Positions 1 to 58,406 of a stretch of DNA of 58,406 nt are shown here, in pieces. The translations under genes and the position numbers were made by a program. Each line of letters opens with the position of its first letter. Positions within the stretch are counted from its first letter, which is position 1. The notes under the pieces were generated by a model, which did not search any database, was not told the DNA's origin, and saw nothing but the letters and a program-made list of their open reading frames with translations. The DNA lies in NCBI GenBank assembly GCA_903850915.1, contig CAINMV010000016.1, positions 1 to 58,406 of the forward strand, in the 5' to 3' direction. Source of the stretch: an uncultured Bacteroidota bacterium. GTDB lineage: Bacteria > Bacteroidota > Bacteroidia > UKL13-3.

Positions 1-2
1 TA

Positions 3-323
3 CTAGATTATCATAACTTGTATTTAAAATCTGATGTATTATTATTAGCTGATATATGGGAAAATTTTAGAGAAGTATGTTATCAAAATTATAATTTAGA
101 CTGTGAATACTATTATACTGCTCCGTCTTTATCATTTGATTCAATGTTAAAATATACTAAAGTAGAATTAGAGTTATTAACTGACAATGAAATGTTTAAA
201 TTTGTTGAATCTGGTATTAGAGGTGGTATATCTCAAATTAGTAAACGAATGGCAAATGCTAATAATAAATATTATGATAAAGCAATTATTAATCTTAACC
301 GCTTTCGCTCTATTAATGTGTAG
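3..323 (+). CDS. Fragment of family B DNA polymerase (protein-primed, viral/organellar type), cut by window edge
   Basis: The frame is open to the left edge, so the 5' end is missing; TTG at 18 is not a real start. The peptide reads LDYHNLYLKSDVLLLAD and continues through an RGGIS block to ANNKY. The Y-x3-D motif (YLKSD) matches Exo III of family B polymerases. The RGG block resembles the motif linking exonuclease and polymerase domains in protein-primed enzymes (DNA_pol_B_2 family). Such sequences are known from viruses, Polinton-like elements, linear plasmids and invertebrate or fungal genomes, not from Bacteroidota backbone. Similarity seems to stop at about base 273. The remaining codons to the stop at 321-323 read the next gene's start region out of frame. 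GC is about 24% over bases 1-270, lower than in all neighbours. It could be a true insertion remnant or an assembly chimera. Confidence 0.7.
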   Translation, partial: LDYHNLYLKSDVLLLADIWENFREVCYQNYNLDCEYYYTAPSLSFDSMLKYTKVELELLTDNEMFKFVESGIRGGISQISKRMANANNKYYDKAIINLNRFRSINV

Positions 324-723
324 ATGCAACTCCGTTTCAAATAAATTGAAAAACAATTTAGGAAATTTAAATGGGCAATGGGTATTCCACAATGATAAAC
401 AAGAAGAGAATTGGCAATTAGAAATTTGTTATAATGACAAGTCAAAGAGTGGAACGTATGTTTTAAGTAAGTATTTAGATTCTTGGGGAGGTAATAACGA
501 CAAAGTCAAAATTATTTCCAAAGGACCATTTGAGCTAATTGAAGGTCATGATATATACGGTGATAAGGCATATGTTGGCAAAAACAAAAATGACAAGTCG
601 TCTGTTTTTGCAATTACACAAATAGAAAACAGCATTTCAGGTGAATGGTTATTGCGCATTAGAATAATTGAAGATGAAATGTTTGGGAAGCAGATGGATA
701 AGCTTTCTAATAATTGTGATTAA
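274..723 (+). CDS. Small putative lipoprotein, function unknown
   Basis: ATG at 274 begins a typical lipoprotein signal: MIKQ, a hydrophobic stretch (LLILTAFALLM), then Cys in an LLMC context at residue 16. The longer in-frame opening from 187 only reads the polymerase fragment in another frame, so 274 is the likely start. The mature part (about 130 residues) is hydrophilic, with a WVFHNDKQEENWQLEICYN segment and several Gly/Lys/Asp-rich turns. I do not recognise a family; a small secreted beta-rich protein anchored in the outer membrane is an inference. The gene starts right at the polymerase junction, so no native upstream region is visible. GC (about 30%) lies between the polymerase fragment and the integrase. 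Confidence 0.6.
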   Translation: MIKQLLILTAFALLMCRCNSVSNKLKNNLGNLNGQWVFHNDKQEENWQLEICYNDKSKSGTYVLSKYLDSWGGNNDKVKIISKGPFELIEGHDIYGDKAYVGKNKNDKSSVFAITQIENSISGEWLLRIRIIEDEMFGKQMDKLSNNCD

Positions 724-773
724 TCCAGTTTAAAGACTAATTAGCCATTAATATATGGACCGGCGATATTATA

Positions 774-2020
774 TTAATCCTCCAAGAACCCCTTGCTCTT
801 ACTGTCAATTTCCTTTTGATAAACCTCTTTAAGTTTCTTTGAGTAACGTTTGGTCATTTCCTTGGTAGTATGCCCGGCTTGCGACTGTATCGCATCAATG
901 CTCGTGTCGTTTTCTAACTTGTCATCAATGCCGAGATGCTTGACACCGTACATTTTTTTATTGATCTTTAATTTGGCAATCACTTCACGATGCCAAATTT
1001 CTGTTGCACGTTTCCTATCGATATTTACTACGCCTGGTTTAAATCCCGTTGAGAAAATGAAATAATTTTCAGGATATTGTTTCAGATTCATCGATTGCAA
1101 TAATTCCATTGCCTCGGGAGGGATGGCTACAAACCGTCTTTTTTGTGTTTTTGTTTTGCTATGAGTTTCGCCTAGCAAGGTCACCGTTTCCCCTGCTTCG
1201 ATCACGAAACTAGTTGCTTTCTCGTGGTAATTTGAAATCTGCAATGAAACCAATTCCTTTGGTCGGAGGGCGGTATGATAGATCAAAAGAAAGTAAATAA
1301 GGAAGTCGGGATGCACTTTTGCGAGGTGAACATATACTTGCAAACGTTCGTCCGAGGTAAGTGTTTCAAATGACTTTGCCTCCAATTCTTTCAATCGTTC
1401 AAAAGTGGCAATTGGTGACACATCAAACACATCAAATTGCATGAACGACTTATAAACTCCTTTAATGTATTCTATGTATGCATTATAACGGTTATTGCTA
1501 AGATTATTCTTCTCCTTTAATGATCCATCACCGCACGCAGGTGAGCCTTCTTAAATCCATCCACATTGAGTTTGGAGTAGTTTAACTCAGTAATAGCTTT
1601 ATAAATATTTAATAGAATTCCGTTGTAATCGGTTCGTGTTTTCGGAGCAATATGTGGGGAATGTTTTTCGAATGCCCATTTTAAACCATCAATAATCGGC
1701 AATTGACGAATAAGTTCCGCTGGATCAGTGGTTGCCATTTCCTGACTTTCCAGTTCGTTTTCAACTGGATTGTAACCATTGGTGAGCAAAAACTCCATAC
1801 TATCCTTCAAAAGTTTTGCCTCTTGAAAACGTGTTTCAACAGTATGAAAGCGGTTAATTCCGCCCTTTACCTTAAAGCGCTGGTACTCGCCTTCAACCAA
1901 GAAATTGTACCTGATGAACCATTTTTTTCGGATGTCTTTGGGCTGATGGAAATCGGATTTTCCTGCCACTCTGCGGCACCCAAAATAAATTTCAATGTCT
2001 TTAAATTTGGGTAGTATCAT
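774..2020 (-). pseudogene. Tyrosine recombinase/integrase, disrupted by one frameshift
   Basis: Two leftward frames make one integrase. The upstream part (from about 2020 to a TAA at 1517-1519) carries the N-terminal arm and the start of the SAM-like core-binding domain, ending at AHLRAVMDH. The -1 frame then continues GSLKEKNNLSNNRYNAYIEYIK into the downstream frame (ATG 1442 is internal), which has the catalytic domain. That domain shows the first Arg in HTALRPKEL, a KTKTQKRRF basic patch, an AGH motif, and the Tyr in TKRYSKK. The usual HxxR box reads YGVKHLGID, a form common in Bacteroidota integrases. I see no slippery heptamer, so a one-base deletion (or sequencing error) near 1525-1535 is likely. 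ATG at 2020 is preferred to TTG 2059, which lies inside a hairpin. The gene abuts the tRNA-Met 3' end, as in tRNA-targeted islands. Confidence 0.8.
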
Positions 2021-2056
2021 TCTGATATTTTGTCCCCCTTTGTCCCCTTTAACCGA

Positions 2057-2083
2057 CAAAACCCTTATTAAATAAGGGTTTTG
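2057..2083 (-). terminator. Perfect inverted repeat after tRNA-Met, possible terminator or att-linked site
   Basis: A 13-bp perfect palindromic stem (2057-2069 with 2071-2083) lies seven bases past the tRNA CCA end and just upstream of the integrase. It has a GGG/CCC core flanked by A/T runs. It could terminate the leftward tRNA transcript or be part of the recombination site. The T-run is short, so termination is only a likely reading. Confidence 0.5.
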
Positions 2084-2089
2084 ATACTC

Positions 2090-2166
2090 TGGTAGCGGGG
2101 AGCAGTCTCGAACTGCCGACCTCGGGGTTATGAATCCCGTGCTCTAACCAACTGAGCTACCCCGCC
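2090..2166 (-). tRNA. tRNA-Met (CAT anticodon)
   Basis: The minus strand folds as a full cloverleaf. It has acceptor GGCGGGG, D-arm GCTC...GAGC, anticodon loop TTCATAA with CAT, T-loop TTCGAGA, and an encoded CCA end (2090-2092). Two non-ideal pairs lie on the 3' side: G1-U72, and A31 opposite C39. The latter pair is A-U in E. coli elongator tRNA-Met. CAT could also be a lysidine-modified tRNA-Ile, but the D-arm and TTCATAA loop fit elongator Met. The integrase pseudogene lies directly beyond the 3' end. Confidence 0.92.
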
Positions 2167-2267
2167 TCTTAAGGTGCGCGAAGATATTAAATTTTTGCGA
2201 TTTCGAAAAACGATTTTTCCAAATTTATCAATACTATAAGAATCGAATGCGGTTAAATTAAAGTTGA

Positions 2268-3272
2268 TTAGCGCAGCCTATGTATGAGAAAGAGTGCCGT
2301 AGAAAATATGAAAAATGCTCCAGTTTGATGGATAATTGCAATAATTACTGGAACTCCGAAAAGTATTGTTATTACTCCTAACATAAATTGCATAAGTACT
2401 ATGATAGCAAACCAATTTAATAAAGTAACTTGAATTGGAGATAATTTAGACTTTTTTGAATTCCACCATAGTAATCCAATAAAAGTTACCACCAAGTATG
2501 CCAAACATCGATGCACAAACTGAACTCCAACTTGGGTTTCTGTGTAATTTCGCCACCATGGTTGTAATTCCAACAAGCCATCTGGTACCCATTGACTTCC
2601 CATTTTTGGAAAGGTAGGATAAACATACCCTGCCTTTAATCCAGCTACAAATGCACCGTAAATAATTTGAAATACAACTAGTACAAAGATAACTGTAGCA
2701 TACTTTTTTAATTTTGGGTTTGAAACAGATTCACGATTAGGATATAGTAAGTCAAGTGCAAACCAAAAAGTGAAGGCAAAGGCAGTAAGGGCAGTTATTA
2801 AATGGGTTGCAAGTCGATAATGACTTACATTAGGATTCTGTTGTAAACCACTACTAACCATAAACCAACCAACAAATCCTTGTAATGCTCCAATAAATAA
2901 CAGCAAGAGCATTTTGCGTATGAAACCCACTGGAAATTGTTTTCGGATAAGAAAATAAAAGAAAGGAAGTATAAATACCACGCCAATAATTCGGCCTAAA
3001 AAACGATGTATGTATTCCCACCAAAAAATGCTTTTAAAGTCACTTAATGTAAAGTCATAATTTATAAGCTTAAATTCAGGAGATTGCTTGTATTTGTCAA
3101 ATTGTATGTTCCATTCTTCCGTGTTCATGGGTGGCAATGATCCTGTTGGCTTCCATTCCACCATAGACAAGCCTGAATGTGTTAGGCGGGTTAATCCGCC
3201 TATTATAACCATCATATAAACTAAGAAGCAGCCTGCCAAAAGCCAAATAATAATAGCATTGTTCTTTTTCAT
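2268..3272 (-). CDS. ctaA: Heme A synthase (COX15/CtaA family)
   Basis: Converts heme O to heme A in the cytoplasmic membrane for the aa3-type cytochrome c oxidase. The 334 residues form about eight membrane helices. Expected motifs are in order: GGLTRLTHSGLSM near 25-37, the first heme-ligand region EYIHRFLGR (H89), THL (H157), VHRCLAYL (H254) and IHQTGAFF (H315). Length and motif spacing fit the bacterial/mitochondrial COX15 type. The start ATG at 3272 is only 4 nt after a TAATTTTG box (3277-3284, minus strand), which suggests a leaderless mRNA. It stands alone here, next to tRNA-Met, with no oxidase subunits in the window. Confidence 0.93.
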   Translation of the reverse strand: MKKNNAIIIWLLAGCFLVYMMVIIGGLTRLTHSGLSMVEWKPTGSLPPMNTEEWNIQFDKYKQSPEFKLINYDFTLSDFKSIFWWEYIHRFLGRIIGVVFILPFFYFLIRKQFPVGFIRKMLLLLFIGALQGFVGWFMVSSGLQQNPNVSHYRLATHLITALTAFAFTFWFALDLLYPNRESVSNPKLKKYATVIFVLVVFQIIYGAFVAGLKAGYVYPTFPKMGSQWVPDGLLELQPWWRNYTETQVGVQFVHRCLAYLVVTFIGLLWWNSKKSKLSPIQVTLLNWFAIIVLMQFMLGVITILFGVPVIIAIIHQTGAFFIFSTALFLIHRLR

Positions 3273-3276
3273 GGGG

Positions 3277-3284
3277 CAAAATTA
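3277..3284 (-). promoter_or_regulatory. -7 promoter box TAATTTTG for ctaA
   Basis: Exact match to the Bacteroidota -7 consensus TAnnTTTG, 4 nt before the ctaA ATG. No clear -33 TTG is seen. Confidence 0.55.
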
Positions 3285-3323
3285 AACGCAAATAGTGGTA
3301 ACCGGAAATAATAACGTAGTAAC

Positions 3324-4049
3324 TTATGCTGGATTCATTCGATTAAAGGCTTGTGTTAACTCTTCGGGTCCAGCTTTTAGCATCATTTCACTAAAACCAA
3401 AGGTTAATGTCGTCTTTCCTTCTTGTATTTGCTTGAAAATAGATGTTATAAAGTCACTCACCGGTGGGGCTATATCATGCAATCCTTTGCCTCCCAAGTC
3501 GGTGTTTAGTGCGGGTGGAATGACTTCAATCACCTCCACCGAATTCGTCTTAAGTAAATGCTGTAATGATAAGGTAAAAGAGTGAATAAAAGCTTTTGTG
3601 GCAGAATATACAGGTGTTTTAGTTAATGGCGTAAACGACAGTCCAGAACTAACATTGATTATTGTGCTTAGCGCAGGTAAATTTAAGAAGAGATTGGTTA
3701 AATGCAATGGAGCTAATATGTTGATGGCAATTTCTTCTTGTGCTCTTTCAAAAAAATCCTCATCGCTAATCTGCATCCAATTTTGAATGCCTGCATTGTT
3801 AACCAAAATATTAAGGTCAGGATGGTTTAACATAACCCATTGAAACAATTCGATGCGTTCCTCTGGCCTAGAAACGTCACATGGTCGTGTAATCAATGTT
3901 GGATGTTTTAGGGCAATCTTTTCAAGCAAGGCTGTTCGTCTGCCACAAATAATAACGGTGTTACCTTCCGTTAAAAAACGCTCTGTAAGTCCAAGTCCGA
4001 TTCCAGAAGTGCCACCAGTAATTAAAATTTTATTTTGCGATAGTTTCAT
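3324..4049 (-). CDS. SDR-family NAD(P)-dependent oxidoreductase (DltE-like)
   Basis: Classical short-chain dehydrogenase of 241 residues with a Rossmann fold. The nucleotide motif TGGTSGIG is at 11-18, NNAG at 84-87, the catalytic Ser in NVSSG (134-135) and YxxxK at Tyr148/Lys152. An Arg pair after beta-2 (CGRRTAL) suggests NADP(H). The overall pattern resembles the DltE-like cluster of SDRs, whose substrate is not established; the true substrate cannot be read from sequence. It is on the same strand as mazG upstream and ctaA downstream, with gaps of about 50-70 bases, so co-transcription is possible but unproven. Confidence 0.85.
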   Translation of the reverse strand: MKLSQNKILITGGTSGIGLGLTERFLTEGNTVIICGRRTALLEKIALKHPTLITRPCDVSRPEERIELFQWVMLNHPDLNILVNNAGIQNWMQISDEDFFERAQEEIAINILAPLHLTNLFLNLPALSTIINVSSGLSFTPLTKTPVYSATKAFIHSFTLSLQHLLKTNSVEVIEVIPPALNTDLGGKGLHDIAPPVSDFITSIFKQIQEGKTTLTFGFSEMMLKAGPEELTQAFNRMNPA

Positions 4050-4119
4050 GTTTTATTTAGTTTTCTTATTGAATTTAAACTGTTACGTAATTATTAAAGT
4101 AGGGTAGGAGCATTACAAA

Positions 4120-4884
4120 TTAAAGTTTAGCCAACTCCCAAATTCTATTCATTTCACCAATCGTCAAATCGGTAATTAATTTGTTTTGCGATGCCGCATA
4201 TTCTTCAATTTTCTGAAAACGATATTTGAATTTTTTGTTGGTTTGCTCCAAGGCAGTTTCTGGATTTATATCTGCAAATCGAGCATAGTTAATTAATGAA
4301 AATAGAAGGTCACCAAATTCATCCGTTCTGGATTCCAGGGTAGTTGCATTTTTAAATTCTTCAAGTTCCTCTTGAACCTTTTCCCATACTTCATCTATGT
4401 TATTCCAATCGAAGCCAACTTGTGCTGCTTTATCCTGCATGCGCATAGCTTTTATTACTGATGGAAGTGCATTTGGCACGCCTCCCAAAACAGATTTATT
4501 ACCTTCTTGCAATTTAATTTTCTCCCAATTTTGTTTTACCTCTTCCGCATTATCCACTTTAGCATCTCCATAAATGTGAGGATGCCGTACGATTAGTTTT
4601 TCGCAAAGTGAATTACAAACATCGGCGATGTCAAAAGACTGTTGCTCGTTGCCAATTTTAGCGTAAAATACAATGTGTAATAATAAATCGCCAAGTTCTT
4701 TTTTTATTTCGGTAAAGTTATTGTCGTCGATGGCTTCCGCTAACTCATAGGTTTCCTCTATGGTAAGATGTCGAAGGGTATGTATCGTTTGTTTCTTATC
4801 CCATGGACATTGAGCGCGCAAATCGTCCATAACATTTAAAAGGCGTTCAAACGAATCCTTTTTTTGTTGAATTGTGTTGTTCAT
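4120..4884 (-). CDS. mazG: Nucleoside triphosphate pyrophosphohydrolase MazG
   Basis: Hydrolyses (d)NTPs to NMP and PPi, cleaning non-canonical nucleotides from the pool and, in E. coli, modulating ppGpp level. The 254 residues carry two MazG domains. The first has WDKKQT, the acidic EETYE helix (43-47) and GDLLLH. The second has EELEEF and DEFGDLLF (about 170-195), the metal-binding acidic sets of the family. Length matches full E. coli-type MazG. The ATG at 4884 lies 9 nt after a TAATTTTG box on the minus strand (4894-4901), giving a very short leader. It is divergent from the glycosyltransferase on the right. It is not a toxin-antitoxin partner here, as no mazEF is present. Confidence 0.92.
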   Translation of the reverse strand: MNNTIQQKKDSFERLLNVMDDLRAQCPWDKKQTIHTLRHLTIEETYELAEAIDDNNFTEIKKELGDLLLHIVFYAKIGNEQQSFDIADVCNSLCEKLIVRHPHIYGDAKVDNAEEVKQNWEKIKLQEGNKSVLGGVPNALPSVIKAMRMQDKAAQVGFDWNNIDEVWEKVQEELEEFKNATTLESRTDEFGDLLFSLINYARFADINPETALEQTNKKFKYRFQKIEEYAASQNKLITDLTIGEMNRIWELAKL

Positions 4885-4976
4885 AATAAGCTACAAAATT
4901 AAGCCTTGAGTTTCAATTGTACATTAACGTTTTTCTCTTAATAATGGTTATTTTTGTGTTCTAATAAAAATAATAT

Positions 4977-4984
4977 TAACTTTG
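4977..4984 (+). promoter_or_regulatory. Promoter: -7 box TAACTTTG with TTG 20 nt upstream
   Basis: TAACTTTG matches TAnnTTTG, and TTG at 4954-4956 gives a 20-nt spacer. It is the best two-part Bacteroidota promoter in the window. It overlaps the TTG codon at 4982, arguing that the downstream glycosyltransferase starts later. Confidence 0.6.
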
Positions 4985-6163
4985 GGTTTAAAACGAATTG
5001 TGTTTTTCTTAAGTGGTAGCTTTCCTGAAGGAAATGCTTCGAATTCGCGTATTAAAGCCCATGCACTAGCCTTGATGGAGGCTGGCCATTCAGTGTCACT
5101 TGTGTATAAATGGGCTTCATCCTTCAATAATGAAGGTGTGAATTCAGAAACAAATGGTATTTGGCAAGGTATTCCTTTTAGGTATATCACGAACAACAAT
5201 AAACGTCCGAGTAACTTAACGGGTAAAATGCGTCAGAGTGTGATTTCCACTTTCCGAGGTATTCAATATTTTGTATCAAAAAATAAGGAATTCGACTGCT
5301 GTTATTTCTATTCTCCTGATTTAGTAACTAGTTGGCATCTAATATTATTGTCGAAAATTTATAATAAGAAAACTGTTTTTGAGCAAACAGAACTTAAATC
5401 TTCAAATACCGATAAAAGGACAAATGCCCAGAAGTTACTTTTATTCTTCGATATTTTAGATGAACATATCGCTCATGTTTTATGCGATCATCAGGTGGTT
5501 ATTTCACATAATTTATATAATAATTACAAGTCGCATTTTAAAGAAAATAGAATAACACTTATACCGATTGTTGTCGACCTAAAACGATTTAAAAACGACT
5601 CCATAAAAAAGGAGAATCTGATTGGATATTTGGGCTCTTTTGGAGCTAAAGATGGCGTGGAAGGGATTTTAAACGCTTTCGCCATGGCCCAAAATGTTAG
5701 GCCTGAATTACGTTTAAGGCTAATGGGGCATTGTTTAGATATTAATGTGGTTGAATCATGGATAAAACATAGAAACCTAACAGATGTAGTAGAACTTACG
5801 GGTTTGGTATTGTATAATCACGTTCCAACACTGCTCGAAGAATGCGAATTGTTGATTATGAATAGGGTAAATACCAAATATGCTCATTATGGATCTCCAA
5901 CTAAATTGGCCGAATATCTAGCTTCTGCAGTGCCTTCTATTTTTACGAATGTGGGCGATGTTACACATTACGTTACCAACGGGAAAGATGTCACTATTAT
6001 TCCCCCAGAAAATGATGAAGCACTAGCTTCGGCGATACTAGATCGTTTCGCCTTTAGAGCAAAATACGATAATATAGGGGCAGAAGGAAGATTAACTTGT
6101 GAACGTGTCTTCTCACATCGCATACAATTAAAAAAGCTAGATGAAATATTTAGTAATTTATGA
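4982..6163 (+). CDS. Glycosyltransferase, GT4-like (GT-B fold)
   Basis: Likely transfers a sugar from an activated donor during glycan assembly; acceptor unknown. The N-terminal half begins RIVFFLSGSFPEGNA with a gap-rich acceptor domain. The C-terminal half has the GT-B donor domain: GYLGSFGAKDGVEGIL (about 215-230), LRLMG, then SPTKLAEYLASAVPSIFTN with the Glu of the family E-x7-E-like region, and a closing IIPPENDEALA. The opening TTG (4982) lies inside a strong -7 promoter box, so GTG at 5000 is a better functional start, with a leader of roughly 10 nt. No ATG is available near the start. The 3' end overlaps convergent ispD by six bases. It does not sit in a visible polysaccharide operon. 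Confidence 0.85.
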   Translation: MGLKRIVFFLSGSFPEGNASNSRIKAHALALMEAGHSVSLVYKWASSFNNEGVNSETNGIWQGIPFRYITNNNKRPSNLTGKMRQSVISTFRGIQYFVSKNKEFDCCYFYSPDLVTSWHLILLSKIYNKKTVFEQTELKSSNTDKRTNAQKLLLFFDILDEHIAHVLCDHQVVISHNLYNNYKSHFKENRITLIPIVVDLKRFKNDSIKKENLIGYLGSFGAKDGVEGILNAFAMAQNVRPELRLRLMGHCLDINVVESWIKHRNLTDVVELTGLVLYNHVPTLLEECELLIMNRVNTKYAHYGSPTKLAEYLASAVPSIFTNVGDVTHYVTNGKDVTIIPPENDEALASAILDRFAFRAKYDNIGAEGRLTCERVFSHRIQLKKLDEIFSNL

Positions 6164-6835
6164 TGATTTTAAAAGCACTTCAGCTATTATTAAATCTTCA
6201 GGTATGGTAATTTTAATGTTACGATAGCTGCCTTCCACCAAATTTATATCTTCTCCATAATATTCTGCAACCGAAGCGTCATCGGTAAAAAGAGAAGTTT
6301 CGTTGTTTTCAGAAATAAGCTTCTTATAGGCCTCTTTTATTGTGGTACTTTTAAACGTTTGAGGAGTTTGAATTAGAACATAATTCTGGCGATCTTTTGC
6401 CACACTTTTACCCTGGTTTACCTCACGAATTGAATCTTTAAGTTTAACACTTAATACAGCATTACCATGCTTTGCCGCAATTTCGAATGCGTTAATAATA
6501 AGCGACTCTTCAATGAATGGACGAACTCCGTCATGTATGGCAATTAATGACTCATTTTTCACAATTGAAAGTCCATTAGAAACGGATTGAATTCTGTTGT
6601 CGCCACCTTCAACCAAAACATGGGGTATGTTGAATTGATGCATTAAACAAAGCTTTTTCCAATAGTCGAATTGTGTGGCGGGCAACACTAGCATGATTTC
6701 ATCACAAACATGCCTGAATTTCTCAATTGTATGCATCAATACTGGTCTTCCAGACAATTCAATAAATTGTTTTGGAATGTCGCGCATCATGCGTTTACCT
6801 GAGCCACCTGCTACGATAAGAGCTATTTTTTTCAT
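6158..6835 (-). CDS. ispD: 2-C-methyl-D-erythritol 4-phosphate cytidylyltransferase
   Basis: Third step of the MEP isoprenoid pathway: couples CTP and MEP to CDP-ME in the cytoplasm. The 225 residues match the family length. The nucleotide loop is ALIVAGGSGKRM (6-16) with the following PKQF (Lys22), and HDGVRPF lies at 101-107. The C-terminal FTDDASVAEYYG and NIKITIPEDL segments are also standard for IspD. It lies downstream of queA on the same strand but separated by a strong hairpin terminator (6851-6886), so it probably has its own promoter. It ends convergent with the glycosyltransferase, overlapping by six bases. Confidence 0.93.
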   Translation of the reverse strand: MKKIALIVAGGSGKRMMRDIPKQFIELSGRPVLMHTIEKFRHVCDEIMLVLPATQFDYWKKLCLMHQFNIPHVLVEGGDNRIQSVSNGLSIVKNESLIAIHDGVRPFIEESLIINAFEIAAKHGNAVLSVKLKDSIREVNQGKSVAKDRQNYVLIQTPQTFKSTTIKEAYKKLISENNETSLFTDDASVAEYYGEDINLVEGSYRNIKITIPEDLIIAEVLLKSS

Positions 6836-6850
6836 TTGTATAAAAATATA

Positions 6851-6886
6851 AAAGCCGTAATCCGAAGTACTTCAAATTACGGCTTT
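6851..6886 (-). terminator. Intrinsic terminator after queA
   Basis: An 11-bp perfect stem (6851-6861 with 6876-6886), GCCG-rich in the middle, with a 14-nt loop. On the minus strand it is followed by a T-rich run. It separates queA from ispD. Confidence 0.8.
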
Positions 6887-6904
6887 AATTAAACGAGTAT
6901 TAAT

Positions 6905-7954
6905 TTATAAAATTAACATAGCATCACCATAACTAAAGAAATGATATTTCTCTTTGATGGCAATATTGTATGCCTCCATAAGGAAATCATATCCAGCAAA
7001 GGCTGCAGTCATCATTAATAATGTGCTTTCCGCCATATGGAAATTAGTTACCATGCTGTTCGCGATACTAAAATCGTAAGGTGGAAAAATGAATTTATCG
7101 GTCCAGCCATTGTATGGATTTAATGTTTTGTTTGCAGAAACGGATGACTCTATCGCACGCATCGAAGTTGTTCCTATAGCACAAATTCTTTGATGATTAG
7201 CTAGTCCACGGTTAACGATATCACAATTTTCTTGGGTAATTATAACCTGTTCGCTATCCATCTTATGCTTCGTTAAGTCCTCTACTTCAACAGAACGGAA
7301 AGATCCAAGTCCAGTATGAAGAGTTACATCAGCAAAATGCACGCCTTTAATTTCGAGTCGTTTAATAAGTTCGCGACTAAAATGCAATCCTGCAGTAGGA
7401 GCAGCAACGGCACCTTCATTTTTTGCAAACAACGTTTGATAACGCTCAGCATCACTTGGTTCAGCTTCACGTTTTAAGTATTTTGGAATTGGAGTTTCGC
7501 CAAGGTAACCAATAGCTTTTCTAAAATCATTGTCATCACCATCAAACAAAAAGCGAATTGTACGACCACGAGATGTCGTGTTGTCAACCACTTCAGCAAC
7601 TAACATGTCATCTTCACCAAAGTATAACTTATTGCCTACGCGTATTTTACGAGCAGGATCAACTAAAACATCCCATAAACGTAATTCATTGTTTAGTTCT
7701 CTTAGCAGAAATACTTCAATTTTAGCACCAGTTTTTTCTTTGTTACCCCACAAACGGGCAGGGAAAACCTTGGTGTTATTTACAATCATCACATCGTTAT
7801 CGTTGAAATATTCTAGAATGTCTTTAAACATAGCATGCTTAATAGTTTGTGCCTTGCGGTCTAAAACCATTAAGCGACATTCATCACGGTTTTTTGATGG
7901 GTATTTTGCTACTAACTGTTCAGGTATTGTTAATTTAAATTGAGATAATTTCAT
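6905..7954 (-). CDS. queA: S-adenosylmethionine:tRNA ribosyltransferase-isomerase QueA
   Basis: Transfers and isomerises the ribosyl part of SAM onto 7-aminomethyl-deazaguanine in tRNA, giving epoxyqueuosine (queuosine pathway). From ATG 7954 the protein is 349 residues starting [19 protein letters not shown], the usual family start; the GTG four codons upstream is less likely. Conserved blocks seen are [21 protein letters not shown], the APTAGLHF motif and the C-terminal [21 protein letters not shown] box on the minus strand about 40 bases upstream is a likely promoter. No other queuosine gene is in the window. Confidence 0.94.
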
Positions 7955-8033
7955 ATTTTTTGGCACGTAAATAGCCTAATTTTCGGTTTGCAAAAATAGC
8001 ATTTCATTTTGTATATTTACCAAAATATTCTAA

Positions 8034-8411
8034 ATGAGGTACACTTCAGTAATTATAGGCGTTTCGGTACTGTTTTTTATGGCAATGATACCCGGAAAGG
8101 GTCATCTAAAGTTTGATGAATCATTTAAAGACCTTGGAATTGTGAAGCAAGGCGAGATAAATACCTATAGCTTTAGTTACACCAATTCTGGGGATAAAAA
8201 GGTTCGAATGGCCTCGGTGGTTGCAGCTAGCACCTGCCTTCACATTCAAACCATCAAGGATAGTATTATAGAACCTGAGGCTACGGCGGAAATTATTGTT
8301 GATTTTGACACCAATAAACATGCAAAAGGCGAGTTTGCATTTGGTATAACCGTAAATTCCAATGCAGACAATAGGGAAGTTAAACTTAAAATGTTTGGAG
8401 TACTTGAATAA
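8034..8411 (+). CDS. Small DUF1573-family exported protein
   Basis: A 125-residue protein with an N-terminal hydrophobic segment (about 4-22) that acts as a signal peptide or anchor, then one DUF1573 Ig-like beta-sandwich. It shows the family layout DLGIVKQGEINTYSFSYTNSGDKKV, then a Cys after the V.AS segment (residue 69, ASTC), then IEPEATAEIIVDFD. The common SCGCT motif is reduced to a single Cys. DUF1573 proteins are abundant and exported in Bacteroidota; their role is unknown. It is divergent from queA and convergent with the FAD oxidase gene. A second, longer DUF1573 protein is at 41737-42807. Confidence 0.75.
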   Translation: MRYTSVIIGVSVLFFMAMIPGKGHLKFDESFKDLGIVKQGEINTYSFSYTNSGDKKVRMASVVAASTCLHIQTIKDSIIEPEATAEIIVDFDTNKHAKGEFAFGITVNSNADNREVKLKMFGVLE

Positions 8412-8444
8412 AGTAAATCACTCAGCATAATTTAATAAACAAAA

Positions 8445-9845
8445 TTAAATCACCTTTTCTGGGTTCATAATTCCTTGAGGATCAAATACCTTTTTAATGC
8501 CTCGCATTAGATTAAGTTCAGTCTCACTAAAAATTATATTCATGTATTTTCTTTGAACATAGCCAATACCGTGTTCGCCGCTTATGGTACCGCCTAATTT
8601 CTTGCAAAGTTCAAATATCTCCCGAATGGCTTTATCCTCAACCAATTGCCAATTTGTGGTATCCATCGCGTCGCGTAAAATATTAACATGAAGATTGCCA
8701 TCACCGGCATGACCATAGCATATTGAACGGAAACCATACCTGACACCAATTTCTTTGACCCCCTGGAGTAGTTCTGGTAAATTGGCTCTACTTACTACCG
8801 TATCCTCTTCTTTATAAATGCTGCTATGTTTTACTGCTTCTCCAATACATCTTCTTATACGCCACCATTGTTCTTTTTGTTCGGTATTGTCGGCCAATAA
8901 AACGTCTTTACAACCATTTTCAAATGCAATTTCACTTATCACTTCACATTCTTTCATTATAAATCCATCGTTATTTCCATCAACTTCAATCATTAAAACA
9001 GCATTTATATCGAATTCAACCTTCCTGTTTAGTCCAAGAAAATCATAGGCACACTGTATTGCATCTCGTTCCATTAATTCAATACAAGATGGCGTAATTC
9101 CGGCGATAAATATAGCCGTGACAGCCTTACAAGCATCTATTGCGTTATTAAATGGCACCCAAAGTAAGATGTTTTTCTGAGGTAGTGGGATTAACTTTAA
9201 AACAATTTTGGTTACAATTCCAAGGGTACCTTCACTACCAACCACTAATTGCGTTAAATTAAAGCCTGTGGCATTTTTTAATGTATTCGCTCCTGTCCAT
9301 ATTATATCGCCGTTGGGTAATACCATCTCTAAATTTAAAACGTAATGGCTGGTAACGCCATATTTTACGGCTTTTGGTCCACCCGAATTTTCAGCTATGT
9401 TGCCACCAATGCTGCAACTTCCTTTACTCGCTGGATCCGGCGGGTAGAATAGGTTTTTTTCTTTTACAGCAATTTGAAGTGCTTCGTTAATTACACCTGG
9501 TTCAACAATGGCTTGAAGATTATTTTCATCTATTTTTAGGATACGATTCATACGTTCTAAACTTAGCAATAATCCTCCTAAAACAGGCAATGCCCCTCCA
9601 CTTAAACCAGTTCCTGCACCTCTGGGGGTAATTGGAATATTAAATTTGGCGCAACATTTCACAATCCATTGCACCTCTTCCACCAAGGTAGGTCTTGCAA
9701 CTACCTCAGGTAAGAAATGTAAATCCTCCGTATAATCATGTGAATAATCATGCAAGATGGATTCTTCAAAAAGAAATACATCTTTCGATACTTTCTCAAA
9801 TAAAAAGGAAAGGAAAGTACCATCTATTTTATTAAATTGGTTCAT
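8445..9845 (-). CDS. FAD-linked oxidase, GlcD-like (glycolate/D-lactate dehydrogenase family)
   Basis: A cytoplasmic flavoprotein that oxidises a 2-hydroxy acid such as glycolate or D-lactate. Of 466 residues, the FAD_binding_4 domain has VARPTLVEEVQWIV and the PRGAGTGLSGGA loop (74-85). The C-terminal FAD-oxidase domain has GHAGDGNLHVNIL and GGTISGEHGIGYVQRKYM, the signature of GlcD/LDHD-type enzymes. No glcE or glcF partner is adjacent. The CCG-type Fe-S protein at 20040 could in principle serve with it, but that is speculation given the distance. The substrate is not fixed by sequence. Confidence 0.88.
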   Translation of the reverse strand: MNQFNKIDGTFLSFLFEKVSKDVFLFEESILHDYSHDYTEDLHFLPEVVARPTLVEEVQWIVKCCAKFNIPITPRGAGTGLSGGALPVLGGLLLSLERMNRILKIDENNLQAIVEPGVINEALQIAVKEKNLFYPPDPASKGSCSIGGNIAENSGGPKAVKYGVTSHYVLNLEMVLPNGDIIWTGANTLKNATGFNLTQLVVGSEGTLGIVTKIVLKLIPLPQKNILLWVPFNNAIDACKAVTAIFIAGITPSCIELMERDAIQCAYDFLGLNRKVEFDINAVLMIEVDGNNDGFIMKECEVISEIAFENGCKDVLLADNTEQKEQWWRIRRCIGEAVKHSSIYKEEDTVVSRANLPELLQGVKEIGVRYGFRSICYGHAGDGNLHVNILRDAMDTTNWQLVEDKAIREIFELCKKLGGTISGEHGIGYVQRKYMNIIFSETELNLMRGIKKVFDPQGIMNPEKVI

Positions 9846-9862
9846 TTATAGGAAAAATATAA

Positions 9863-11842
9863 CTATTGAATTATTACCTTTTTGGAATAAATAACTCCGT
9901 TGTCATTGGCTCTCACTAAGTAAATCCCACGGCTTAGGTTTGCTACATTAATATCATTAGATTCATTGGTGACTGTAGCGTTAAAAACTTCCTTTCCTGT
10001 AATATCGATAACAGAAACTAAGGCAATTCCATCAATTTGATTCAACTCAATATGTATTTGTCCTGAAGAAGGATTGGGATAAACCAACAGATTGCTGTCA
10101 TCTGAATTGTTTTCATTTACGCCTAAAAGATACGATGTGGTAAAATTATAAAGTATCTCACTTCCAAAATCCATTACAAAGTTTTTGGCAGTGGTTCCAC
10201 TCATTCGTTTAAACGATAAATAGCCTGAACCAGCAGCAGTATCAGCCCACCAAGTTATCCCATCGCCACCTTCATCACGAAGCACAAAGCTATGGCACCC
10301 TACGGCCAAATGTATGGTATCTTTATAAACGAAGTTCTTTGCAGTAAAGCCACCACGTTGAAAAACGACATTATTACCCCAATCTAAGAACTTGTAGCTA
10401 TTCTCTTCTGGACGATTATTCGTTTTAAACCAAACAATAATATCTGCATCTTGCTTTGGAGTAATTATAACCGAGCTTATTTTTTTATTATCAAAATTCC
10501 ATTGATCCGTCGCATTATTTACACTGAGTATTTCTGCTTCAAAAACACTTCCATTAACTGCTCCTGTCCAATTTATAGCTGGAAGTGTGATTTGTTTTAT
10601 TTGATTAAAGTTAAGCGTATCGCTCCATGTGTAGATGGATTTTACACCTGTGCTTAATCCATATTTAATATTGAAATTGTAAATTGTATTTTTTCCATTG
10701 TTTTTTACTTCAATGATGGGACCATTGCAAATTGGATTAAAATGACGGTAATTCTCATTGCTGCTTGGTGTAATAATGTCGGTTAAAGATATGTCGTTGG
10801 TGAAATTATAATCGCCATATTGAAAAAAAACTGAACTAATGATATAAGAAGCACCTCCACTACCACTATAAGTATATGGATTGAAATCGACATCCACACT
10901 ATCAGAAGAACCAGGATGCAATAGCGCAGAAGGCATGTCATAAGAAAAGGTGTTAACTTTAGTGCCAGGGCACCAGTTGGCCCGGTTATAAATCCAGGTT
11001 CCACCTTGTGGGGAAATAGGATTAATGCCACAATCTTCACGCCAGATGCGCATATCACCAACTTTTGCGTTATTAAGCATCACCTTTGCTTTCTCATCAT
11101 AAAATTCAGCAGCGTTAATATCATTGTTAAAGCCATGACCAGATGGCGTAAATTGCAATGAGGCTCCTTTCGCATTCGCAAGCACATTAACAGCTAATTT
11201 AGGTAGTACTTTCTTTTCAAATGTGTCTGGCACTCCATATCCATAGCCATTGCCACCCGCACCCCATAAGTTTTCAAGTTTCAAAACATTTCGTGGTGGC
11301 GCTCCTTCAATAAAATAGAAATCTACGGTGGCTGCAAACCCAGTGCTATAACCTGAATAGAAACAACGTATCGTTCCTGAATCTTTTAAAAGTGATGCGA
11401 AATCGGTAACGTCGAAAAGATATTGATGTTGCCAACTTGGCTGATAGCCATTGGTGCCGGCTTTCATATAGGTTCCATAAGGTGTGATTACCCGACCTAA
11501 CTCAAACTTTTCTATTCTTTCGTTTTTTTTCCAAGTAGTATCATGTTTTCCATTGGTGGTATCAATTTTTGTAATGCTTGAATCATAAACACCTAAAGGT
11601 TTTAAATACTGAATATTGTTAGTATAGTCCCATCCACTACAACCTAAACTAGAACAGCCCAAGGTGTATTTCATTAATATTTGATGATACGATTTTGAAC
11701 CATCGGGGAACTTTCCTTTGAAATCAAAATTCCCGTAATAATTCATGTCCATTTTATTTTGAAAACGGACGACTGTGGTATCACCATTGGCCGCCAACAA
11801 TACGATGGGCATTAAAAAGAAAACAAAAAGAATGCTTTTCAT
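9863..11842 (-). CDS. Secreted peptide-N-glycosidase F-like protein with T9SS type A sorting domain
   Basis: From ATG 11842 (better than 11863) an Sec signal peptide MKSILFVFFLMPIVLLAANG is followed by a PNGase F-like N-terminal domain. GCSGWDYTNN places an Asp at residue 72 and FELGRVITPYG a Glu at 114. These look like the Asp60 and Glu118 catalytic region of Elizabethkingia PNGase F, though I infer this from memory of the family. The LFDVTDF and VDFYFIEGAPP stretches also fit. The middle has beta-rich domains. The last ~75 residues are a type A sorting tail (VYPNPSSGQIHIEL, GIYLVRANDNG, SKKVIIQ), so export is through the type IX system. It may remove N-glycans from glycoproteins; activity is unproven. 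It stands alone between the GlcD gene and a divergent glycosyltransferase. Confidence 0.8.
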   Translation of the reverse strand: MKSILFVFFLMPIVLLAANGDTTVVRFQNKMDMNYYGNFDFKGKFPDGSKSYHQILMKYTLGCSSLGCSGWDYTNNIQYLKPLGVYDSSITKIDTTNGKHDTTWKKNERIEKFELGRVITPYGTYMKAGTNGYQPSWQHQYLFDVTDFASLLKDSGTIRCFYSGYSTGFAATVDFYFIEGAPPRNVLKLENLWGAGGNGYGYGVPDTFEKKVLPKLAVNVLANAKGASLQFTPSGHGFNNDINAAEFYDEKAKVMLNNAKVGDMRIWREDCGINPISPQGGTWIYNRANWCPGTKVNTFSYDMPSALLHPGSSDSVDVDFNPYTYSGSGGASYIISSVFFQYGDYNFTNDISLTDIITPSSNENYRHFNPICNGPIIEVKNNGKNTIYNFNIKYGLSTGVKSIYTWSDTLNFNQIKQITLPAINWTGAVNGSVFEAEILSVNNATDQWNFDNKKISSVIITPKQDADIIVWFKTNNRPEENSYKFLDWGNNVVFQRGGFTAKNFVYKDTIHLAVGCHSFVLRDEGGDGITWWADTAAGSGYLSFKRMSGTTAKNFVMDFGSEILYNFTTSYLLGVNENNSDDSNLLVYPNPSSGQIHIELNQIDGIALVSVIDITGKEVFNATVTNESNDINVANLSRGIYLVRANDNGVIYSKKVIIQ

Positions 11843-11994
11843 GTATAAATGATTTTCGGACAAAGTACCTAAAAAGAAATGACAATTGTAAGGGAAACTT
11901 ATAAGTCAATTATGTATTATTAATGGTGTCTATTAATCAATGTTCTGAAAATATAGATGACACATTGAAATTTAATAATGAATTTAATATTGAT

Positions 11995-12002
11995 TAATTT
12001 TG
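11995..12002 (+). promoter_or_regulatory. -7 promoter box TAATTTTG for GT2 gene
   Basis: Exact TAnnTTTG match, 4 nt before the GTG start at 12007, so the mRNA is probably leaderless. No -33 TTG at the right distance. Confidence 0.55.
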
Positions 12003-12006
12003 CAAA

Positions 12007-12918
12007 GTGTCTAGTTTTTCAAATGATTTAGTATCAATAGTAATTGCAACATATAATAGAAGTAATGTTCTTAAATACGCAATACAATCAGTGCTTAATC
12101 AAAGTTATACTGATTGGGAGCTGATAATTGTTGGGGATTGTTGTACTGACAATACGCGAGAGGTGGTAGAGTGTTTTAAAAACACTAAAATAGTTTATGT
12201 GAATTTAAAGGAAAATGTAGGAGAGCAATCAGGACCAAATAATTATGGCGTGTCAATTGCAAATGGCAATTACATTGCGTTTTTAAATCATGATGACCTT
12301 TGGCTTCCTAACCATTTGGAAGCCTTGATGAAACAAATTAAAGCATTTAATGCTGATCTTGTTTATTCATTGTATTATCCGATTCCTGTTACAGAAAAGG
12401 TGAATCTAATTTCTTTGCGATGGAACAATTCTCATGATTTAATTTATGGTTCACCTGCATCAACATGGCTTTTTAAAAAAAACTTACATACATTAGTTGG
12501 CCCTTGGAGATTTTACAAGGAGATTTTTGATATTCCTTCACAAGACTGGTTACGAAGAGTGTCTAAAAGCTATAAAATTATAGTATCGAATGAGCTAACA
12601 GTAATTGCAATTCAATCAGGTGCTCGTGTTAATTCTTATAAAAACAGTGTTGATGTTGAACATAAATATTATTTCGATGCAATAATTGAAAATCCTAATG
12701 AATTAGTCAAGGGCATACTTTTCAATCAAATTGTCGAATTAAAGGCCAGAGATCGAAGTTTAAAATATCATATATTTGCCATTTTACGTAATATTGTAAT
12801 TAAAATTTTAATAACATTTGGTCAAAGACCAGGAGCTTTTTTAGCTATGCTAAAAAGCACAAAAAAAGGCGGATATCTCGATGAGCTTCGTAAAACTCGG
12901 GGGTTGCCGAAACTTTAA
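12007..12918 (+). CDS. Glycosyltransferase family 2
   Basis: A GT-A fold transferase of 303 residues. It opens with VSIVIATYNRSNVLKYAIQS, then the nucleotide-sugar Asp in IIVGDCCTDNT, then the acidic metal motif in FLNHDDLWLPNHL (about 95-107). The GTG start is preferred because no ATG precedes the conserved start and the -7 box is 4 nt away. The C-terminal ~80 residues contain a hydrophobic helix (HIFAILRNIVIKILITF), possibly membrane-associating. The RmlC-like cupin gene follows after 32 bases, so the two probably form a short operon for a surface glycan. Donor and acceptor unknown. Confidence 0.88.
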   Translation: MSSFSNDLVSIVIATYNRSNVLKYAIQSVLNQSYTDWELIIVGDCCTDNTREVVECFKNTKIVYVNLKENVGEQSGPNNYGVSIANGNYIAFLNHDDLWLPNHLEALMKQIKAFNADLVYSLYYPIPVTEKVNLISLRWNNSHDLIYGSPASTWLFKKNLHTLVGPWRFYKEIFDIPSQDWLRRVSKSYKIIVSNELTVIAIQSGARVNSYKNSVDVEHKYYFDAIIENPNELVKGILFNQIVELKARDRSLKYHIFAILRNIVIKILITFGQRPGAFLAMLKSTKKGGYLDELRKTRGLPKL

Positions 12919-12950
12919 ATTAAACATATAACAAATACAATTAGATTAAC

Positions 12951-13481
12951 ATGGAAAATAGTGATTTTGGATTCAAAAAAGATGGAGTTAGTATTACTTC
13001 CGATTGGGACTTGGTAAATCAGAGCCTCATTGAAGGTGTGCGTACCAAGGAGATTAAAAATGTACTTAAAAATAATGGCGTTTTAACAGAGGTTTGGCGC
13101 AAATCGTGGAATTTAGATGGAGAACCCGTAGAACAGGTATTTCAAGTTACACTTTCACCTGGTGAATTTAGTAGTTGGCACTTGCATGAATTTACTACCG
13201 ATCGCCTCTTTGTAAATATAGGTACTATGAAGATTGTATTATATGATACACGGAAGGATTCTCCAACATACGGATTGATAAATGAATTTAATATTGGTGC
13301 GCTTAGGCCTATGATAATTATTATACCACCTTTGGTTTGTCATGGTATAAAAAATATTGGCAACGAAATGGCATCAATATTAAATTTAGTTGACCAAGCA
13401 TACACATATCAAGATCCTGATCACTGGAGGATACCGGAAAATTCAGACTTGATTCCATATTCTTTTTTACCTAAATACTAA
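12951..13481 (+). CDS. RmlC-like cupin, dTDP-sugar 3,5-epimerase-related protein
   Basis: A 176-residue cupin fold protein resembling dTDP-4-dehydrorhamnose 3,5-epimerases. A His-rich strand SSWHLHEFTTDRLFVNIG (about 72-89) occupies the place of the catalytic His strand. Then come VLYDTRKDSPTYG and the closing VCHGIKNIGNEMASILNLVD. It lacks the exact RGLHFQ motif of true RmlC, so it may be a divergent sugar epimerase or isomerase, or a binding protein. It follows the GT2 gene on the same strand with a short gap. It is convergent with the next gene, with only two bases between stops. Confidence 0.68.
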   Translation: MENSDFGFKKDGVSITSDWDLVNQSLIEGVRTKEIKNVLKNNGVLTEVWRKSWNLDGEPVEQVFQVTLSPGEFSSWHLHEFTTDRLFVNIGTMKIVLYDTRKDSPTYGLINEFNIGALRPMIIIIPPLVCHGIKNIGNEMASILNLVDQAYTYQDPDHWRIPENSDLIPYSFLPKY

Positions 13482-13483
13482 TT

Positions 13484-13909
13484 TTACCGAATAAGCAACA
13501 ATAGGGCATTCATGTTTTTAACACCTTTTTGTTGCCCTTCTATATGTATAAACGCCTTATAAGAACCAGGGGGCAAGCGTTTTTTTTTGTAGGTTCCGTC
13601 CCACCCATCGGAAATAGTGGTGGTATAAAAAACCCGATGATTCTCGTTATCACAAACTTCCATCTCGTACTTGCGAATAGGATTTAATATTGCACTTACA
13701 AATACTTGCGGTGAATCTAACTTATAAGCACCATAAGCGAATATCGGCTTGAATTTCTCATTTAAGATTGGTCCATCATGGTCAGGAGAGAAAGAATAAG
13801 GTACATTAATTATTAAAGAATCGATGGCAACGTCATTTTTACTGTAATTTTCTTTTTTACAAGAAAATAAAAACCCAAGTACAATAATTAATACTAAACT
13901 ATAACGCAT
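13484..13909 (-). CDS. Mini lipoprotein made of one CHU_C-like (T9SS type B sorting-like) domain
   Basis: 141 residues. A lipoprotein signal ends LGFLFSC (Cys17), followed by KKE. The rest resembles the gliding-motility-associated CHU_C domain used as a type B T9SS signal. VPYSFSPDHDGPILNEKFKPI stands for the usual TPNGDGINDxFxPI block, and SDGWDGTYKKKRLPPGSYKAFIHI for the WDGxxxG...PxGxYxY block. Such domains normally sit at the end of large secreted proteins; here it is nearly the whole mature protein. Its start overlaps the PorP/SprF gene by 11 bases, so the two are translationally coupled. That SprF handles this protein is an inference. Confidence 0.72.
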   Translation of the reverse strand: MRYSLVLIIVLGFLFSCKKENYSKNDVAIDSLIINVPYSFSPDHDGPILNEKFKPIFAYGAYKLDSPQVFVSAILNPIRKYEMEVCDNENHRVFYTTTISDGWDGTYKKKRLPPGSYKAFIHIEGQQKGVKNMNALLLLIR

Positions 13910-14801
13910 AACCTGCTGATATTGTTATAAAGTTACTGTTTCCATTGGTCGATCTGCTGTTTGGCATAACATCAACGATTGCTGCCGCTCTCCAATGTTT
14001 AGTGGGTAAATACCCCAAAGCCAACTTCAAACTGCCTGAAAAATTAGATTCAAGTCCAAAAACATATTTTTCGTTGTAAATAAAATCGGACTTGACAATT
14101 AATTGATGGTAATTAATATACTGTCGATACATCAGTGAAACAACTTCTTTTTCTTTCTTACCGATAGAAAATTGTTGACCGGCATATATCTTTATTTCTC
14201 TTGGAATAAATGTAGCTGGACCTGCAGCATTTCCAAAGGACAAGTATGGTTGAGTGATATTATTGATGATAATTCCTGTAAAAAAAGGCTTTTTAATAGG
14301 CAAATAATATAACGCAGCTAGGTCGAAAGAAGCACTAAATACTTCTTTTACAAGTCTAGTTTCATTGGTATGGTATCTTACACCTGCAGTTGGACTAATT
14401 TGATCTGCCCATATCAATTTATCCCAATCCAACGATGCATTTATTAATTTTAGAGCAACACCAAAAGACAGCGTACCTTTTTTTTTGATTTTGTAGTATT
14501 TATTAAGAGAAATCGCTTTTACAGAAGTTGTATAAGCGTAGTCGCTTTCATAATTTTGTTTGAACTGTAACGCAAACTTAAGAGCTTTAATATAATAACA
14601 TCCTGAATAAAAACCGTTTAATCGCCTATCATTGTTAGAAGTTCCAAAGCCAAATCCAGAATTCCCGGAAACCTTACCCTGTAAATGCAATGCTGCTGGA
14701 TTCTCTAAATTGTAATGAAAAATCCGTAAATAATAATATTCTTTTTGTGCAAATAAAGTTGCAGAAAATAAAAATAACAAACCAATGAGTACTGTTTTCA
14801 T
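13899..14801 (-). CDS. PorP/SprF-family type IX secretion system membrane protein
   Basis: An outer-membrane beta-barrel of 300 residues. A signal peptide (MKTVLIGLLFLFSATLFAQ, cleavage after Ala-Gln) leads into YLRIFHYNLENPAALHLQGKVS, the usual PorP/SprF opening with the NPA motif. Repeated amphipathic strands and a GYAL end follow. Known family members assist secretion or surface attachment of type B (CHU_C) cargo. The next gene, overlapping by 11 bases, is a minimal CHU_C-like lipoprotein, which fits that link. A TAGATTTG box on the minus strand, 7 nt before the ATG, is the likely promoter. Confidence 0.82.
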   Translation of the reverse strand: MKTVLIGLLFLFSATLFAQKEYYYLRIFHYNLENPAALHLQGKVSGNSGFGFGTSNNDRRLNGFYSGCYYIKALKFALQFKQNYESDYAYTTSVKAISLNKYYKIKKKGTLSFGVALKLINASLDWDKLIWADQISPTAGVRYHTNETRLVKEVFSASFDLAALYYLPIKKPFFTGIIINNITQPYLSFGNAAGPATFIPREIKIYAGQQFSIGKKEKEVVSLMYRQYINYHQLIVKSDFIYNEKYVFGLESNFSGSLKLALGYLPTKHWRAAAIVDVMPNSRSTNGNSNFITISAGYAL

Positions 14802-14896
14802 ATTTAATCAAATCTATTAAAAGTAAACGAAAATTCTAGGTTATTATTTCAACAAAATAATGCAAACAAATCACCGAAGTGAAAATCCTCTAAAAA

Positions 14897-15850
14897 TTAA
14901 AAAACCTTTTGAGCAATATATTTTGTGGCTTCACTTAGGCCCATAGTGTAAAAGTGCAAAACAGGCACCCCTCCATTTTTTAATTCTTTGCATTGTTGCA
15001 CACACCAATCTAAGCCAATTTGTTTAACATCCTCATCCTTTGCCGTATTTACAGCTTTAGTAAGATCTTGTGGCATCTCAATATTAAAAATATTTGACAA
15101 GCCTACGAGTTGTTTGCGATTTGTTAGCGGCTTTATACCCGGAAATATTGGAATATTTATACCTTCTTCGCTACATCGTTTCACAAAATTAAAGTACTTA
15201 GTATTGTCGAAAAACATTTGAGTAACAATAAAGTTGGCACCCGCATTTACTTTCCGTTTTAAAAATGCCATATCGGCATCTAAGCTAAGCGCTTCATAAT
15301 GTTTCTCCGGATAGCCTGCCACTCCACAACAGAAATTGGATGCCGTAGCTTCATTAATTTCATCATCAAGGTATTTTCCTGAATTTAAATTCTGAATTTG
15401 CTCCAATAATTCGAGGGCGTTTTTATTCCCATTTTTATCAGGGACAAACATTTTTTCATGTTTCACATTATCTCCACGCAGAACCAAAACATTATCAATA
15501 CCCAAAAAATTCAGATCAATAAGTGCATTTTCCGTTTCTTCTTTATTAAACCCACCACAAATTAAATGCGGAACCGTATCTACTTTGTATTTATTCATAA
15601 TTGCGGCACAAATAGCAACAGTTCCTGGTCTTTTTTTAGTCGACACTTTTTCTTCCGAACCATCGGCCTGTTTGCGTATGATAAACTCTTCACGATGATA
15701 AGTAACATCAATAAAGGCAGGCTTAAATTCCATCAAAGGATCTATACCATTAAAGACACTTTCAATACCTTTTCCTTTAAGTGGTGGAAGGATTTCTATT
15801 GAAAATAATGTTTTTCCTGCTGCTTTATTAATGTGATCGGTAATGTGCAT
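14897..15850 (-). CDS. metF: Methylenetetrahydrofolate reductase MetF
   Basis: Reduces 5,10-methylene-THF to 5-methyl-THF, the methyl donor for MetH. A TIM-barrel flavoenzyme of 317 residues starting MHITDHINKAAGKTLFSIEILPP, with the substrate Glu in the EILPP segment. PHLICGGFNKEETENAL, NVLVLRGDN and FIVTQMFFDN are the expected strand motifs. It is the last gene of the leftward metH-metF unit (72 bases after metH part 2). It is probably under the same SAM-I riboswitch far upstream. Confidence 0.95.
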   Translation of the reverse strand: MHITDHINKAAGKTLFSIEILPPLKGKGIESVFNGIDPLMEFKPAFIDVTYHREEFIIRKQADGSEEKVSTKKRPGTVAICAAIMNKYKVDTVPHLICGGFNKEETENALIDLNFLGIDNVLVLRGDNVKHEKMFVPDKNGNKNALELLEQIQNLNSGKYLDDEINEATASNFCCGVAGYPEKHYEALSLDADMAFLKRKVNAGANFIVTQMFFDNTKYFNFVKRCSEEGINIPIFPGIKPLTNRKQLVGLSNIFNIEMPQDLTKAVNTAKDEDVKQIGLDWCVQQCKELKNGGVPVLHFYTMGLSEATKYIAQKVF

Positions 15851-15921
15851 GGATGAATAAAGTTTGTTTTATAACTAATTTACTACTAATGATTAGAAAA
15901 ATGAAAAGATAATTGTTTGTA

Positions 15922-18588
15922 TTAATAATTTAAATTCGGACCTAACCATTTTTCCATCTCCTCAACCTGGTGCTGTTTGCGTTGTGCGTAATCAACAACT
16001 TGATCTTTACTAATTTTCCCAAGTCCAAAATACTTACTTTCTTTATGAGAGAAATACCATCCACTGACACTACTTGCAGGCCACATAGCAAAGCTCTCTG
16101 TAAGTTGGGTACCTGTGTTTTTTTCTACTTCTAAAAGCTCCCATAAAAGTCTCTTTTCGGTATGATCCGGACAAGCAGGATAGCCTGGAGCTGGCCGTAT
16201 TCCTTGATATGCCTCTTGAATTAAATCCTCATTACTTAAATTTTCACTTTTTCCATACCCCCAATAAAGCGTGCGAACCAATTGATGCATTTTTTCTGCA
16301 AAAGCTTCCGCCAATCTATCGGCAATAGCCTTGATCATAATACTGTTATAATCGTCGTGGCCCAATTCAAATTGTTTCGCCATTTCATCTGCACCAAATA
16401 TGCTAACGGCAAATGAACCCAAATAATCCTTTCTGCCAAACGTTTTTGGAGCAACAAAATCGCTTAACGAAAAATACGGTTGGCCTTGGGTTTTTTCATT
16501 TTGCTGACGTAAAAAATGCAATTGCATCTTTTCGCCATTAGGCTTCGTAATTTCAATGTCATCATTTTCGGCATTGGCTTCAAAAATGCCTATTACACCC
16601 TTGGCGGTTAACTTTTTGCCACTAATTACTTTAGACAAAAGAATTTTGGCATCGTGAAATAATTTTGTTGCCTCAATGCCCACTTTTTCATCTGTCAATA
16701 TCGTTGGATATTTTCCATACATCTCCCATGTATTAAAAAATGGGGTCCAATCGATAACTTCAGCTAGTTGATTTAAATCAAAATCATCGAAAATTGAAAT
16801 TCCTGGTTGATTGGGAATATATATATCGGAATTATGCCAGTCGATTGCAATTTTCTGTTCGCGTGCTTTTTCTATCGGAACAAAAACTTTAGTATCTCTT
16901 CTGTTTTTATGTTCTTCACGCATTTTAGCGTATTCCTCTTTTATTTGATTAAAAAAAGAGGCTTTTGATTCTTTCGTTAACAAGCTGCTCGCCACTGGAA
17001 CACTTCTTGAGGCATCTAAAACATGAACCACAGAACCACTATAATGCGGATCAATTTTTACAGCCGCATGAATACGCGATGTAGTAGCTCCTCCAATCAG
17101 TAAAGGAATAGTGAATCCTTGCCGCTCCATCTCTTTGGCCACGTGAACCATCTCATCTAAACTAGGGGTAATTAATCCACTTAAACCTATAATATCAGCA
17201 TTAATTTCTTTGGCTTTTGCTAATATTTTATCCGCCGAAACCATCACACCCATATCGTGAATTTCATAATTGTTGCATCCCAATACAACCCCAACTATGT
17301 TTTTACCAATATCATGAACATCTCCTTTCACGGTAGCTAGTAGTATTTTACCTGCATTTTTGCTATCACCTGCCTTCTTTTGCGCTTCAATAAAAGGAGT
17401 AAGCACGGCAACAGCTTTTTTCATCACACGGGCACTTTTCACCACTTGCGGCAAAAACATTTTTCCAGCACCAAACAAATCCCCAACAACACTCATACCA
17501 GCCATTAGTGGACCTTCAATTACATCGAGAGGGCGGTCAGACATTAATCGCGCTTCTTCAGTATCGATTTCAATGAAATCGGTGATACCTTTTACCAAGG
17601 CATGTTTTAAACGCTCTGCAACGCTATTGCTGCGCCATGCCTCATCAATAACTATTGCTTTTCCTTTGGCTTTGATAGTGTCAGCAAAGGTTACTAGTCG
17701 TTCTGTTGAATCTGATCTTCGATTCCACAATACATCTTCAACAAGCTCAAGAAGTTCCTTTGGTATCTCATCATAAACTTCAATCATTCCCGCATTTACG
17801 ATGCCCATATCCATGCCATTTTGAATAGCACGATATAAAAATGCAGCATGCATTGCCTCCCGAACGGTATCGTTGCCACGAAAGGAAAACGAAATATTAC
17901 TAACACCACCTGAGACTTTTGAATATGGAAGATTTTCTTTGATCCACCTGGTTGCATTGATAAAGTCGAGAGCATAATTATTGTGCTCTTCAATACCCGT
18001 GGCAACAGTTAAAATATTTGGATCAAAGATTACGTCTTCAGGCTCAAAATGCACCTCATTTACTAAAATATCATAGGCGCGTTTACAAATAGCAATTTTC
18101 TTTGCAAAGGTATCGGCTTGTCCGTCTTCATCAAAAGCCATAACTACTGTTGCGGCACCATATCTTTTAATAATTCGGGCCCTTTCAATAAACTTTTGTT
18201 CTCCATCTTTTAAGGATATGGAATTTACAATTCCTTTTCCTTGCATACACTTAAGACCAGCCTCTATGATCTCCCATTTTGATGAATCGACCATGACAGG
18301 AACCCTTGAAATGTCAGGTTCTGAGGCAATTAGATTCATAAATTTCGTCATGGCAGCAACCCCATCCAACATCCCTTCATCCATGTTAATGTCGATAATT
18401 TGAGCGCCATTCTCCACTTGTTGCCTTGCAACACCGAGGGCACTATCAAAATCGCCACTTAAAATCATCCGCATAAATGCCTTGCTACCTGTAATATTTG
18501 TACGCTCGCCTATGTTAACGAAGTTTGTTTCTGGCGTAATCGTTAAAGGTTCAAGTCCACTTAATTGTAAATATCTAGTTTGTGTCAT
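15922..18588 (-). CDS. metH: Methionine synthase part 2: folate, cobalamin and reactivation domains
   Basis: The 888-residue C-terminal part of B12-dependent methionine synthase. Domains in order are: pterin/methyl-THF binding ([16 protein letters not shown], about 23-38), B12 cap helix bundle (around 355-400), B12-binding Rossmann domain with DVHDIGKN (lower-ligand His425), and the SAM-binding reactivation domain ending [18 protein letters not shown]. The homocysteine-binding domain is absent and encoded by the next gene upstream (60-base gap). The two polypeptides must act together. This split is known in Bacteroidota. It methylates homocysteine with methyl from 5-methyl-THF. Confidence 0.95.
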
Positions 18589-18648
18589 TGTTAATTCTAT
18601 GTTCTGGAATTACTCTTCCTAATTCAATGCTTATTTCAAAACTCGGAA

Positions 18649-19671
18649 TTAGTTGTTTTTAGGTTTCCGAGGTGCATATTTAGATGCATGTTCAGCGATT
18701 TCTTTAATATGCGCCGGGGTGGTTCCACAGCATCCTCCAACAATATTTATAAATCCTGATTTTAAAAAGTCATCTATTTGCTCGCACATCATATGTGGTG
18801 TTTCATCATATTCTCCAAATTCATTTGGCAGTCCGGCATTTGGATAGCAACTAACATAGCAAGCCGCACTGTTCGATAATGACTCCAGATAAGGACGCAT
18901 AGCACTTGCACCTAGGGCACAGTTAATACCTATGCTCAATGGATTTGCATGTTTCACTGAAGTGTAAAATGCTTCTATTGTTTGCCCTGAAAGTGTTCGA
19001 CCGCTGGCATCAGTAATGGTTCCTGAAATTGATATCGGCAGTTCTACGCCAATCTCATCAAAAACTTCGAGGCAAGCAAATATGGCAGCTTTGGCATTTA
19101 AAGTGTCGAAAATAGTTTCGATTAATAATAGGTCAACCTCACCATCGATAAGCGCTTTCACCTGCTCCTTATATGCGTTTTTAACTTGGTCAAAGTTTAC
19201 TGTTCTGTATTCTGGTCGATTTACATCCGGTGATAAACTTAACGTTCTATTCATAGGGCCAATAGCGCCAGCTACAAATCTTGGCTTTGATGGGTCTTTG
19301 GCTGTAAAATCATCAGCTGCTAGCCTTGCAATTTTTGCTGCTGCATGATTAAGCTCGATCGCCAAGCTTTGCATTTCATAATCTTCTAAAGATACAGCTT
19401 GACAATTGAAGGTGTTTGTTTCTATAATATCTGCACCTGCCTCCAAATATTCACGATGAATAGCGTTAATAATTTGTGGTTGAGTTAAGCAAAGTAAGTC
19501 ATTATTACCTTTAATGTCTTTTACCCAATCCTTGAATCTCTCGCCCCGGTAATCTGCTTCTTCTAACTTATAAAGCTGTATCATAGTGCCCATGGCACCA
19601 TCGAGTATTAAAATCCGCTTTTCTAAAGCACTTGCTATTGCTGATTTCGATTTATTGGTAGCTATTGTCAT
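18649..19671 (-). CDS. metH: Methionine synthase part 1: homocysteine-binding domain
   Basis: About 340 residues from ATG 19671; the upstream ATG 19719 gives a poor leader. It is the zinc-dependent homocysteine S-methyltransferase barrel of Met[14 protein letters not shown], the FNCQA segment, GINCALGA with one zinc Cys, and [11 protein letters not shown] with the other two. It ends right after this domain, and the remaining domains are in the gene just downstream. It is first in the transcript and sits about 100 bases after a SAM-I riboswitch, so high SAM should shut it off. Confidence 0.94.
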
Positions 19672-19771
19672 AATTAAAATTCTTTTTATAAATTTATAAA
19701 CCTCAATGTCAAAAGGCATTTTAGGGCTTATTTCTTATCCAAAAAGTTGCAAGAGAATTATTGTAATTCAC

Positions 19772-19879
19772 CTTATCTTTTCCCAAAATTCAGTGAGAAC
19801 TTCAAGATAGGAATTAGCACCCACCAAGTTGGGTTGCCAAGACATCATAGGGCCTAATCCCTCCGTCTTTCTGGATAAG
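19772..19879 (-). ncRNA. SAM-I (S-box) riboswitch upstream of metH
   Basis: On the minus strand the outer P1 stem pairs CTTATC (from 19879) with GATAAG (to 19772). Inside lie the hallmark S-box elements in order: GACGGAGGGATTAGGCCCTA, TGGCAACC, GGTGCTAATTCC, then the P4 region. These form the kink-turn and SAM pocket. It controls the leftward metH part 1, metH part 2 and metF. I see no strong terminator between it and the start at 19671, only a small GAATTA/TAATTC hairpin (about 19755-19769). Control may therefore be translational. The other ~250 bases of this 368-base gap (19672-20039) hold only this leader and the divergent promoter region. Confidence 0.92.
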
Positions 19880-20039
19880 TGATGCAAATATAAGCTATAA
19901 ACGTGAATTTCGAATTAGTAAAGTATAAAAAAACGTAGAAACATAATTTAGTAATTGTATTTTCGTTTGTAACTCATCATTTTTAATTCGTGATTATTTC
20001 TATTACTTTGCTCCACTTAATTAATACATAAACTACGTT

Positions 20040-20834
20040 ATGTCATTACACGTTAAAACCATGGCTGAAATGCATGCAGCTGGAGAGGCACCTGAAGTTT
20101 TATTTTGGGTGGGATGCGCAGGAAGCTTCGATGATAGAGCCAAGAAAGTCACACGTTCTTTTGTAAGTATCTTAAATCATGTAGGTGTAAATTTCGCTGT
20201 ACTTGGAACCGAAGAAAGTTGCACGGGCGACCCTGCGAAAAGGGCTGGTAATGAATTTCTATTTCAAATACAAGCTATGAATAACATTCAAGTGTTAAAC
20301 ATGTATGCGGTAAAAAACATTGTAACAACATGCCCTCATTGCTTTAATACTTTAAAAAATGAATACCCACAACTTGGTGGCAATTATGAGGTAATCCATC
20401 ATTCACAGTATCTTCAGAAGTTAATAGACGAAGGAAAACTAAAGGTAGAAGGAGGAAGCTTTAAAGGCAAGAAAATTACATATCACGATAGTTGTTACTT
20501 AGGCAGGGCCAACAATATTTATGAAGCTCCAAGGGCTGTGCTCGCCGAGCTCGATGCTGACTTGATCGAATTAAAAAGATGCAAAAGTAATGGCTTATGC
20601 TGTGGAGCTGGCGGTGCGCAAATGTTTAAAGAAGCCGAAAACGGGAATAAAGAGGTAAATATTGAACGTACCGAAGAAGCTCTAGCCACCCATGCTGAAG
20701 TCATCGCTGTAAATTGTCCGTTTTGTATGACAATGATGCGCGATGGTGTTAAGCACTTTAATAAAGAGGACTCCATAAAAATCATGGATCTAAGTGAGCT
20801 TATTTCTGAATCACTTAATATAGATGTACGCTAA
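20040..20834 (+). CDS. CCG-domain (Fe-S)-binding protein, HdrB/LutA-like
   Basis: 264 residues with two CCG (cysteine-rich) domains. The first has FWVGCAGSFDD, EESCTGDPAKR and TTCPHCFNTLKNEYPQLGG. The second has TYHDSCYLGRANNIYEAPR, NGLCCGAGGAQM and NCPFCMTMM. These bind a noncubane or 4Fe-4S cluster, as in heterodisulfide reductase B and lactate-utilisation LutA. The length and start match a widely conserved Bacteroidota version, so it is not truncated. It normally works with another Fe-S partner, which is not in the window. A TTACTTTG near-match to the -7 box lies about 35 bases upstream. Its end overlaps the next gene by 11 bases. Confidence 0.85.
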   Translation: MSLHVKTMAEMHAAGEAPEVLFWVGCAGSFDDRAKKVTRSFVSILNHVGVNFAVLGTEESCTGDPAKRAGNEFLFQIQAMNNIQVLNMYAVKNIVTTCPHCFNTLKNEYPQLGGNYEVIHHSQYLQKLIDEGKLKVEGGSFKGKKITYHDSCYLGRANNIYEAPRAVLAELDADLIELKRCKSNGLCCGAGGAQMFKEAENGNKEVNIERTEEALATHAEVIAVNCPFCMTMMRDGVKHFNKEDSIKIMDLSELISESLNIDVR

Positions 20835-21177
20835 AGAAACCTATTCCTTTTTTGATAATGTGTATGCCGTGGTGCGCCTTATTCCAAAAGGACGAGTGAC
20901 TAGTTATGGTGCTATTGCTGCTTATCTAGGAAGTAAAGGAAGTAGCCGTATGGTAGGATGGGCAATGAATGCAGCCCATGGCTTAAAGCCTCCAGTTCCT
21001 GCACATCGTGTGGTTAATAGAAATGGTCTTCTTACAGGAAAGCAACATTTTAGCAGCCCAACACAAATGCAGGAATTATTGCAACTTGAAGGGATATATG
21101 TTGAAGATGATCAGATTCAAAACTTTCTAACTTTTTTTTGGGATCCTAAAAATGAATTAAATAATTATGAGGAATAG
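20824..21177 (+). CDS. Alkyltransferase-like protein (ATL), MGMT fold without catalytic Cys
   Basis: 117 residues, the size of the DNA-binding domain of O6-alkylguanine-DNA alkyltransferase. It begins FFDNVYAVVRLIPKGRVTSYGAIA (helix-turn-helix with the Tyr/Arg pair) and has MVGWAMNA. The active-site PCHRV box reads PAHRV (Ala60). Without the Cys it cannot take up alkyl groups. Known ATLs bind O6-alkylguanine and hand it to nucleotide excision repair. It overlaps the CCG gene by 11 bases and the amidohydrolase by 11 bases, so the three are probably one operon. Confidence 0.88.
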   Translation: MYAKETYSFFDNVYAVVRLIPKGRVTSYGAIAAYLGSKGSSRMVGWAMNAAHGLKPPVPAHRVVNRNGLLTGKQHFSSPTQMQELLQLEGIYVEDDQIQNFLTFFWDPKNELNNYEE

Positions 21178-22807
21178 CCTTTTTGTTTGTGTTCTATTGT
21201 TTTTAATTTCCAGTTGTGATAATAAAATAAAAGTCGACGCTGTTTATTTCAATGGACATGTATTCACAGTAGATTCTGTTTTCTCCATAATGGAAGCATT
21301 TGCCATTAAAGATGGAAAATTTATTGCCATTGGAACGTCGCAAGAAATCCTGGCTAAATATGATTCAAAAAATCTCATAGATCTAAAGCAACGCCAAGTT
21401 TATCCTGGGTTTATTGATGCCCATTGTCATTTTATGGGTTATGCCAATGATTTATATAAATGTCAATTGGTGGGTACAAAATCCTTCAATGAGGTATTGC
21501 AGAAAATCATTCAATATGATAGATCTAAAAATCCATCTTTCATCTATGGAAGAGGCTGGGACCAAAACGATTGGGAAATAAAGGAATTCCCTAACAATGG
21601 CGAATTAAATGCTGAGTTCCCTAATAAACCTGTATTCTTAAAACGTATTGATGGCCATGCAGTTCTTGTAAATGCAGCTTTCTTAAATTTGGCCGACTCA
21701 ATACTTAAATTTTATAAAAACAGCGCGTTTATCGAAACAAAAAATGGCTTACCCACAGGTATTTTATTCGATAACGCCATGGATGCTGTCGAAAAGTTAA
21801 TTCCAGCACTTTCCAATATTGAAATAATCTCGGAGGTAACGAAAGCTCAGTCGGATTGTATTAAACTTGGTCTAACATCACTAGGTGATGCTGGCTTGAT
21901 GCCAACACAAATTGAATTAATTGATAGCCTTCAAAAAACCGGCTTACTTAAATTACGAATCTATGGAATGGTGTCTGCCACAGAAGAAAATTTAGAGTAT
22001 TTAGAAAATAAAGGGAAGATAAAAACGCCCTATTTAAATGTTCAATCTTTAAAAGCGTATGCGGATGGAGCTTTAGGAAGTCGTGGCGCTCGCTTAAAAA
22101 CAGACTACTCCGATAAGCCTCACCATTGTGGCTCCATGAATATTTCTGCCGATCAGCTAAGTAAATATGCACTTTGGGCATATCAACATAACTTTCAAAT
22201 GAATACCCATGCTATTGGTGACAGTGGGAATGCTTTTGTTCTTAAAGTATACTCGGAAATCTTAAAAGAGAAGAACGATTTACGATGGAGAATTGAACAC
22301 GCTCAAGTTATTGATCTTATGGATATTAATGATTTTAACACCTATTCCATTATTCCTTCTGTACAGCCTACTCATGCTACAAGTGATATGCCTTGGGCTA
22401 TACAACGATTAGGTGCGTCACGAATGTTTGGCGCGTATGCCTATCAAAGTTTACTTAAACAAAATGGTTGGCTACCGTTAGGAACGGATTTTCCTGTGGA
22501 ATATTTAAACCCAGAGTATACATTTTTTGCAGCAGTTGGTAGGAGGGATGAACATGAAAAGCCCGATTCTGGATTTCAAAAAGAAGAGTCACTATTGCGT
22601 GAACAAGCGTTAAGAGGTATGACAATTTGGGCAGCCAAAGCAGCATTTGAAGAGCAGGAGAAGGGAAGTATTGAAACGGGTAAATATGCCGACTTCATTA
22701 TTTTTGAAGAAGACTTTATGAAAGATGAACTTCGAAAATTAAGAAATGCCACTCCGCAGATGACCATTATCAATGGCGAAATTTTGTATAGAAAAGATAA
22801 AAATTAA
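21167..22807 (+). CDS. Amidohydrolase-family lipoprotein (YtcJ-like)
   Basis: 546 residues. A lipoprotein signal (LLFLISSC, Cys17) places it on the envelope, unusual for the cytoplasmic members of the group. The metal-dependent hydrolase fold shows the first HxH in DAHCHFMGY, a GRGWDQNDW segment, NTHAIGDSGN, EHAQVID and the late LPLGTDFPVEYLNP with the metal Asp. It ends GSIETGKYADFIIFEEDF, typical of the family. The substrate is unknown; YtcJ-like enzymes act on formamide or amide bonds. It starts within the ATL gene (11-base overlap). Confidence 0.85.
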   Translation: MRNSLFVCVLLFLISSCDNKIKVDAVYFNGHVFTVDSVFSIMEAFAIKDGKFIAIGTSQEILAKYDSKNLIDLKQRQVYPGFIDAHCHFMGYANDLYKCQLVGTKSFNEVLQKIIQYDRSKNPSFIYGRGWDQNDWEIKEFPNNGELNAEFPNKPVFLKRIDGHAVLVNAAFLNLADSILKFYKNSAFIETKNGLPTGILFDNAMDAVEKLIPALSNIEIISEVTKAQSDCIKLGLTSLGDAGLMPTQIELIDSLQKTGLLKLRIYGMVSATEENLEYLENKGKIKTPYLNVQSLKAYADGALGSRGARLKTDYSDKPHHCGSMNISADQLSKYALWAYQHNFQMNTHAIGDSGNAFVLKVYSEILKEKNDLRWRIEHAQVIDLMDINDFNTYSIIPSVQPTHATSDMPWAIQRLGASRMFGAYAYQSLLKQNGWLPLGTDFPVEYLNPEYTFFAAVGRRDEHEKPDSGFQKEESLLREQALRGMTIWAAKAAFEEQEKGSIETGKYADFIIFEEDFMKDELRKLRNATPQMTIINGEILYRKDKN

Positions 22808-23310
22808 TTTCCAGCGAAGGTTTTATGAATCTTTTTTCGACGATGGGTGGTGCGTTTAAATTGATCTTCATAACTTACAATACTAATGTTACCATCCACT
22901 TCAAGCATAGCTAATTTTACCATATTTAAACTCGAAACACCATGTTCTCGGATGCTTTCATCTAGTTCATCATGGGTGATTCGAGCTTTTACAAGGTTTT
23001 TTTCTTCTATAATCCCATCCATTACAAGCAATAGCGGCTCGTCTTCAATAGCTTTTTTTAACCAAGCATAGCGAAACATCCCTAGCTTAAGGATATAATT
23101 GAAAATAAATAGTGTAGATGCGGCGATGATTCCACCCAACAAAGAGGTGTCATTTCCAACCATTGCATTTTGCACGGCATTGCTAATTAAAATAATAAAT
23201 ACCAAGTCGGTAGTTGAAAGTTGCGACAATTCCTTTTTACCCGCCAATCTAATGGCTAGAATCATAAATCCATATACCGCAGCACTTCTAATAATTATTT
23301 CGTAATTCAT
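22804..23310 (-). CDS. DUF421/YetF-like membrane protein
   Basis: 168 residues with about three N-terminal membrane helices (MNYEIIIRSAAVYGFMILAI, TDLVFIILISNAVQNAMV, LLGGIIAASTLFIFNYIL). A soluble YetF-type C-terminal domain follows (PLLLVMDGIIEEKNLVKARI, then a helical DELDESIREHGVSSL). The family is widespread; Bacillus YetF members take part in spore germination/lipid-linked functions, and the role here is unknown. Its start is 6 bases after the stop of the membrane glycosyltransferase-like gene upstream, so the two are likely co-transcribed. Confidence 0.85.
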   Translation of the reverse strand: MNYEIIIRSAAVYGFMILAIRLAGKKELSQLSTTDLVFIILISNAVQNAMVGNDTSLLGGIIAASTLFIFNYILKLGMFRYAWLKKAIEDEPLLLVMDGIIEEKNLVKARITHDELDESIREHGVSSLNMVKLAMLEVDGNISIVSYEDQFKRTTHRRKKIHKTFAGN

Positions 23311-23316
23311 TTTAAT

Positions 23317-24792
23317 TTACTTAAACTTTTGCTTTAGTTGAATCATCAATTTCTCAAACTTGCCAAGCTCTCTTACATTCCATCCATCTGGTTTTGCATT
23401 AAATTTTGGATTTAAAAACACATTCACAAAAACAGCACCGTTTTCAAAACTTCGACCATACCAATCTAATAACTGCCTGTTCTCTTCGGGTGTAAATTCA
23501 GCACAAATATTACTGGAAACAACGCAAGGTAGTGAATCCAATGGAGTTTCATTGATTCGTTTAATAATGGGTTCATTGGCATTATCATAGGAACTGCTTT
23601 CGGGTTTAAGATATTTAAAGTCGTTGGCTATGGGCGCTTTGCTGTAAACTATTTTGTTTTGAATTTGTGAACTTAATAATGAATAACACTTAAAATAGTC
23701 ACGATAGCGAATATTGGCATCTGCAATTGTTTTTCCAGGATAGTAAAAAATACTTCCTGAAATCAAAGAAACAAAAATAATTGAAAGAAATAATTTCTTA
23801 TATTTCGAAGCTCGAGAGATTTCAATTACCACTATCAATAAAAACAAAAGAGCAAGAGACAAAAAATAACGATGGGCAATGGTGTTTTTTAATACCAGGC
23901 TCATAATTATTGTTGTAATAGAAAATGTAATCCAAAACAAGCTATCTATTTTTGTAAAATGATGTTTTTTGAACTTTAATAGTATATAAATAAAAATTGG
24001 CACGATCATTCCAAAGTCGGAAAAGCGCCAACCACAGTAAAGAAAACCCTTAATTACTTGGGTAATAGTGTTAGATTGGTGCGTATCAGAGTAGTCTGGA
24101 GAAATCAACCACCATCCGCTATGTGTAAAATGTAAAAAGAGCCATCCATTAAAAAAAACAAACGGAGTTAAATAAACAACAAATCTTGTTTTTGAAAATT
24201 TTATGATCGATGTAAAAATACCAGGCGTAAAATTTAGAAACAAATCAGCCAAAGCCAAGCCCACCAGAAAAAAGGCGCCTTGAAGATGGGAAAGTGTCAT
24301 TACAATTAAAACAAGGGTATATCGTAATATTTGTTTTGATAGTAAAAAATATACTGCCCAAATGAAGCTCGCCATTAGCATGGCTGTATTTATCATCATT
24401 GCATTTTGGGTAATAAACGTAGGATGAATTAATGCCAAAATAGAGGCATAATTAGTATATTTTTCATCCAAATATAAGCCACACACTTTACGAAAACCTA
24501 AATATAATATAAAGCACCAAATCATTCCGTAGCAATGACTTACCGCTAGTGTTTTTCCCAATAAGGCCCAAAATAAAACAAGTAAAATTGAATACGTAGG
24601 AGGGTGGCCCGGATCGAAGCCTTCTGGATAAAATATTGAGCCTGAATCGAAAATCGTTGAAGCTAATCGCGAGGTAGAAGAAATGGCATCACCAAAGAAA
24701 AGGTCATTTTTAAATACCCAAAAAAGGCATAAAAAGTAAAGCACCGAGATTGTCAAAAAGTATCGGTGAAGGAAAATTGATATTTTTCGCAT
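23317..24792 (-). CDS. Polytopic GT39/GT83-like membrane glycosyltransferase
   Basis: 491 residues with roughly 10-12 predicted membrane helices. The first loop has DAISSTSRLASTI and a FDPGHPPTYSILL segment like the acidic first loop of protein-mannosyl/ArnT-type (GT-C fold) transferases that use polyprenyl-phosphate sugars. The C-terminal ~100 residues are soluble. It is probably an envelope sugar transferase; acceptor unknown. The ATG is 5 nt after a TAACTTTG box (24798-24805), so it has a near-leaderless mRNA. It is followed by the DUF421 gene. Confidence 0.65.
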   Translation of the reverse strand: MRKISIFLHRYFLTISVLYFLCLFWVFKNDLFFGDAISSTSRLASTIFDSGSIFYPEGFDPGHPPTYSILLVLFWALLGKTLAVSHCYGMIWCFILYLGFRKVCGLYLDEKYTNYASILALIHPTFITQNAMMINTAMLMASFIWAVYFLLSKQILRYTLVLIVMTLSHLQGAFFLVGLALADLFLNFTPGIFTSIIKFSKTRFVVYLTPFVFFNGWLFLHFTHSGWWLISPDYSDTHQSNTITQVIKGFLYCGWRFSDFGMIVPIFIYILLKFKKHHFTKIDSLFWITFSITTIIMSLVLKNTIAHRYFLSLALLFLLIVVIEISRASKYKKLFLSIIFVSLISGSIFYYPGKTIADANIRYRDYFKCYSLLSSQIQNKIVYSKAPIANDFKYLKPESSSYDNANEPIIKRINETPLDSLPCVVSSNICAEFTPEENRQLLDWYGRSFENGAVFVNVFLNPKFNAKPDGWNVRELGKFEKLMIQLKQKFK

Positions 24793-24797
24793 TGTTG

Positions 24798-24805
24798 CAA
24801 AGTTA
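24798..24805 (-). promoter_or_regulatory. -7 promoter box TAACTTTG
   Basis: Exact TAnnTTTG match, 5 nt before the ATG at 24792 on the minus strand. Confidence 0.5.
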
Positions 24806-24859
24806 TCTTAAATGTAAATTAAAAAAGAATAAACGTAATTTGCCTTAAAATCAAGAAAT

Positions 24860-25681
24860 ATGGATGCAATAGATACGTTAAATAGCAGCTGGAGAAAAGT
24901 TGCCATGGCCATTTATAAAAAGCCAGTTGACTCGAAAATTTTCGGATCAGTTGAGATTGACGTCACCGAACTCGAAGATTTTATTACTGTTAAAAGAAAG
25001 GAGGGTATAAAAATCACCTTAACACACCTAATAACACTTGCTGTCTCTAGAGCATTGAAGGAAGAGGTTCCAGCGTTAAATACCTTTGTAAAACGTGGAA
25101 AAATAATCCAAAGAATTCATATTGATGCTATGGTAAGTGTGCTTTTAAAGGCAGGCCACATGGATTCGGTTAAAATAACGGATTGCGATACACTAACGAT
25201 AAAAGAGCTGTCAGTTGCTCTAAATAGTGAAATACAAAAAATAAGACTTGAGTCTAATTTTGAAAAGAAACACTTACGAAATAGGCTTTACCTCGTTCCA
25301 TGGCCATTTCGAAATTGGATTATTCAACTTATAAAAACGGTAGTAATCGATTGGGGAATCTCCATTGCGTGGCTTAACCTTAAAACGGATAACTTTGGCT
25401 CCTTTGTTGTTTCAAATATTGGTTCCATTGGCTTAGACGTCGGCTACCCAGCTCTATTTCCAATCTCAAACGTGCCTTTTGTTATTATTATGGGAGGTGT
25501 GAATAAAAAGCCGTTTGTGGTGGATGATGAAATTAAAATAAGGCGAATATTAACATTAAGCGTAGCGCTCGACCATCGAGTTGTCGATGCAATTCATGGC
25601 GGTAAGTTGTTTCGTTATATAAAAAAAGTGGTTAGAAACCCAGAAATACTCGATATTAAACCCTCTTGGGCTAGTGCATAA
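24860..25681 (+). CDS. Stand-alone 2-oxoacid dehydrogenase E2-type acyltransferase catalytic domain
   Basis: 273 residues covering only the catalytic (CAT-like) fold. There is no lipoyl domain and no E1/E3-binding domain. The start SSWRKVAMAIYKKPVD and the end ALDHRVVDAIHGGKLF match; the latter holds the catalytic His-Arg-Asp (DHRxxD), but the usual Gly after Asp is Ala. Inside there is an extra hydrophobic segment (LYLVPWPFRNWIIQLIKTVV), unlike E2. A PDH-complex role is unlikely. It may be an acyltransferase using another carrier. It is divergent from the membrane transferase. Confidence 0.78.
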   Translation: MDAIDTLNSSWRKVAMAIYKKPVDSKIFGSVEIDVTELEDFITVKRKEGIKITLTHLITLAVSRALKEEVPALNTFVKRGKIIQRIHIDAMVSVLLKAGHMDSVKITDCDTLTIKELSVALNSEIQKIRLESNFEKKHLRNRLYLVPWPFRNWIIQLIKTVVIDWGISIAWLNLKTDNFGSFVVSNIGSIGLDVGYPALFPISNVPFVIIMGGVNKKPFVVDDEIKIRRILTLSVALDHRVVDAIHGGKLFRYIKKVVRNPEILDIKPSWASA

Positions 25682-25720
25682 TTCCGACAAGCATCATACA
25701 TTGAATTAGCAGTTATTCTT

Positions 25721-25728
25721 TATTTTTG
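25721..25728 (+). promoter_or_regulatory. -7 promoter box TATTTTTG for thiolase
   Basis: TAnnTTTG match about 30 bases before the ATG at 25759, with a TTG at 25701-25703 (17-nt spacer). Confidence 0.45.
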
Positions 25729-25758
25729 CACTTTGTTAAACCATTAATATCTTATATT

Positions 25759-26937
25759 ATGTCAAGAGAAGTTTATATCGTATCGATAGCCCGTACACCA
25801 ATGGGAAGTTTTATGGGTTCATTGAGCTCTGTTTCGGCAACTAAATTAGGGGCTATTGCTGTGAAGGAAGCCGTTAAACGAGCAGGTATTGAGCCTTCAC
25901 AAATTCAGGAATTATATATGGGCAATGTTTTGCAAGCCTCTTTAGGGCAAGCTCCTGCCACACAAGTTGCAATTTTTGCCGGATTAGGAAACAATATCCC
26001 TTGTACAACGATAAATAAGGTTTGTGCTTCTGGCAGCAAGGCCGTTATGTTAGCTGCACAAAACATATTATGTGGAGATGCGGATATTGTTGTCGCAGGT
26101 GGCATGGAAAATATGAGTAGTGTACCGTATTATATCGATAAAGCGCGAAGTGGTTATAAATATGGAAATGGCGTGTTGGTTGATGGACTTCAAAAAGATG
26201 GTTTATGGGATGTTTATAATGACTACGCCATGGGTAATTGCGCAGACCTTTGTGCGCGAGAAATGAATTTTACCCGTGAACAGCAGGATGCGTTTGCCAT
26301 CGAATCCTATAAAAAAGCTGCTGCTGCTTATGCTGCAGGATCGTTTAATTTTGAAATGGTGGATGTTGAGGTAAATAAAGGCAGAGAAACCTTAACAATA
26401 AGCGCTGATGAAGATTATAATAAAGTTAACTTCGACAAAATACCTGCATTAAAGCCTGTTTTTGCCAAGGATGGCACCGTTACAGCCGCTAATGCATCCA
26501 CCATGAACGATGGTGCAAGCGCATTGGTGTTAATGAGTGGGGATAAGGTACAAGAGTTGGGCATTAAGCCACTAGCCAAAATTATTGGATACGCTGATGC
26601 AGCTCAAGCTCCAGAATGGTTTACCACCGCACCATCATTAGCAATTCCAAAAGCATTGCAAAAAGCAGGCATTACAATCGGTCAAGTGGATTTGTTTGAG
26701 TTAAATGAAGCTTTTGCTGTCGTAGGTTTAGCTAATATCGCTAAACTAAACATCGACGCTTCTAAAGTAAATATATGGGGAGGTGCTGTGGCCATCGGAC
26801 ATGCCTTAGGAAGCAGTGGTAGCCGCATTCTTTGCACACTTGTAAGCCAATTGATTAGCACAAACAAAAAATATGGCACCATCGGAATTTGCAATGGCGG
26901 AGGTGGAGCAAGTGCCATTGTAATCGAACGTGTATAA
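25759..26937 (+). CDS. Acetyl-CoA C-acetyltransferase (thiolase)
   Basis: Condenses two acetyl-CoA or cleaves acetoacetyl-CoA; cytoplasmic. From ATG 25759 it is 392 residues, the usual length. ATG 25726 would add an atypical leader. Active-site Cys89 is in INKVCASGSKAV. NEAFAV, GHALGSSGSR (His) and the final CNGGGGASAIVIERV (second Cys) complete the site. The pattern is of the biosynthetic/AtoB type more than the FadA type, but a role in fatty-acid oxidation or ketone metabolism cannot be told apart. It is single; no other beta-oxidation gene is near. Confidence 0.93.
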   Translation: MSREVYIVSIARTPMGSFMGSLSSVSATKLGAIAVKEAVKRAGIEPSQIQELYMGNVLQASLGQAPATQVAIFAGLGNNIPCTTINKVCASGSKAVMLAAQNILCGDADIVVAGGMENMSSVPYYIDKARSGYKYGNGVLVDGLQKDGLWDVYNDYAMGNCADLCAREMNFTREQQDAFAIESYKKAAAAYAAGSFNFEMVDVEVNKGRETLTISADEDYNKVNFDKIPALKPVFAKDGTVTAANASTMNDGASALVLMSGDKVQELGIKPLAKIIGYADAAQAPEWFTTAPSLAIPKALQKAGITIGQVDLFELNEAFAVVGLANIAKLNIDASKVNIWGGAVAIGHALGSSGSRILCTLVSQLISTNKKYGTIGICNGGGGASAIVIERV

Positions 26938-27029
26938 TTTTGGAATTTATAAACATTCTAAATCTCAAAAGTTTTTAAATAATTTAATTCAAAACCTTAA
27001 TTTTACCGCATAATTAAACACAGAATAAT

Positions 27030-27374
27030 ATGGCTATTAAAATTACCGACGAGTGCATTAATTGTGGTGCATGCGAACCAGAATGTCCGAATAATGCAAT
27101 TTATGAAGGTGGTGCTGAATGGGCATTCAGCGACGGAACCACAGCAAAAGGAACAATTAGTTTAAATGGAGAAATGGTTGATGTTACTAAACGCCATGCT
27201 CCACTTGCTGATGATGTTTATTATATTACGCCATACAAATGCACCGAATGTCAAGGATTTCATGAAGAACCTCAATGTGCTGCTGTTTGTCCTGTTGATT
27301 GCTGCGTTGATGATCCAGAGAGAAGGGAAACAGAAGAAGCTTTATTAGAGCGTAAAGCAGCTTTGCATATCTAA
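27030..27374 (+). CDS. 4Fe-4S dicluster ferredoxin
   Basis: 114 residues. The first cluster site is [12 protein letters not shown] (Cys 9, 12, 15, 19). The second half has [22 protein letters not shown] (Cys 71, 74, 83, 87, plus two more). The first and last cysteines of each set cross between the clusters, as in bacterial 2[4Fe-4S] ferredoxins with a long inter-cluster insert. This version, with an [16 protein letters not shown] tail, is common in Bacteroidota. It is an electron carrier with unknown partner. The gene is followed by a strong inverted repeat. Confidence 0.92.
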
Positions 27375-27397
27375 TTTTATATAAAGGAAATTTATTC

Positions 27398-27455
27398 AAG
27401 GCGTAAATAAATTAATTCGTTCGCATAGAATGATTTATTAATTTATTTACGCCTT
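27398..27455. terminator. Perfect 19-bp inverted repeat (hairpin) after ferredoxin gene
   Basis: Arms 27398-27416 and 27437-27455 are exact reverse complements (each carries GGCG/CGCC at the outer end and an A/T-rich inner part) with a 20-nt loop. It follows the ferredoxin stop by about 25 bases. There is no T-run after it, so it may terminate through strand pairing or protect the transcript. Confidence 0.65.
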
Positions 27456-27484
27456 AACTCATAAATAATGTATCGATTCAACTA

Positions 27485-28258
27485 ATGTACGGTATTTGCG
27501 ATATCGCCTGCGTGCCAATGCGAAGGGAACCGAATCACAGAAGTGAGCAGGTATCTGAGTTGTTGTTTGGTGATAGCTTTGAAATACTTGAAACTCAATC
27601 CGATTGGATTAAAATTAAATGTAGTTACGACGACTATGAAGGTTGGATTGCAAATTCATTATTCACTGCATATTCAGCTACTGAGTATAAATTAGATCTT
27701 AAGAAAAAACACGCTTGTAGCTACGACCTAGTGCAACCAGCAACGAGCAAAACGCGACAAATTCCAATTCTTATCGGTAGTACCTTGCCAAACTATGATG
27801 GCATGATTGTTAAATTTGGAAAGGAAAAATTCACGGTAAATGGAAGGGTTACACATCCCAAAAACAAATATGATGTAGCCTTTTTACAAAAAACAGCGAA
27901 GCAATATCTTCATGCACCTTACCGTTGGGGAGGTAAAACACCATTTGGAATTGATTGTAGCGGATTTACACAAATGGTTTTTAAATTAATGAATGTTAGG
28001 TTGCAACGCGATGCTTACCAGCAAGCAACGCAAGGTAAATTTATCACCTTTGTAAATCATACCAAAGCAGGAGACTTAGCATTTTTTGGCGAAAATGATG
28101 CCATAACACATGTAGGCATATTACTCGATGAGGAGAAAATTATTCATGCAAGCGGCAAGGTGCGAATCGACAAAATAGATCAAAATGGCATATTTAATGT
28201 CGAAACTAAAAAATATTCTCATAAATTGCGCTTCTTTAAACGCATCAAAAACATCTAA
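27485..28258 (+). CDS. NlpC/P60 cysteine peptidase with SH3-like domain
   Basis: 257 residues. The first ~65 form a bacterial SH3-like domain (VPMRREPNHRSEQVSELLFGD, VNSD/W type ending DYEGWIANSLF). The C-terminal ~130 are NlpC/P60 with Cys158 in IDCSGFTQMV, His209 in ITHVGIL and His221 in IIHASG, the catalytic triad arrangement. It probably cuts peptidoglycan stem peptides (gamma-D-Glu-diaminopimelate). No signal peptide is visible, so it may act on recycled muropeptides in the cytoplasm, as YkfC-like enzymes do. The peroxiredoxin gene follows after 24 bases. Confidence 0.9.
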   Translation: MYGICDIACVPMRREPNHRSEQVSELLFGDSFEILETQSDWIKIKCSYDDYEGWIANSLFTAYSATEYKLDLKKKHACSYDLVQPATSKTRQIPILIGSTLPNYDGMIVKFGKEKFTVNGRVTHPKNKYDVAFLQKTAKQYLHAPYRWGGKTPFGIDCSGFTQMVFKLMNVRLQRDAYQQATQGKFITFVNHTKAGDLAFFGENDAITHVGILLDEEKIIHASGKVRIDKIDQNGIFNVETKKYSHKLRFFKRIKNI

Positions 28259-28282
28259 ATTTAATTTTTTATATATCACAAT

Positions 28283-28750
28283 ATGGCACTAAAAGTAGGC
28301 GATAAAGCCCCAGAATTCAAATTATTCAATACAGACAAAAAAGAAATTTCTTTGTCTGATTTTAAAGGAAAAACTGTCGTTTTGCATTTTTTTCCAGCTG
28401 CTTTCACCGGAGTATGTACTGCACAAATGTGCACACTGCGTGATGATTATTCCTTCTACAATGGCCTAAATTGTGTCGTTTTAGGGTGTAGCTGCGACTC
28501 ATTGTTTACTTTAGGTAAATTTAAAGCTGAACAAAATTTAGATTTCGATTTATTAAGTGATTTTAACAAAGAAACTTGTAAAGATTATGATGTTCAATAC
28601 GAAAATTGGATCCTTGGAATGAAGGGCAATTCAATGCGTGCAGCTTATATTATAGATGCAGAAGGAACAATAATATATGCCGAAGCTATGGAATCAGCAG
28701 GAGATCAAGTTAACTTTGCTTCTATGAAAGAAGTACTAGGAAAACTTTAG
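28283..28750 (+). CDS. Peroxiredoxin (AhpC/TSA, redoxin family)
   Basis: A thioredoxin-fold peroxidase of 155 residues reducing H2O2 and alkyl peroxides. The peroxidatic Cys45 is in [16 protein letters not shown], with another Cys at 50 (CTxxxC). LRDDYSFY and [13 protein letters not shown] are standard. The C-T-x-x-x-C layout resembles AhpE/1-Cys-like or atypical 2-Cys Bacteroidota peroxiredoxins. It ends against a shared terminator opposite trxB. Reduction by thioredoxin is plausible from that neighbour but is an inference. Confidence 0.9.
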
Positions 28751-28765
28751 TAGTTAACGTATAAA

Positions 28766-28801
28766 CAAAAAAGCCATGAAGTTTACTTCATGGCTTTTTT
28801 G
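28766..28801. terminator. Bidirectional intrinsic terminator between peroxiredoxin and trxB
   Basis: A perfect stem of about 16 bp (28767-28782 with 28785-28800) around AAGCCATGAAG, with A and T runs at the outer ends. It can terminate both converging genes. Confidence 0.9.
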
Positions 28802-28818
28802 TTTTAGTACATTGATAA

Positions 28819-29754
28819 TTAATGTCCTAAGGCCGCTAAATAACGTTCTGCATCCAAAGCAGCCATGCAACCAGTGCCAGCAGCAGTAATAGCTTGTCGG
28901 TATATTTTATCTTGAGCATCGCCACAAGCAAAAACACCATCTATATTTGTTTTAGAGCTGTCAGGTTTTGTAATAATATAGCCTTGTTCATCCAAATCAA
29001 TAAAACCATCAAAAATTTTGGTATTTGGCTGGTGTCCGATGGCTACAAAAAATCCATCTATTTTAATCTCACGTAATTCTCCAGTAACATTGTTTTTTAT
29101 TAATGCCCCTTCCACAACATGGTCACCGAGTACCTCTTGTGTTTCACTAGAATACAAAATTTCAATATTAGCCGTGTTTTCTACACGATGTTTCATTGCT
29201 TTTGATGCTCTAAACTGATCGCGACGAACAATCATATAAACTTTGGCACACAATTTAGATAAGTAGTGCGCCTCTTCGCATGCTGTATCACCGGCGCCAA
29301 CAATAGCCACTTCTTTACCTCGGTAAAAAAAGCCATCGCAAACCGCACATGCACTTACACCTCCACCTAAATTACGCAAACGCATTTCACTTTCCAATCC
29401 AAGCCATTTCGCACTTGCTCCGGTAGCTATAATTACAGTATCTGCAGTGATTTCCTTTTCATCATCAATCCATACTTTTTTAGGTATAGAATGTAAATCT
29501 ACCTTTGTAGCCATTCCAGTTCTTACATCGGTTTTAAAACGTAATGCTTGCTCTTTAAATTGAGCCATCAACTCCGGACCTTGAACTCCAACAGGAAAGC
29601 CTGGGAAGTTCTCAACCTCAGTGGTAATCATAAGCTGTCCACCGGGTTCCATCCCTTCATACATCACCGGTTTTAAGTCGGCGCGGGCAGCATAAACGGC
29701 AGCAGTAAACCCAGCAGGTCCCGAGCCAATAATTAAGCATTTAACGTGTTCCAT
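28819..29754 (-). CDS. trxB: Thioredoxin reductase
   Basis: NADPH-dependent flavoenzyme that reduces thioredoxin; 311 residues, the low-molecular-weight bacterial type. FAD motif GSGPAG (10-15), redox pair CAVC (Cys136/139), NADPH motif VAIVGAGDTACEEA, and the C-terminal FACGDAQDKIYRQA FAD motif are all present. It is convergent with the peroxiredoxin and shares its terminator. A TAATTTTG box on the minus strand, about 12 nt before the ATG, is the likely promoter. No thioredoxin gene is in the window. Confidence 0.96.
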   Translation of the reverse strand: MEHVKCLIIGSGPAGFTAAVYAARADLKPVMYEGMEPGGQLMITTEVENFPGFPVGVQGPELMAQFKEQALRFKTDVRTGMATKVDLHSIPKKVWIDDEKEITADTVIIATGASAKWLGLESEMRLRNLGGGVSACAVCDGFFYRGKEVAIVGAGDTACEEAHYLSKLCAKVYMIVRRDQFRASKAMKHRVENTANIEILYSSETQEVLGDHVVEGALIKNNVTGELREIKIDGFFVAIGHQPNTKIFDGFIDLDEQGYIITKPDSSKTNIDGVFACGDAQDKIYRQAITAAGTGCMAALDAERYLAALGH

Positions 29755-29801
29755 AATATAATGTTACAAAATTAAGGTTAAATTCCAAATTTATAACCCT
29801 C

Positions 29802-30272
29802 TTAATGATGATATTTTTCATTGTTTAGAATCGTGAATACCCTATAGATTTGCTCTGCTAATAAAAGCCGAATCATTTGATGGGTGAATGTTAATTGCGA
29901 AAGTGCCATTTTTTGATGTGCCATTAACTCTATACTTTCATCGAAACCAAAGGCACCTCCAATTAAAAACACCACATTGCCTTTGTTACTATTCATCCAC
30001 GATTGAAACTCTTTTGAAAGACCAATAGAGGTAAATTCTTTGCCATGCTCATCAAGCAAAATAATGTGATCACCAGGCTTCAATTTTTCAATAAAAAGCT
30101 TGGCTTCTTTCTTTTTCAACTCTTCTTTAGGCAATGAAGCTGCATTTTTTACATCCTCAAACTCTTGCCATTCAAAGTTGGAATAGCGCTTTACTTTTGT
30201 GATATAAGCACCCAACCCATCTTTTAAAAAAGGTTCTTTTGTCTTTCCAATACTAAATACGTTTATTTTCAT
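29802..30272 (-). CDS. rlmH: 23S rRNA pseudouridine(1915) N3-methyltransferase RlmH
   Basis: A SPOUT-fold methyltransferase that modifies pseudouridine 1915 of helix 69 in assembled 70S ribosomes. The 156 residues match the family. NVVFLIGGAFGFDESI is the SAM-binding knot segment. The end SQLTFTHQMIRLLLAEQIYRAF-like tail, with FTILNNEKYHH, is highly characteristic. A TAGGTTTG box lies 7 nt before the ATG on the minus strand. It is divergent from ppk1. Confidence 0.96.
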   Translation of the reverse strand: MKINVFSIGKTKEPFLKDGLGAYITKVKRYSNFEWQEFEDVKNAASLPKEELKKKEAKLFIEKLKPGDHIILLDEHGKEFTSIGLSKEFQSWMNSNKGNVVFLIGGAFGFDESIELMAHQKMALSQLTFTHQMIRLLLAEQIYRVFTILNNEKYHH

Positions 30273-30400
30273 TAAAATTCAAACCTACACATTTTTTTAC
30301 GATGATAAAATTTGAATTTCAACGTAGAGCAATTACAGGCCAATTTATACAAAATATATCCTTAACAAAACATTCATATTCAAAAAAGAGAATAATGATT

Positions 30401-30408
30401 TATTTTTG
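30401..30408 (+). promoter_or_regulatory. -7 promoter box TATTTTTG for ppk1
   Basis: Exact TAnnTTTG match, 4 nt before the ATG at 30413. It also shows that the longer frame from 30302 is not the true start. Confidence 0.55.
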
Positions 30409-30412
30409 CGTA

Positions 30413-32554
30413 ATGGAGGTAACAAAAAATAAACTCGGTTTGTTTGTAGATAGAGATTTAAGTTGGCTATATTTTAATCAGCGAGTTTTACAGGAAGCAC
30501 AAAATAAAAACACACCGTTAATTGAAAGAATAAAATTTCTTGGTATTTTCAGCAATAATTTAGATGAGTTCTTTAGGGTTCGCGTGGCTTCACATCAGCG
30601 AATGAGTTTGATGCGTAAAACATTTTCACTTAAGTATAACCCTGAAGCCATTCTTACTCAAATTCAGGAAATGGTTTTTAAACTGCAAGATGAATTTGAA
30701 CTTACCTATAAAAGTCTTATTGCCGAGTTAAAGAAAGAACAAATAGAAATAATTGATGAAACAAAAATTAACAAGCAAGAAGCTGAAGAAATAAAGGAAT
30801 ATTTTAAAACTGAAGTATTACCGCATATTCATCCAATTGTATTAAGCGCCAAACGTTCGTTTCCTGAGTTAAACGACAAAAGCATCTATCTTGCCGCGCA
30901 TTTATTTAAAAGGAGCAACCCTCTTAGTAAAATGTATGCTATTATTGAAATACCAACATTTGTGCTTTCTCGCTTTTATAAGATTAAATCACCTGGCAAA
31001 ACAACCCGTATAATAATGCTCGACGATGTTATTCGCTATTGTTTAGAAGATGTATTTAATATTTTCGACTACGATAGTTTTAAAGCTTTTAATGTTAAAC
31101 TTACACGAGATGCCGAATTGAGTTTTTTAAATGAGGGATTTGAGAGTATGTTGGTTAAGGTGAGCAAAAGTTTAAAACAACGAAGCAAAGGTAAACCAGT
31201 TCGATTTGTATTCGATGAAACTATGCCTGATGAACTTTTGCAGATGTTTATTAAGAAATATACATTAAAAGAACAGGCATTGATACCTGGAGGTCGTTAC
31301 CACAACTTTAAGGATTTCATGCGGTTTCCGTCTGTTAATAATGAGAATTTGGCCTATTCCGAAATTAAATCAATCTCTTATAGACCATTCGATACTGCGC
31401 AAAAGATGGTTCATGCTATTCGTGAAGGTGATCATCTGTTAATGCATCCATATCATACTTTTGATTATTGTGTGCGCTTTATTCGTGAAGCCGCACTCGA
31501 TCCACAAGTGACGGAGATTAAAATCTCACTTTACCGACTAGCAAAAAACTCGAATATAGCCAATGCCCTAATTAGCGCTATAAAAAATGGGAAGCAAGTA
31601 ACCGTAATTATGGAACTTAAAGCCCGTTTTGATGAAGAGCATAACATTTTCTGGGCCAATAAAATGCAAGAGGAGGGAGCGAAAGTTATTTTTACCTCGC
31701 AAAATCAAAAGGTGCATTGCAAACTATGTCTGGTAAAACGTATCGAAAAGAAAAAACCAGTATATTATCTTCAGGCTGCAACAGGTAATTATAACGCTGA
31801 TACATCTAAAATATATTCAGATTTATCGCACTTCACCTGCAATACCAAACTAACCAATGACGCTCGTGAAATATTTAATTACCTAAGTACAAGCTACTAC
31901 AAGCCAAAATTAACAAATATATTAGCAGCGCCTTTTGGCTTAAAGGAAAAGCTATTGGGATTAATTGATCACGAAATATTAAATGCCAAAAAAGGAAAAG
32001 AAGCTTCAATACTTCTAAAGTTAAATAGTTTATCTGAAACAATCATTATAGAACGTCTTTACAAAGCGTCGGCAGCAGGTGTAAAAATCAAAATAATCGT
32101 ACGGGGTATTTGTTGTTTAGTGCCCGAAAATAAAATTTTTAGTAAAAATATTGAGTGTAAAAGTATTGTCGGTCGCTATCTTGAACATAGCCGTTTCTTT
32201 ATTTTTCACAATGGAGGGGATAGTAAAGTTTATATTTCTAGCGCCGATTGGATGGAGCGTAACTTCAATTCGAGAGTTGAAGCAGCGGTACCCATATTAA
32301 ATAAGAAGTTAAAACAAAGAATGCTTGCAATTTTTAACGTGCAATGGAATGATAATGTTCAGGCTCGACACATGGATTTGCCCAATTACAACAAGACATA
32401 TCAAACAGCTGATGCCAAAGTTAATTCGCAGATGGAATTATATGAATTAATGAAATCGTGGAGTGAAGAACCAAAAACCACTAGCTCTATCCTAGTTTCA
32501 AATAAGGTAAAAGTACTAGCCAAAAAAACAAGTAACGTTAAACCTAAGGCATAA
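30413..32554 (+). CDS. ppk1: Polyphosphate kinase 1
   Basis: Makes long-chain polyphosphate from ATP, reversibly. From ATG 30413 it is 713 residues. Domains in order are: N domain (RDLSWLYFNQRVLQEAQ), head domain, then the two PLD-like C domains. The first has KVHCKLCLV, whose His is the expected phospho-His. The second has HSRFFIFHNGG and SADWMERNFNSRVE. The first 37 codons of the longer frame from 30302 include a promoter box and are not conserved. The C-terminal ~60 residues extend past the usual end. It is convergent with the serine hydrolase gene, overlapping by 11 bases. Confidence 0.95.
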   Translation: MEVTKNKLGLFVDRDLSWLYFNQRVLQEAQNKNTPLIERIKFLGIFSNNLDEFFRVRVASHQRMSLMRKTFSLKYNPEAILTQIQEMVFKLQDEFELTYKSLIAELKKEQIEIIDETKINKQEAEEIKEYFKTEVLPHIHPIVLSAKRSFPELNDKSIYLAAHLFKRSNPLSKMYAIIEIPTFVLSRFYKIKSPGKTTRIIMLDDVIRYCLEDVFNIFDYDSFKAFNVKLTRDAELSFLNEGFESMLVKVSKSLKQRSKGKPVRFVFDETMPDELLQMFIKKYTLKEQALIPGGRYHNFKDFMRFPSVNNENLAYSEIKSISYRPFDTAQKMVHAIREGDHLLMHPYHTFDYCVRFIREAALDPQVTEIKISLYRLAKNSNIANALISAIKNGKQVTVIMELKARFDEEHNIFWANKMQEEGAKVIFTSQNQKVHCKLCLVKRIEKKKPVYYLQAATGNYNADTSKIYSDLSHFTCNTKLTNDAREIFNYLSTSYYKPKLTNILAAPFGLKEKLLGLIDHEILNAKKGKEASILLKLNSLSETIIIERLYKASAAGVKIKIIVRGICCLVPENKIFSKNIECKSIVGRYLEHSRFFIFHNGGDSKVYISSADWMERNFNSRVEAAVPILNKKLKQRMLAIFNVQWNDNVQARHMDLPNYNKTYQTADAKVNSQMELYELMKSWSEEPKTTSSILVSNKVKVLAKKTSNVKPKA

Positions 32555-33644
32555 AGTAATGGTAAACTTTGCTTGAAATTTCACTGATTTCATCTGCAAG
32601 ATCACTTACGCGCAAGCCTTTGGTCATTACAGTAATAAGGTAGGTGTGCGTTCCTGTATATACAATTCCAGATTCATGGAGTTCACGAATATTACCTGAA
32701 ACATTTTCACCGAACTTATGCGCCACAATTACATTTTCAGGTAACTCTCGCATTAAACCCTTCTTAAATCCAGAATGCGACATCATAGACAATGCTTGTT
32801 GTGAGTTTTCTTCATTTAAATACGTTGCGTTGTAAAGAATGCGCATGAATTTGGAGTAATCTTTGGCTGTAATCGTGTAATTTGCATTATGCATATCCAT
32901 TTTTGGTAGACCCAATACATGGATCAATTTATTTAAATCATTAATATCTAATTCACGGTTTAATAGGAGGGTAGCAAAATTGTCCGATCGAACGATCATT
33001 TGATATAACAAATCCGAAATTTTGTAAGGTATTGCTGGTTTAATTACCTCATCTTTATAAGTTTGTCCTGGGGCAATGGCCGATTTTTCTAAAGTAAGCG
33101 TTTTATCTAAAATTCTTTTATCGTCTTCCGATTTTTTAAGGTAAGTAATTAAAACAGCTAGTTTCATTAAACTTCCAGGATAATAACCTTCTGTGTCATT
33201 CACTTCAATCCAATCATCATTTTCCATATCCTTAACATAAACAGAAGCAGATTGGATACGACCACTTTGTTTTCCTGCATTAACAATTTCATTTAATGAA
33301 ACATTAAGGCCAGCGAGGTTTTGTGAAGGCTTTGCCTCTTCTACCATTAAAATTGGTCGTATTAGTCCGCCTACAGAGCTTCGAACAATGTGCTTTTCAT
33401 TTTGCTTAACGTTTTGATTCGTGTTGGTTTCAACTTGACTAGACCCATTTGAGTCTTTGTTTTTATTGCCATTATTTATTATATTGGAATTGGAAGCTGA
33501 ACTAGATTGAAGGGTGCCATTTAATAACGCGTCGCGTAGCACTTTTTCTTTATGATTGAGTTCATAAAAAAATAGTAGTGATAACAAGAGAATTGCAATC
33601 AAAAAATAGTAGGCTGGAAATTGTTTTTTAAAATAGTCAATCAT
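32544..33644 (-). CDS. Class A beta-lactamase-like serine hydrolase, membrane-anchored
   Basis: From ATG 33644, 366 residues. A membrane helix (about 10-25) is followed by an Asn/Ser-rich linker (residues ~45-85), then a penicillin-recognising fold. Ser158-x-x-Lys161 is in YYPGSLMKLAVL, Ser-Asp-Asn at 220-222, and the KTG box reads KFG (310-312). The active-site motifs are present, but the Glu166-type omega-loop motif was not identified. It may be a low-activity hydrolase or a D,D-peptidase-like protein rather than a true beta-lactamase. It lies outside the cytoplasm by its anchor. The 3' end overlaps ppk1 by 11 bases in opposite direction. Confidence 0.75.
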   Translation of the reverse strand: MIDYFKKQFPAYYFLIAILLLSLLFFYELNHKEKVLRDALLNGTLQSSSASNSNIINNGNKNKDSNGSSQVETNTNQNVKQNEKHIVRSSVGGLIRPILMVEEAKPSQNLAGLNVSLNEIVNAGKQSGRIQSASVYVKDMENDDWIEVNDTEGYYPGSLMKLAVLITYLKKSEDDKRILDKTLTLEKSAIAPGQTYKDEVIKPAIPYKISDLLYQMIVRSDNFATLLLNRELDINDLNKLIHVLGLPKMDMHNANYTITAKDYSKFMRILYNATYLNEENSQQALSMMSHSGFKKGLMRELPENVIVAHKFGENVSGNIRELHESGIVYTGTHTYLITVMTKGLRVSDLADEISEISSKVYHYFMP

Positions 33645-33945
33645 AGGTTTCGTTTCTTTTACCAACTTTCAATTTCTAATATGCTGATTATAAGTAAAAT
33701 AAATTATGCAAATATACGGTTTCATTGTCGCTCATTTTCTCAAAGGTTGCTTTATTTGAAGATAATATTGTAAAAAATGACAAAAGTCATGTTCAATATT
33801 CAAAGTACAACTTCAAACCTTTTTGAATTTAATATTGTTTGGTTTTTATTTCAATTTCAATAAAAAAACAAATCAGCTTATGTGATGATTTTCTTTTGAA
33901 AAATTATAGCACACAAAATTTAAAATATGCGTAATTTGCCTGCTT

Positions 33946-35889
33946 ATGCGTAGAATGGTTTTATTTTTTTTTACTTTTCTTACTATCTTATGTATTGCAA
34001 TTTCATGTTATAACGGGAACCAAGATTTAATAAAATCAAAGTATAGAAATCTTGATTCTTCAGCTGTATACGTTGGAATGGATGCCTGCAAGGGATGTCA
34101 TCAAGATATTTATTCGACTTTTATTGAAACGGGAATGGGTAAATCATGGGGCCTGGCTAATCATAAAAAATCTTCAGCACAATTTAAACCTGCATCTCTT
34201 GTTTTTGATTCAGTAAAAAACATGTATTACCATCCGCAATGGCTTGGCGATACCCTGCAAATAGTAGAATTTAGATTATTAGGAAGAGACACTGTATTTA
34301 AACGAACCGAAAAAATTAAATATATTGTAGGCAGCGGACAGCATACAAATTCACATATTTATGATGTTAATGGTTTTTTATACCAAGCACCTTTAACGTA
34401 TTATACCCAAAAAGGGGAGTGGAATTTGCCTCCTGGTTTTGAAGCTGGAAACAACAGTCGTTTTTCAAGACCAGTCGAATTGGAATGTATTACTTGCCAT
34501 AATGCCTTGCCTGTTTTCGATGAACAAAGTCAAAATAATTACAACACCGTTTCGCTCGGACTAAATTGCGAACGATGCCATGGACCAGGAAGCTTGCATG
34601 TGGCAGAAAAAAGCAAAGGGATAACGGTAAACATAAAGAAGGAAATTGATTATTCAATTGTAAATCCAGCTAAGTTGCCCTGGGAATTGCAAATTGATGT
34701 TTGCCAAAGATGCCATTTGCAAGGAAATGCAATATTAAAAACCGGTAAATCCTTTATGGATTTTAGACCTGGCATGGCATTAAGTTCGGTTGCTGATGTA
34801 TATATGCCAAGGTTTTCGGGCGACGATAGTAAATTTATTATGGCATCGCATGCTGAACGCCTACAAAAAAGCAAGTGCTTTCTTTCAAGTAATGAAGTAA
34901 TAAGTCAAAGCAATCAAACATTGAAGTTGACTTGCATCACTTGCCATAATCCGCATGTAAGTGTTAAGGTAACCGGTAAAGAAGTTTTTAATATTGCTTG
35001 TCAAAATTGCCACCAAATCAACAAATGCAAAGCAGATGTTGCAACCCTAAATAAAGAAAACAACAACTGTATAAAATGTCATATGCCACAAAGTGGAGCT
35101 TCCGATATTCCACATGTTACCGTTCATGATCATTACATCAGAAAACCTATTTCAAAAACCCAAGTTAATGATATCCGTGACTTTATCGGGATATCGTGCA
35201 TTAACAATAAAAACCCAACCCCGGAATCAAAAGTAGAGGGCTACCTCAACTACTACGAGAAGTTTGACTCAAAGCAATTCTCATCATTGGATTCGGCATT
35301 TAACATCCTAAAATCTTACCCATCGAAACCAGAGTTATGGGTTCATTATTTTTATTTAAAAGCAGATTATAACGGAGTTATTGATGCTGAAAAAAATATA
35401 AATTATAATAATCCTATTGATCCATGGACATCCTATCGAATTGCGGAGAGCTATATCAAACTAAAAAATTTTAATCAGGCCGAAATTTGGATGGAAAAGG
35501 CTGTAGCAATCAAGCCCAAACAGCTAAACTTTTTAGTAAAACAAGGTTTTATTAAATATAATTTAAATAAAATGGGTGAAGCAAAATCAATTTTCGAAAC
35601 CATTCTTCGCTATAACCCTAAATATGCCGAGGCCTATAATAGCCTAGGATTATTAATTTGCAACAAAGGTTCAGGTAATCTTAAAGAAGCGCTAGAGTAC
35701 TATAAAAAAGCGCTTCAACTCGATCCAGATTTAGAAACGGCTTTAATAAACTGTCTCGATATATATAATGCGCAAGGTGATCAGCGCAATTTTATCATTT
35801 ACTTAAAACAGCTTTATACCCTTAATCCCGAAAACATAAAGCTAAAGCCTATGTATGAAAAGTTCTTAAACACATCAAAAAAACACTAG
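33946..35889 (+). CDS. Heptaheme c-type cytochrome with C-terminal TPR repeats
   Basis: 647 residues. A lipoprotein-type signal ends IAISC (Cys21). Seven CxxCH heme sites follow: CKGCH (48-52), CITCH, CERCH, CQRCH, CITCH, CQNCH and CIKCH. The last ~180 residues are TPR repeats (NQAEIWMEKAVAIKP, YAEAYNSLGLLI, LKEALEYYKKALQLDPDLE). It is likely anchored in the outer membrane or periplasm, passing electrons or handling nitrogen/sulfur oxyanions; the substrate is unknown. Heme cytochromes fused to TPR are seen in other Bacteroidota. A GTAATTTG near-match to the -7 box precedes the ATG. The ~300 bases before it (33645-33945) show nothing else but AT-rich promoter sequence. Confidence 0.88.
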   Translation: MRRMVLFFFTFLTILCIAISCYNGNQDLIKSKYRNLDSSAVYVGMDACKGCHQDIYSTFIETGMGKSWGLANHKKSSAQFKPASLVFDSVKNMYYHPQWLGDTLQIVEFRLLGRDTVFKRTEKIKYIVGSGQHTNSHIYDVNGFLYQAPLTYYTQKGEWNLPPGFEAGNNSRFSRPVELECITCHNALPVFDEQSQNNYNTVSLGLNCERCHGPGSLHVAEKSKGITVNIKKEIDYSIVNPAKLPWELQIDVCQRCHLQGNAILKTGKSFMDFRPGMALSSVADVYMPRFSGDDSKFIMASHAERLQKSKCFLSSNEVISQSNQTLKLTCITCHNPHVSVKVTGKEVFNIACQNCHQINKCKADVATLNKENNNCIKCHMPQSGASDIPHVTVHDHYIRKPISKTQVNDIRDFIGISCINNKNPTPESKVEGYLNYYEKFDSKQFSSLDSAFNILKSYPSKPELWVHYFYLKADYNGVIDAEKNINYNNPIDPWTSYRIAESYIKLKNFNQAEIWMEKAVAIKPKQLNFLVKQGFIKYNLNKMGEAKSIFETILRYNPKYAEAYNSLGLLICNKGSGNLKEALEYYKKALQLDPDLETALINCLDIYNAQGDQRNFIIYLKQLYTLNPENIKLKPMYEKFLNTSKKH

Positions 35890-35988
35890 AGGACTCTCAA
35901 ATTTATTATTCTCAGATATTATTCACAATTTAGGAAGAAAAATTGTACACTTAAGGAAGAAAAAAAGGTCGTATTCTTTGTCATTGTT

Positions 35989-35996
35989 TATCTTTG
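35989..35996 (+). promoter_or_regulatory. -7 promoter box TATCTTTG for rimM
   Basis: TAnnTTTG match, 30 nt before ATG 36027, so this transcript has a normal leader. Confidence 0.4.
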
Positions 35997-36026
35997 TTCA
36001 CTTTTAAGAATTACATTAAGCAACAA

Positions 36027-36533
36027 ATGATTTATAGCAAAAAGAAGATAATAAACATTGGATGTATCGTTAAAACCCATGGTGTTCAGGGGGAATTAGT
36101 ATTGCGGTTGTCTCCAGGCTATAATTCTTCGCTACTTAATAAAGTTAAATGGTGTTTTATTAATATCAGGCAGAAGCCTGTACCTTTTAAAATATTAGAA
36201 GCCTCTGAAGGCAGCACTTCTGATGTTATACTTGAACTTCAAGATATTCAAAATAAGCCAGAAGCCGAAAAATATCTAAACTATGATATTTCGATTGAAC
36301 GTGAAACCGCCATTCGAAAAGGCAAAACAGAAAACATCAATCTACTTTTAGGATATCAGATATACAATAATGGCAACCTAATTGGTACTATTGAGGACAT
36401 TGAAAATACAGGAAAGCAGTTTTTATTCGTTTTAAATGACGGCACTTTACTTCCAGCACATGATGATTTAATTGAGAAAATTGAAGATAGAAAGAAAATT
36501 GTGTTCATGCAATTGCCAGAGGGATTGATATAG
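36027..36533 (+). CDS. rimM: 16S rRNA processing/ribosome maturation factor RimM
   Basis: Helps mature the 30S head by binding ribosomal protein S19. The N-terminal RimM barrel has GCIVKTHGVQGELVLRL and the PRC-like C-terminal barrel has LLGYQIYNNGNLIGTI and LPAHDDLIEKI. ATG 36027 (168 residues) fits the family; the ORF opening at 35994 would precede the conserved start. It is followed after 6-30 bases by the MlaE permease gene. Usual partners (rpsP, trmD, rplS) are not adjacent. Confidence 0.93.
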   Translation: MIYSKKKIINIGCIVKTHGVQGELVLRLSPGYNSSLLNKVKWCFINIRQKPVPFKILEASEGSTSDVILELQDIQNKPEAEKYLNYDISIERETAIRKGKTENINLLLGYQIYNNGNLIGTIEDIENTGKQFLFVLNDGTLLPAHDDLIEKIEDRKKIVFMQLPEGLI

Positions 36534-36565
36534 GATTTTTGATTACTTTTGAAACTCGAATACGC

Positions 36566-37312
36566 ATGATTTTTTTAAGTCTTTTTAATCATTTCGGTCG
36601 CTATCTTCTTTTTATAAAAGGGGCGATAAGCAAGCCAGAACAATTCCGCATTTATTTGCGTCGTACCTTAGATGAGATGTACGTAATTGGAAATGGATCC
36701 TTAACCATTGTAATGATAATATCCATTTTTACTGGCGCAGTGACCACCGTTCAAACAGGTTACCAGCTTGTATCCGATTGGTTATCACGAACTGTAATTG
36801 GGGCCATCGTTTCAGATTCAATTATTCTCGAATTTGCACCTACCATTACTTCATTGGTATTAGCAGGTAAAATAGGGTCAAGCATTGCTTCCGAAATTGG
36901 AACCATGCGAGTTACAGAGCAAATTGATGCTTTGGATGTGATGGGAATAAATTCGGCAGGATACTTAGCGCTTCCCAAAATAATAGCTGGTCTAATAATG
37001 ATTCCATGCTTGGTGCTCATTGCCATGTTTTTAGGCATTTCAGGAGGATATTTCGCTGGAAAACTTACCGGTTTGCTCACGCCTGAACAATTTATTGAGG
37101 GCGCGCAAAGCTCATTTCGAACATTCACATTGCAGTTTTCAATAATAAAAAGCTTCACTTATGCCTTTATTATCACCTCAGTTTCAGCGTATCATGGATA
37201 TCAAGTTAGTGGTGGAGCTAGAGAAGTAGGACAGGCAAGCACAAAAGCCGTGGTTTATAGCTGTGAAATGATACTTTTCAGCGACTATATCCTTGCGCAG
37301 ATATTATTGTAG
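36566..37312 (+). CDS. mlaE: MlaE-family ABC transporter permease
   Basis: Inner-membrane permease of the phospholipid-trafficking (Mla/MCE-type) transporters. From ATG 36566, 248 residues; TTG 36539 is also possible. It has about five membrane helices, with LGRYLLFIKG near the start, FTGAVTTVQTGYQL, and EIGTMRVTEQIDALDVMGINS, the EQIDAL motif for coupling to the ATPase. IGSSIASEIG and VGQASTKAVV are standard too. No ATPase or MCE-domain gene follows in the window; gyrA comes next after a ~240-base gap with no clear feature. Confidence 0.9.
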   Translation: MIFLSLFNHFGRYLLFIKGAISKPEQFRIYLRRTLDEMYVIGNGSLTIVMIISIFTGAVTTVQTGYQLVSDWLSRTVIGAIVSDSIILEFAPTITSLVLAGKIGSSIASEIGTMRVTEQIDALDVMGINSAGYLALPKIIAGLIMIPCLVLIAMFLGISGGYFAGKLTGLLTPEQFIEGAQSSFRTFTLQFSIIKSFTYAFIITSVSAYHGYQVSGGAREVGQASTKAVVYSCEMILFSDYILAQILL

Positions 37313-37549
37313 TTTTTCCTCCTTCATACTTTTAAATTCTTTCTTCACAGGCCTATACTACAAGGCTATTTTGCTAATAATTTCTAATCCCGAAATCAAC
37401 TTTAATTTGTTGGTATCTTTTGGGTTAAAATCGTTACAAAATGAGTACTTTCGTGCTTTAAAATATTAGATTATAAAACATTAATTTTTCAATAATTAAA
37501 CACCTACGATTTCGAAGGTTTTAGTGCCTTGGATAAGTAATTAAAATGT

Positions 37550-40123
37550 ATGGCAGAAGATAGAATTATTCAAATTAACATTGAGGATGAAATGAAGACC
37601 GCTTACATCGATTATTCGATGTCTGTTATTGTTTCTAGAGCATTACCTGATGTGCGCGACGGATTAAAACCAGTTCACCGTCGTGTGCTTTATGGAATGA
37701 GCGAGTTAGGCATGGCCTCGAATAAGCCTTATAAAAAATCAGCACGTATTGTTGGTGAGGTCTTGGGTAAATATCACCCGCATGGCGACTCATCCGTTTA
37801 CGATACGATGGTTCGTTTAGCTCAAAGTTGGAGTGTACGCTATCCATTTGTGGATGGCCAGGGAAACTTCGGCAGCATCGACGACGATCCTCCAGCAGCG
37901 ATGCGTTATACAGAGGTTAGAATGCGGAAAATTGCAGAAGAGATGCTCGTAGATTTAGAGAAAAATACCGTTGATTTTCGCCCCAACTTCGATGATAGCT
38001 TAACTGAGCCGTCTGTGTTGCCTGCTAAAATTCCAAATCTTTTAGTAAATGGTGCTAGTGGTATCGCCGTAGGTATGGCTACTAACATGGCTCCTCATAA
38101 CCTCACAGAGGTTTGCGATGGAATTATTGCCTATATCGATAATAAAGAAATCACGATAGAGGAATTGATGAAGTTTATAAAAGCTCCCGATTTTCCTACC
38201 GGTGCTACTATCTTTGGTTACGAAGGTGTTAAAAAAGCATTTGAAACTGGAAGAGGCCGAGTGGTGATGCGTGCTAAAACAAATTTTGAGATCGCGCCTA
38301 ACGGTAAAGAACAAATTATTGTCACTGAGGTTCCATACCAAGTGAATCCAGCTACTTTATTAAGCAAAATCGACAATTTAGTTTCTGAAAAAATAATTGA
38401 TGGAATAAGCGGAGCCCGCGATGAAAGTGATCGTGACGGTATGCGTATTGTATTTGACTTAAAGAAGGATGCTATTGCTAACATTGTATTAAATAAACTT
38501 TTCAAGTATACAGAGCTTCAAACCTCTTTTAGTGTTAATAATATTGCTCTTGTAAATGGTCGTCCTATGATGTTAAATCTTAAAGATTTAATCCATCATT
38601 ATGTAAATCATCGCCATGAGGTGGTAAGACGACGCACACAATATGAATTAGACGAAGCTTTAAAGCGTGCACACATTTTAGAAGGACTCATTATTGCAGT
38701 CGATAATCTGGATGAAGTAATCAAAATCATTCGTGATTCGAAGACTCCTGATCAAGCTAAAGATGAACTCATTACACGCTTCTTGTTGAGTGATATTCAA
38801 TCCAAAGCCATATTAGATATGCGTTTGCGCGTACTTACTGGCTTAGAAATTGAAAAATTACGTGCCGAATACGCTGAATTGATGACACTAATTGATTATT
38901 TAAGATCGATTTTGGCTGACGAGATGTTACGTTCTAATATCATCAAAGAAGAACTTATTGATGTTAAAACACGTTTCGGTGACGAACGTAGATCTCATAT
39001 TGAATATACTGCTGACGATTTAGATATTGAGGATTTAATTGCTGACGAAGCTGTAGTAATTACCATCTCGCATTTGGGTTATGTAAAACGTACTAGTGTA
39101 ACTGAATATCGTACACAAGCTCGAGGTGGAAAAGGGAGTAAAGGTGTAGCAAATAGAAGTGAAGATTTTGTTGAATATCTATTTGTTGCTACTACACACA
39201 ATTATTTATTGCTTTTCACCGAGCAAGGGCGATGTTTCTGGCTGAAGGTTTATGAAATACCTGAGGGAGAGAAAAACACCAAGGGAAGAGCTATTCAAAA
39301 TATGGTGAATATACCAGCAGATGATAAAATCAAAGCTTATATTAATGTTAAGAAATTATCGGACGAAGAATATATTAAAAATAACTATGTTGTTTTGTGT
39401 ACCAAAAATGGTATCATTAAGAAAACAATGTTGGAGGATTATTCTCGTCCTCGTACCAATGGTGTTAATGCCATTACCATTCGTGAAGGGGATATGCTAC
39501 TAGAAGCACGATTGACATCAGGTAACGATGAATTAATTATTGCCAAACGTTCTGGTAAGGCCATTCGTTTTAACGAAAGTTTGGTTCGCGATATGGGAAG
39601 AACTGCCAGTGGAGTGAAAGGGGTTACCCTAGAAAATCAGGATGACTTTGTAGTTGGTATGATTGCTATTAAACAACAAAGCGATACCATATTGGTGGTA
39701 AGTGAAAATGGTTATGGCAAACGTACTGATTTGGAAGACTATAGAATCACAGGTAGAGGAGGAAAGGGTGTAACAACCTTAAAAACCACTGAAAAAACCG
39801 GCAACTTAATTACTATAAAGAACGTTTCAGATATCGACGACCTTATGATTATGACGCGCAAAGGAATTACAATTCGTTTGTCAGTGAAGGAAATGCGTAT
39901 TATGGGAAGGGCAACGCAAGGTGTACGATTAATTAATTTACAAGAGAAAGACGCTATTGCTTCTGTTACCGTTTTAGAATCGGCAGAAGAAATAGAAGGG
40001 GAGGAGATTGCAACTGAAAATTTGAATGTTGAGAATATTGATGAGAATCTATCAAGTAATTCGGAACTTGAAGCAGGAAGCGACGCTGATGCAACACCTT
40101 CTCTGGAAACACCGACTGAATAA
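37550..40123 (+). CDS. gyrA: DNA gyrase subunit A
   Basis: 857 residues. The breakage-reunion domain holds catalytic Tyr120 in [10 protein letters not shown]. The quinolone region [14 protein letters not shown] keeps Ser81 and Asp85 (equivalents of E. coli Ser83/Asp87), so it is wild type. The C-terminal beta-pinwheel contains a GyrA box QARGGKG around residue 525, diagnostic of GyrA over ParC. The acidic tail ([14 protein letters not shown]...) is typical. With GyrB it introduces negative supercoils. It is followed by a TPR gene after 100 bases. Confidence 0.97.
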
Positions 40124-40223
40124 TAAATTATTAATATTAAATTCGATAAGTTCTGTTAAATTTTTATCTTAATAAAATTTTGGAATTTTTATTGTAGTAA
40201 AAGAATACTTTAAACAACTATAT

Positions 40224-41492
40224 ATGATGAAGTCTATCAAACTAATGATGCTCTCAGCAATTATGACGCTGACGTTTCAATTAAGCGCACAAAGTAGCAA
40301 TGTTCAAACAGCCAACATTAGCTTAAACGACAATGACCTTAAAGATGCTAAAAAATACATCGATTTGGCTGCTGCTAATGAATCCACGAAAAACGACCCT
40401 AAAATGTTTTTCGTTAAAGGTGACGTTTATTTTCGTTTGGCTTTAGATACTACGGAGAAAACACTTATTTACAGAGTGCAAGATAATGCGATGGTGTATA
40501 AAGCTCTTGAAGCATATATAAATTGTTTGAAAAGCGGAAATGAAAAGTATTCAAAACTTGCTTTGAATCAAATTGCTGGAGATCCAGGAAAAGCTTTAGG
40601 GATTGGTGTTGTCGCATACAACGAAGCTCTGATTGCTGAACAAAATCAGTTTGACGGTAAGGACCCTCATGGTTTTGAAACTGCCATTAAATACTTTGAT
40701 TTATTATTATCCGCTTTCCCTTACGATAAAGCTAATAAAATTAAAGCAGGAAATTCCGAACTTACAATTAATCAAATAACCAAAAATGCAGGAAAAGCAG
40801 CCTATTATAAAAAAGATTGGCCACTAGTGACAAAATACCTTGGAAAGTTAGCAAGCGAAAGTTTTATCGACCCCGATTTGTATATTACGCTAAGCAAAGC
40901 ATTTCAGGAACAAGGCGATACAGCAACTGCTATTAAATATGTTGAGCAAGGACGTGAGCTGAAATCTGACAACCAGGATTTGATTAATGAAGAGTTGTTT
41001 TTATACAGTCGTTCAAACCAAGCTGATAAGCTAGTTGATAAACTTAGCAAAGCAATTGAATCAGATCCAACCAATGCCAAATATTATTATTACCGCGCAA
41101 GTACCTATGAAGGATTATTTAAAAATAATGATAAAAGAACAGATTACATGGAAAAAGCTGAGCTCGATTATAAAGAATCGATTAAGTTAGATGCCGGTGA
41201 TGCAGACGTTAATATCGCTCTTGGCATATTTTACTTTAACAAAGCTGTTCCTGTTATTAATGAACGTGAAAATACCGATAATGTAAAACAGAAAAAGAAA
41301 TTTGATGATTTAAATATTAAAGCTAGTGAATTACTAAATTCAGCTATCAAATATTATGAAGCCGCAAATACAATTCGACCTAACGATGTTGAAATTTTAA
41401 ATTTTTGCAAACTTACTTATGCTCAATTAGGTCAAGAACAAAAAGTTGTTGAAATTGGCAATAAAATAAAAGCGTTGAATAAAGCTAAATAA
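40224..41492 (+). CDS. Exported TPR-repeat protein
   Basis: 422 residues. A signal peptide (MMKSIKLMMLSAIMTLTFQLSAQ, cleavage near Ala-Gln) starts the protein. The mature part is helical, with TPR-like pairs such as FFVKGDVYFRLAL, YYYRASTYEGLFK, VNIALGIFYFNKAVPV and YYEAANTIRPNDVEILNF. It is probably a periplasmic scaffold. Related secreted TPR proteins are common in Bacteroidota after gyrA, but I cannot assign a function. A strong terminator follows at 41515. Confidence 0.8.
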   Translation: MMKSIKLMMLSAIMTLTFQLSAQSSNVQTANISLNDNDLKDAKKYIDLAAANESTKNDPKMFFVKGDVYFRLALDTTEKTLIYRVQDNAMVYKALEAYINCLKSGNEKYSKLALNQIAGDPGKALGIGVVAYNEALIAEQNQFDGKDPHGFETAIKYFDLLLSAFPYDKANKIKAGNSELTINQITKNAGKAAYYKKDWPLVTKYLGKLASESFIDPDLYITLSKAFQEQGDTATAIKYVEQGRELKSDNQDLINEELFLYSRSNQADKLVDKLSKAIESDPTNAKYYYYRASTYEGLFKNNDKRTDYMEKAELDYKESIKLDAGDADVNIALGIFYFNKAVPVINERENTDNVKQKKKFDDLNIKASELLNSAIKYYEAANTIRPNDVEILNFCKLTYAQLGQEQKVVEIGNKIKALNKAK

Positions 41493-41514
41493 TCACTTAG
41501 TCTAATATATAACG

Positions 41515-41549
41515 AAACTTCAATCCATAGGGTTGAAGTTTTTTTTTTG
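41515..41549 (+). terminator. Intrinsic terminator after TPR gene
   Basis: Stem 41515-41526 with 41531-41541 (one G-U pair) around AACTTCAA/TTGAAGTT, then a run of T bases at 41539-41548. Confidence 0.88.
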
Positions 41550-41736
41550 TCGCATTAACATGTATTCTATTGTATGTACGTTAATAGTTTATATAAAACT
41601 AATCGGAACACTACTTTAAATAATGGCAATTTCCCTTAAAACAATATTTAACATAATATAAATTATAAGACAAATAGATAAAATACGAAATAGCCCTATA
41701 ACAAATGAATAGCAAAGGTTTAAGAGAATTGTTGTG

Positions 41737-42807
41737 TTATTTAATATTCACATTTACACCAATATTAAGCATTGGCTTCCGAGGATCTGATGATATTAAG
41801 GTGACAATTTTAGAATTGCTTCCCATGGAGGCTCCTGCTGTATTAAATGATAATTTCAAGAATCCGGAACGACCAGGCGCAATAATATAATTTGTCAATA
41901 TTGCTTCAAGACAGCCACACGTAGATCGAACTTTACGAATAAATAAAGTGTCTGTGCCTTGATTACGAATTTCAAAGGTATGTACCTTAACAGTTCCTAA
42001 TTTAACATCGCCAAAATCAAATGAATTTTCAGATAAAAAAAGGGACGAATTGTTTATTTGTGTTGTATCAAAAAACTCCATCACCGTAGAACTAATTACT
42101 AGATTCTTTTCTGGTAAATCAATATCGTTAGTAAGCATCTTGATTCGATCAATACCGAAACCAAAATGGGAATTTAAATTTGCATTATAATTTGTTATGA
42201 TGGAGCCTTCTTGATGCGGTAAAATAACATCTGGCGAAGCAGCGCATAAAATGTGTTCCGGAGTAATAAAACCAGAAACACGAATAGTATCGTCGCTGTT
42301 ATTAAAAAAGTAAAATAATTTTTGGGTGAGTGTCACATTATTATAAACTTTATCGAAGTCGATATGGGTGTTCACAAAACCAATGCTTCCAATAAATTTA
42401 TTGTAGCGTTCTTTTTGATCTTTATAAGGATCAATGCAGGTTCCATTAATTTCAATTAAGCTTAATGAAGGATCAGTATTGCTTTCTATTGAAATGGTTT
42501 TACTGAATGTTTTTTCGATTGGAAAGCATTCAAAAGTAACCGTAATTTTTCCCTTTTGTCCGGGTTGAATAGGTAAAGAATCCCATTGCGGTGTGGTGCA
42601 ACCACAGCTCGCTGTAACCTTTAATAATTTTAATGGCTTACGTCCAATATTGGTATAATAAAACTCATGCATAGTTTTGGATTTAATTTTGACATTACCA
42701 AAATTAAAACTTTGTTCATCGAGCTTAAGAACAGGACCTTGGTATGATTGTGCTAAAGATCTACCCAAAAAAAATATAAAACTAAAAAATATTAATTGTC
42801 TCATCAA
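41737..42807 (-). CDS. DUF1573-family exported protein, two or more Ig-like repeats
   Basis: 356 residues. A signal peptide MMRQLIFFSFIFFLGRSLAQS is followed by a DUF1573 domain (QSFNFGNVKIKSKTMHEFYY, VTASCGCTTPQWD, GKITVTFEC). There is a less similar middle domain, then a second clear DUF1573 domain at the end (NSFDFGDVKLGTVKVHTFEI, STCGCLEAIL, FLKLSFNTAG). DUF1573 proteins are surface or periplasmic in Bacteroidota; role unknown. A TAAATTTG box lies 8 nt before the ATG (minus strand). The ~245-base gap on its 3' side (41493-41736) holds only the TPR terminator. Confidence 0.85.
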   Translation of the reverse strand: MMRQLIFFSFIFFLGRSLAQSYQGPVLKLDEQSFNFGNVKIKSKTMHEFYYTNIGRKPLKLLKVTASCGCTTPQWDSLPIQPGQKGKITVTFECFPIEKTFSKTISIESNTDPSLSLIEINGTCIDPYKDQKERYNKFIGSIGFVNTHIDFDKVYNNVTLTQKLFYFFNNSDDTIRVSGFITPEHILCAASPDVILPHQEGSIITNYNANLNSHFGFGIDRIKMLTNDIDLPEKNLVISSTVMEFFDTTQINNSSLFLSENSFDFGDVKLGTVKVHTFEIRNQGTDTLFIRKVRSTCGCLEAILTNYIIAPGRSGFLKLSFNTAGASMGSNSKIVTLISSDPRKPMLNIGVNVNIK

Positions 42808-42902
42808 TATTTCAAATTTAATGAAAACATCGAAAATACTTCTGTTAAATCTAATTAAAAATAAACCAATATAAGGAAACTAGAAAAGAAGGCTAAAAAG
42901 CC

Positions 42903-42910
42903 TAATTTTG
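42903..42910 (+). promoter_or_regulatory. -7 promoter box TAATTTTG for ytxJ
   Basis: Exact TAnnTTTG match, 4 nt before the ATG at 42915. Confidence 0.55.
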
Positions 42911-42914
42911 CATT

Positions 42915-43259
42915 ATGATAGCATGGAATTTGTTAACCTCTGAGGAGCAATTAATCACGATTGCAGAAAAATCCTTTTTAACGCCTCAAATAATTTTCAA
43001 GCACAGTACTCGATGCAGCATCAGTGCCATGGCTCTTGGTCGATTCGAACGGCAATGGGATTTAGAGAATAAATCATTGAATCCTTTCTTGCTAGACTTA
43101 TTAAGTTTTAGAGCCATTTCGAATGAAATAGCCGCTAAATTTAAAATTGAACATGCTTCGCCGCAAATATTACTTATTCAAAATGGGATTTGCACCTACG
43201 CAACCAGCCATAACGATATTAATGTAGCTGACTTAAAAGAACAATTAATAAAAGTATAA
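42915..43259 (+). CDS. ytxJ: Bacilliredoxin-like YtxJ family protein
   Basis: 114 residues, thioredoxin-like. Single Cys34 in FKHSTRCSISAMALGRFERQW is the family's active-site position. YtxJ-type proteins are linked to bacillithiol redox control (debacillithiolation). The tail SPQILLIQNGICTYATSHNDIN carries the cis-Pro. The next gene, a histidine kinase, starts directly after its stop codon (TAA then ATG), so they are co-transcribed. A bacillithiol role in this organism is inferred from the family. Confidence 0.85.
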   Translation: MIAWNLLTSEEQLITIAEKSFLTPQIIFKHSTRCSISAMALGRFERQWDLENKSLNPFLLDLLSFRAISNEIAAKFKIEHASPQILLIQNGICTYATSHNDINVADLKEQLIKV

Positions 43260-44531
43260 ATGCGTAAACGTACCGTCCGACTCATCATCGTTTTAGCTCT
43301 AGTATCCATTATAGGTATTACCATCACCCAACTTTATTGGATGATTACGAAATATAAGCAAGAACGAAACGATTTTGAGAAAAAAGTGGAAACTGCATTG
43401 CGTAAAGTGGCCGAAGACTTATTAAGATTGGATAGCAACACCACTCGATTACAACTCACCACAGTAAGACAATTGGCAGGTGACTATTATGCCGTTAACA
43501 TCAATGATGAAATTAACGCGAATGTGCTAGAATTCTACCTCAAAAAAGAATTCTTCGATCAAAGTATAAGATCTTCCTTTAGCTATGCCATATACGACTG
43601 CGAAGGTGATCGCATTGTTTACAGAAGTGCTTTGAATGAGCAAGGAGAAAAAATTGACATCGTACCACGTCGTGATCTTCCGATATATGAACACGACAAT
43701 TACTATTTTTCAGTTTACTTCCCGGATAAAAAAGCGGATATTATCTCCGGAATGGGAGCATGGATATTCTCCACCTTAGCGGTGCTTATTGTATTATTTT
43801 CGTTCGTAATTATTGTTTATATTGTTCTTCGGCAAGAACGACTTTCTGCAATTCAGAAGGATTTTATAAATAATATGACCCATGAATTTAAAACACCTAT
43901 TTCAACAATTTCCATCTCGAGCGACGTACTTAAAAATCCAAATATTATACAAACACCAGAACGACTTGCAAGCTATGCCACCATCATTCAAGAAGAGGCA
44001 TTGCGCCTAAAAAACCAAGTGGAACGTGTATTGCAAATGGCTCATTTGGATAGAGAAGACATTAAATTAAAATGGGAAGTAGTAGATGCGCATGAAATTA
44101 TTAAAAAATCAATTCACAACATCCAACCTACACTTCAGGATAGAAAGGCTGTTATAAATTGCACATTAGCCGCTGAAAATCCAAATATTATGACGGATAA
44201 GCTGCATCTTACGAATATTATTTTCAATCTATTAGATAATGCTTTGAAATATTCCATTCTGAATCCGGAGGTTAAAATAATTACTAGCAACAACAAAAAA
44301 GATTTTGTTATTGAAATTATTGATAATGGCATTGGTATCGCTGATGAACAAAGAAAAAAAATATTTGACAAATTTTATCGTGTACCAACAGGTAATCTCC
44401 ATGATGTAAAAGGGTTTGGTTTAGGTTTGAATTATGTTAAAATAATGATGAAGAATCTTAAAGGAAGCGTGGAAGTGGAAAGTGAGCTCGATAAGGGATC
44501 TGTTTTTCGTCTTACTTTTCCTTCCATTTAG
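43260..44531 (+). CDS. Membrane sensor histidine kinase
   Basis: 423 residues. Membrane helices at about 8-28 and 163-190 bracket a short periplasmic sensor. The HisKA domain has phospho-acceptor His208 in FINNMTHEFKTPIST. The HATPase_c domain has an N-box LTNIIFNLLDNALKY, G1 IIDNGIGIADE, an F-box and G2 GFGLGLNYVK. No HAMP domain is evident. The cognate response regulator is not in the window. It is co-transcribed with ytxJ, which starts the unit. Confidence 0.9.
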   Translation: MRKRTVRLIIVLALVSIIGITITQLYWMITKYKQERNDFEKKVETALRKVAEDLLRLDSNTTRLQLTTVRQLAGDYYAVNINDEINANVLEFYLKKEFFDQSIRSSFSYAIYDCEGDRIVYRSALNEQGEKIDIVPRRDLPIYEHDNYYFSVYFPDKKADIISGMGAWIFSTLAVLIVLFSFVIIVYIVLRQERLSAIQKDFINNMTHEFKTPISTISISSDVLKNPNIIQTPERLASYATIIQEEALRLKNQVERVLQMAHLDREDIKLKWEVVDAHEIIKKSIHNIQPTLQDRKAVINCTLAAENPNIMTDKLHLTNIIFNLLDNALKYSILNPEVKIITSNNKKDFVIEIIDNGIGIADEQRKKIFDKFYRVPTGNLHDVKGFGLGLNYVKIMMKNLKGSVEVESELDKGSVFRLTFPSI

Positions 44532-44578
44532 GCGAGTCCTCTCCCCTGCTGCTGTTCCAAAGTAACAATTAAATAGAA

Positions 44579-44586
44579 TATCTTTG
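44579..44586 (+). promoter_or_regulatory. -7 promoter box TATCTTTG for sppA
   Basis: TAnnTTTG match about 30 nt before the ATG at 44618. Confidence 0.4.
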
Positions 44587-44617
44587 CATAACAAAAATAT
44601 TTAAAAACGCTAAAAAA

Positions 44618-46357
44618 ATGTTGCAATTTTTCAAATCCATTTTAGCCACCATGGTTGGCCTCCTCCTTTTCTTTATTTTACTTATTTTTATAATCATTGG
44701 CGTTGCTGCTTCTGCTTCAAAGAAGAGTGCAGTTGCCGTAAAGCCGAAGTCGATATTGGTAATGACTTTTAACGGCAACGTAAAAGAACGAAGTGCGGAT
44801 AATGTTTTTGCGAAATTTCAAGGAAATTCAGAGGATATTGGATTGAATGAAATTATCGAAAACATTGACAAAGCCAAAGACGACGTAAATATTAGTGGTA
44901 TTCTGCTCGATTTAGGGATGGTTAATGCTGGCGCTGCGTCTAAAGAAGAAATAAGGCAGGCACTACTCGAATTTAAGAAATCCGGTAAATTTATTTTTTC
45001 TAAAGCTGACTATTACTATAACGGAAATTATTCACTTGCTGCTTCATCCGATAGGGTATTCTTAACCCCTACTGGCGAGATGCTATTTAATGGTACCTCC
45101 GCTGAACCTATGTTTTATAAAGGACTTCTCGATAAAATTGGGGTAGAAATACAAGTGGTACGTCATGGTAAATTTAAAGGAGCCGTTGAGCCTTTTATTA
45201 AAGACCATCTTAGTGATGAAAATAGATTGCAGATAAGAAAATATAAAGAAGCGGTTTATAATAACTTCATTCAAAATATAGCTTCAGACCGGAAGTTGAA
45301 TGTAGATCAAGTGTTCGCCTTGGCGTATAATATGGATGTTAAAAGTCCTGAAGATGCTCAGAAATATAAGCTTGTAGATGAATTATGTTATACTGACGGA
45401 ATAGAAAAGGCTTTAAAAGAAAAGTTAAATCTAGCGGAAAAAGATAAGATTAACTATATTAATTATAGTAAATATATCGATGTTCCAGGAAAGAAAAAAG
45501 CAGGAGACTTAAACACTAAAATAGCTGTAATTTATGCCGAAGGTGAAATTAAAGACGGAGAAGCTGATGACGACGCGATAGGGGGAAAAAGTCTTTCGGA
45601 GACCATAAGTAAAGCACGTAAGGATGATAAAGTTAAGGCTATTGTGTTACGTATCAATTCGCCGGGTGGCTCGGCGCTTGCGAGTGATATAATTTGGAGA
45701 GAAGTGCAATTGGCAACCGAAAAAAAGCCAGTAGTGGTTAGCATGGGTGATGTTGCAGCAAGTGGTGGATATTATATTGCTGCTCCCTCAACATACATTT
45801 TTGCTGAACCTTCAACAATAACAGGATCAATAGGTGTGTTCGGACTCTTTCCGAACGCCCAAAAACTGCTAAACGACAAATTGGGGATCACCATTGACTC
45901 CGTTAAATTTGGCAGGTTTAGTGATCTTGGAAATGCCTCCAGACCTTTTAATAATGAAGAGAAAGAAATTTTACAATCCTTTATTGAAAGAACTTATGAC
46001 AATTTTATCTCACGTGTTGCTGAAGGTAGACATAAAAACAAAGCAGACATTGACAGCATAGCACAAGGAAGAGTTTGGGCTGCATCAGATGCTTTAAACC
46101 TAGGATTGGTGGATAAAATTGGGAGCATTGATGATGCCATTAAATTTGCCGCACAAAAGGCAAACATCACCAATTATAGAATAACAGAAATGCCTAAATT
46201 AAAAGACCCATTACAAGAATTAATAAAGACATTGAGTGGTGAAACAAAGTTGAAATCGGTAATGAAAAGTGAGCTGGGTGATCAATATCAATTATACGAG
46301 CAATTGCGCAGTTTGCAGCAAAAGCAAGGTATTCGTGCTGAATTGATTTGGTGGTAA
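44618..46357 (+). CDS. sppA: Signal peptide peptidase SppA, 67K type
   Basis: 579 residues, two S49 domains in tandem as in E. coli SppA. An N-terminal membrane helix (about 7-32) anchors it facing the periplasm. The first half has TKE-like ADYYYNGNYSLAASSD, where the general-base Lys region is expected. The second half has SPGGSALASD and GDVAASGGYYIAA with nucleophile Ser382. It degrades cleaved signal peptides. It is convergent with the PGPT gene, 13 bases apart. A TATCTTTG box is 30 bases upstream. Confidence 0.92.
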   Translation: MLQFFKSILATMVGLLLFFILLIFIIIGVAASASKKSAVAVKPKSILVMTFNGNVKERSADNVFAKFQGNSEDIGLNEIIENIDKAKDDVNISGILLDLGMVNAGAASKEEIRQALLEFKKSGKFIFSKADYYYNGNYSLAASSDRVFLTPTGEMLFNGTSAEPMFYKGLLDKIGVEIQVVRHGKFKGAVEPFIKDHLSDENRLQIRKYKEAVYNNFIQNIASDRKLNVDQVFALAYNMDVKSPEDAQKYKLVDELCYTDGIEKALKEKLNLAEKDKINYINYSKYIDVPGKKKAGDLNTKIAVIYAEGEIKDGEADDDAIGGKSLSETISKARKDDKVKAIVLRINSPGGSALASDIIWREVQLATEKKPVVVSMGDVAASGGYYIAAPSTYIFAEPSTITGSIGVFGLFPNAQKLLNDKLGITIDSVKFGRFSDLGNASRPFNNEEKEILQSFIERTYDNFISRVAEGRHKNKADIDSIAQGRVWAASDALNLGLVDKIGSIDDAIKFAAQKANITNYRITEMPKLKDPLQELIKTLSGETKLKSVMKSELGDQYQLYEQLRSLQQKQGIRAELIWW

Positions 46358-46370
46358 TATTTGATTTCGA

Positions 46371-47786
46371 CTACTTTCCTCTACCTTGAATTACAATGAT
46401 AATGGTATAAAATAGAATTTTAATATCCATTGCTATACTCATATTTTCGATATATAAAATATCGTATTTGAGACGTTCTACCATCTGCTCAACACTTTCA
46501 GCATAACCGTACTTAACCATTCCCCAAGAGGTGATGCCTGGTTTTATTTTATATAAGTGTTTATAGTGCGGGGCTAATTGCGTAATTTGATCGATGAAAT
46601 ATTGACGTTCCGGACGATAGCCGACTAAACTCATCTCTCCTATTAATACATTATAAAACTGTGGCAACTCGTCGATACGTACTTTGCGTAAAAACACACC
46701 AACTTTTGTTCTGCGGTTGTCGTTTTTACTCGAAAGCTGTGGTACACTTTTTTCGGCATTAATTATCATAGTTCGAAACTTATGGATATTGAAAGATTTT
46801 CCATGTAATCCAATCCTAGCCTGCTTATAAAAAATGGGACCCTTAGAGGTAAGCCAAACAGCAAGAGAAGTAATAATAAAAAAAGGCAACCCAAGAACCA
46901 ACACAAGGCTAGCAAACAAAATGTCAAAAGCACGCTTCACAACACGCTGCCATTGAGGCATGATCTCTGTCTCAACTTCAATTAAAGCAGAGCCCCAAAC
47001 ATTATTCATTTTCACACTTCCCGTTACGATATCGTACATATCGGGAGTAATTTTTATTTTGATGTCCTCGTTTTCAAGAATGGTGAATATGGGATCCAAA
47101 TGTTCATGATCTTGTTTTTCCAAAGCAATGATAACATCCTCAATTTTACCACTTTTAATTAACTGTGGTAACAATTGATAATTCCCCAAGTTTTCAGTTA
47201 CCGCTTGCATTTCGTCATTTGAATTGTCATTTGCAATTACGTAACCCGTAACCCAATTACCTTGCGATTTTTTTTCAGACATTAGCTCATGATATAAAGT
47301 CAAAGCCTTACCACCATTACCTATAATCAATGTATTGAATTTAATTCGACGACTTGTAATTTTCTTTTTTGTAAAAGACGTTTGAACAAATCGAAAGAAA
47401 GCAGTTATAAAAAAATGCAATGAAAATAATACGAATACCGACTTATAATAATCTCTATACGATTTTACCTCATCGTCGAGTAACAATACAAAAAACAGAA
47501 CAATAACACCAAAAGCTGCGATATTTAGTGTTTTCGATAATTCCCATAAACGCGAGCGTCGGTAAATGCGGCGATAATGCCCCATAAATGAATATAAAAC
47601 TAGCCAATAGCAGCAATAAAATAATGCAGATTGATAAAACTTCTCTTGAAACTCAACTGGAATTATATATCCAAACTTAACCGATTCGATATAACTTTTT
47701 CTAAACCAAAAAAACACACCCCACGTTATTAGGGCGGCTAAAATATCGAAAGCGACATATTGTGCAACTTTTAAGGCTCTATTCAA
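46371..47786 (-). CDS. Polyprenyl glycosylphosphotransferase (WcaJ-like initiating transferase)
   Basis: Starts an exopolysaccharide or O-unit by transferring sugar-1-phosphate to undecaprenyl phosphate. 471 residues: about four N-terminal helices, a Rossmann-like middle domain (LIIGNGGKALTLYHELM), a fifth helix, and the C-terminal catalytic Bac_transf domain (KRAFDILFASLVLVLGLP, SKGPIFYKQARIGLHGKSF, KFRTM, KVRIDELPQFYNVLIGEMSLVGYRPE). It is co-transcribed with the lipoprotein gene upstream (8-base overlap). It forms part of the same capacity as the sugar dehydrogenase and Wzc-like gene 8-10 kb away. Confidence 0.9.
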   Translation of the reverse strand: MNRALKVAQYVAFDILAALITWGVFFWFRKSYIESVKFGYIIPVEFQEKFYQSALFYCCYWLVLYSFMGHYRRIYRRSRLWELSKTLNIAAFGVIVLFFVLLLDDEVKSYRDYYKSVFVLFSLHFFITAFFRFVQTSFTKKKITSRRIKFNTLIIGNGGKALTLYHELMSEKKSQGNWVTGYVIANDNSNDEMQAVTENLGNYQLLPQLIKSGKIEDVIIALEKQDHEHLDPIFTILENEDIKIKITPDMYDIVTGSVKMNNVWGSALIEVETEIMPQWQRVVKRAFDILFASLVLVLGLPFFIITSLAVWLTSKGPIFYKQARIGLHGKSFNIHKFRTMIINAEKSVPQLSSKNDNRRTKVGVFLRKVRIDELPQFYNVLIGEMSLVGYRPERQYFIDQITQLAPHYKHLYKIKPGITSWGMVKYGYAESVEQMVERLKYDILYIENMSIAMDIKILFYTIIIVIQGRGK

Positions 47787-48633
47787 AGTGGATGATTTTT
47801 ATATTATCGATAAATACTTTTTTGTTCACTCCAGAGGCATTTAATGAGGATACAAATAAACTAAATTTTGTTCCAAGGGGTTTTACCGAAACATCATTGG
47901 TGATGTTTATATAGGCCTTCGACCAAGTATCTTTTGGATTTAGGGTAACCACTCCGGTCTTTATTATTGTTGTTGGTTCATCGATGTATAATCCAATTGC
48001 TAAAGGCAATTCAGACTTGTAATTTATTTCAATAAATGTTGCCGACTCAGAGCTAGAAGGCAAAGTGTATTTATTTCGAGTAGAATATTCCATTAAAGCA
48101 CCATTGACCATATCGAATAAAGCACAATGTCCCACCTCTAAATTATCCATTAATAAACTATCACGAATTAAGGTGTCCTGGGTATTATAAATAGTTTTAC
48201 CAAATAACGGAAGTGGGTTTTCAAAGTCTTCAATTAATTTAAATTTTACATTAGATCGATAGGTAACATGAGGTTTCAAAGCGTTGCCAACATTAGCAAC
48301 AAGATTTATTGTGGTATCAAAAGCTGTTAAATAAGTATAGGCATATCTAGGGTTAGAGGCAATTGCATTTTCTACCACCGCTGGTGCAACAGTTATGTGG
48401 TGCGTCCCGGAAATCGCAATTGGTATGGATGCAGGTAAATGATAAACGCCTGCAATTTGATCATCGATATAAATAATAGCTTCAGTTAAGTTTTGGCTAG
48501 AAGTTCCTTGGGTTAATGGATCAGTGAAGACAACAAAATTATCGATTTGAAGATATGAGGGTTCCAGCGCTTTCTGCTTACAGGCAACTAGCATTAAAAT
48601 CGAAAAGAGAACAATAATTATATTTTTAGGCAT
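47779..48633 (-). CDS. Putative lipoprotein, DUF-unknown, beta-rich
   Basis: 284 residues; signal ends LMLVAC (Cys18) in a lipobox. The mature part is Ser/Thr-rich and probably a beta-sandwich. IIYIDDQIAGVYHLPASIPI resembles a PEGA-like segment near 50-75. YKSELPLAIGLYIDEP and an NDVSVKPLGTKFSLFV stretch follow. I do not recognise the full family. It overlaps the PGPT gene by 8 bases, implying coupling. It may be an envelope protein of the same glycan machinery, but that is inference. Confidence 0.6.
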   Translation of the reverse strand: MPKNIIIVLFSILMLVACKQKALEPSYLQIDNFVVFTDPLTQGTSSQNLTEAIIYIDDQIAGVYHLPASIPIAISGTHHITVAPAVVENAIASNPRYAYTYLTAFDTTINLVANVGNALKPHVTYRSNVKFKLIEDFENPLPLFGKTIYNTQDTLIRDSLLMDNLEVGHCALFDMVNGALMEYSTRNKYTLPSSSESATFIEINYKSELPLAIGLYIDEPTTIIKTGVVTLNPKDTWSKAYINITNDVSVKPLGTKFSLFVSSLNASGVNKKVFIDNIKIIHFE

Positions 48634-48733
48634 CGAGCGTTCGTTTAACCAACCATTTAGATATAATGCAAAAATAAGAGTTGTAAGTGAGTTGGTATTA
48701 TTATTTTTACAGACGTATTAATTCTTTTCTAGG

Positions 48734-49675
48734 TTGCATTTCTTCAATTATTTTAAGAAAACATTGTTTTTCCTTGTTTTGCTCTCTCACTTAATTAGCG
48801 AAGGGCAAAAGGATAGTTTAAAAAACATCCATATAGCTCATAAAAAACGCGAGACTGCGGTATACACAAGCATTGGAATTACCTATACCACGCTTGCTTA
48901 TGGACTTTATAATGCTTGGTATAAAAACTATCCGACAACGCAATTTCACTTTTTCAACGATAATGATGAATGGCTTCAAATGGATAAGGTGGGGCATGCT
49001 TATTCATGCAATGCCGAGGCCATTGCCGGAATACAACTAATGGAATACCTAGGTTTGTCGGAAAAGAAATCGTTATGGACTGGTGGCCTAATTGGGTTCG
49101 GCATGCAAACTATGGTTGAAATAATGGATGGTTTTAGCTCTAAATGGGGATTTAGCTGGGGTGATATGAGTGCAAATGTTGTTGGCACCTCCATAACAAT
49201 GCTCCAACATCATTATTGGAAGGAACAGCGAATAAAATTGTGCTATAGTTTTCATAAAACAGAATTTAGCACCCTTCGTCCTGAAGTTTTAGGGCACACT
49301 TTTTTAACGCGCACTTTAAAAGATTACAATGGTCAAACCGCATGGTTAAGCCTTAATTTGAGCAGTTGGTTTCCCAAGCGCAGCATACCAGCATGGGTAA
49401 ACATTGATATTGGCTATGGAGCTTATGGCATGATTACCGGAAATCCAAATGAGAACAACAACTTTGTTTTTAATGGCAATAGCTTTAATTATTCTTCAAT
49501 TGTGCGATATAGAAAGTTTTTTCTATCCCCAGACATAAATTTACAAAAGATACCTTACATAAAAAAACGGCCAAAATTACTTGCCATAGCTCATCTGTTA
49601 TCCCCTTTAAAAGTACCATTACCTGCATTACAGTTCGATAAGTTTGGTGTTAAATTTAATTCGTTCTATTTTTAG
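48734..49675 (+). CDS. DUF2279-family membrane-associated protein
   Basis: 313 residues. The start is TTG 48734, since no ATG precedes the signal-like helix (HFFNYFKKTLFFLVLLSHLI). The DUF2279 core is AVYTSIGITYTTLAYGLYNAWY, NDEWLQMDKVGHAYSCNAEA (conserved Asp/His), LIGFGMQTMVEIMDGFSSKWGFSWGDM (a helix with acidic residues), then outer strands. The family is found in Bacteroidota; function unknown, possibly a periplasmic or outer-membrane enzyme. It is divergent from the lipoprotein gene and followed by the EVE gene after 28 bases. Confidence 0.78.
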   Translation: MHFFNYFKKTLFFLVLLSHLISEGQKDSLKNIHIAHKKRETAVYTSIGITYTTLAYGLYNAWYKNYPTTQFHFFNDNDEWLQMDKVGHAYSCNAEAIAGIQLMEYLGLSEKKSLWTGGLIGFGMQTMVEIMDGFSSKWGFSWGDMSANVVGTSITMLQHHYWKEQRIKLCYSFHKTEFSTLRPEVLGHTFLTRTLKDYNGQTAWLSLNLSSWFPKRSIPAWVNIDIGYGAYGMITGNPNENNNFVFNGNSFNYSSIVRYRKFFLSPDINLQKIPYIKKRPKLLAIAHLLSPLKVPLPALQFDKFGVKFNSFYF

Positions 49676-49691
49676 TATTATTTTTTTAACG

Positions 49692-49699
49692 TAGGTTTG
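49692..49699 (+). promoter_or_regulatory. -7 promoter box TAGGTTTG for EVE gene
   Basis: TAnnTTTG match, 4 nt before the ATG at 49704. It supports that ATG over the internal ATG at 49719. Confidence 0.5.
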
Positions 49700-49703
49700 C
49701 ACT

Positions 49704-50123
49704 ATGGGAAATGAAAAAATGAAATGGCTTATTAAATCGGAGCCAGATGTTTATTCCTTTGATGAATTAATAAAAGACAAGCAAACCGCTTGGACTGGCG
49801 TTCGTAACTACGGCGCACGTAATAACTTAAGATCCATGAAGTTGGGAGATGAATTACTTTATTATCATAGCAACATCGGTAAAGAGGTGGTAGGTATTGC
49901 AAAAGTTGTAAAAGAAGCTTACCAGGACCCAACAACCGAAGAAATAGCTTGGTTGTGTGTAGATGTAGCACCCGTAAAAAAGCTTAAAAAACCGGTTACT
50001 CTTGAAGATGTGAAATCACATCCTGGATTGGCCGAGATGGCCTTGGTGAAATTAGGACGCCTAAGTGTGCAACCTGTAACCAAATTTGAGTTTGAGGAAA
50101 TAATTAGAATGAGTAAGAATTAA
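49704..50123 (+). CDS. EVE-domain protein (modified-base reader-like)
   Basis: 139 residues, a stand-alone EVE (PUA-like) domain: MKWLIKSEPDVYSFDEL, WTGVRNYGARNNLRSMKLGDELLYYHSN, VVGIAKVVKEAYQDPT, ending EFEEIIRMSKN. EVE domains bind modified cytosines or other modified bases in RNA or DNA. No defence partner (such as a nuclease) is next to it. The next gene is pyrR, 12 bases on, and the two probably share a transcript. Its cell role is unknown. Confidence 0.9.
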   Translation: MGNEKMKWLIKSEPDVYSFDELIKDKQTAWTGVRNYGARNNLRSMKLGDELLYYHSNIGKEVVGIAKVVKEAYQDPTTEEIAWLCVDVAPVKKLKKPVTLEDVKSHPGLAEMALVKLGRLSVQPVTKFEFEEIIRMSKN

Positions 50124-50135
50124 CTGATATAAACC

Positions 50136-50669
50136 ATGTCGAAAACTTTTTTAGATGCTCGTAATATTTCAATTACAACCCAGAGGTTGTGTTATGAATT
50201 AATTGAAAACCATAATGACTTTGGTGATACGGCCATCATTGGGTTGCAGCCACGCGGTGTTTATTTTGCTCGAAAACTCCGTGATGCTTTAGAAAAAAGC
50301 ATAGGAAGTAAAATAGTATATGGAGAATTAGATATCACCTTCTATAGAGATGATTTTAGAACTAAAGAGTTCGATATAGAGCCCAATGAGGTGAATATTG
50401 ATTTTACAATTGAAGGCAAAAAAATTATTTTAGTTGATGATGTTCTTTATACAGGAAGAAGCGTTAGAAGTGCACTTGATGCATTGAACGATTTTGGACG
50501 TCCAAAACAAGTTGAATTATTAGTGCTTATTGATAGACGCTATAATCGTGAGTTTCCAATTGAGGCTGATTATATTGGCAAACAGGTAGATACGCGTGCC
50601 GATGATAAAGTTAAAGTAGACTGGATAAACAATGAAGTTTTAATCCTAAAGAGAAGCGAAATTTTATAA
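50136..50669 (+). CDS. pyrR: Bifunctional pyr operon regulator/uracil phosphoribosyltransferase PyrR
   Basis: 177 residues of phosphoribosyltransferase fold. The PRPP loop is KIILVDDVLYTGRSVRSAL (about 94-112). ALIGLQPRGV-like segment (IIGLQPRGVYFARKL) and VDIxFYRDDF (LDITFYRDDFRTKEF) are PyrR marks. In Gram-positives PyrR attenuates the pyr operon by RNA binding; in Bacteroidota the RNA-control role is less certain and UPRT activity may be the main one. No pyr genes are adjacent. It is convergent with leuS, 11 bases apart. Confidence 0.92.
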   Translation: MSKTFLDARNISITTQRLCYELIENHNDFGDTAIIGLQPRGVYFARKLRDALEKSIGSKIVYGELDITFYRDDFRTKEFDIEPNEVNIDFTIEGKKIILVDDVLYTGRSVRSALDALNDFGRPKQVELLVLIDRRYNREFPIEADYIGKQVDTRADDKVKVDWINNEVLILKRSEIL

Positions 50670-50680
50670 TTTCAGATTTA

Positions 50681-53488
50681 CTAAACTACGATATTCACAA
50701 TTTTTTTTGGAACAACAATTAGCTTTTTAGGAGAATTCCCTTCGAGCCATTTGACGATAATTTCATTCGACAAGGCAACATTTTGAATTTCTTCATTCGT
50801 TGCTGACGCAGAAAAGACGATTTCAGTTCGTAGTTTTCCATTTACAGAAATACCATAAGTGAAGTTATCTTCAACTAAAAATGAATCATTAAAAGTAGGA
50901 AAGGCAGCATACGCAATTGAGTTTTCATAGCCTAAGCAATACCAAAGCTCTTCGGTAATATGCGGAGCAAATGGCGACAATAAAATAATTAAAGGCTCTA
51001 AAATCTCCCGTTTACTACATTTTAACTCTTGAAGTTCATTCACTGCAATCATAAATGAACTTACACAAGTATTATACGCCAGAGCGTCAATATCCTTTTC
51101 TACTTTTTTAATGGTTTTATGTAGCGTTTTCAGTTCTGCGCTTGTAGGCTCGTTATTTTGAACTATTAAAACACCTTTATCATCAAAAAACAAACGCCAT
51201 AATTTACGCAAGAAACGTGATACGCCTTCTATTCCTTTCGTATCCCATGGCTTACTAAGCTCTACAGGCCCTAAAAACATTTCATACATACGAAAGGCAT
51301 CTGCACCATATTGTAGTACCATATCGTCAGGATTAACTACATTATTAAGCCTCTTGCTCATCTTCTCCACTTGATTTCCGCAAATGTATTTTCCATCTTC
51401 AAGTATATATTGAGCATTTTCAAAATCACTCCTCCACTTCTTAAGTTTTTCTATATTTAGTTCTAAGCCATCGCAACAATTTACATCTATATGCAACGCG
51501 GTAACCTCATAATCCTCCTTTAGATTTGACGAAACGTAGGTATTCTCTTTATTTTTAATCCTATAAATTAATTTAGATGTGCCTTGAATCATTCCTTGAT
51601 TCACCAACTTTTTAAAAGGCTCATCAAATGATATTAATTTAAGATCGTGAAGCACCTTAGTCCACATTCGGCTATAGAGTAGGTGCCCCACTGCATGTTC
51701 AGCCCCACCAATGTATAGATCCACTTGATTCCAGTAGTTCGTAGCAGACCTACTTGCAAACTCCTCGGAATTTTGTGTATCCATATATCGTAAGAAATAC
51801 CAACTACTACCAGCATAACCAGGCATCGTGTTGGTTTCCCGTCTATATCCATCAGGAAGGTTTACCCATTCGGGAATAGTTGCTAAAGGCCCTTCTCCTG
51901 TGCCTGTTGGCTTATAGGTTTGTACATCTGGCAATGTAATGGGCAGCTGTTTTTCATCAATAACATAGGGAATGTCATTTTTATAAACTACCGGAAACGG
52001 CTCACCCCAATAGCGTTGACGACTAAAGCCAGCATCACGCATGCGATAGTTTATTTTTCGCTTTCCAATCTGACGTTTTACAACATTATCCAATGCAATA
52101 TTAAATGCATTTTTGAAGTCGAGGCCATTAAGGAAATCAGAATTAAATAACTTAAAACTTTTCTCTGTATAAGGCGCATCGTTAACATCAATATCATCAA
52201 AAATATTGGTAATTGAAATCCCAAAGTGTTTTGCAAAAGCATGATCGCGGTCGTCACCGCATGGCACCGCCATTATGGCACCTGTTCCATATCCTGCCAA
52301 AACATATTCTGAAATCCATATTGCAATCGGTTTTTTAGTAAATGGATGCATTGCATAGGAGCCCGTGAAAACACCTGTAATTTTTTTCACCTCACTCATT
52401 CGTTCTCTATCACTTCTACTCTCAACATATTTAAGGTACGCCGCAACTTCGGCTTCTTGGGTTGCTGTGGTAATACTCTGAACCAATTCATGTTCAGGAG
52501 CTAACACCATAAAAGTAACTCCAAAAATAGTGTCGGGTCGAGTTGTAAAAATTTTTATAATCGGCTGATTTTGAAGATTTTGGGTACTCCCCTGCCCTTC
52601 TTCAAAAGGCATTAATTTAAAGTCCATTTCACAACCTTCACTGCGACCAATCCAATTTCGTTGCATTTCCTTTAAAGAGTCACTAAATTCTACTTTATTT
52701 AAACCTTCTAAAAGGCGATCAGCATATTCACTGATGCGCAGAAACCATTGGCGCATTTCCTTTTTTACCACTGGATGACCTCCGCGTTCACTGACGCCAT
52801 TAATGACTTCATCGTTAGCCAAAACTGTACCTAAAGCTTCGCACCAATTTACAGTAGAATATGCACTAAACGCAAGGCGATAATCCATTAGGATTGTTTG
52901 CTTTGTTTCATCATCAAAGTTGTTCCATTCGGCAGCCGTAAATTTCCTTCCAGTTTCTTCGGGGCATTCAATGGTATAGTTTCCGGTTTCACTGAAGCCC
53001 TCAATTAATCTATCTATTGGTTTCGCGTGGTTATCAATTCGATCATAATAACTATTGAATAGTTGAATGAAAATCCATTGAGTCCATTTATAAAAATCGG
53101 GCGATGCCGTACTCACCATTTTATCCCAATCAAAACTGAAACCAATATTACGCAACTGCTCTATATAACGTTCAATATTTTTTTCTGTTGAAATTGCTGG
53201 ATGTGTACCTGTTTCTATGGCATACTGTTCAGCAGGCAAACCAAAAGCATCAAAACCCATTGGGTGAAGCACATTATACCCTTTGTGACGCTTGTAGCGA
53301 GCCATTATATCGCTTGCAATATAGCCTAATGGATGACCTACATGCAAACCAGCACCACTTGGATAAGGAAACATATCCAAGACATAATATTTTGGACGTG
53401 CTGTATCAATACGAGAACGAAACGTTTTATTTTCGAGCCAATACTGTTGCCACTTTTTGTCTATTTTATTGAAATTAAAGTCAATCAT
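50681..53488 (-). CDS. leuS: Leucyl-tRNA synthetase
   Basis: From ATG 53488, 935 residues, starting MIDFNFNKIDKKWQQYW; the upstream 15 codons are spurious. Class I signature HVGH (49-52, in YPSGAGLHVGHPLG) and KMSKR near residue 708 are present. The CP1 editing domain lies between (TTRPDTIFGVTFMV, DDRDHAFA). A Bacteroidota-type insertion of about 60 residues precedes KMSKR (around residues 645-705). The anticodon-binding and C-terminal domains follow. Upstream is a terminator and a small membrane protein gene. Confidence 0.96.
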   Translation of the reverse strand: MIDFNFNKIDKKWQQYWLENKTFRSRIDTARPKYYVLDMFPYPSGAGLHVGHPLGYIASDIMARYKRHKGYNVLHPMGFDAFGLPAEQYAIETGTHPAISTEKNIERYIEQLRNIGFSFDWDKMVSTASPDFYKWTQWIFIQLFNSYYDRIDNHAKPIDRLIEGFSETGNYTIECPEETGRKFTAAEWNNFDDETKQTILMDYRLAFSAYSTVNWCEALGTVLANDEVINGVSERGGHPVVKKEMRQWFLRISEYADRLLEGLNKVEFSDSLKEMQRNWIGRSEGCEMDFKLMPFEEGQGSTQNLQNQPIIKIFTTRPDTIFGVTFMVLAPEHELVQSITTATQEAEVAAYLKYVESRSDRERMSEVKKITGVFTGSYAMHPFTKKPIAIWISEYVLAGYGTGAIMAVPCGDDRDHAFAKHFGISITNIFDDIDVNDAPYTEKSFKLFNSDFLNGLDFKNAFNIALDNVVKRQIGKRKINYRMRDAGFSRQRYWGEPFPVVYKNDIPYVIDEKQLPITLPDVQTYKPTGTGEGPLATIPEWVNLPDGYRRETNTMPGYAGSSWYFLRYMDTQNSEEFASRSATNYWNQVDLYIGGAEHAVGHLLYSRMWTKVLHDLKLISFDEPFKKLVNQGMIQGTSKLIYRIKNKENTYVSSNLKEDYEVTALHIDVNCCDGLELNIEKLKKWRSDFENAQYILEDGKYICGNQVEKMSKRLNNVVNPDDMVLQYGADAFRMYEMFLGPVELSKPWDTKGIEGVSRFLRKLWRLFFDDKGVLIVQNNEPTSAELKTLHKTIKKVEKDIDALAYNTCVSSFMIAVNELQELKCSKREILEPLIILLSPFAPHITEELWYCLGYENSIAYAAFPTFNDSFLVEDNFTYGISVNGKLRTEIVFSASATNEEIQNVALSNEIIVKWLEGNSPKKLIVVPKKIVNIVV

Positions 53489-53516
53489 TGTAATATTAAG
53501 GCGATGAAGATGGAAC

Positions 53517-53554
53517 AAAAAAAGCCGCAACAACCTTAGCTGATGCGGCTTTTT
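53517..53554 (-). terminator. Intrinsic terminator between small membrane protein gene and leuS
   Basis: Stem 53519-53529 with 53544-53554 (AAAAAGCCGCA/TGCGGCTTTTT), then a T-run on the minus strand (RC of 53517-53523). It ends the 55-residue gene's transcript, so leuS needs its own start. Confidence 0.85.
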
Positions 53555-53597
53555 GTAGTATTTAAAATTAGTTTTTCAGTAAATTCTAATCTAAAAA

Positions 53598-53765
53598 TTA
53601 TAACCAATCGTTCGCAAGCGCAAAGGCAGTAACATAAATTGGCAAAGGCAACCAAAATGCCTCTGGACGATAAATAGTAATTAAAACTCCAGCAGCGAGG
53701 CTTAAGAGGAATATTACCCAATATTTACCTCTTGCTTTATTTTGTGTGTTCGGTGTGTCAGTCAT
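53598..53765 (-). CDS. Small membrane protein, 55 residues, function unknown
   Basis: Read on the minus strand: ATG 53765 to TAA 53598-53600. The peptide begins MTDTPNTQNKARGKYWV and then has two hydrophobic segments (VIFLLSLAAGVLITIY and WLPLPIYVTAFALA). A short Arg-Pro-Glu loop lies between them, and the end is ANDWL. This is a typical two-helix small membrane protein. Being followed by a clean intrinsic terminator (53517-53554) supports it as a real gene. I do not recognise a family. It fills the gap between leuS and the methyltransferase gene. Confidence 0.6.
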   Translation of the reverse strand: MTDTPNTQNKARGKYWVIFLLSLAAGVLITIYRPEAFWLPLPIYVTAFALANDWL

Positions 53766-53897
53766 ACGTGATGCAAAAGTATAAAATAATATGAGTTTAC
53801 AAATATCTATTTTAAAAACAATCGCTAGATTGAAAACTATGCGTTAATTTCGCCCAAACTGATACACTATAAGATTAATATCCGCTTAATCACATTA

Positions 53898-54707
53898 ATG
53901 CTAATCCAATACCTTAACTATCTATACAATTCTCATAACCTGCACAGCGTTCATTCGCCATTTGTATACGATTTTAACAAGCATGTTCTAAACGCAAAAA
54001 ACGAGGTTGTCGAATTCGATGCTATCAATGGATATAGAAATGAGTTAACGCAAGATGTGTCTATTTTAAAAATTGATACCTTAGGTGCAGGTTCAAAAAG
54101 GAAAATAATCGATAAAATTGCTGTGAAGGCCTTTTATAATCTTACTTGTACAAACCATTCATTTGGTAGTATCCTTTACCGAATTATTCAATATTATAAT
54201 TACAACAATATTATTGAATTAGGCACAGGAATGGGTATTGGAACTTCTTATATGCTTCAGGCACTAAAAAACAAAACTAAAACTTCCATTTATAGTATTG
54301 AAGGTAGCGAGGTATTGTTTAATTTTACTCGATCGCAATTGAACAAGCACTTTAGTGGCCACAATGTGCAACTTATAAAAGGTAATTTTGATCTTGTATT
54401 ACCCGATATACTGGCTTCGATGCCTAGTATTGATCTTGCCTTTGTGGATGGGAACCATAGCTATGAGGCTACCCTAGACTATTTTAAAATGCTCTTGGCA
54501 AAAACCAATAATAACAGTGTAATTATTTTTGACGATATTAACTGGAGTAAGCCTATGCAAACGGTTTGGAAAGAAATAATTCAATTTCCAGAGGTTACCT
54601 GTTCAATTGATTTATTTCGTTGGGGATTGGTTTTTTTTAGAAAAGAAATGAAAAAGGAGCATTTTACCATTCGTTTCAATGGTTTTTTAAAGGCTCATAT
54701 AAGTTAA
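53898..54707 (+). CDS. Class I SAM-dependent methyltransferase (O-methyltransferase-like)
   Basis: 269 residues with a Rossmann fold. The SAM loop IIELGTGMGIGTSYML lies at about 115-130, SIEGS acidic at the end of beta-2, and FVDGNHSYEATLDYF (family Methyltransf_24-like) follows. The N-terminal HSVHSPFVYDFNKHVL is a conserved Bacteroidota extension. The substrate is unknown; position next to polysaccharide genes suggests a sugar or lipid target, as inference only. Its 3' end overlaps the sugar dehydrogenase gene by 21 bases, convergent. Confidence 0.82.
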   Translation: MLIQYLNYLYNSHNLHSVHSPFVYDFNKHVLNAKNEVVEFDAINGYRNELTQDVSILKIDTLGAGSKRKIIDKIAVKAFYNLTCTNHSFGSILYRIIQYYNYNNIIELGTGMGIGTSYMLQALKNKTKTSIYSIEGSEVLFNFTRSQLNKHFSGHNVQLIKGNFDLVLPDILASMPSIDLAFVDGNHSYEATLDYFKMLLAKTNNNSVIIFDDINWSKPMQTVWKEIIQFPEVTCSIDLFRWGLVFFRKEMKKEHFTIRFNGFLKAHIS

Positions 54708-55976
54708 AGATTTTATTCTGGAGCTGTAAACACCTTTTACATCAAAAAACAACCCTCGTTTAGCGGATATTTTTTTCAAAAACTCATCAGAATAATTAAG
54801 GTATTCATTATGAGGTACAGCAAGAACAATAGCGTCATAGTTTTTGCCAATTTTTGACTCTAACTTCAATCCATATTCTTTTGTTACCTCTTCAGGTTTA
54901 GCTCGAGGGTCGACGAGGTCCACTTTTACATGAAAGCTTAATAATTCATTAACTATATCGAAGACTTTACTATTTCTGATATCAGAAACATTTTCTTTAA
55001 AAGTTGCACCTAATACAAGTACCTTGGCCTTTTTAAGACTAACCGAATAGCTAGAAAGCTTCTTTATTACTTCCTTGGCGATATAGAAACCAACGCTATC
55101 ATTCGTTTGTCTTCCAGCAAGAATCACTTTACTATGAAAGCCTAATTCACTAGCTTTATGGGTTAAATAATATGGATCAACTCCGATACAATGCCCCCCA
55201 ACCAGACCAGGTGAAAAATTCAGGAAATTCCATTTAGTGCCTGCAGCAGCCAAAACATCGTATGTGTTAACTCCCATTTTATTGAAAATCAAGGAGAGTT
55301 CATTCATTAATGCAATATTAAGGTCACGTTGTGTGTTTTCAATTATCTTAGCGCTTTCGGCTACCATAATCGAGGAGGCTTTGTAAATGCCTGCTTTAAT
55401 AATAGTGCCATAAACCTGTGCGATAGTATTCAATGCCTCTTCATCGCAACCTGAAACTATCTTTAGAATTTTGGTAAGCGTATGTTCTTTATCGCCTGGA
55501 TTAATACGTTCAGGAGAATATCCTACCTTAAAATCAACTTTATACTTCAAGCCCGATTCCCGCTCTAAAATTGGAATGCAATCTTCTTCAGTACATCCTG
55601 GATAAACGGTAGATTCAAAAACCACATAGTCACCCTTTTTAAGAGCTCTGCCAACAGAGATACTTGCGTCGATTAATGGTACTAAATTTGGACGATTATG
55701 AATATCGATTGGCGTTGGCACAGCTACAATATAAAAATTCGCTTTTTTCAAATCATCCCTTTTTGATGTAAAATGAATATCGCATTGCTCAAAGTAGATT
55801 GAATCAATTTCCTCACTCGGGTCTATATTTTGCTTTAAAAGTTTAATACGACCTTGGTTGATATCAAAGCCAATGACGTGATATCTTTTAGCGAATTCAA
55901 TTGCGATAGGCAATCCAACATACCCTAAACCTAAAACAGCAATTTTAAATTTCTGTTTATTCGTGAGATGTGTCAT
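54687..55976 (-). CDS. UDP-N-acetylhexosamine/UDP-glucose-type dehydrogenase (WbpO/TviB-like)
   Basis: Oxidises a UDP-sugar twice with NAD to give the uronic acid for a surface polysaccharide. 429 residues: NAD motif AVLGLGYVGLP (14-23), FESTVYPGCTEE, then GLVGGHCIGVDPYYLTHKA with the catalytic Cys near 259, and the C-terminal VLVLGATFKENVSDIRNSK. The pattern is of the WbpO/TviB group (UDP-GlcNAc/GalNAc uronic acid). It starts one base after the stop of the Wzc-like gene, so it is in the same leftward operon. Confidence 0.9.
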   Translation of the reverse strand: MTHLTNKQKFKIAVLGLGYVGLPIAIEFAKRYHVIGFDINQGRIKLLKQNIDPSEEIDSIYFEQCDIHFTSKRDDLKKANFYIVAVPTPIDIHNRPNLVPLIDASISVGRALKKGDYVVFESTVYPGCTEEDCIPILERESGLKYKVDFKVGYSPERINPGDKEHTLTKILKIVSGCDEEALNTIAQVYGTIIKAGIYKASSIMVAESAKIIENTQRDLNIALMNELSLIFNKMGVNTYDVLAAAGTKWNFLNFSPGLVGGHCIGVDPYYLTHKASELGFHSKVILAGRQTNDSVGFYIAKEVIKKLSSYSVSLKKAKVLVLGATFKENVSDIRNSKVFDIVNELLSFHVKVDLVDPRAKPEEVTKEYGLKLESKIGKNYDAIVLAVPHNEYLNYSDEFLKKISAKRGLFFDVKGVYSSRIKSLTYMSL

Positions 55977-55977
55977 A

Positions 55978-58365
55978 TTACTTGCTATTAAAGTTCCTTT
56001 TTAAAAACCTTGTGAAAATATTTTCTTTTTTTAGTTCGTCGTAATAACCATAGCCGTATCCATATCCATAGCCGTATCCATATCCATAGCCATAACCATA
56101 TTTTGAGTTACTTAATTTTGAATCATTTAAAAGCAAACATAAGTTTTTTATGTTATTTGAATGATGAATTTCATTAATTGTACTTAAAAAGAACAACCTT
56201 GAGTAGTTCTCTCGAATTACATAGATGTTTAAATCTGCATGTTGCATTAGCAATTGCCCATCCGTTACTAAATAAACTGGAGCGGTATCAATAATAATAT
56301 AATCATATTTTAATCGCATGTTATCCAATAAGTTAATTAGCATACCATTCATTAGTAACTCTGATGGATTCGGTGGAATTGGCCCCGATGTTATAATATC
56401 TAAAAATGGAGAATCTGATTTCTGTATTATGTCCTCTTCATTTGCCTTATTGATAAGGTAATTGGTAATACCGATTTCATTATTTAAATTGAAGTCTGTG
56501 AAAATTTTAGGCTTTCTTAGATCCAAGCCAATGAGCAACACCTTTTTCTCGCTCAAACTTAATACCGATGCCAAGTTCATCGCACAGAAAGTCTTCCCTT
56601 CGCCAGCAACAGTAGATGTAACAACAATAACTTTTGAACCTTCCTCTTTTGTGAAATACTGAATATTAGTTCTGATGCTTCGAAATGCTTCTGTAATTTG
56701 AGATTTTGGATTATCGCGAACAACGAGTTTAGAATTCTTCTCACTATGCGTAATTACTCCAATAATAGGAACTTTAGTGCACTTTTCAACTTGGATTTTA
56801 TTTCTAATTTTATCATCCAAGAACTGTCTCAGAAAAATTATTACGGAAGGGATTGTTAATCCAATAATTAGTGCTATTAATAGGTTGTTTTTCTCATTAG
56901 GAGACACCAACTGTTGAAGATAGGCCGCGTCTAAAACTTTATTATCAGAAATAGTACCAGCCTTTGCGATACCAATTTCTGCTCTTTTTTGCAATAGATA
57001 CGTGTAAATCTTCTCACTTAAGTTTAATTTTCGATTTAAATCCAAAAACTGACGCTCAGTTTCAGGAATTCGACTTAAGAGGTATTTGAATTTCTGACGT
57101 TGTTCATCATAGCTATTTAAACGTATATGATAATTATTTCGTAAATTAAACATTCCATTTAAGAGAGAAGCACGCACACTCTCAATATCTTGATCCATTG
57201 AAACCAGTTGAGGATTTGCGGATTTACTTTCGAAGAGCAACCTTTGTCGCATCAATTGCATGTCGCGCAATTTCTGAATTTGAATTGTTAAAGTAGGGTC
57301 ACCAACCCCGATTGTTGAGGGGGAAAGATTCGTTAAATCCTTATTCGCAGAGATATAGTCGTAAATGAAGGAAAGGATTTTCAATTCCGTTTCAATTTCA
57401 AATTTACTTTTTTCTATTTCTTCAACTTTAGAGGATAACGTTTTCGATTCATCAGTAAGATTCACGGAACCTTTCATTTCACGAAACCGCTGGAAGCTAT
57501 CTTGACCTACTGTCAACTCAGCTGAAATGTCTTTTATTTGATCATTTATAAAATGGATGGTGTTATTCGCAATCAAATTCTTTTCTTCAATGCCATAACG
57601 AATATAAGTTTCACAAACTTTATTTAATATATCGATACCCCTTTGCGGAATAGGATCAATTATTTGTAATTCAAAAATGCTTGTTTCCTTAATAATACTA
57701 ACACTTACTGAATTCTTAAATTGGTTTAATAAGGATTCTTTTGTATTAAAAGCAAACTTAAAAGATGATATGCTTCCCGAATTAAAGTTAAAATTGGCAA
57801 CCACGTCATTTTTAAAAATCTTAATGTCATAATTCTTTGTTTTTATATCTTCGCCAAAGTTATACTTTTTAAATTCTAATTTATCTTTTAGCTCAAAAGA
57901 TTTATCATTAAGGATATTAATAAAGAACCACTTTCCATAATAAGCGCTGTCCAATAGAACTCCTGAAACCACGAAGGGATTGTTTTTATACATTTCAGAC
58001 TCCTGAACCCTTCCAACAGATACATAGCTAATTCCAAGATCCAAATCACTTACAACATCACGAAATAAAGTACGCGAACGAAGCACATTTAACTCAGTAG
58101 TCAAAGGCCTACGCGCATCGGGTAAACCGAGATCTTCTTTAATTACATCAGATGCGCTTCTTGATGCTCCTTCTTTTAATAATAATGTAGCACCTACTCT
58201 GTAGCGAAAAATTGAATAGTAATTAACAGAATAGCCAATGGAAAGAGAAACAACGCAAAAAGCCACAAACAAATACCAATTTCCAATAATTATATTAATT
58301 ATTGGCTGTAAACTGTACTTATTATCAATTAAAGTTTTTGCGTTTTCCTTATCTTCTTCAAACAT
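55978..58365 (-). CDS. Polysaccharide co-polymerase/tyrosine autokinase (Wzc-like)
   Basis: 795 residues. Wzz-type N-terminal domain with a membrane helix near 25-50, a periplasmic coiled coil (ETERQFLDLNRKLNLSEKIYTYLLQKR), a second helix near 495-515 (LLIALIIGLTIPSVIIFLRQ), then the BY-kinase domain. That has Walker A VAGEGKTFC near 585, LIGLDLRKPKI and YIIIDTAPV. The C-terminal tail is a Gly-Tyr repeat with 11 tyrosines (about 756-775), the autophosphorylation cluster. It sets chain length and export of capsule or EPS with the transferases in the window. The ATG lies 41 bases from the right edge; no upstream gene is visible. It is probably first in the operon with the sugar dehydrogenase. 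Confidence 0.92.
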   Translation of the reverse strand: MFEEDKENAKTLIDNKYSLQPIINIIIGNWYLFVAFCVVSLSIGYSVNYYSIFRYRVGATLLLKEGASRSASDVIKEDLGLPDARRPLTTELNVLRSRTLFRDVVSDLDLGISYVSVGRVQESEMYKNNPFVVSGVLLDSAYYGKWFFINILNDKSFELKDKLEFKKYNFGEDIKTKNYDIKIFKNDVVANFNFNSGSISSFKFAFNTKESLLNQFKNSVSVSIIKETSIFELQIIDPIPQRGIDILNKVCETYIRYGIEEKNLIANNTIHFINDQIKDISAELTVGQDSFQRFREMKGSVNLTDESKTLSSKVEEIEKSKFEIETELKILSFIYDYISANKDLTNLSPSTIGVGDPTLTIQIQKLRDMQLMRQRLLFESKSANPQLVSMDQDIESVRASLLNGMFNLRNNYHIRLNSYDEQRQKFKYLLSRIPETERQFLDLNRKLNLSEKIYTYLLQKRAEIGIAKAGTISDNKVLDAAYLQQLVSPNEKNNLLIALIIGLTIPSVIIFLRQFLDDKIRNKIQVEKCTKVPIIGVITHSEKNSKLVVRDNPKSQITEAFRSIRTNIQYFTKEEGSKVIVVTSTVAGEGKTFCAMNLASVLSLSEKKVLLIGLDLRKPKIFTDFNLNNEIGITNYLINKANEEDIIQKSDSPFLDIITSGPIPPNPSELLMNGMLINLLDNMRLKYDYIIIDTAPVYLVTDGQLLMQHADLNIYVIRENYSRLFFLSTINEIHHSNNIKNLCLLLNDSKLSNSKYGYGYGYGYGYGYGYGYGYYDELKKENIFTRFLKRNFNSK
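56053..56088 (-). repeat. Two perfect 18-bp tandem repeats coding the Gly-Tyr tail
   Basis: The 18-base unit occurs twice exactly (56053-56070 and 56071-56088, plus-strand text gccgtatccatatccata) inside the Wzc-like gene. Partial copies flank it. Each unit codes six residues of the Tyr-Gly run, so tract length could change by slippage. Confidence 0.85.
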
Positions 58366-58406
58366 TATTTTTTAAGTAATAAAATTACAGTATTAGAAAC
58401 GCTTAA

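What the first reader, a model, noticed from the sequence alone, without database searches (positions are those of the whole stretch)
3..276. Fragment of a virus/Polinton-type family B DNA polymerase at the edge of a Bacteroidota window
The peptide with YLKSD (Exo III-like Y-x3-D) and GIRGGIS matches protein-primed/organellar-type PolB, which I know from viruses, Polinton-like elements, linear plasmids and invertebrate or fungal genomes. It is about 24% GC by hand count, against about 42% in the integrase lines I counted. It loses similarity at the very base where a lipoprotein gene starts, inside an AT-rich stretch (261-276). Either this is a rare transfer or remnant of a mobile or viral element, or an assembly join of two organisms.
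Basis: partly seen in the sequence, partly recalled or inferred. Interest (0 to 1): 0.7.

Follow-up and report, generated by a model that had tools for sequence, protein, structure and literature searches.

The report
Stray polymerase fragment, probable assembly chimera
The first 272 bases of this bacterial contig are a piece of a DNA polymerase gene of a kind carried by virus-like elements of eukaryotes, most likely glued onto the bacterial sequence by the assembly program, so it is probably an artefact and not a bacterial gene.

Summary
The sequence observation holds. Bases 3-272 encode 90 residues of a Polinton-type family B DNA polymerase: PF03175 at E 1.2e-11, 52 of 97 columns identical to a PolB on an IMG/VR contig. 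In 7 of 8 relatives similarity ends at residues 87-93, at the ATG at 274 that opens a lipoprotein-like ORF. The gene is cut on both sides, by the contig edge and by the join, and no further piece was found in the own genome. Its GC3 (0.122) is below all 151 ninety-codon segments of the contig's long ORFs, but plain GC and a Markov score do not single it out. Relatives in prokaryote genomes are rare (one other of 395 in the phylum; five loci) and lie on contigs of 3.1-6.7 kb, which I read as misbinned. The assembly shows exact 141-base overlaps in 17 pairs of contig ends, the mark of a k=141 de Bruijn assembler; the PolB end overlaps none of the other 65 readable ends. Best reading: an assembly chimera through an AT-rich word at about 261-281. 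Without reads a real transfer is not excluded, only unlikely.

The parts
3..272 (+). 90-codon fragment of a Polinton-type family B DNA polymerase (Exo III region up to just before the DANNLYG motif), open at the contig edge
   Evidence: PF03175 E 1.2e-11; 52/97 identity to L016 PolB; alignment of 7; 8 pairwise alignments
261..281 (.). presumed join: AT-rich 21 bases readable both as polymerase codons NNKYYDK and as leader plus ATG ATA AA of the next ORF
   Evidence: similarity ends here; the same 21-mer occurs in two IMG/VR contigs, a control 21-mer in none; that it is the join is inferred
274..723 (+). lipoprotein-like ORF (149 aa from the ATG at 274), presumed native to the bacterium
   Evidence: 51% relative over residues 17-149 in one other genome of the family; GC3 0.309, as the contig; lipobox read by eye
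774..2059 (-). tyrosine recombinase split into two ORFs (774-1442 and 1517-2059), integrase of a mobile element
   Evidence: PF00589 E 8e-10 for 774-1442; 87% DNA identity to G001:C135 where the frame is open
2090..2166 (-). tRNA-Met (CAT), presumed attachment site of the element
   Evidence: ARAGORN, Rfam tRNA; use as attachment site inferred

Best explanation
An assembly chimera. The bacterial contig ends inside a mobile element next to tRNA-Met, near the start of a small lipoprotein-like gene. There the assembler ran on into reads of another organism of the same sample, a Polinton/adintovirus-type virus or a eukaryote carrying one, through a short AT-rich word shared by a bacterial gene leader and the polymerase codons NNKYYDK. 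In its own genome the polymerase would copy the element's DNA; here it is a scrap without motif A and without function. Shown: the family, the truncation on both sides, the terminal position, the codon bias, the 141-base overlap signature. Inferred: that the join is false, and the shared word.
For: PolB identity. No further PolB piece in the own genome by profile or by two full-length PolBs. GC3 0.122 against 0 of 151 segments as low, lipoprotein ORF at 0.309. 17 of the 21 exact end overlaps found among 66 readable ends are exactly 141 bases; the PolB end takes part in none and shares no 25-mer with another readable end, nor an 18-mer. Only one other of 395 genomes of the phylum has a relative, on a 5.8 kb contig; five loci of the genome collection lie on 3.1-6.7 kb contigs of four records titled MAG. 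The 21-mer 261-281 recurs in two IMG/VR contigs, in one at an ATG, a control 21-mer in none.
Against: No reads were available, so the join itself is not shown. Plain GC is not extreme (238 of 58134) and the Markov score does not mark the fragment. The native left flank of the lipoprotein ORF was not found, and 8 of 74 contig ends could not be read. None of 42 long ORFs of the window has zero G/C in the 14 bases before its first ATG, as here; 6 have one. One control 21-mer is little.
Confidence: 0.82

Rival explanations
1. A chimeric molecule made in library preparation (ligation or PCR) joined the two DNAs, and the assembler extended the contig along it. Also an artefact, by another route.
For: The foreign piece is short and terminal. 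No other contig end shares it.
Against: A single chimeric read would rarely be kept by an assembler that filters rare k-mers (recalled), and 272 bases exceed a 150-base read; read length is not known here.
Confidence: 0.1
2. A real transfer: the integrative element of this bacterium captured a piece of a eukaryotic Polinton-type polymerase gene, which lies just before the lipoprotein gene.
For: The contig does carry a mobile-element integrase beside a tRNA, and the reading frame of the fragment is intact.
Against: Gene cut on both sides, rest not found; A32-type ATPase not above its cut-off in the own genome; the lipoprotein ORF would have polymerase codons for a leader; same-genus copies of the integrase region (G001, G004) showed no PolB match in the relatives searched with the window's DNA; foreign GC3.
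Confidence: 0.04
3. The fragment belongs to a phage or plasmid polymerase of bacteria, native to the element.
For: Bacterial phages and plasmids also encode protein-primed PolBs (recalled).
Against: No match in 50,697 phage records at E 1; one plasmid match at E 9; best PHROGs E 0.014, function unknown; the closest complete context found is Polinton-type.
Confidence: 0.02

Closest known systems
Polinton/adintovirus-type family B DNA polymerase (PF03175 DNA_pol_B_2)
   Same: Family match and 36-53 identical residues of 86-105 aligned in 8 relatives; one relative sits with rve integrase and A32-type ATPase
   Different: Only 90 residues; motif A (DANNLYG in the relatives) and everything after it are missing, and so is the N-terminal part
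Chimeric contigs of de Bruijn metagenome assemblies
   Same: Foreign sequence at a contig terminus in an assembly with k-sized end overlaps; shared k-mers are named as a cause of chimeric contigs (PMC7299287, passages)
   Different: The passages speak of closely related species and sequencing errors; here the partners would be a bacterium and a eukaryotic virus or eukaryote, joined by a low-complexity word (inferred)

Membership tests
PF03175 DNA_pol_B_2 | score above Pfam's curated cut-off | tested here: met
   44.6 bits, cut-off 25.8
PF03175 DNA_pol_B_2 | Exo III Y-x3-D motif (name recalled) | tested here: met
   Y7 and D11, invariant in 7 aligned sequences
PF03175 DNA_pol_B_2 | polymerase motif A and later catalytic motifs | tested here: not met
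   6 of 6 relatives continue to [LI]DANNLYG; the window does not. So it is a fragment, not a polymerase
Polinton/adintovirus element | PolB together with rve integrase, packaging ATPase and capsid genes (PMC11071308, passages) | tested here: not met
   No second PolB place and no A32-type ATPase above cut-off in the own genome; rve integrase and capsid genes were not searched there
Protein-primed PolB | TPR1/TPR2 subdomains and terminal protein | not testable with these tools
   These parts lie outside the 90 residues
Chimeric contig | terminal foreign sequence in a de Bruijn assembly | tested here: met
   base 1 of contig G000:C16; 17 pairs of ends with exact 141-base overlaps
Chimeric contig | coverage step or missing read pairs at the join | not testable with these tools
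   no reads held

The most novel reading that the evidence does not exclude
A bacterial integrative element at tRNA-Met has captured part of a Polinton/adintovirus-type polymerase gene from a eukaryote or its virus, a cross-domain transfer caught at the edge of a contig.
Probability: 0.04. Interest if true: 0.5.

Novelty: not a real feature. Interest (0 to 1): 0.06.

Why it matters
Mainly as a warning: polymerase genes of Polinton-type elements turn up as strays in prokaryote genome records (this contig end; five contigs of four MAG records; G423:C258) and could be mistaken for gene transfers. If the join were real, it would be a rare transfer from a eukaryotic virus or element into a bacterium.

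Tried and rejected
Phage origin: no phage match at E 1, PHROGs only weak. Plasmid origin: one match at E 9. Plain GC or Markov composition as proof of foreignness: not supported. Exact donor: searches of viral contigs with the peptide, an exact 25-mer over the join, an exact 21-mer and a degenerate pattern found no donor; degenerate patterns and an alignment found two Polinton-type contigs (L016 and L026 are the same contig; L025 the other), no close donor. Solved structures: one chance match at E 0.072 for the fragment, none at 0.01 for the full L016 PolB. Native left flank of the lipoprotein ORF: relatives in 2 of 97 and 2 of 395 genomes, this one included; the 51% relative in G056 has a different N-terminus and does not show the flank. 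A second tRNA-Met on contig C9 was checked as far attachment site and rejected: similar over about 77 bases only. Papers: searches were seen as search listings; PMC11071308 and PMC7299287 as passages; PMC8567270 as passages, nothing used. One search translated the G001 integrase in a wrong frame; one search gave the open frame.

Full report
What is there. The window starts at base 1 of contig C16 of a 37-contig assembly of 2.94 Mb, 99.65% complete. Frame 3-323 is open at the left edge. It matches PF03175, DNA polymerase type B, organellar and viral (E 1.2e-11), and a PolB on an IMG/VR contig with 52 of 97 columns identical.

What kind of polymerase. No phage record matches at E 1, plasmids give one match at E 9, PHROGs at best 0.014 to a family of unknown function. 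Two IMG/VR contigs carry relatives. One, L025, also encodes an rve integrase (6.7e-8, just over its cut-off), a Pox_A32-type ATPase (5.8e-11) and an ORF with a weak capsid match (0.028, below cut-off). For the other, L026, the two further ORFs scanned matched nothing. PolB with an RVE integrase, a packaging ATPase and capsid genes is the Polinton gene set (PMC11071308, passages). L019, from a MAG titled Legionella, has PolB followed by an ORF with an rve match below cut-off (1.9e-5). So the fragment is of Polinton/adintovirus type; whether from a virus or from a eukaryotic genome cannot be told from 90 residues.

Where it breaks. The seven aligned sequences agree up to about ANNKY; 6 of 6 relatives then go on to [LI]DANNLYG, the window does not. 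Of 8 relatives aligned locally, 7 lose similarity at residues 87-93; L023 is stretched to 106. Codon 90 ends at 272. The ATG at 274 opens, in another frame, a lipoprotein-like ORF, and the polymerase frame stops at 321-323.

Does it belong to this bacterium? A profile and two full-length PolBs find only this place in the own genome. A32-type ATPases give two matches below the cut-off at E 0.27 (that profile also rings in 14 of 14 control genomes, so this says little). GC3 of the fragment is 0.122; 151 ninety-codon segments of the contig's long ORFs average 0.300 (sd 0.049), none as low; the lipoprotein ORF is at 0.309. Against that, 238 of 58134 windows have as low a GC, overlapping ones included, and 966 of 1147 segments of the contig fit the contig's own Markov model as badly or worse than the fragment. 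Of 395 genomes drawn from the phylum two have a relative, this one included; the other lies on a 5.8 kb contig. In the genome collection five loci were confirmed, from four records titled MAG, on contigs of 3.1 to 6.7 kb. I read these as misbinned contigs; that is inference.

How the join could arise. Of the 74 contig ends, 66 could be read. Among them the script found 21 exact overlaps (dovetails of 15 bases or more, or common starts of 12 or more); 17 are exactly 141 bases. That is the mark of a de Bruijn assembly with final k of 141; two loci bear contig names beginning k141, which MEGAHIT gives (recalled, as is its default range of k from 21 to 141). The PolB end is in none of the 21 overlaps, shares no 25-mer with another readable end, and no 18-mer. 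The stretch 261-281 reads NNKYYDK in the polymerase frame and is at the same time an AT-rich leader followed by ATG ATA AA. This 21-mer occurs in two IMG/VR contigs whose flanks do not look like the window, in one of them at an ATG that by eye opens a frame; a control 21-mer from the fragment occurs in none. In the window, 6 of 42 long ORFs have one G/C in the 14 bases before the first ATG and none has zero, as here. A shared word of this length would allow the join and explain why similarity ends at a start codon. This step is inferred. Shared k-mers as a cause of chimeric contigs: PMC7299287 (passages), which speaks of related species and sequencing errors.

The bacterial side. The lipoprotein-like ORF has a 51% relative in one other genome of the family and one weak match (5.7e-4) in the class. 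Next come a tyrosine recombinase, split by a one-base deletion relative to an 87% identical copy of the same genus whose frame is open, and tRNA-Met at 2090-2166. The contig therefore probably ends inside an integrative element, where assemblies often break (recalled).

Verdict. The feature is most likely an assembly chimera without function in this bacterium (0.82), or a library chimera (0.10). A real transfer stays at about 0.04 until reads are mapped.

Noticed in passing
1521 (in 774-2059): The tyrosine recombinase is split by a one-base deletion relative to the open copy in G001:C135: a pseudogene or an assembly error.
   Followed up: partly
2058-2192, L004 and L005: The same integrase region occurs in two genomes of the genus; in G004 the similarity covers the tRNA-Met, in G001 it stops just inside the tRNA 3' end, as expected for an attachment core.
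   Followed up: partly
L017, L018, L019, L020, L021 and L023: Polinton-type PolB genes on short contigs of prokaryote genome records (titles: Spirochaetes, Legionella, Alphaproteobacteria, Ectothiorhodospiraceae; G423 unnamed); probably misbinned eukaryotic or viral DNA.
   Followed up: partly
L016:283-3018: This 911-residue PolB matches no Pfam family at 1e-3 as a whole, while a 134-residue piece matches PF03175 at 1.4e-5, just under the cut-off.
   Followed up: no
19770-19881: SAM riboswitch on the minus strand, 67.5 bits.
   Followed up: no
L040 (left end of contig C13): The contig end starts with a run of ACAAT repeats.
   Followed up: no
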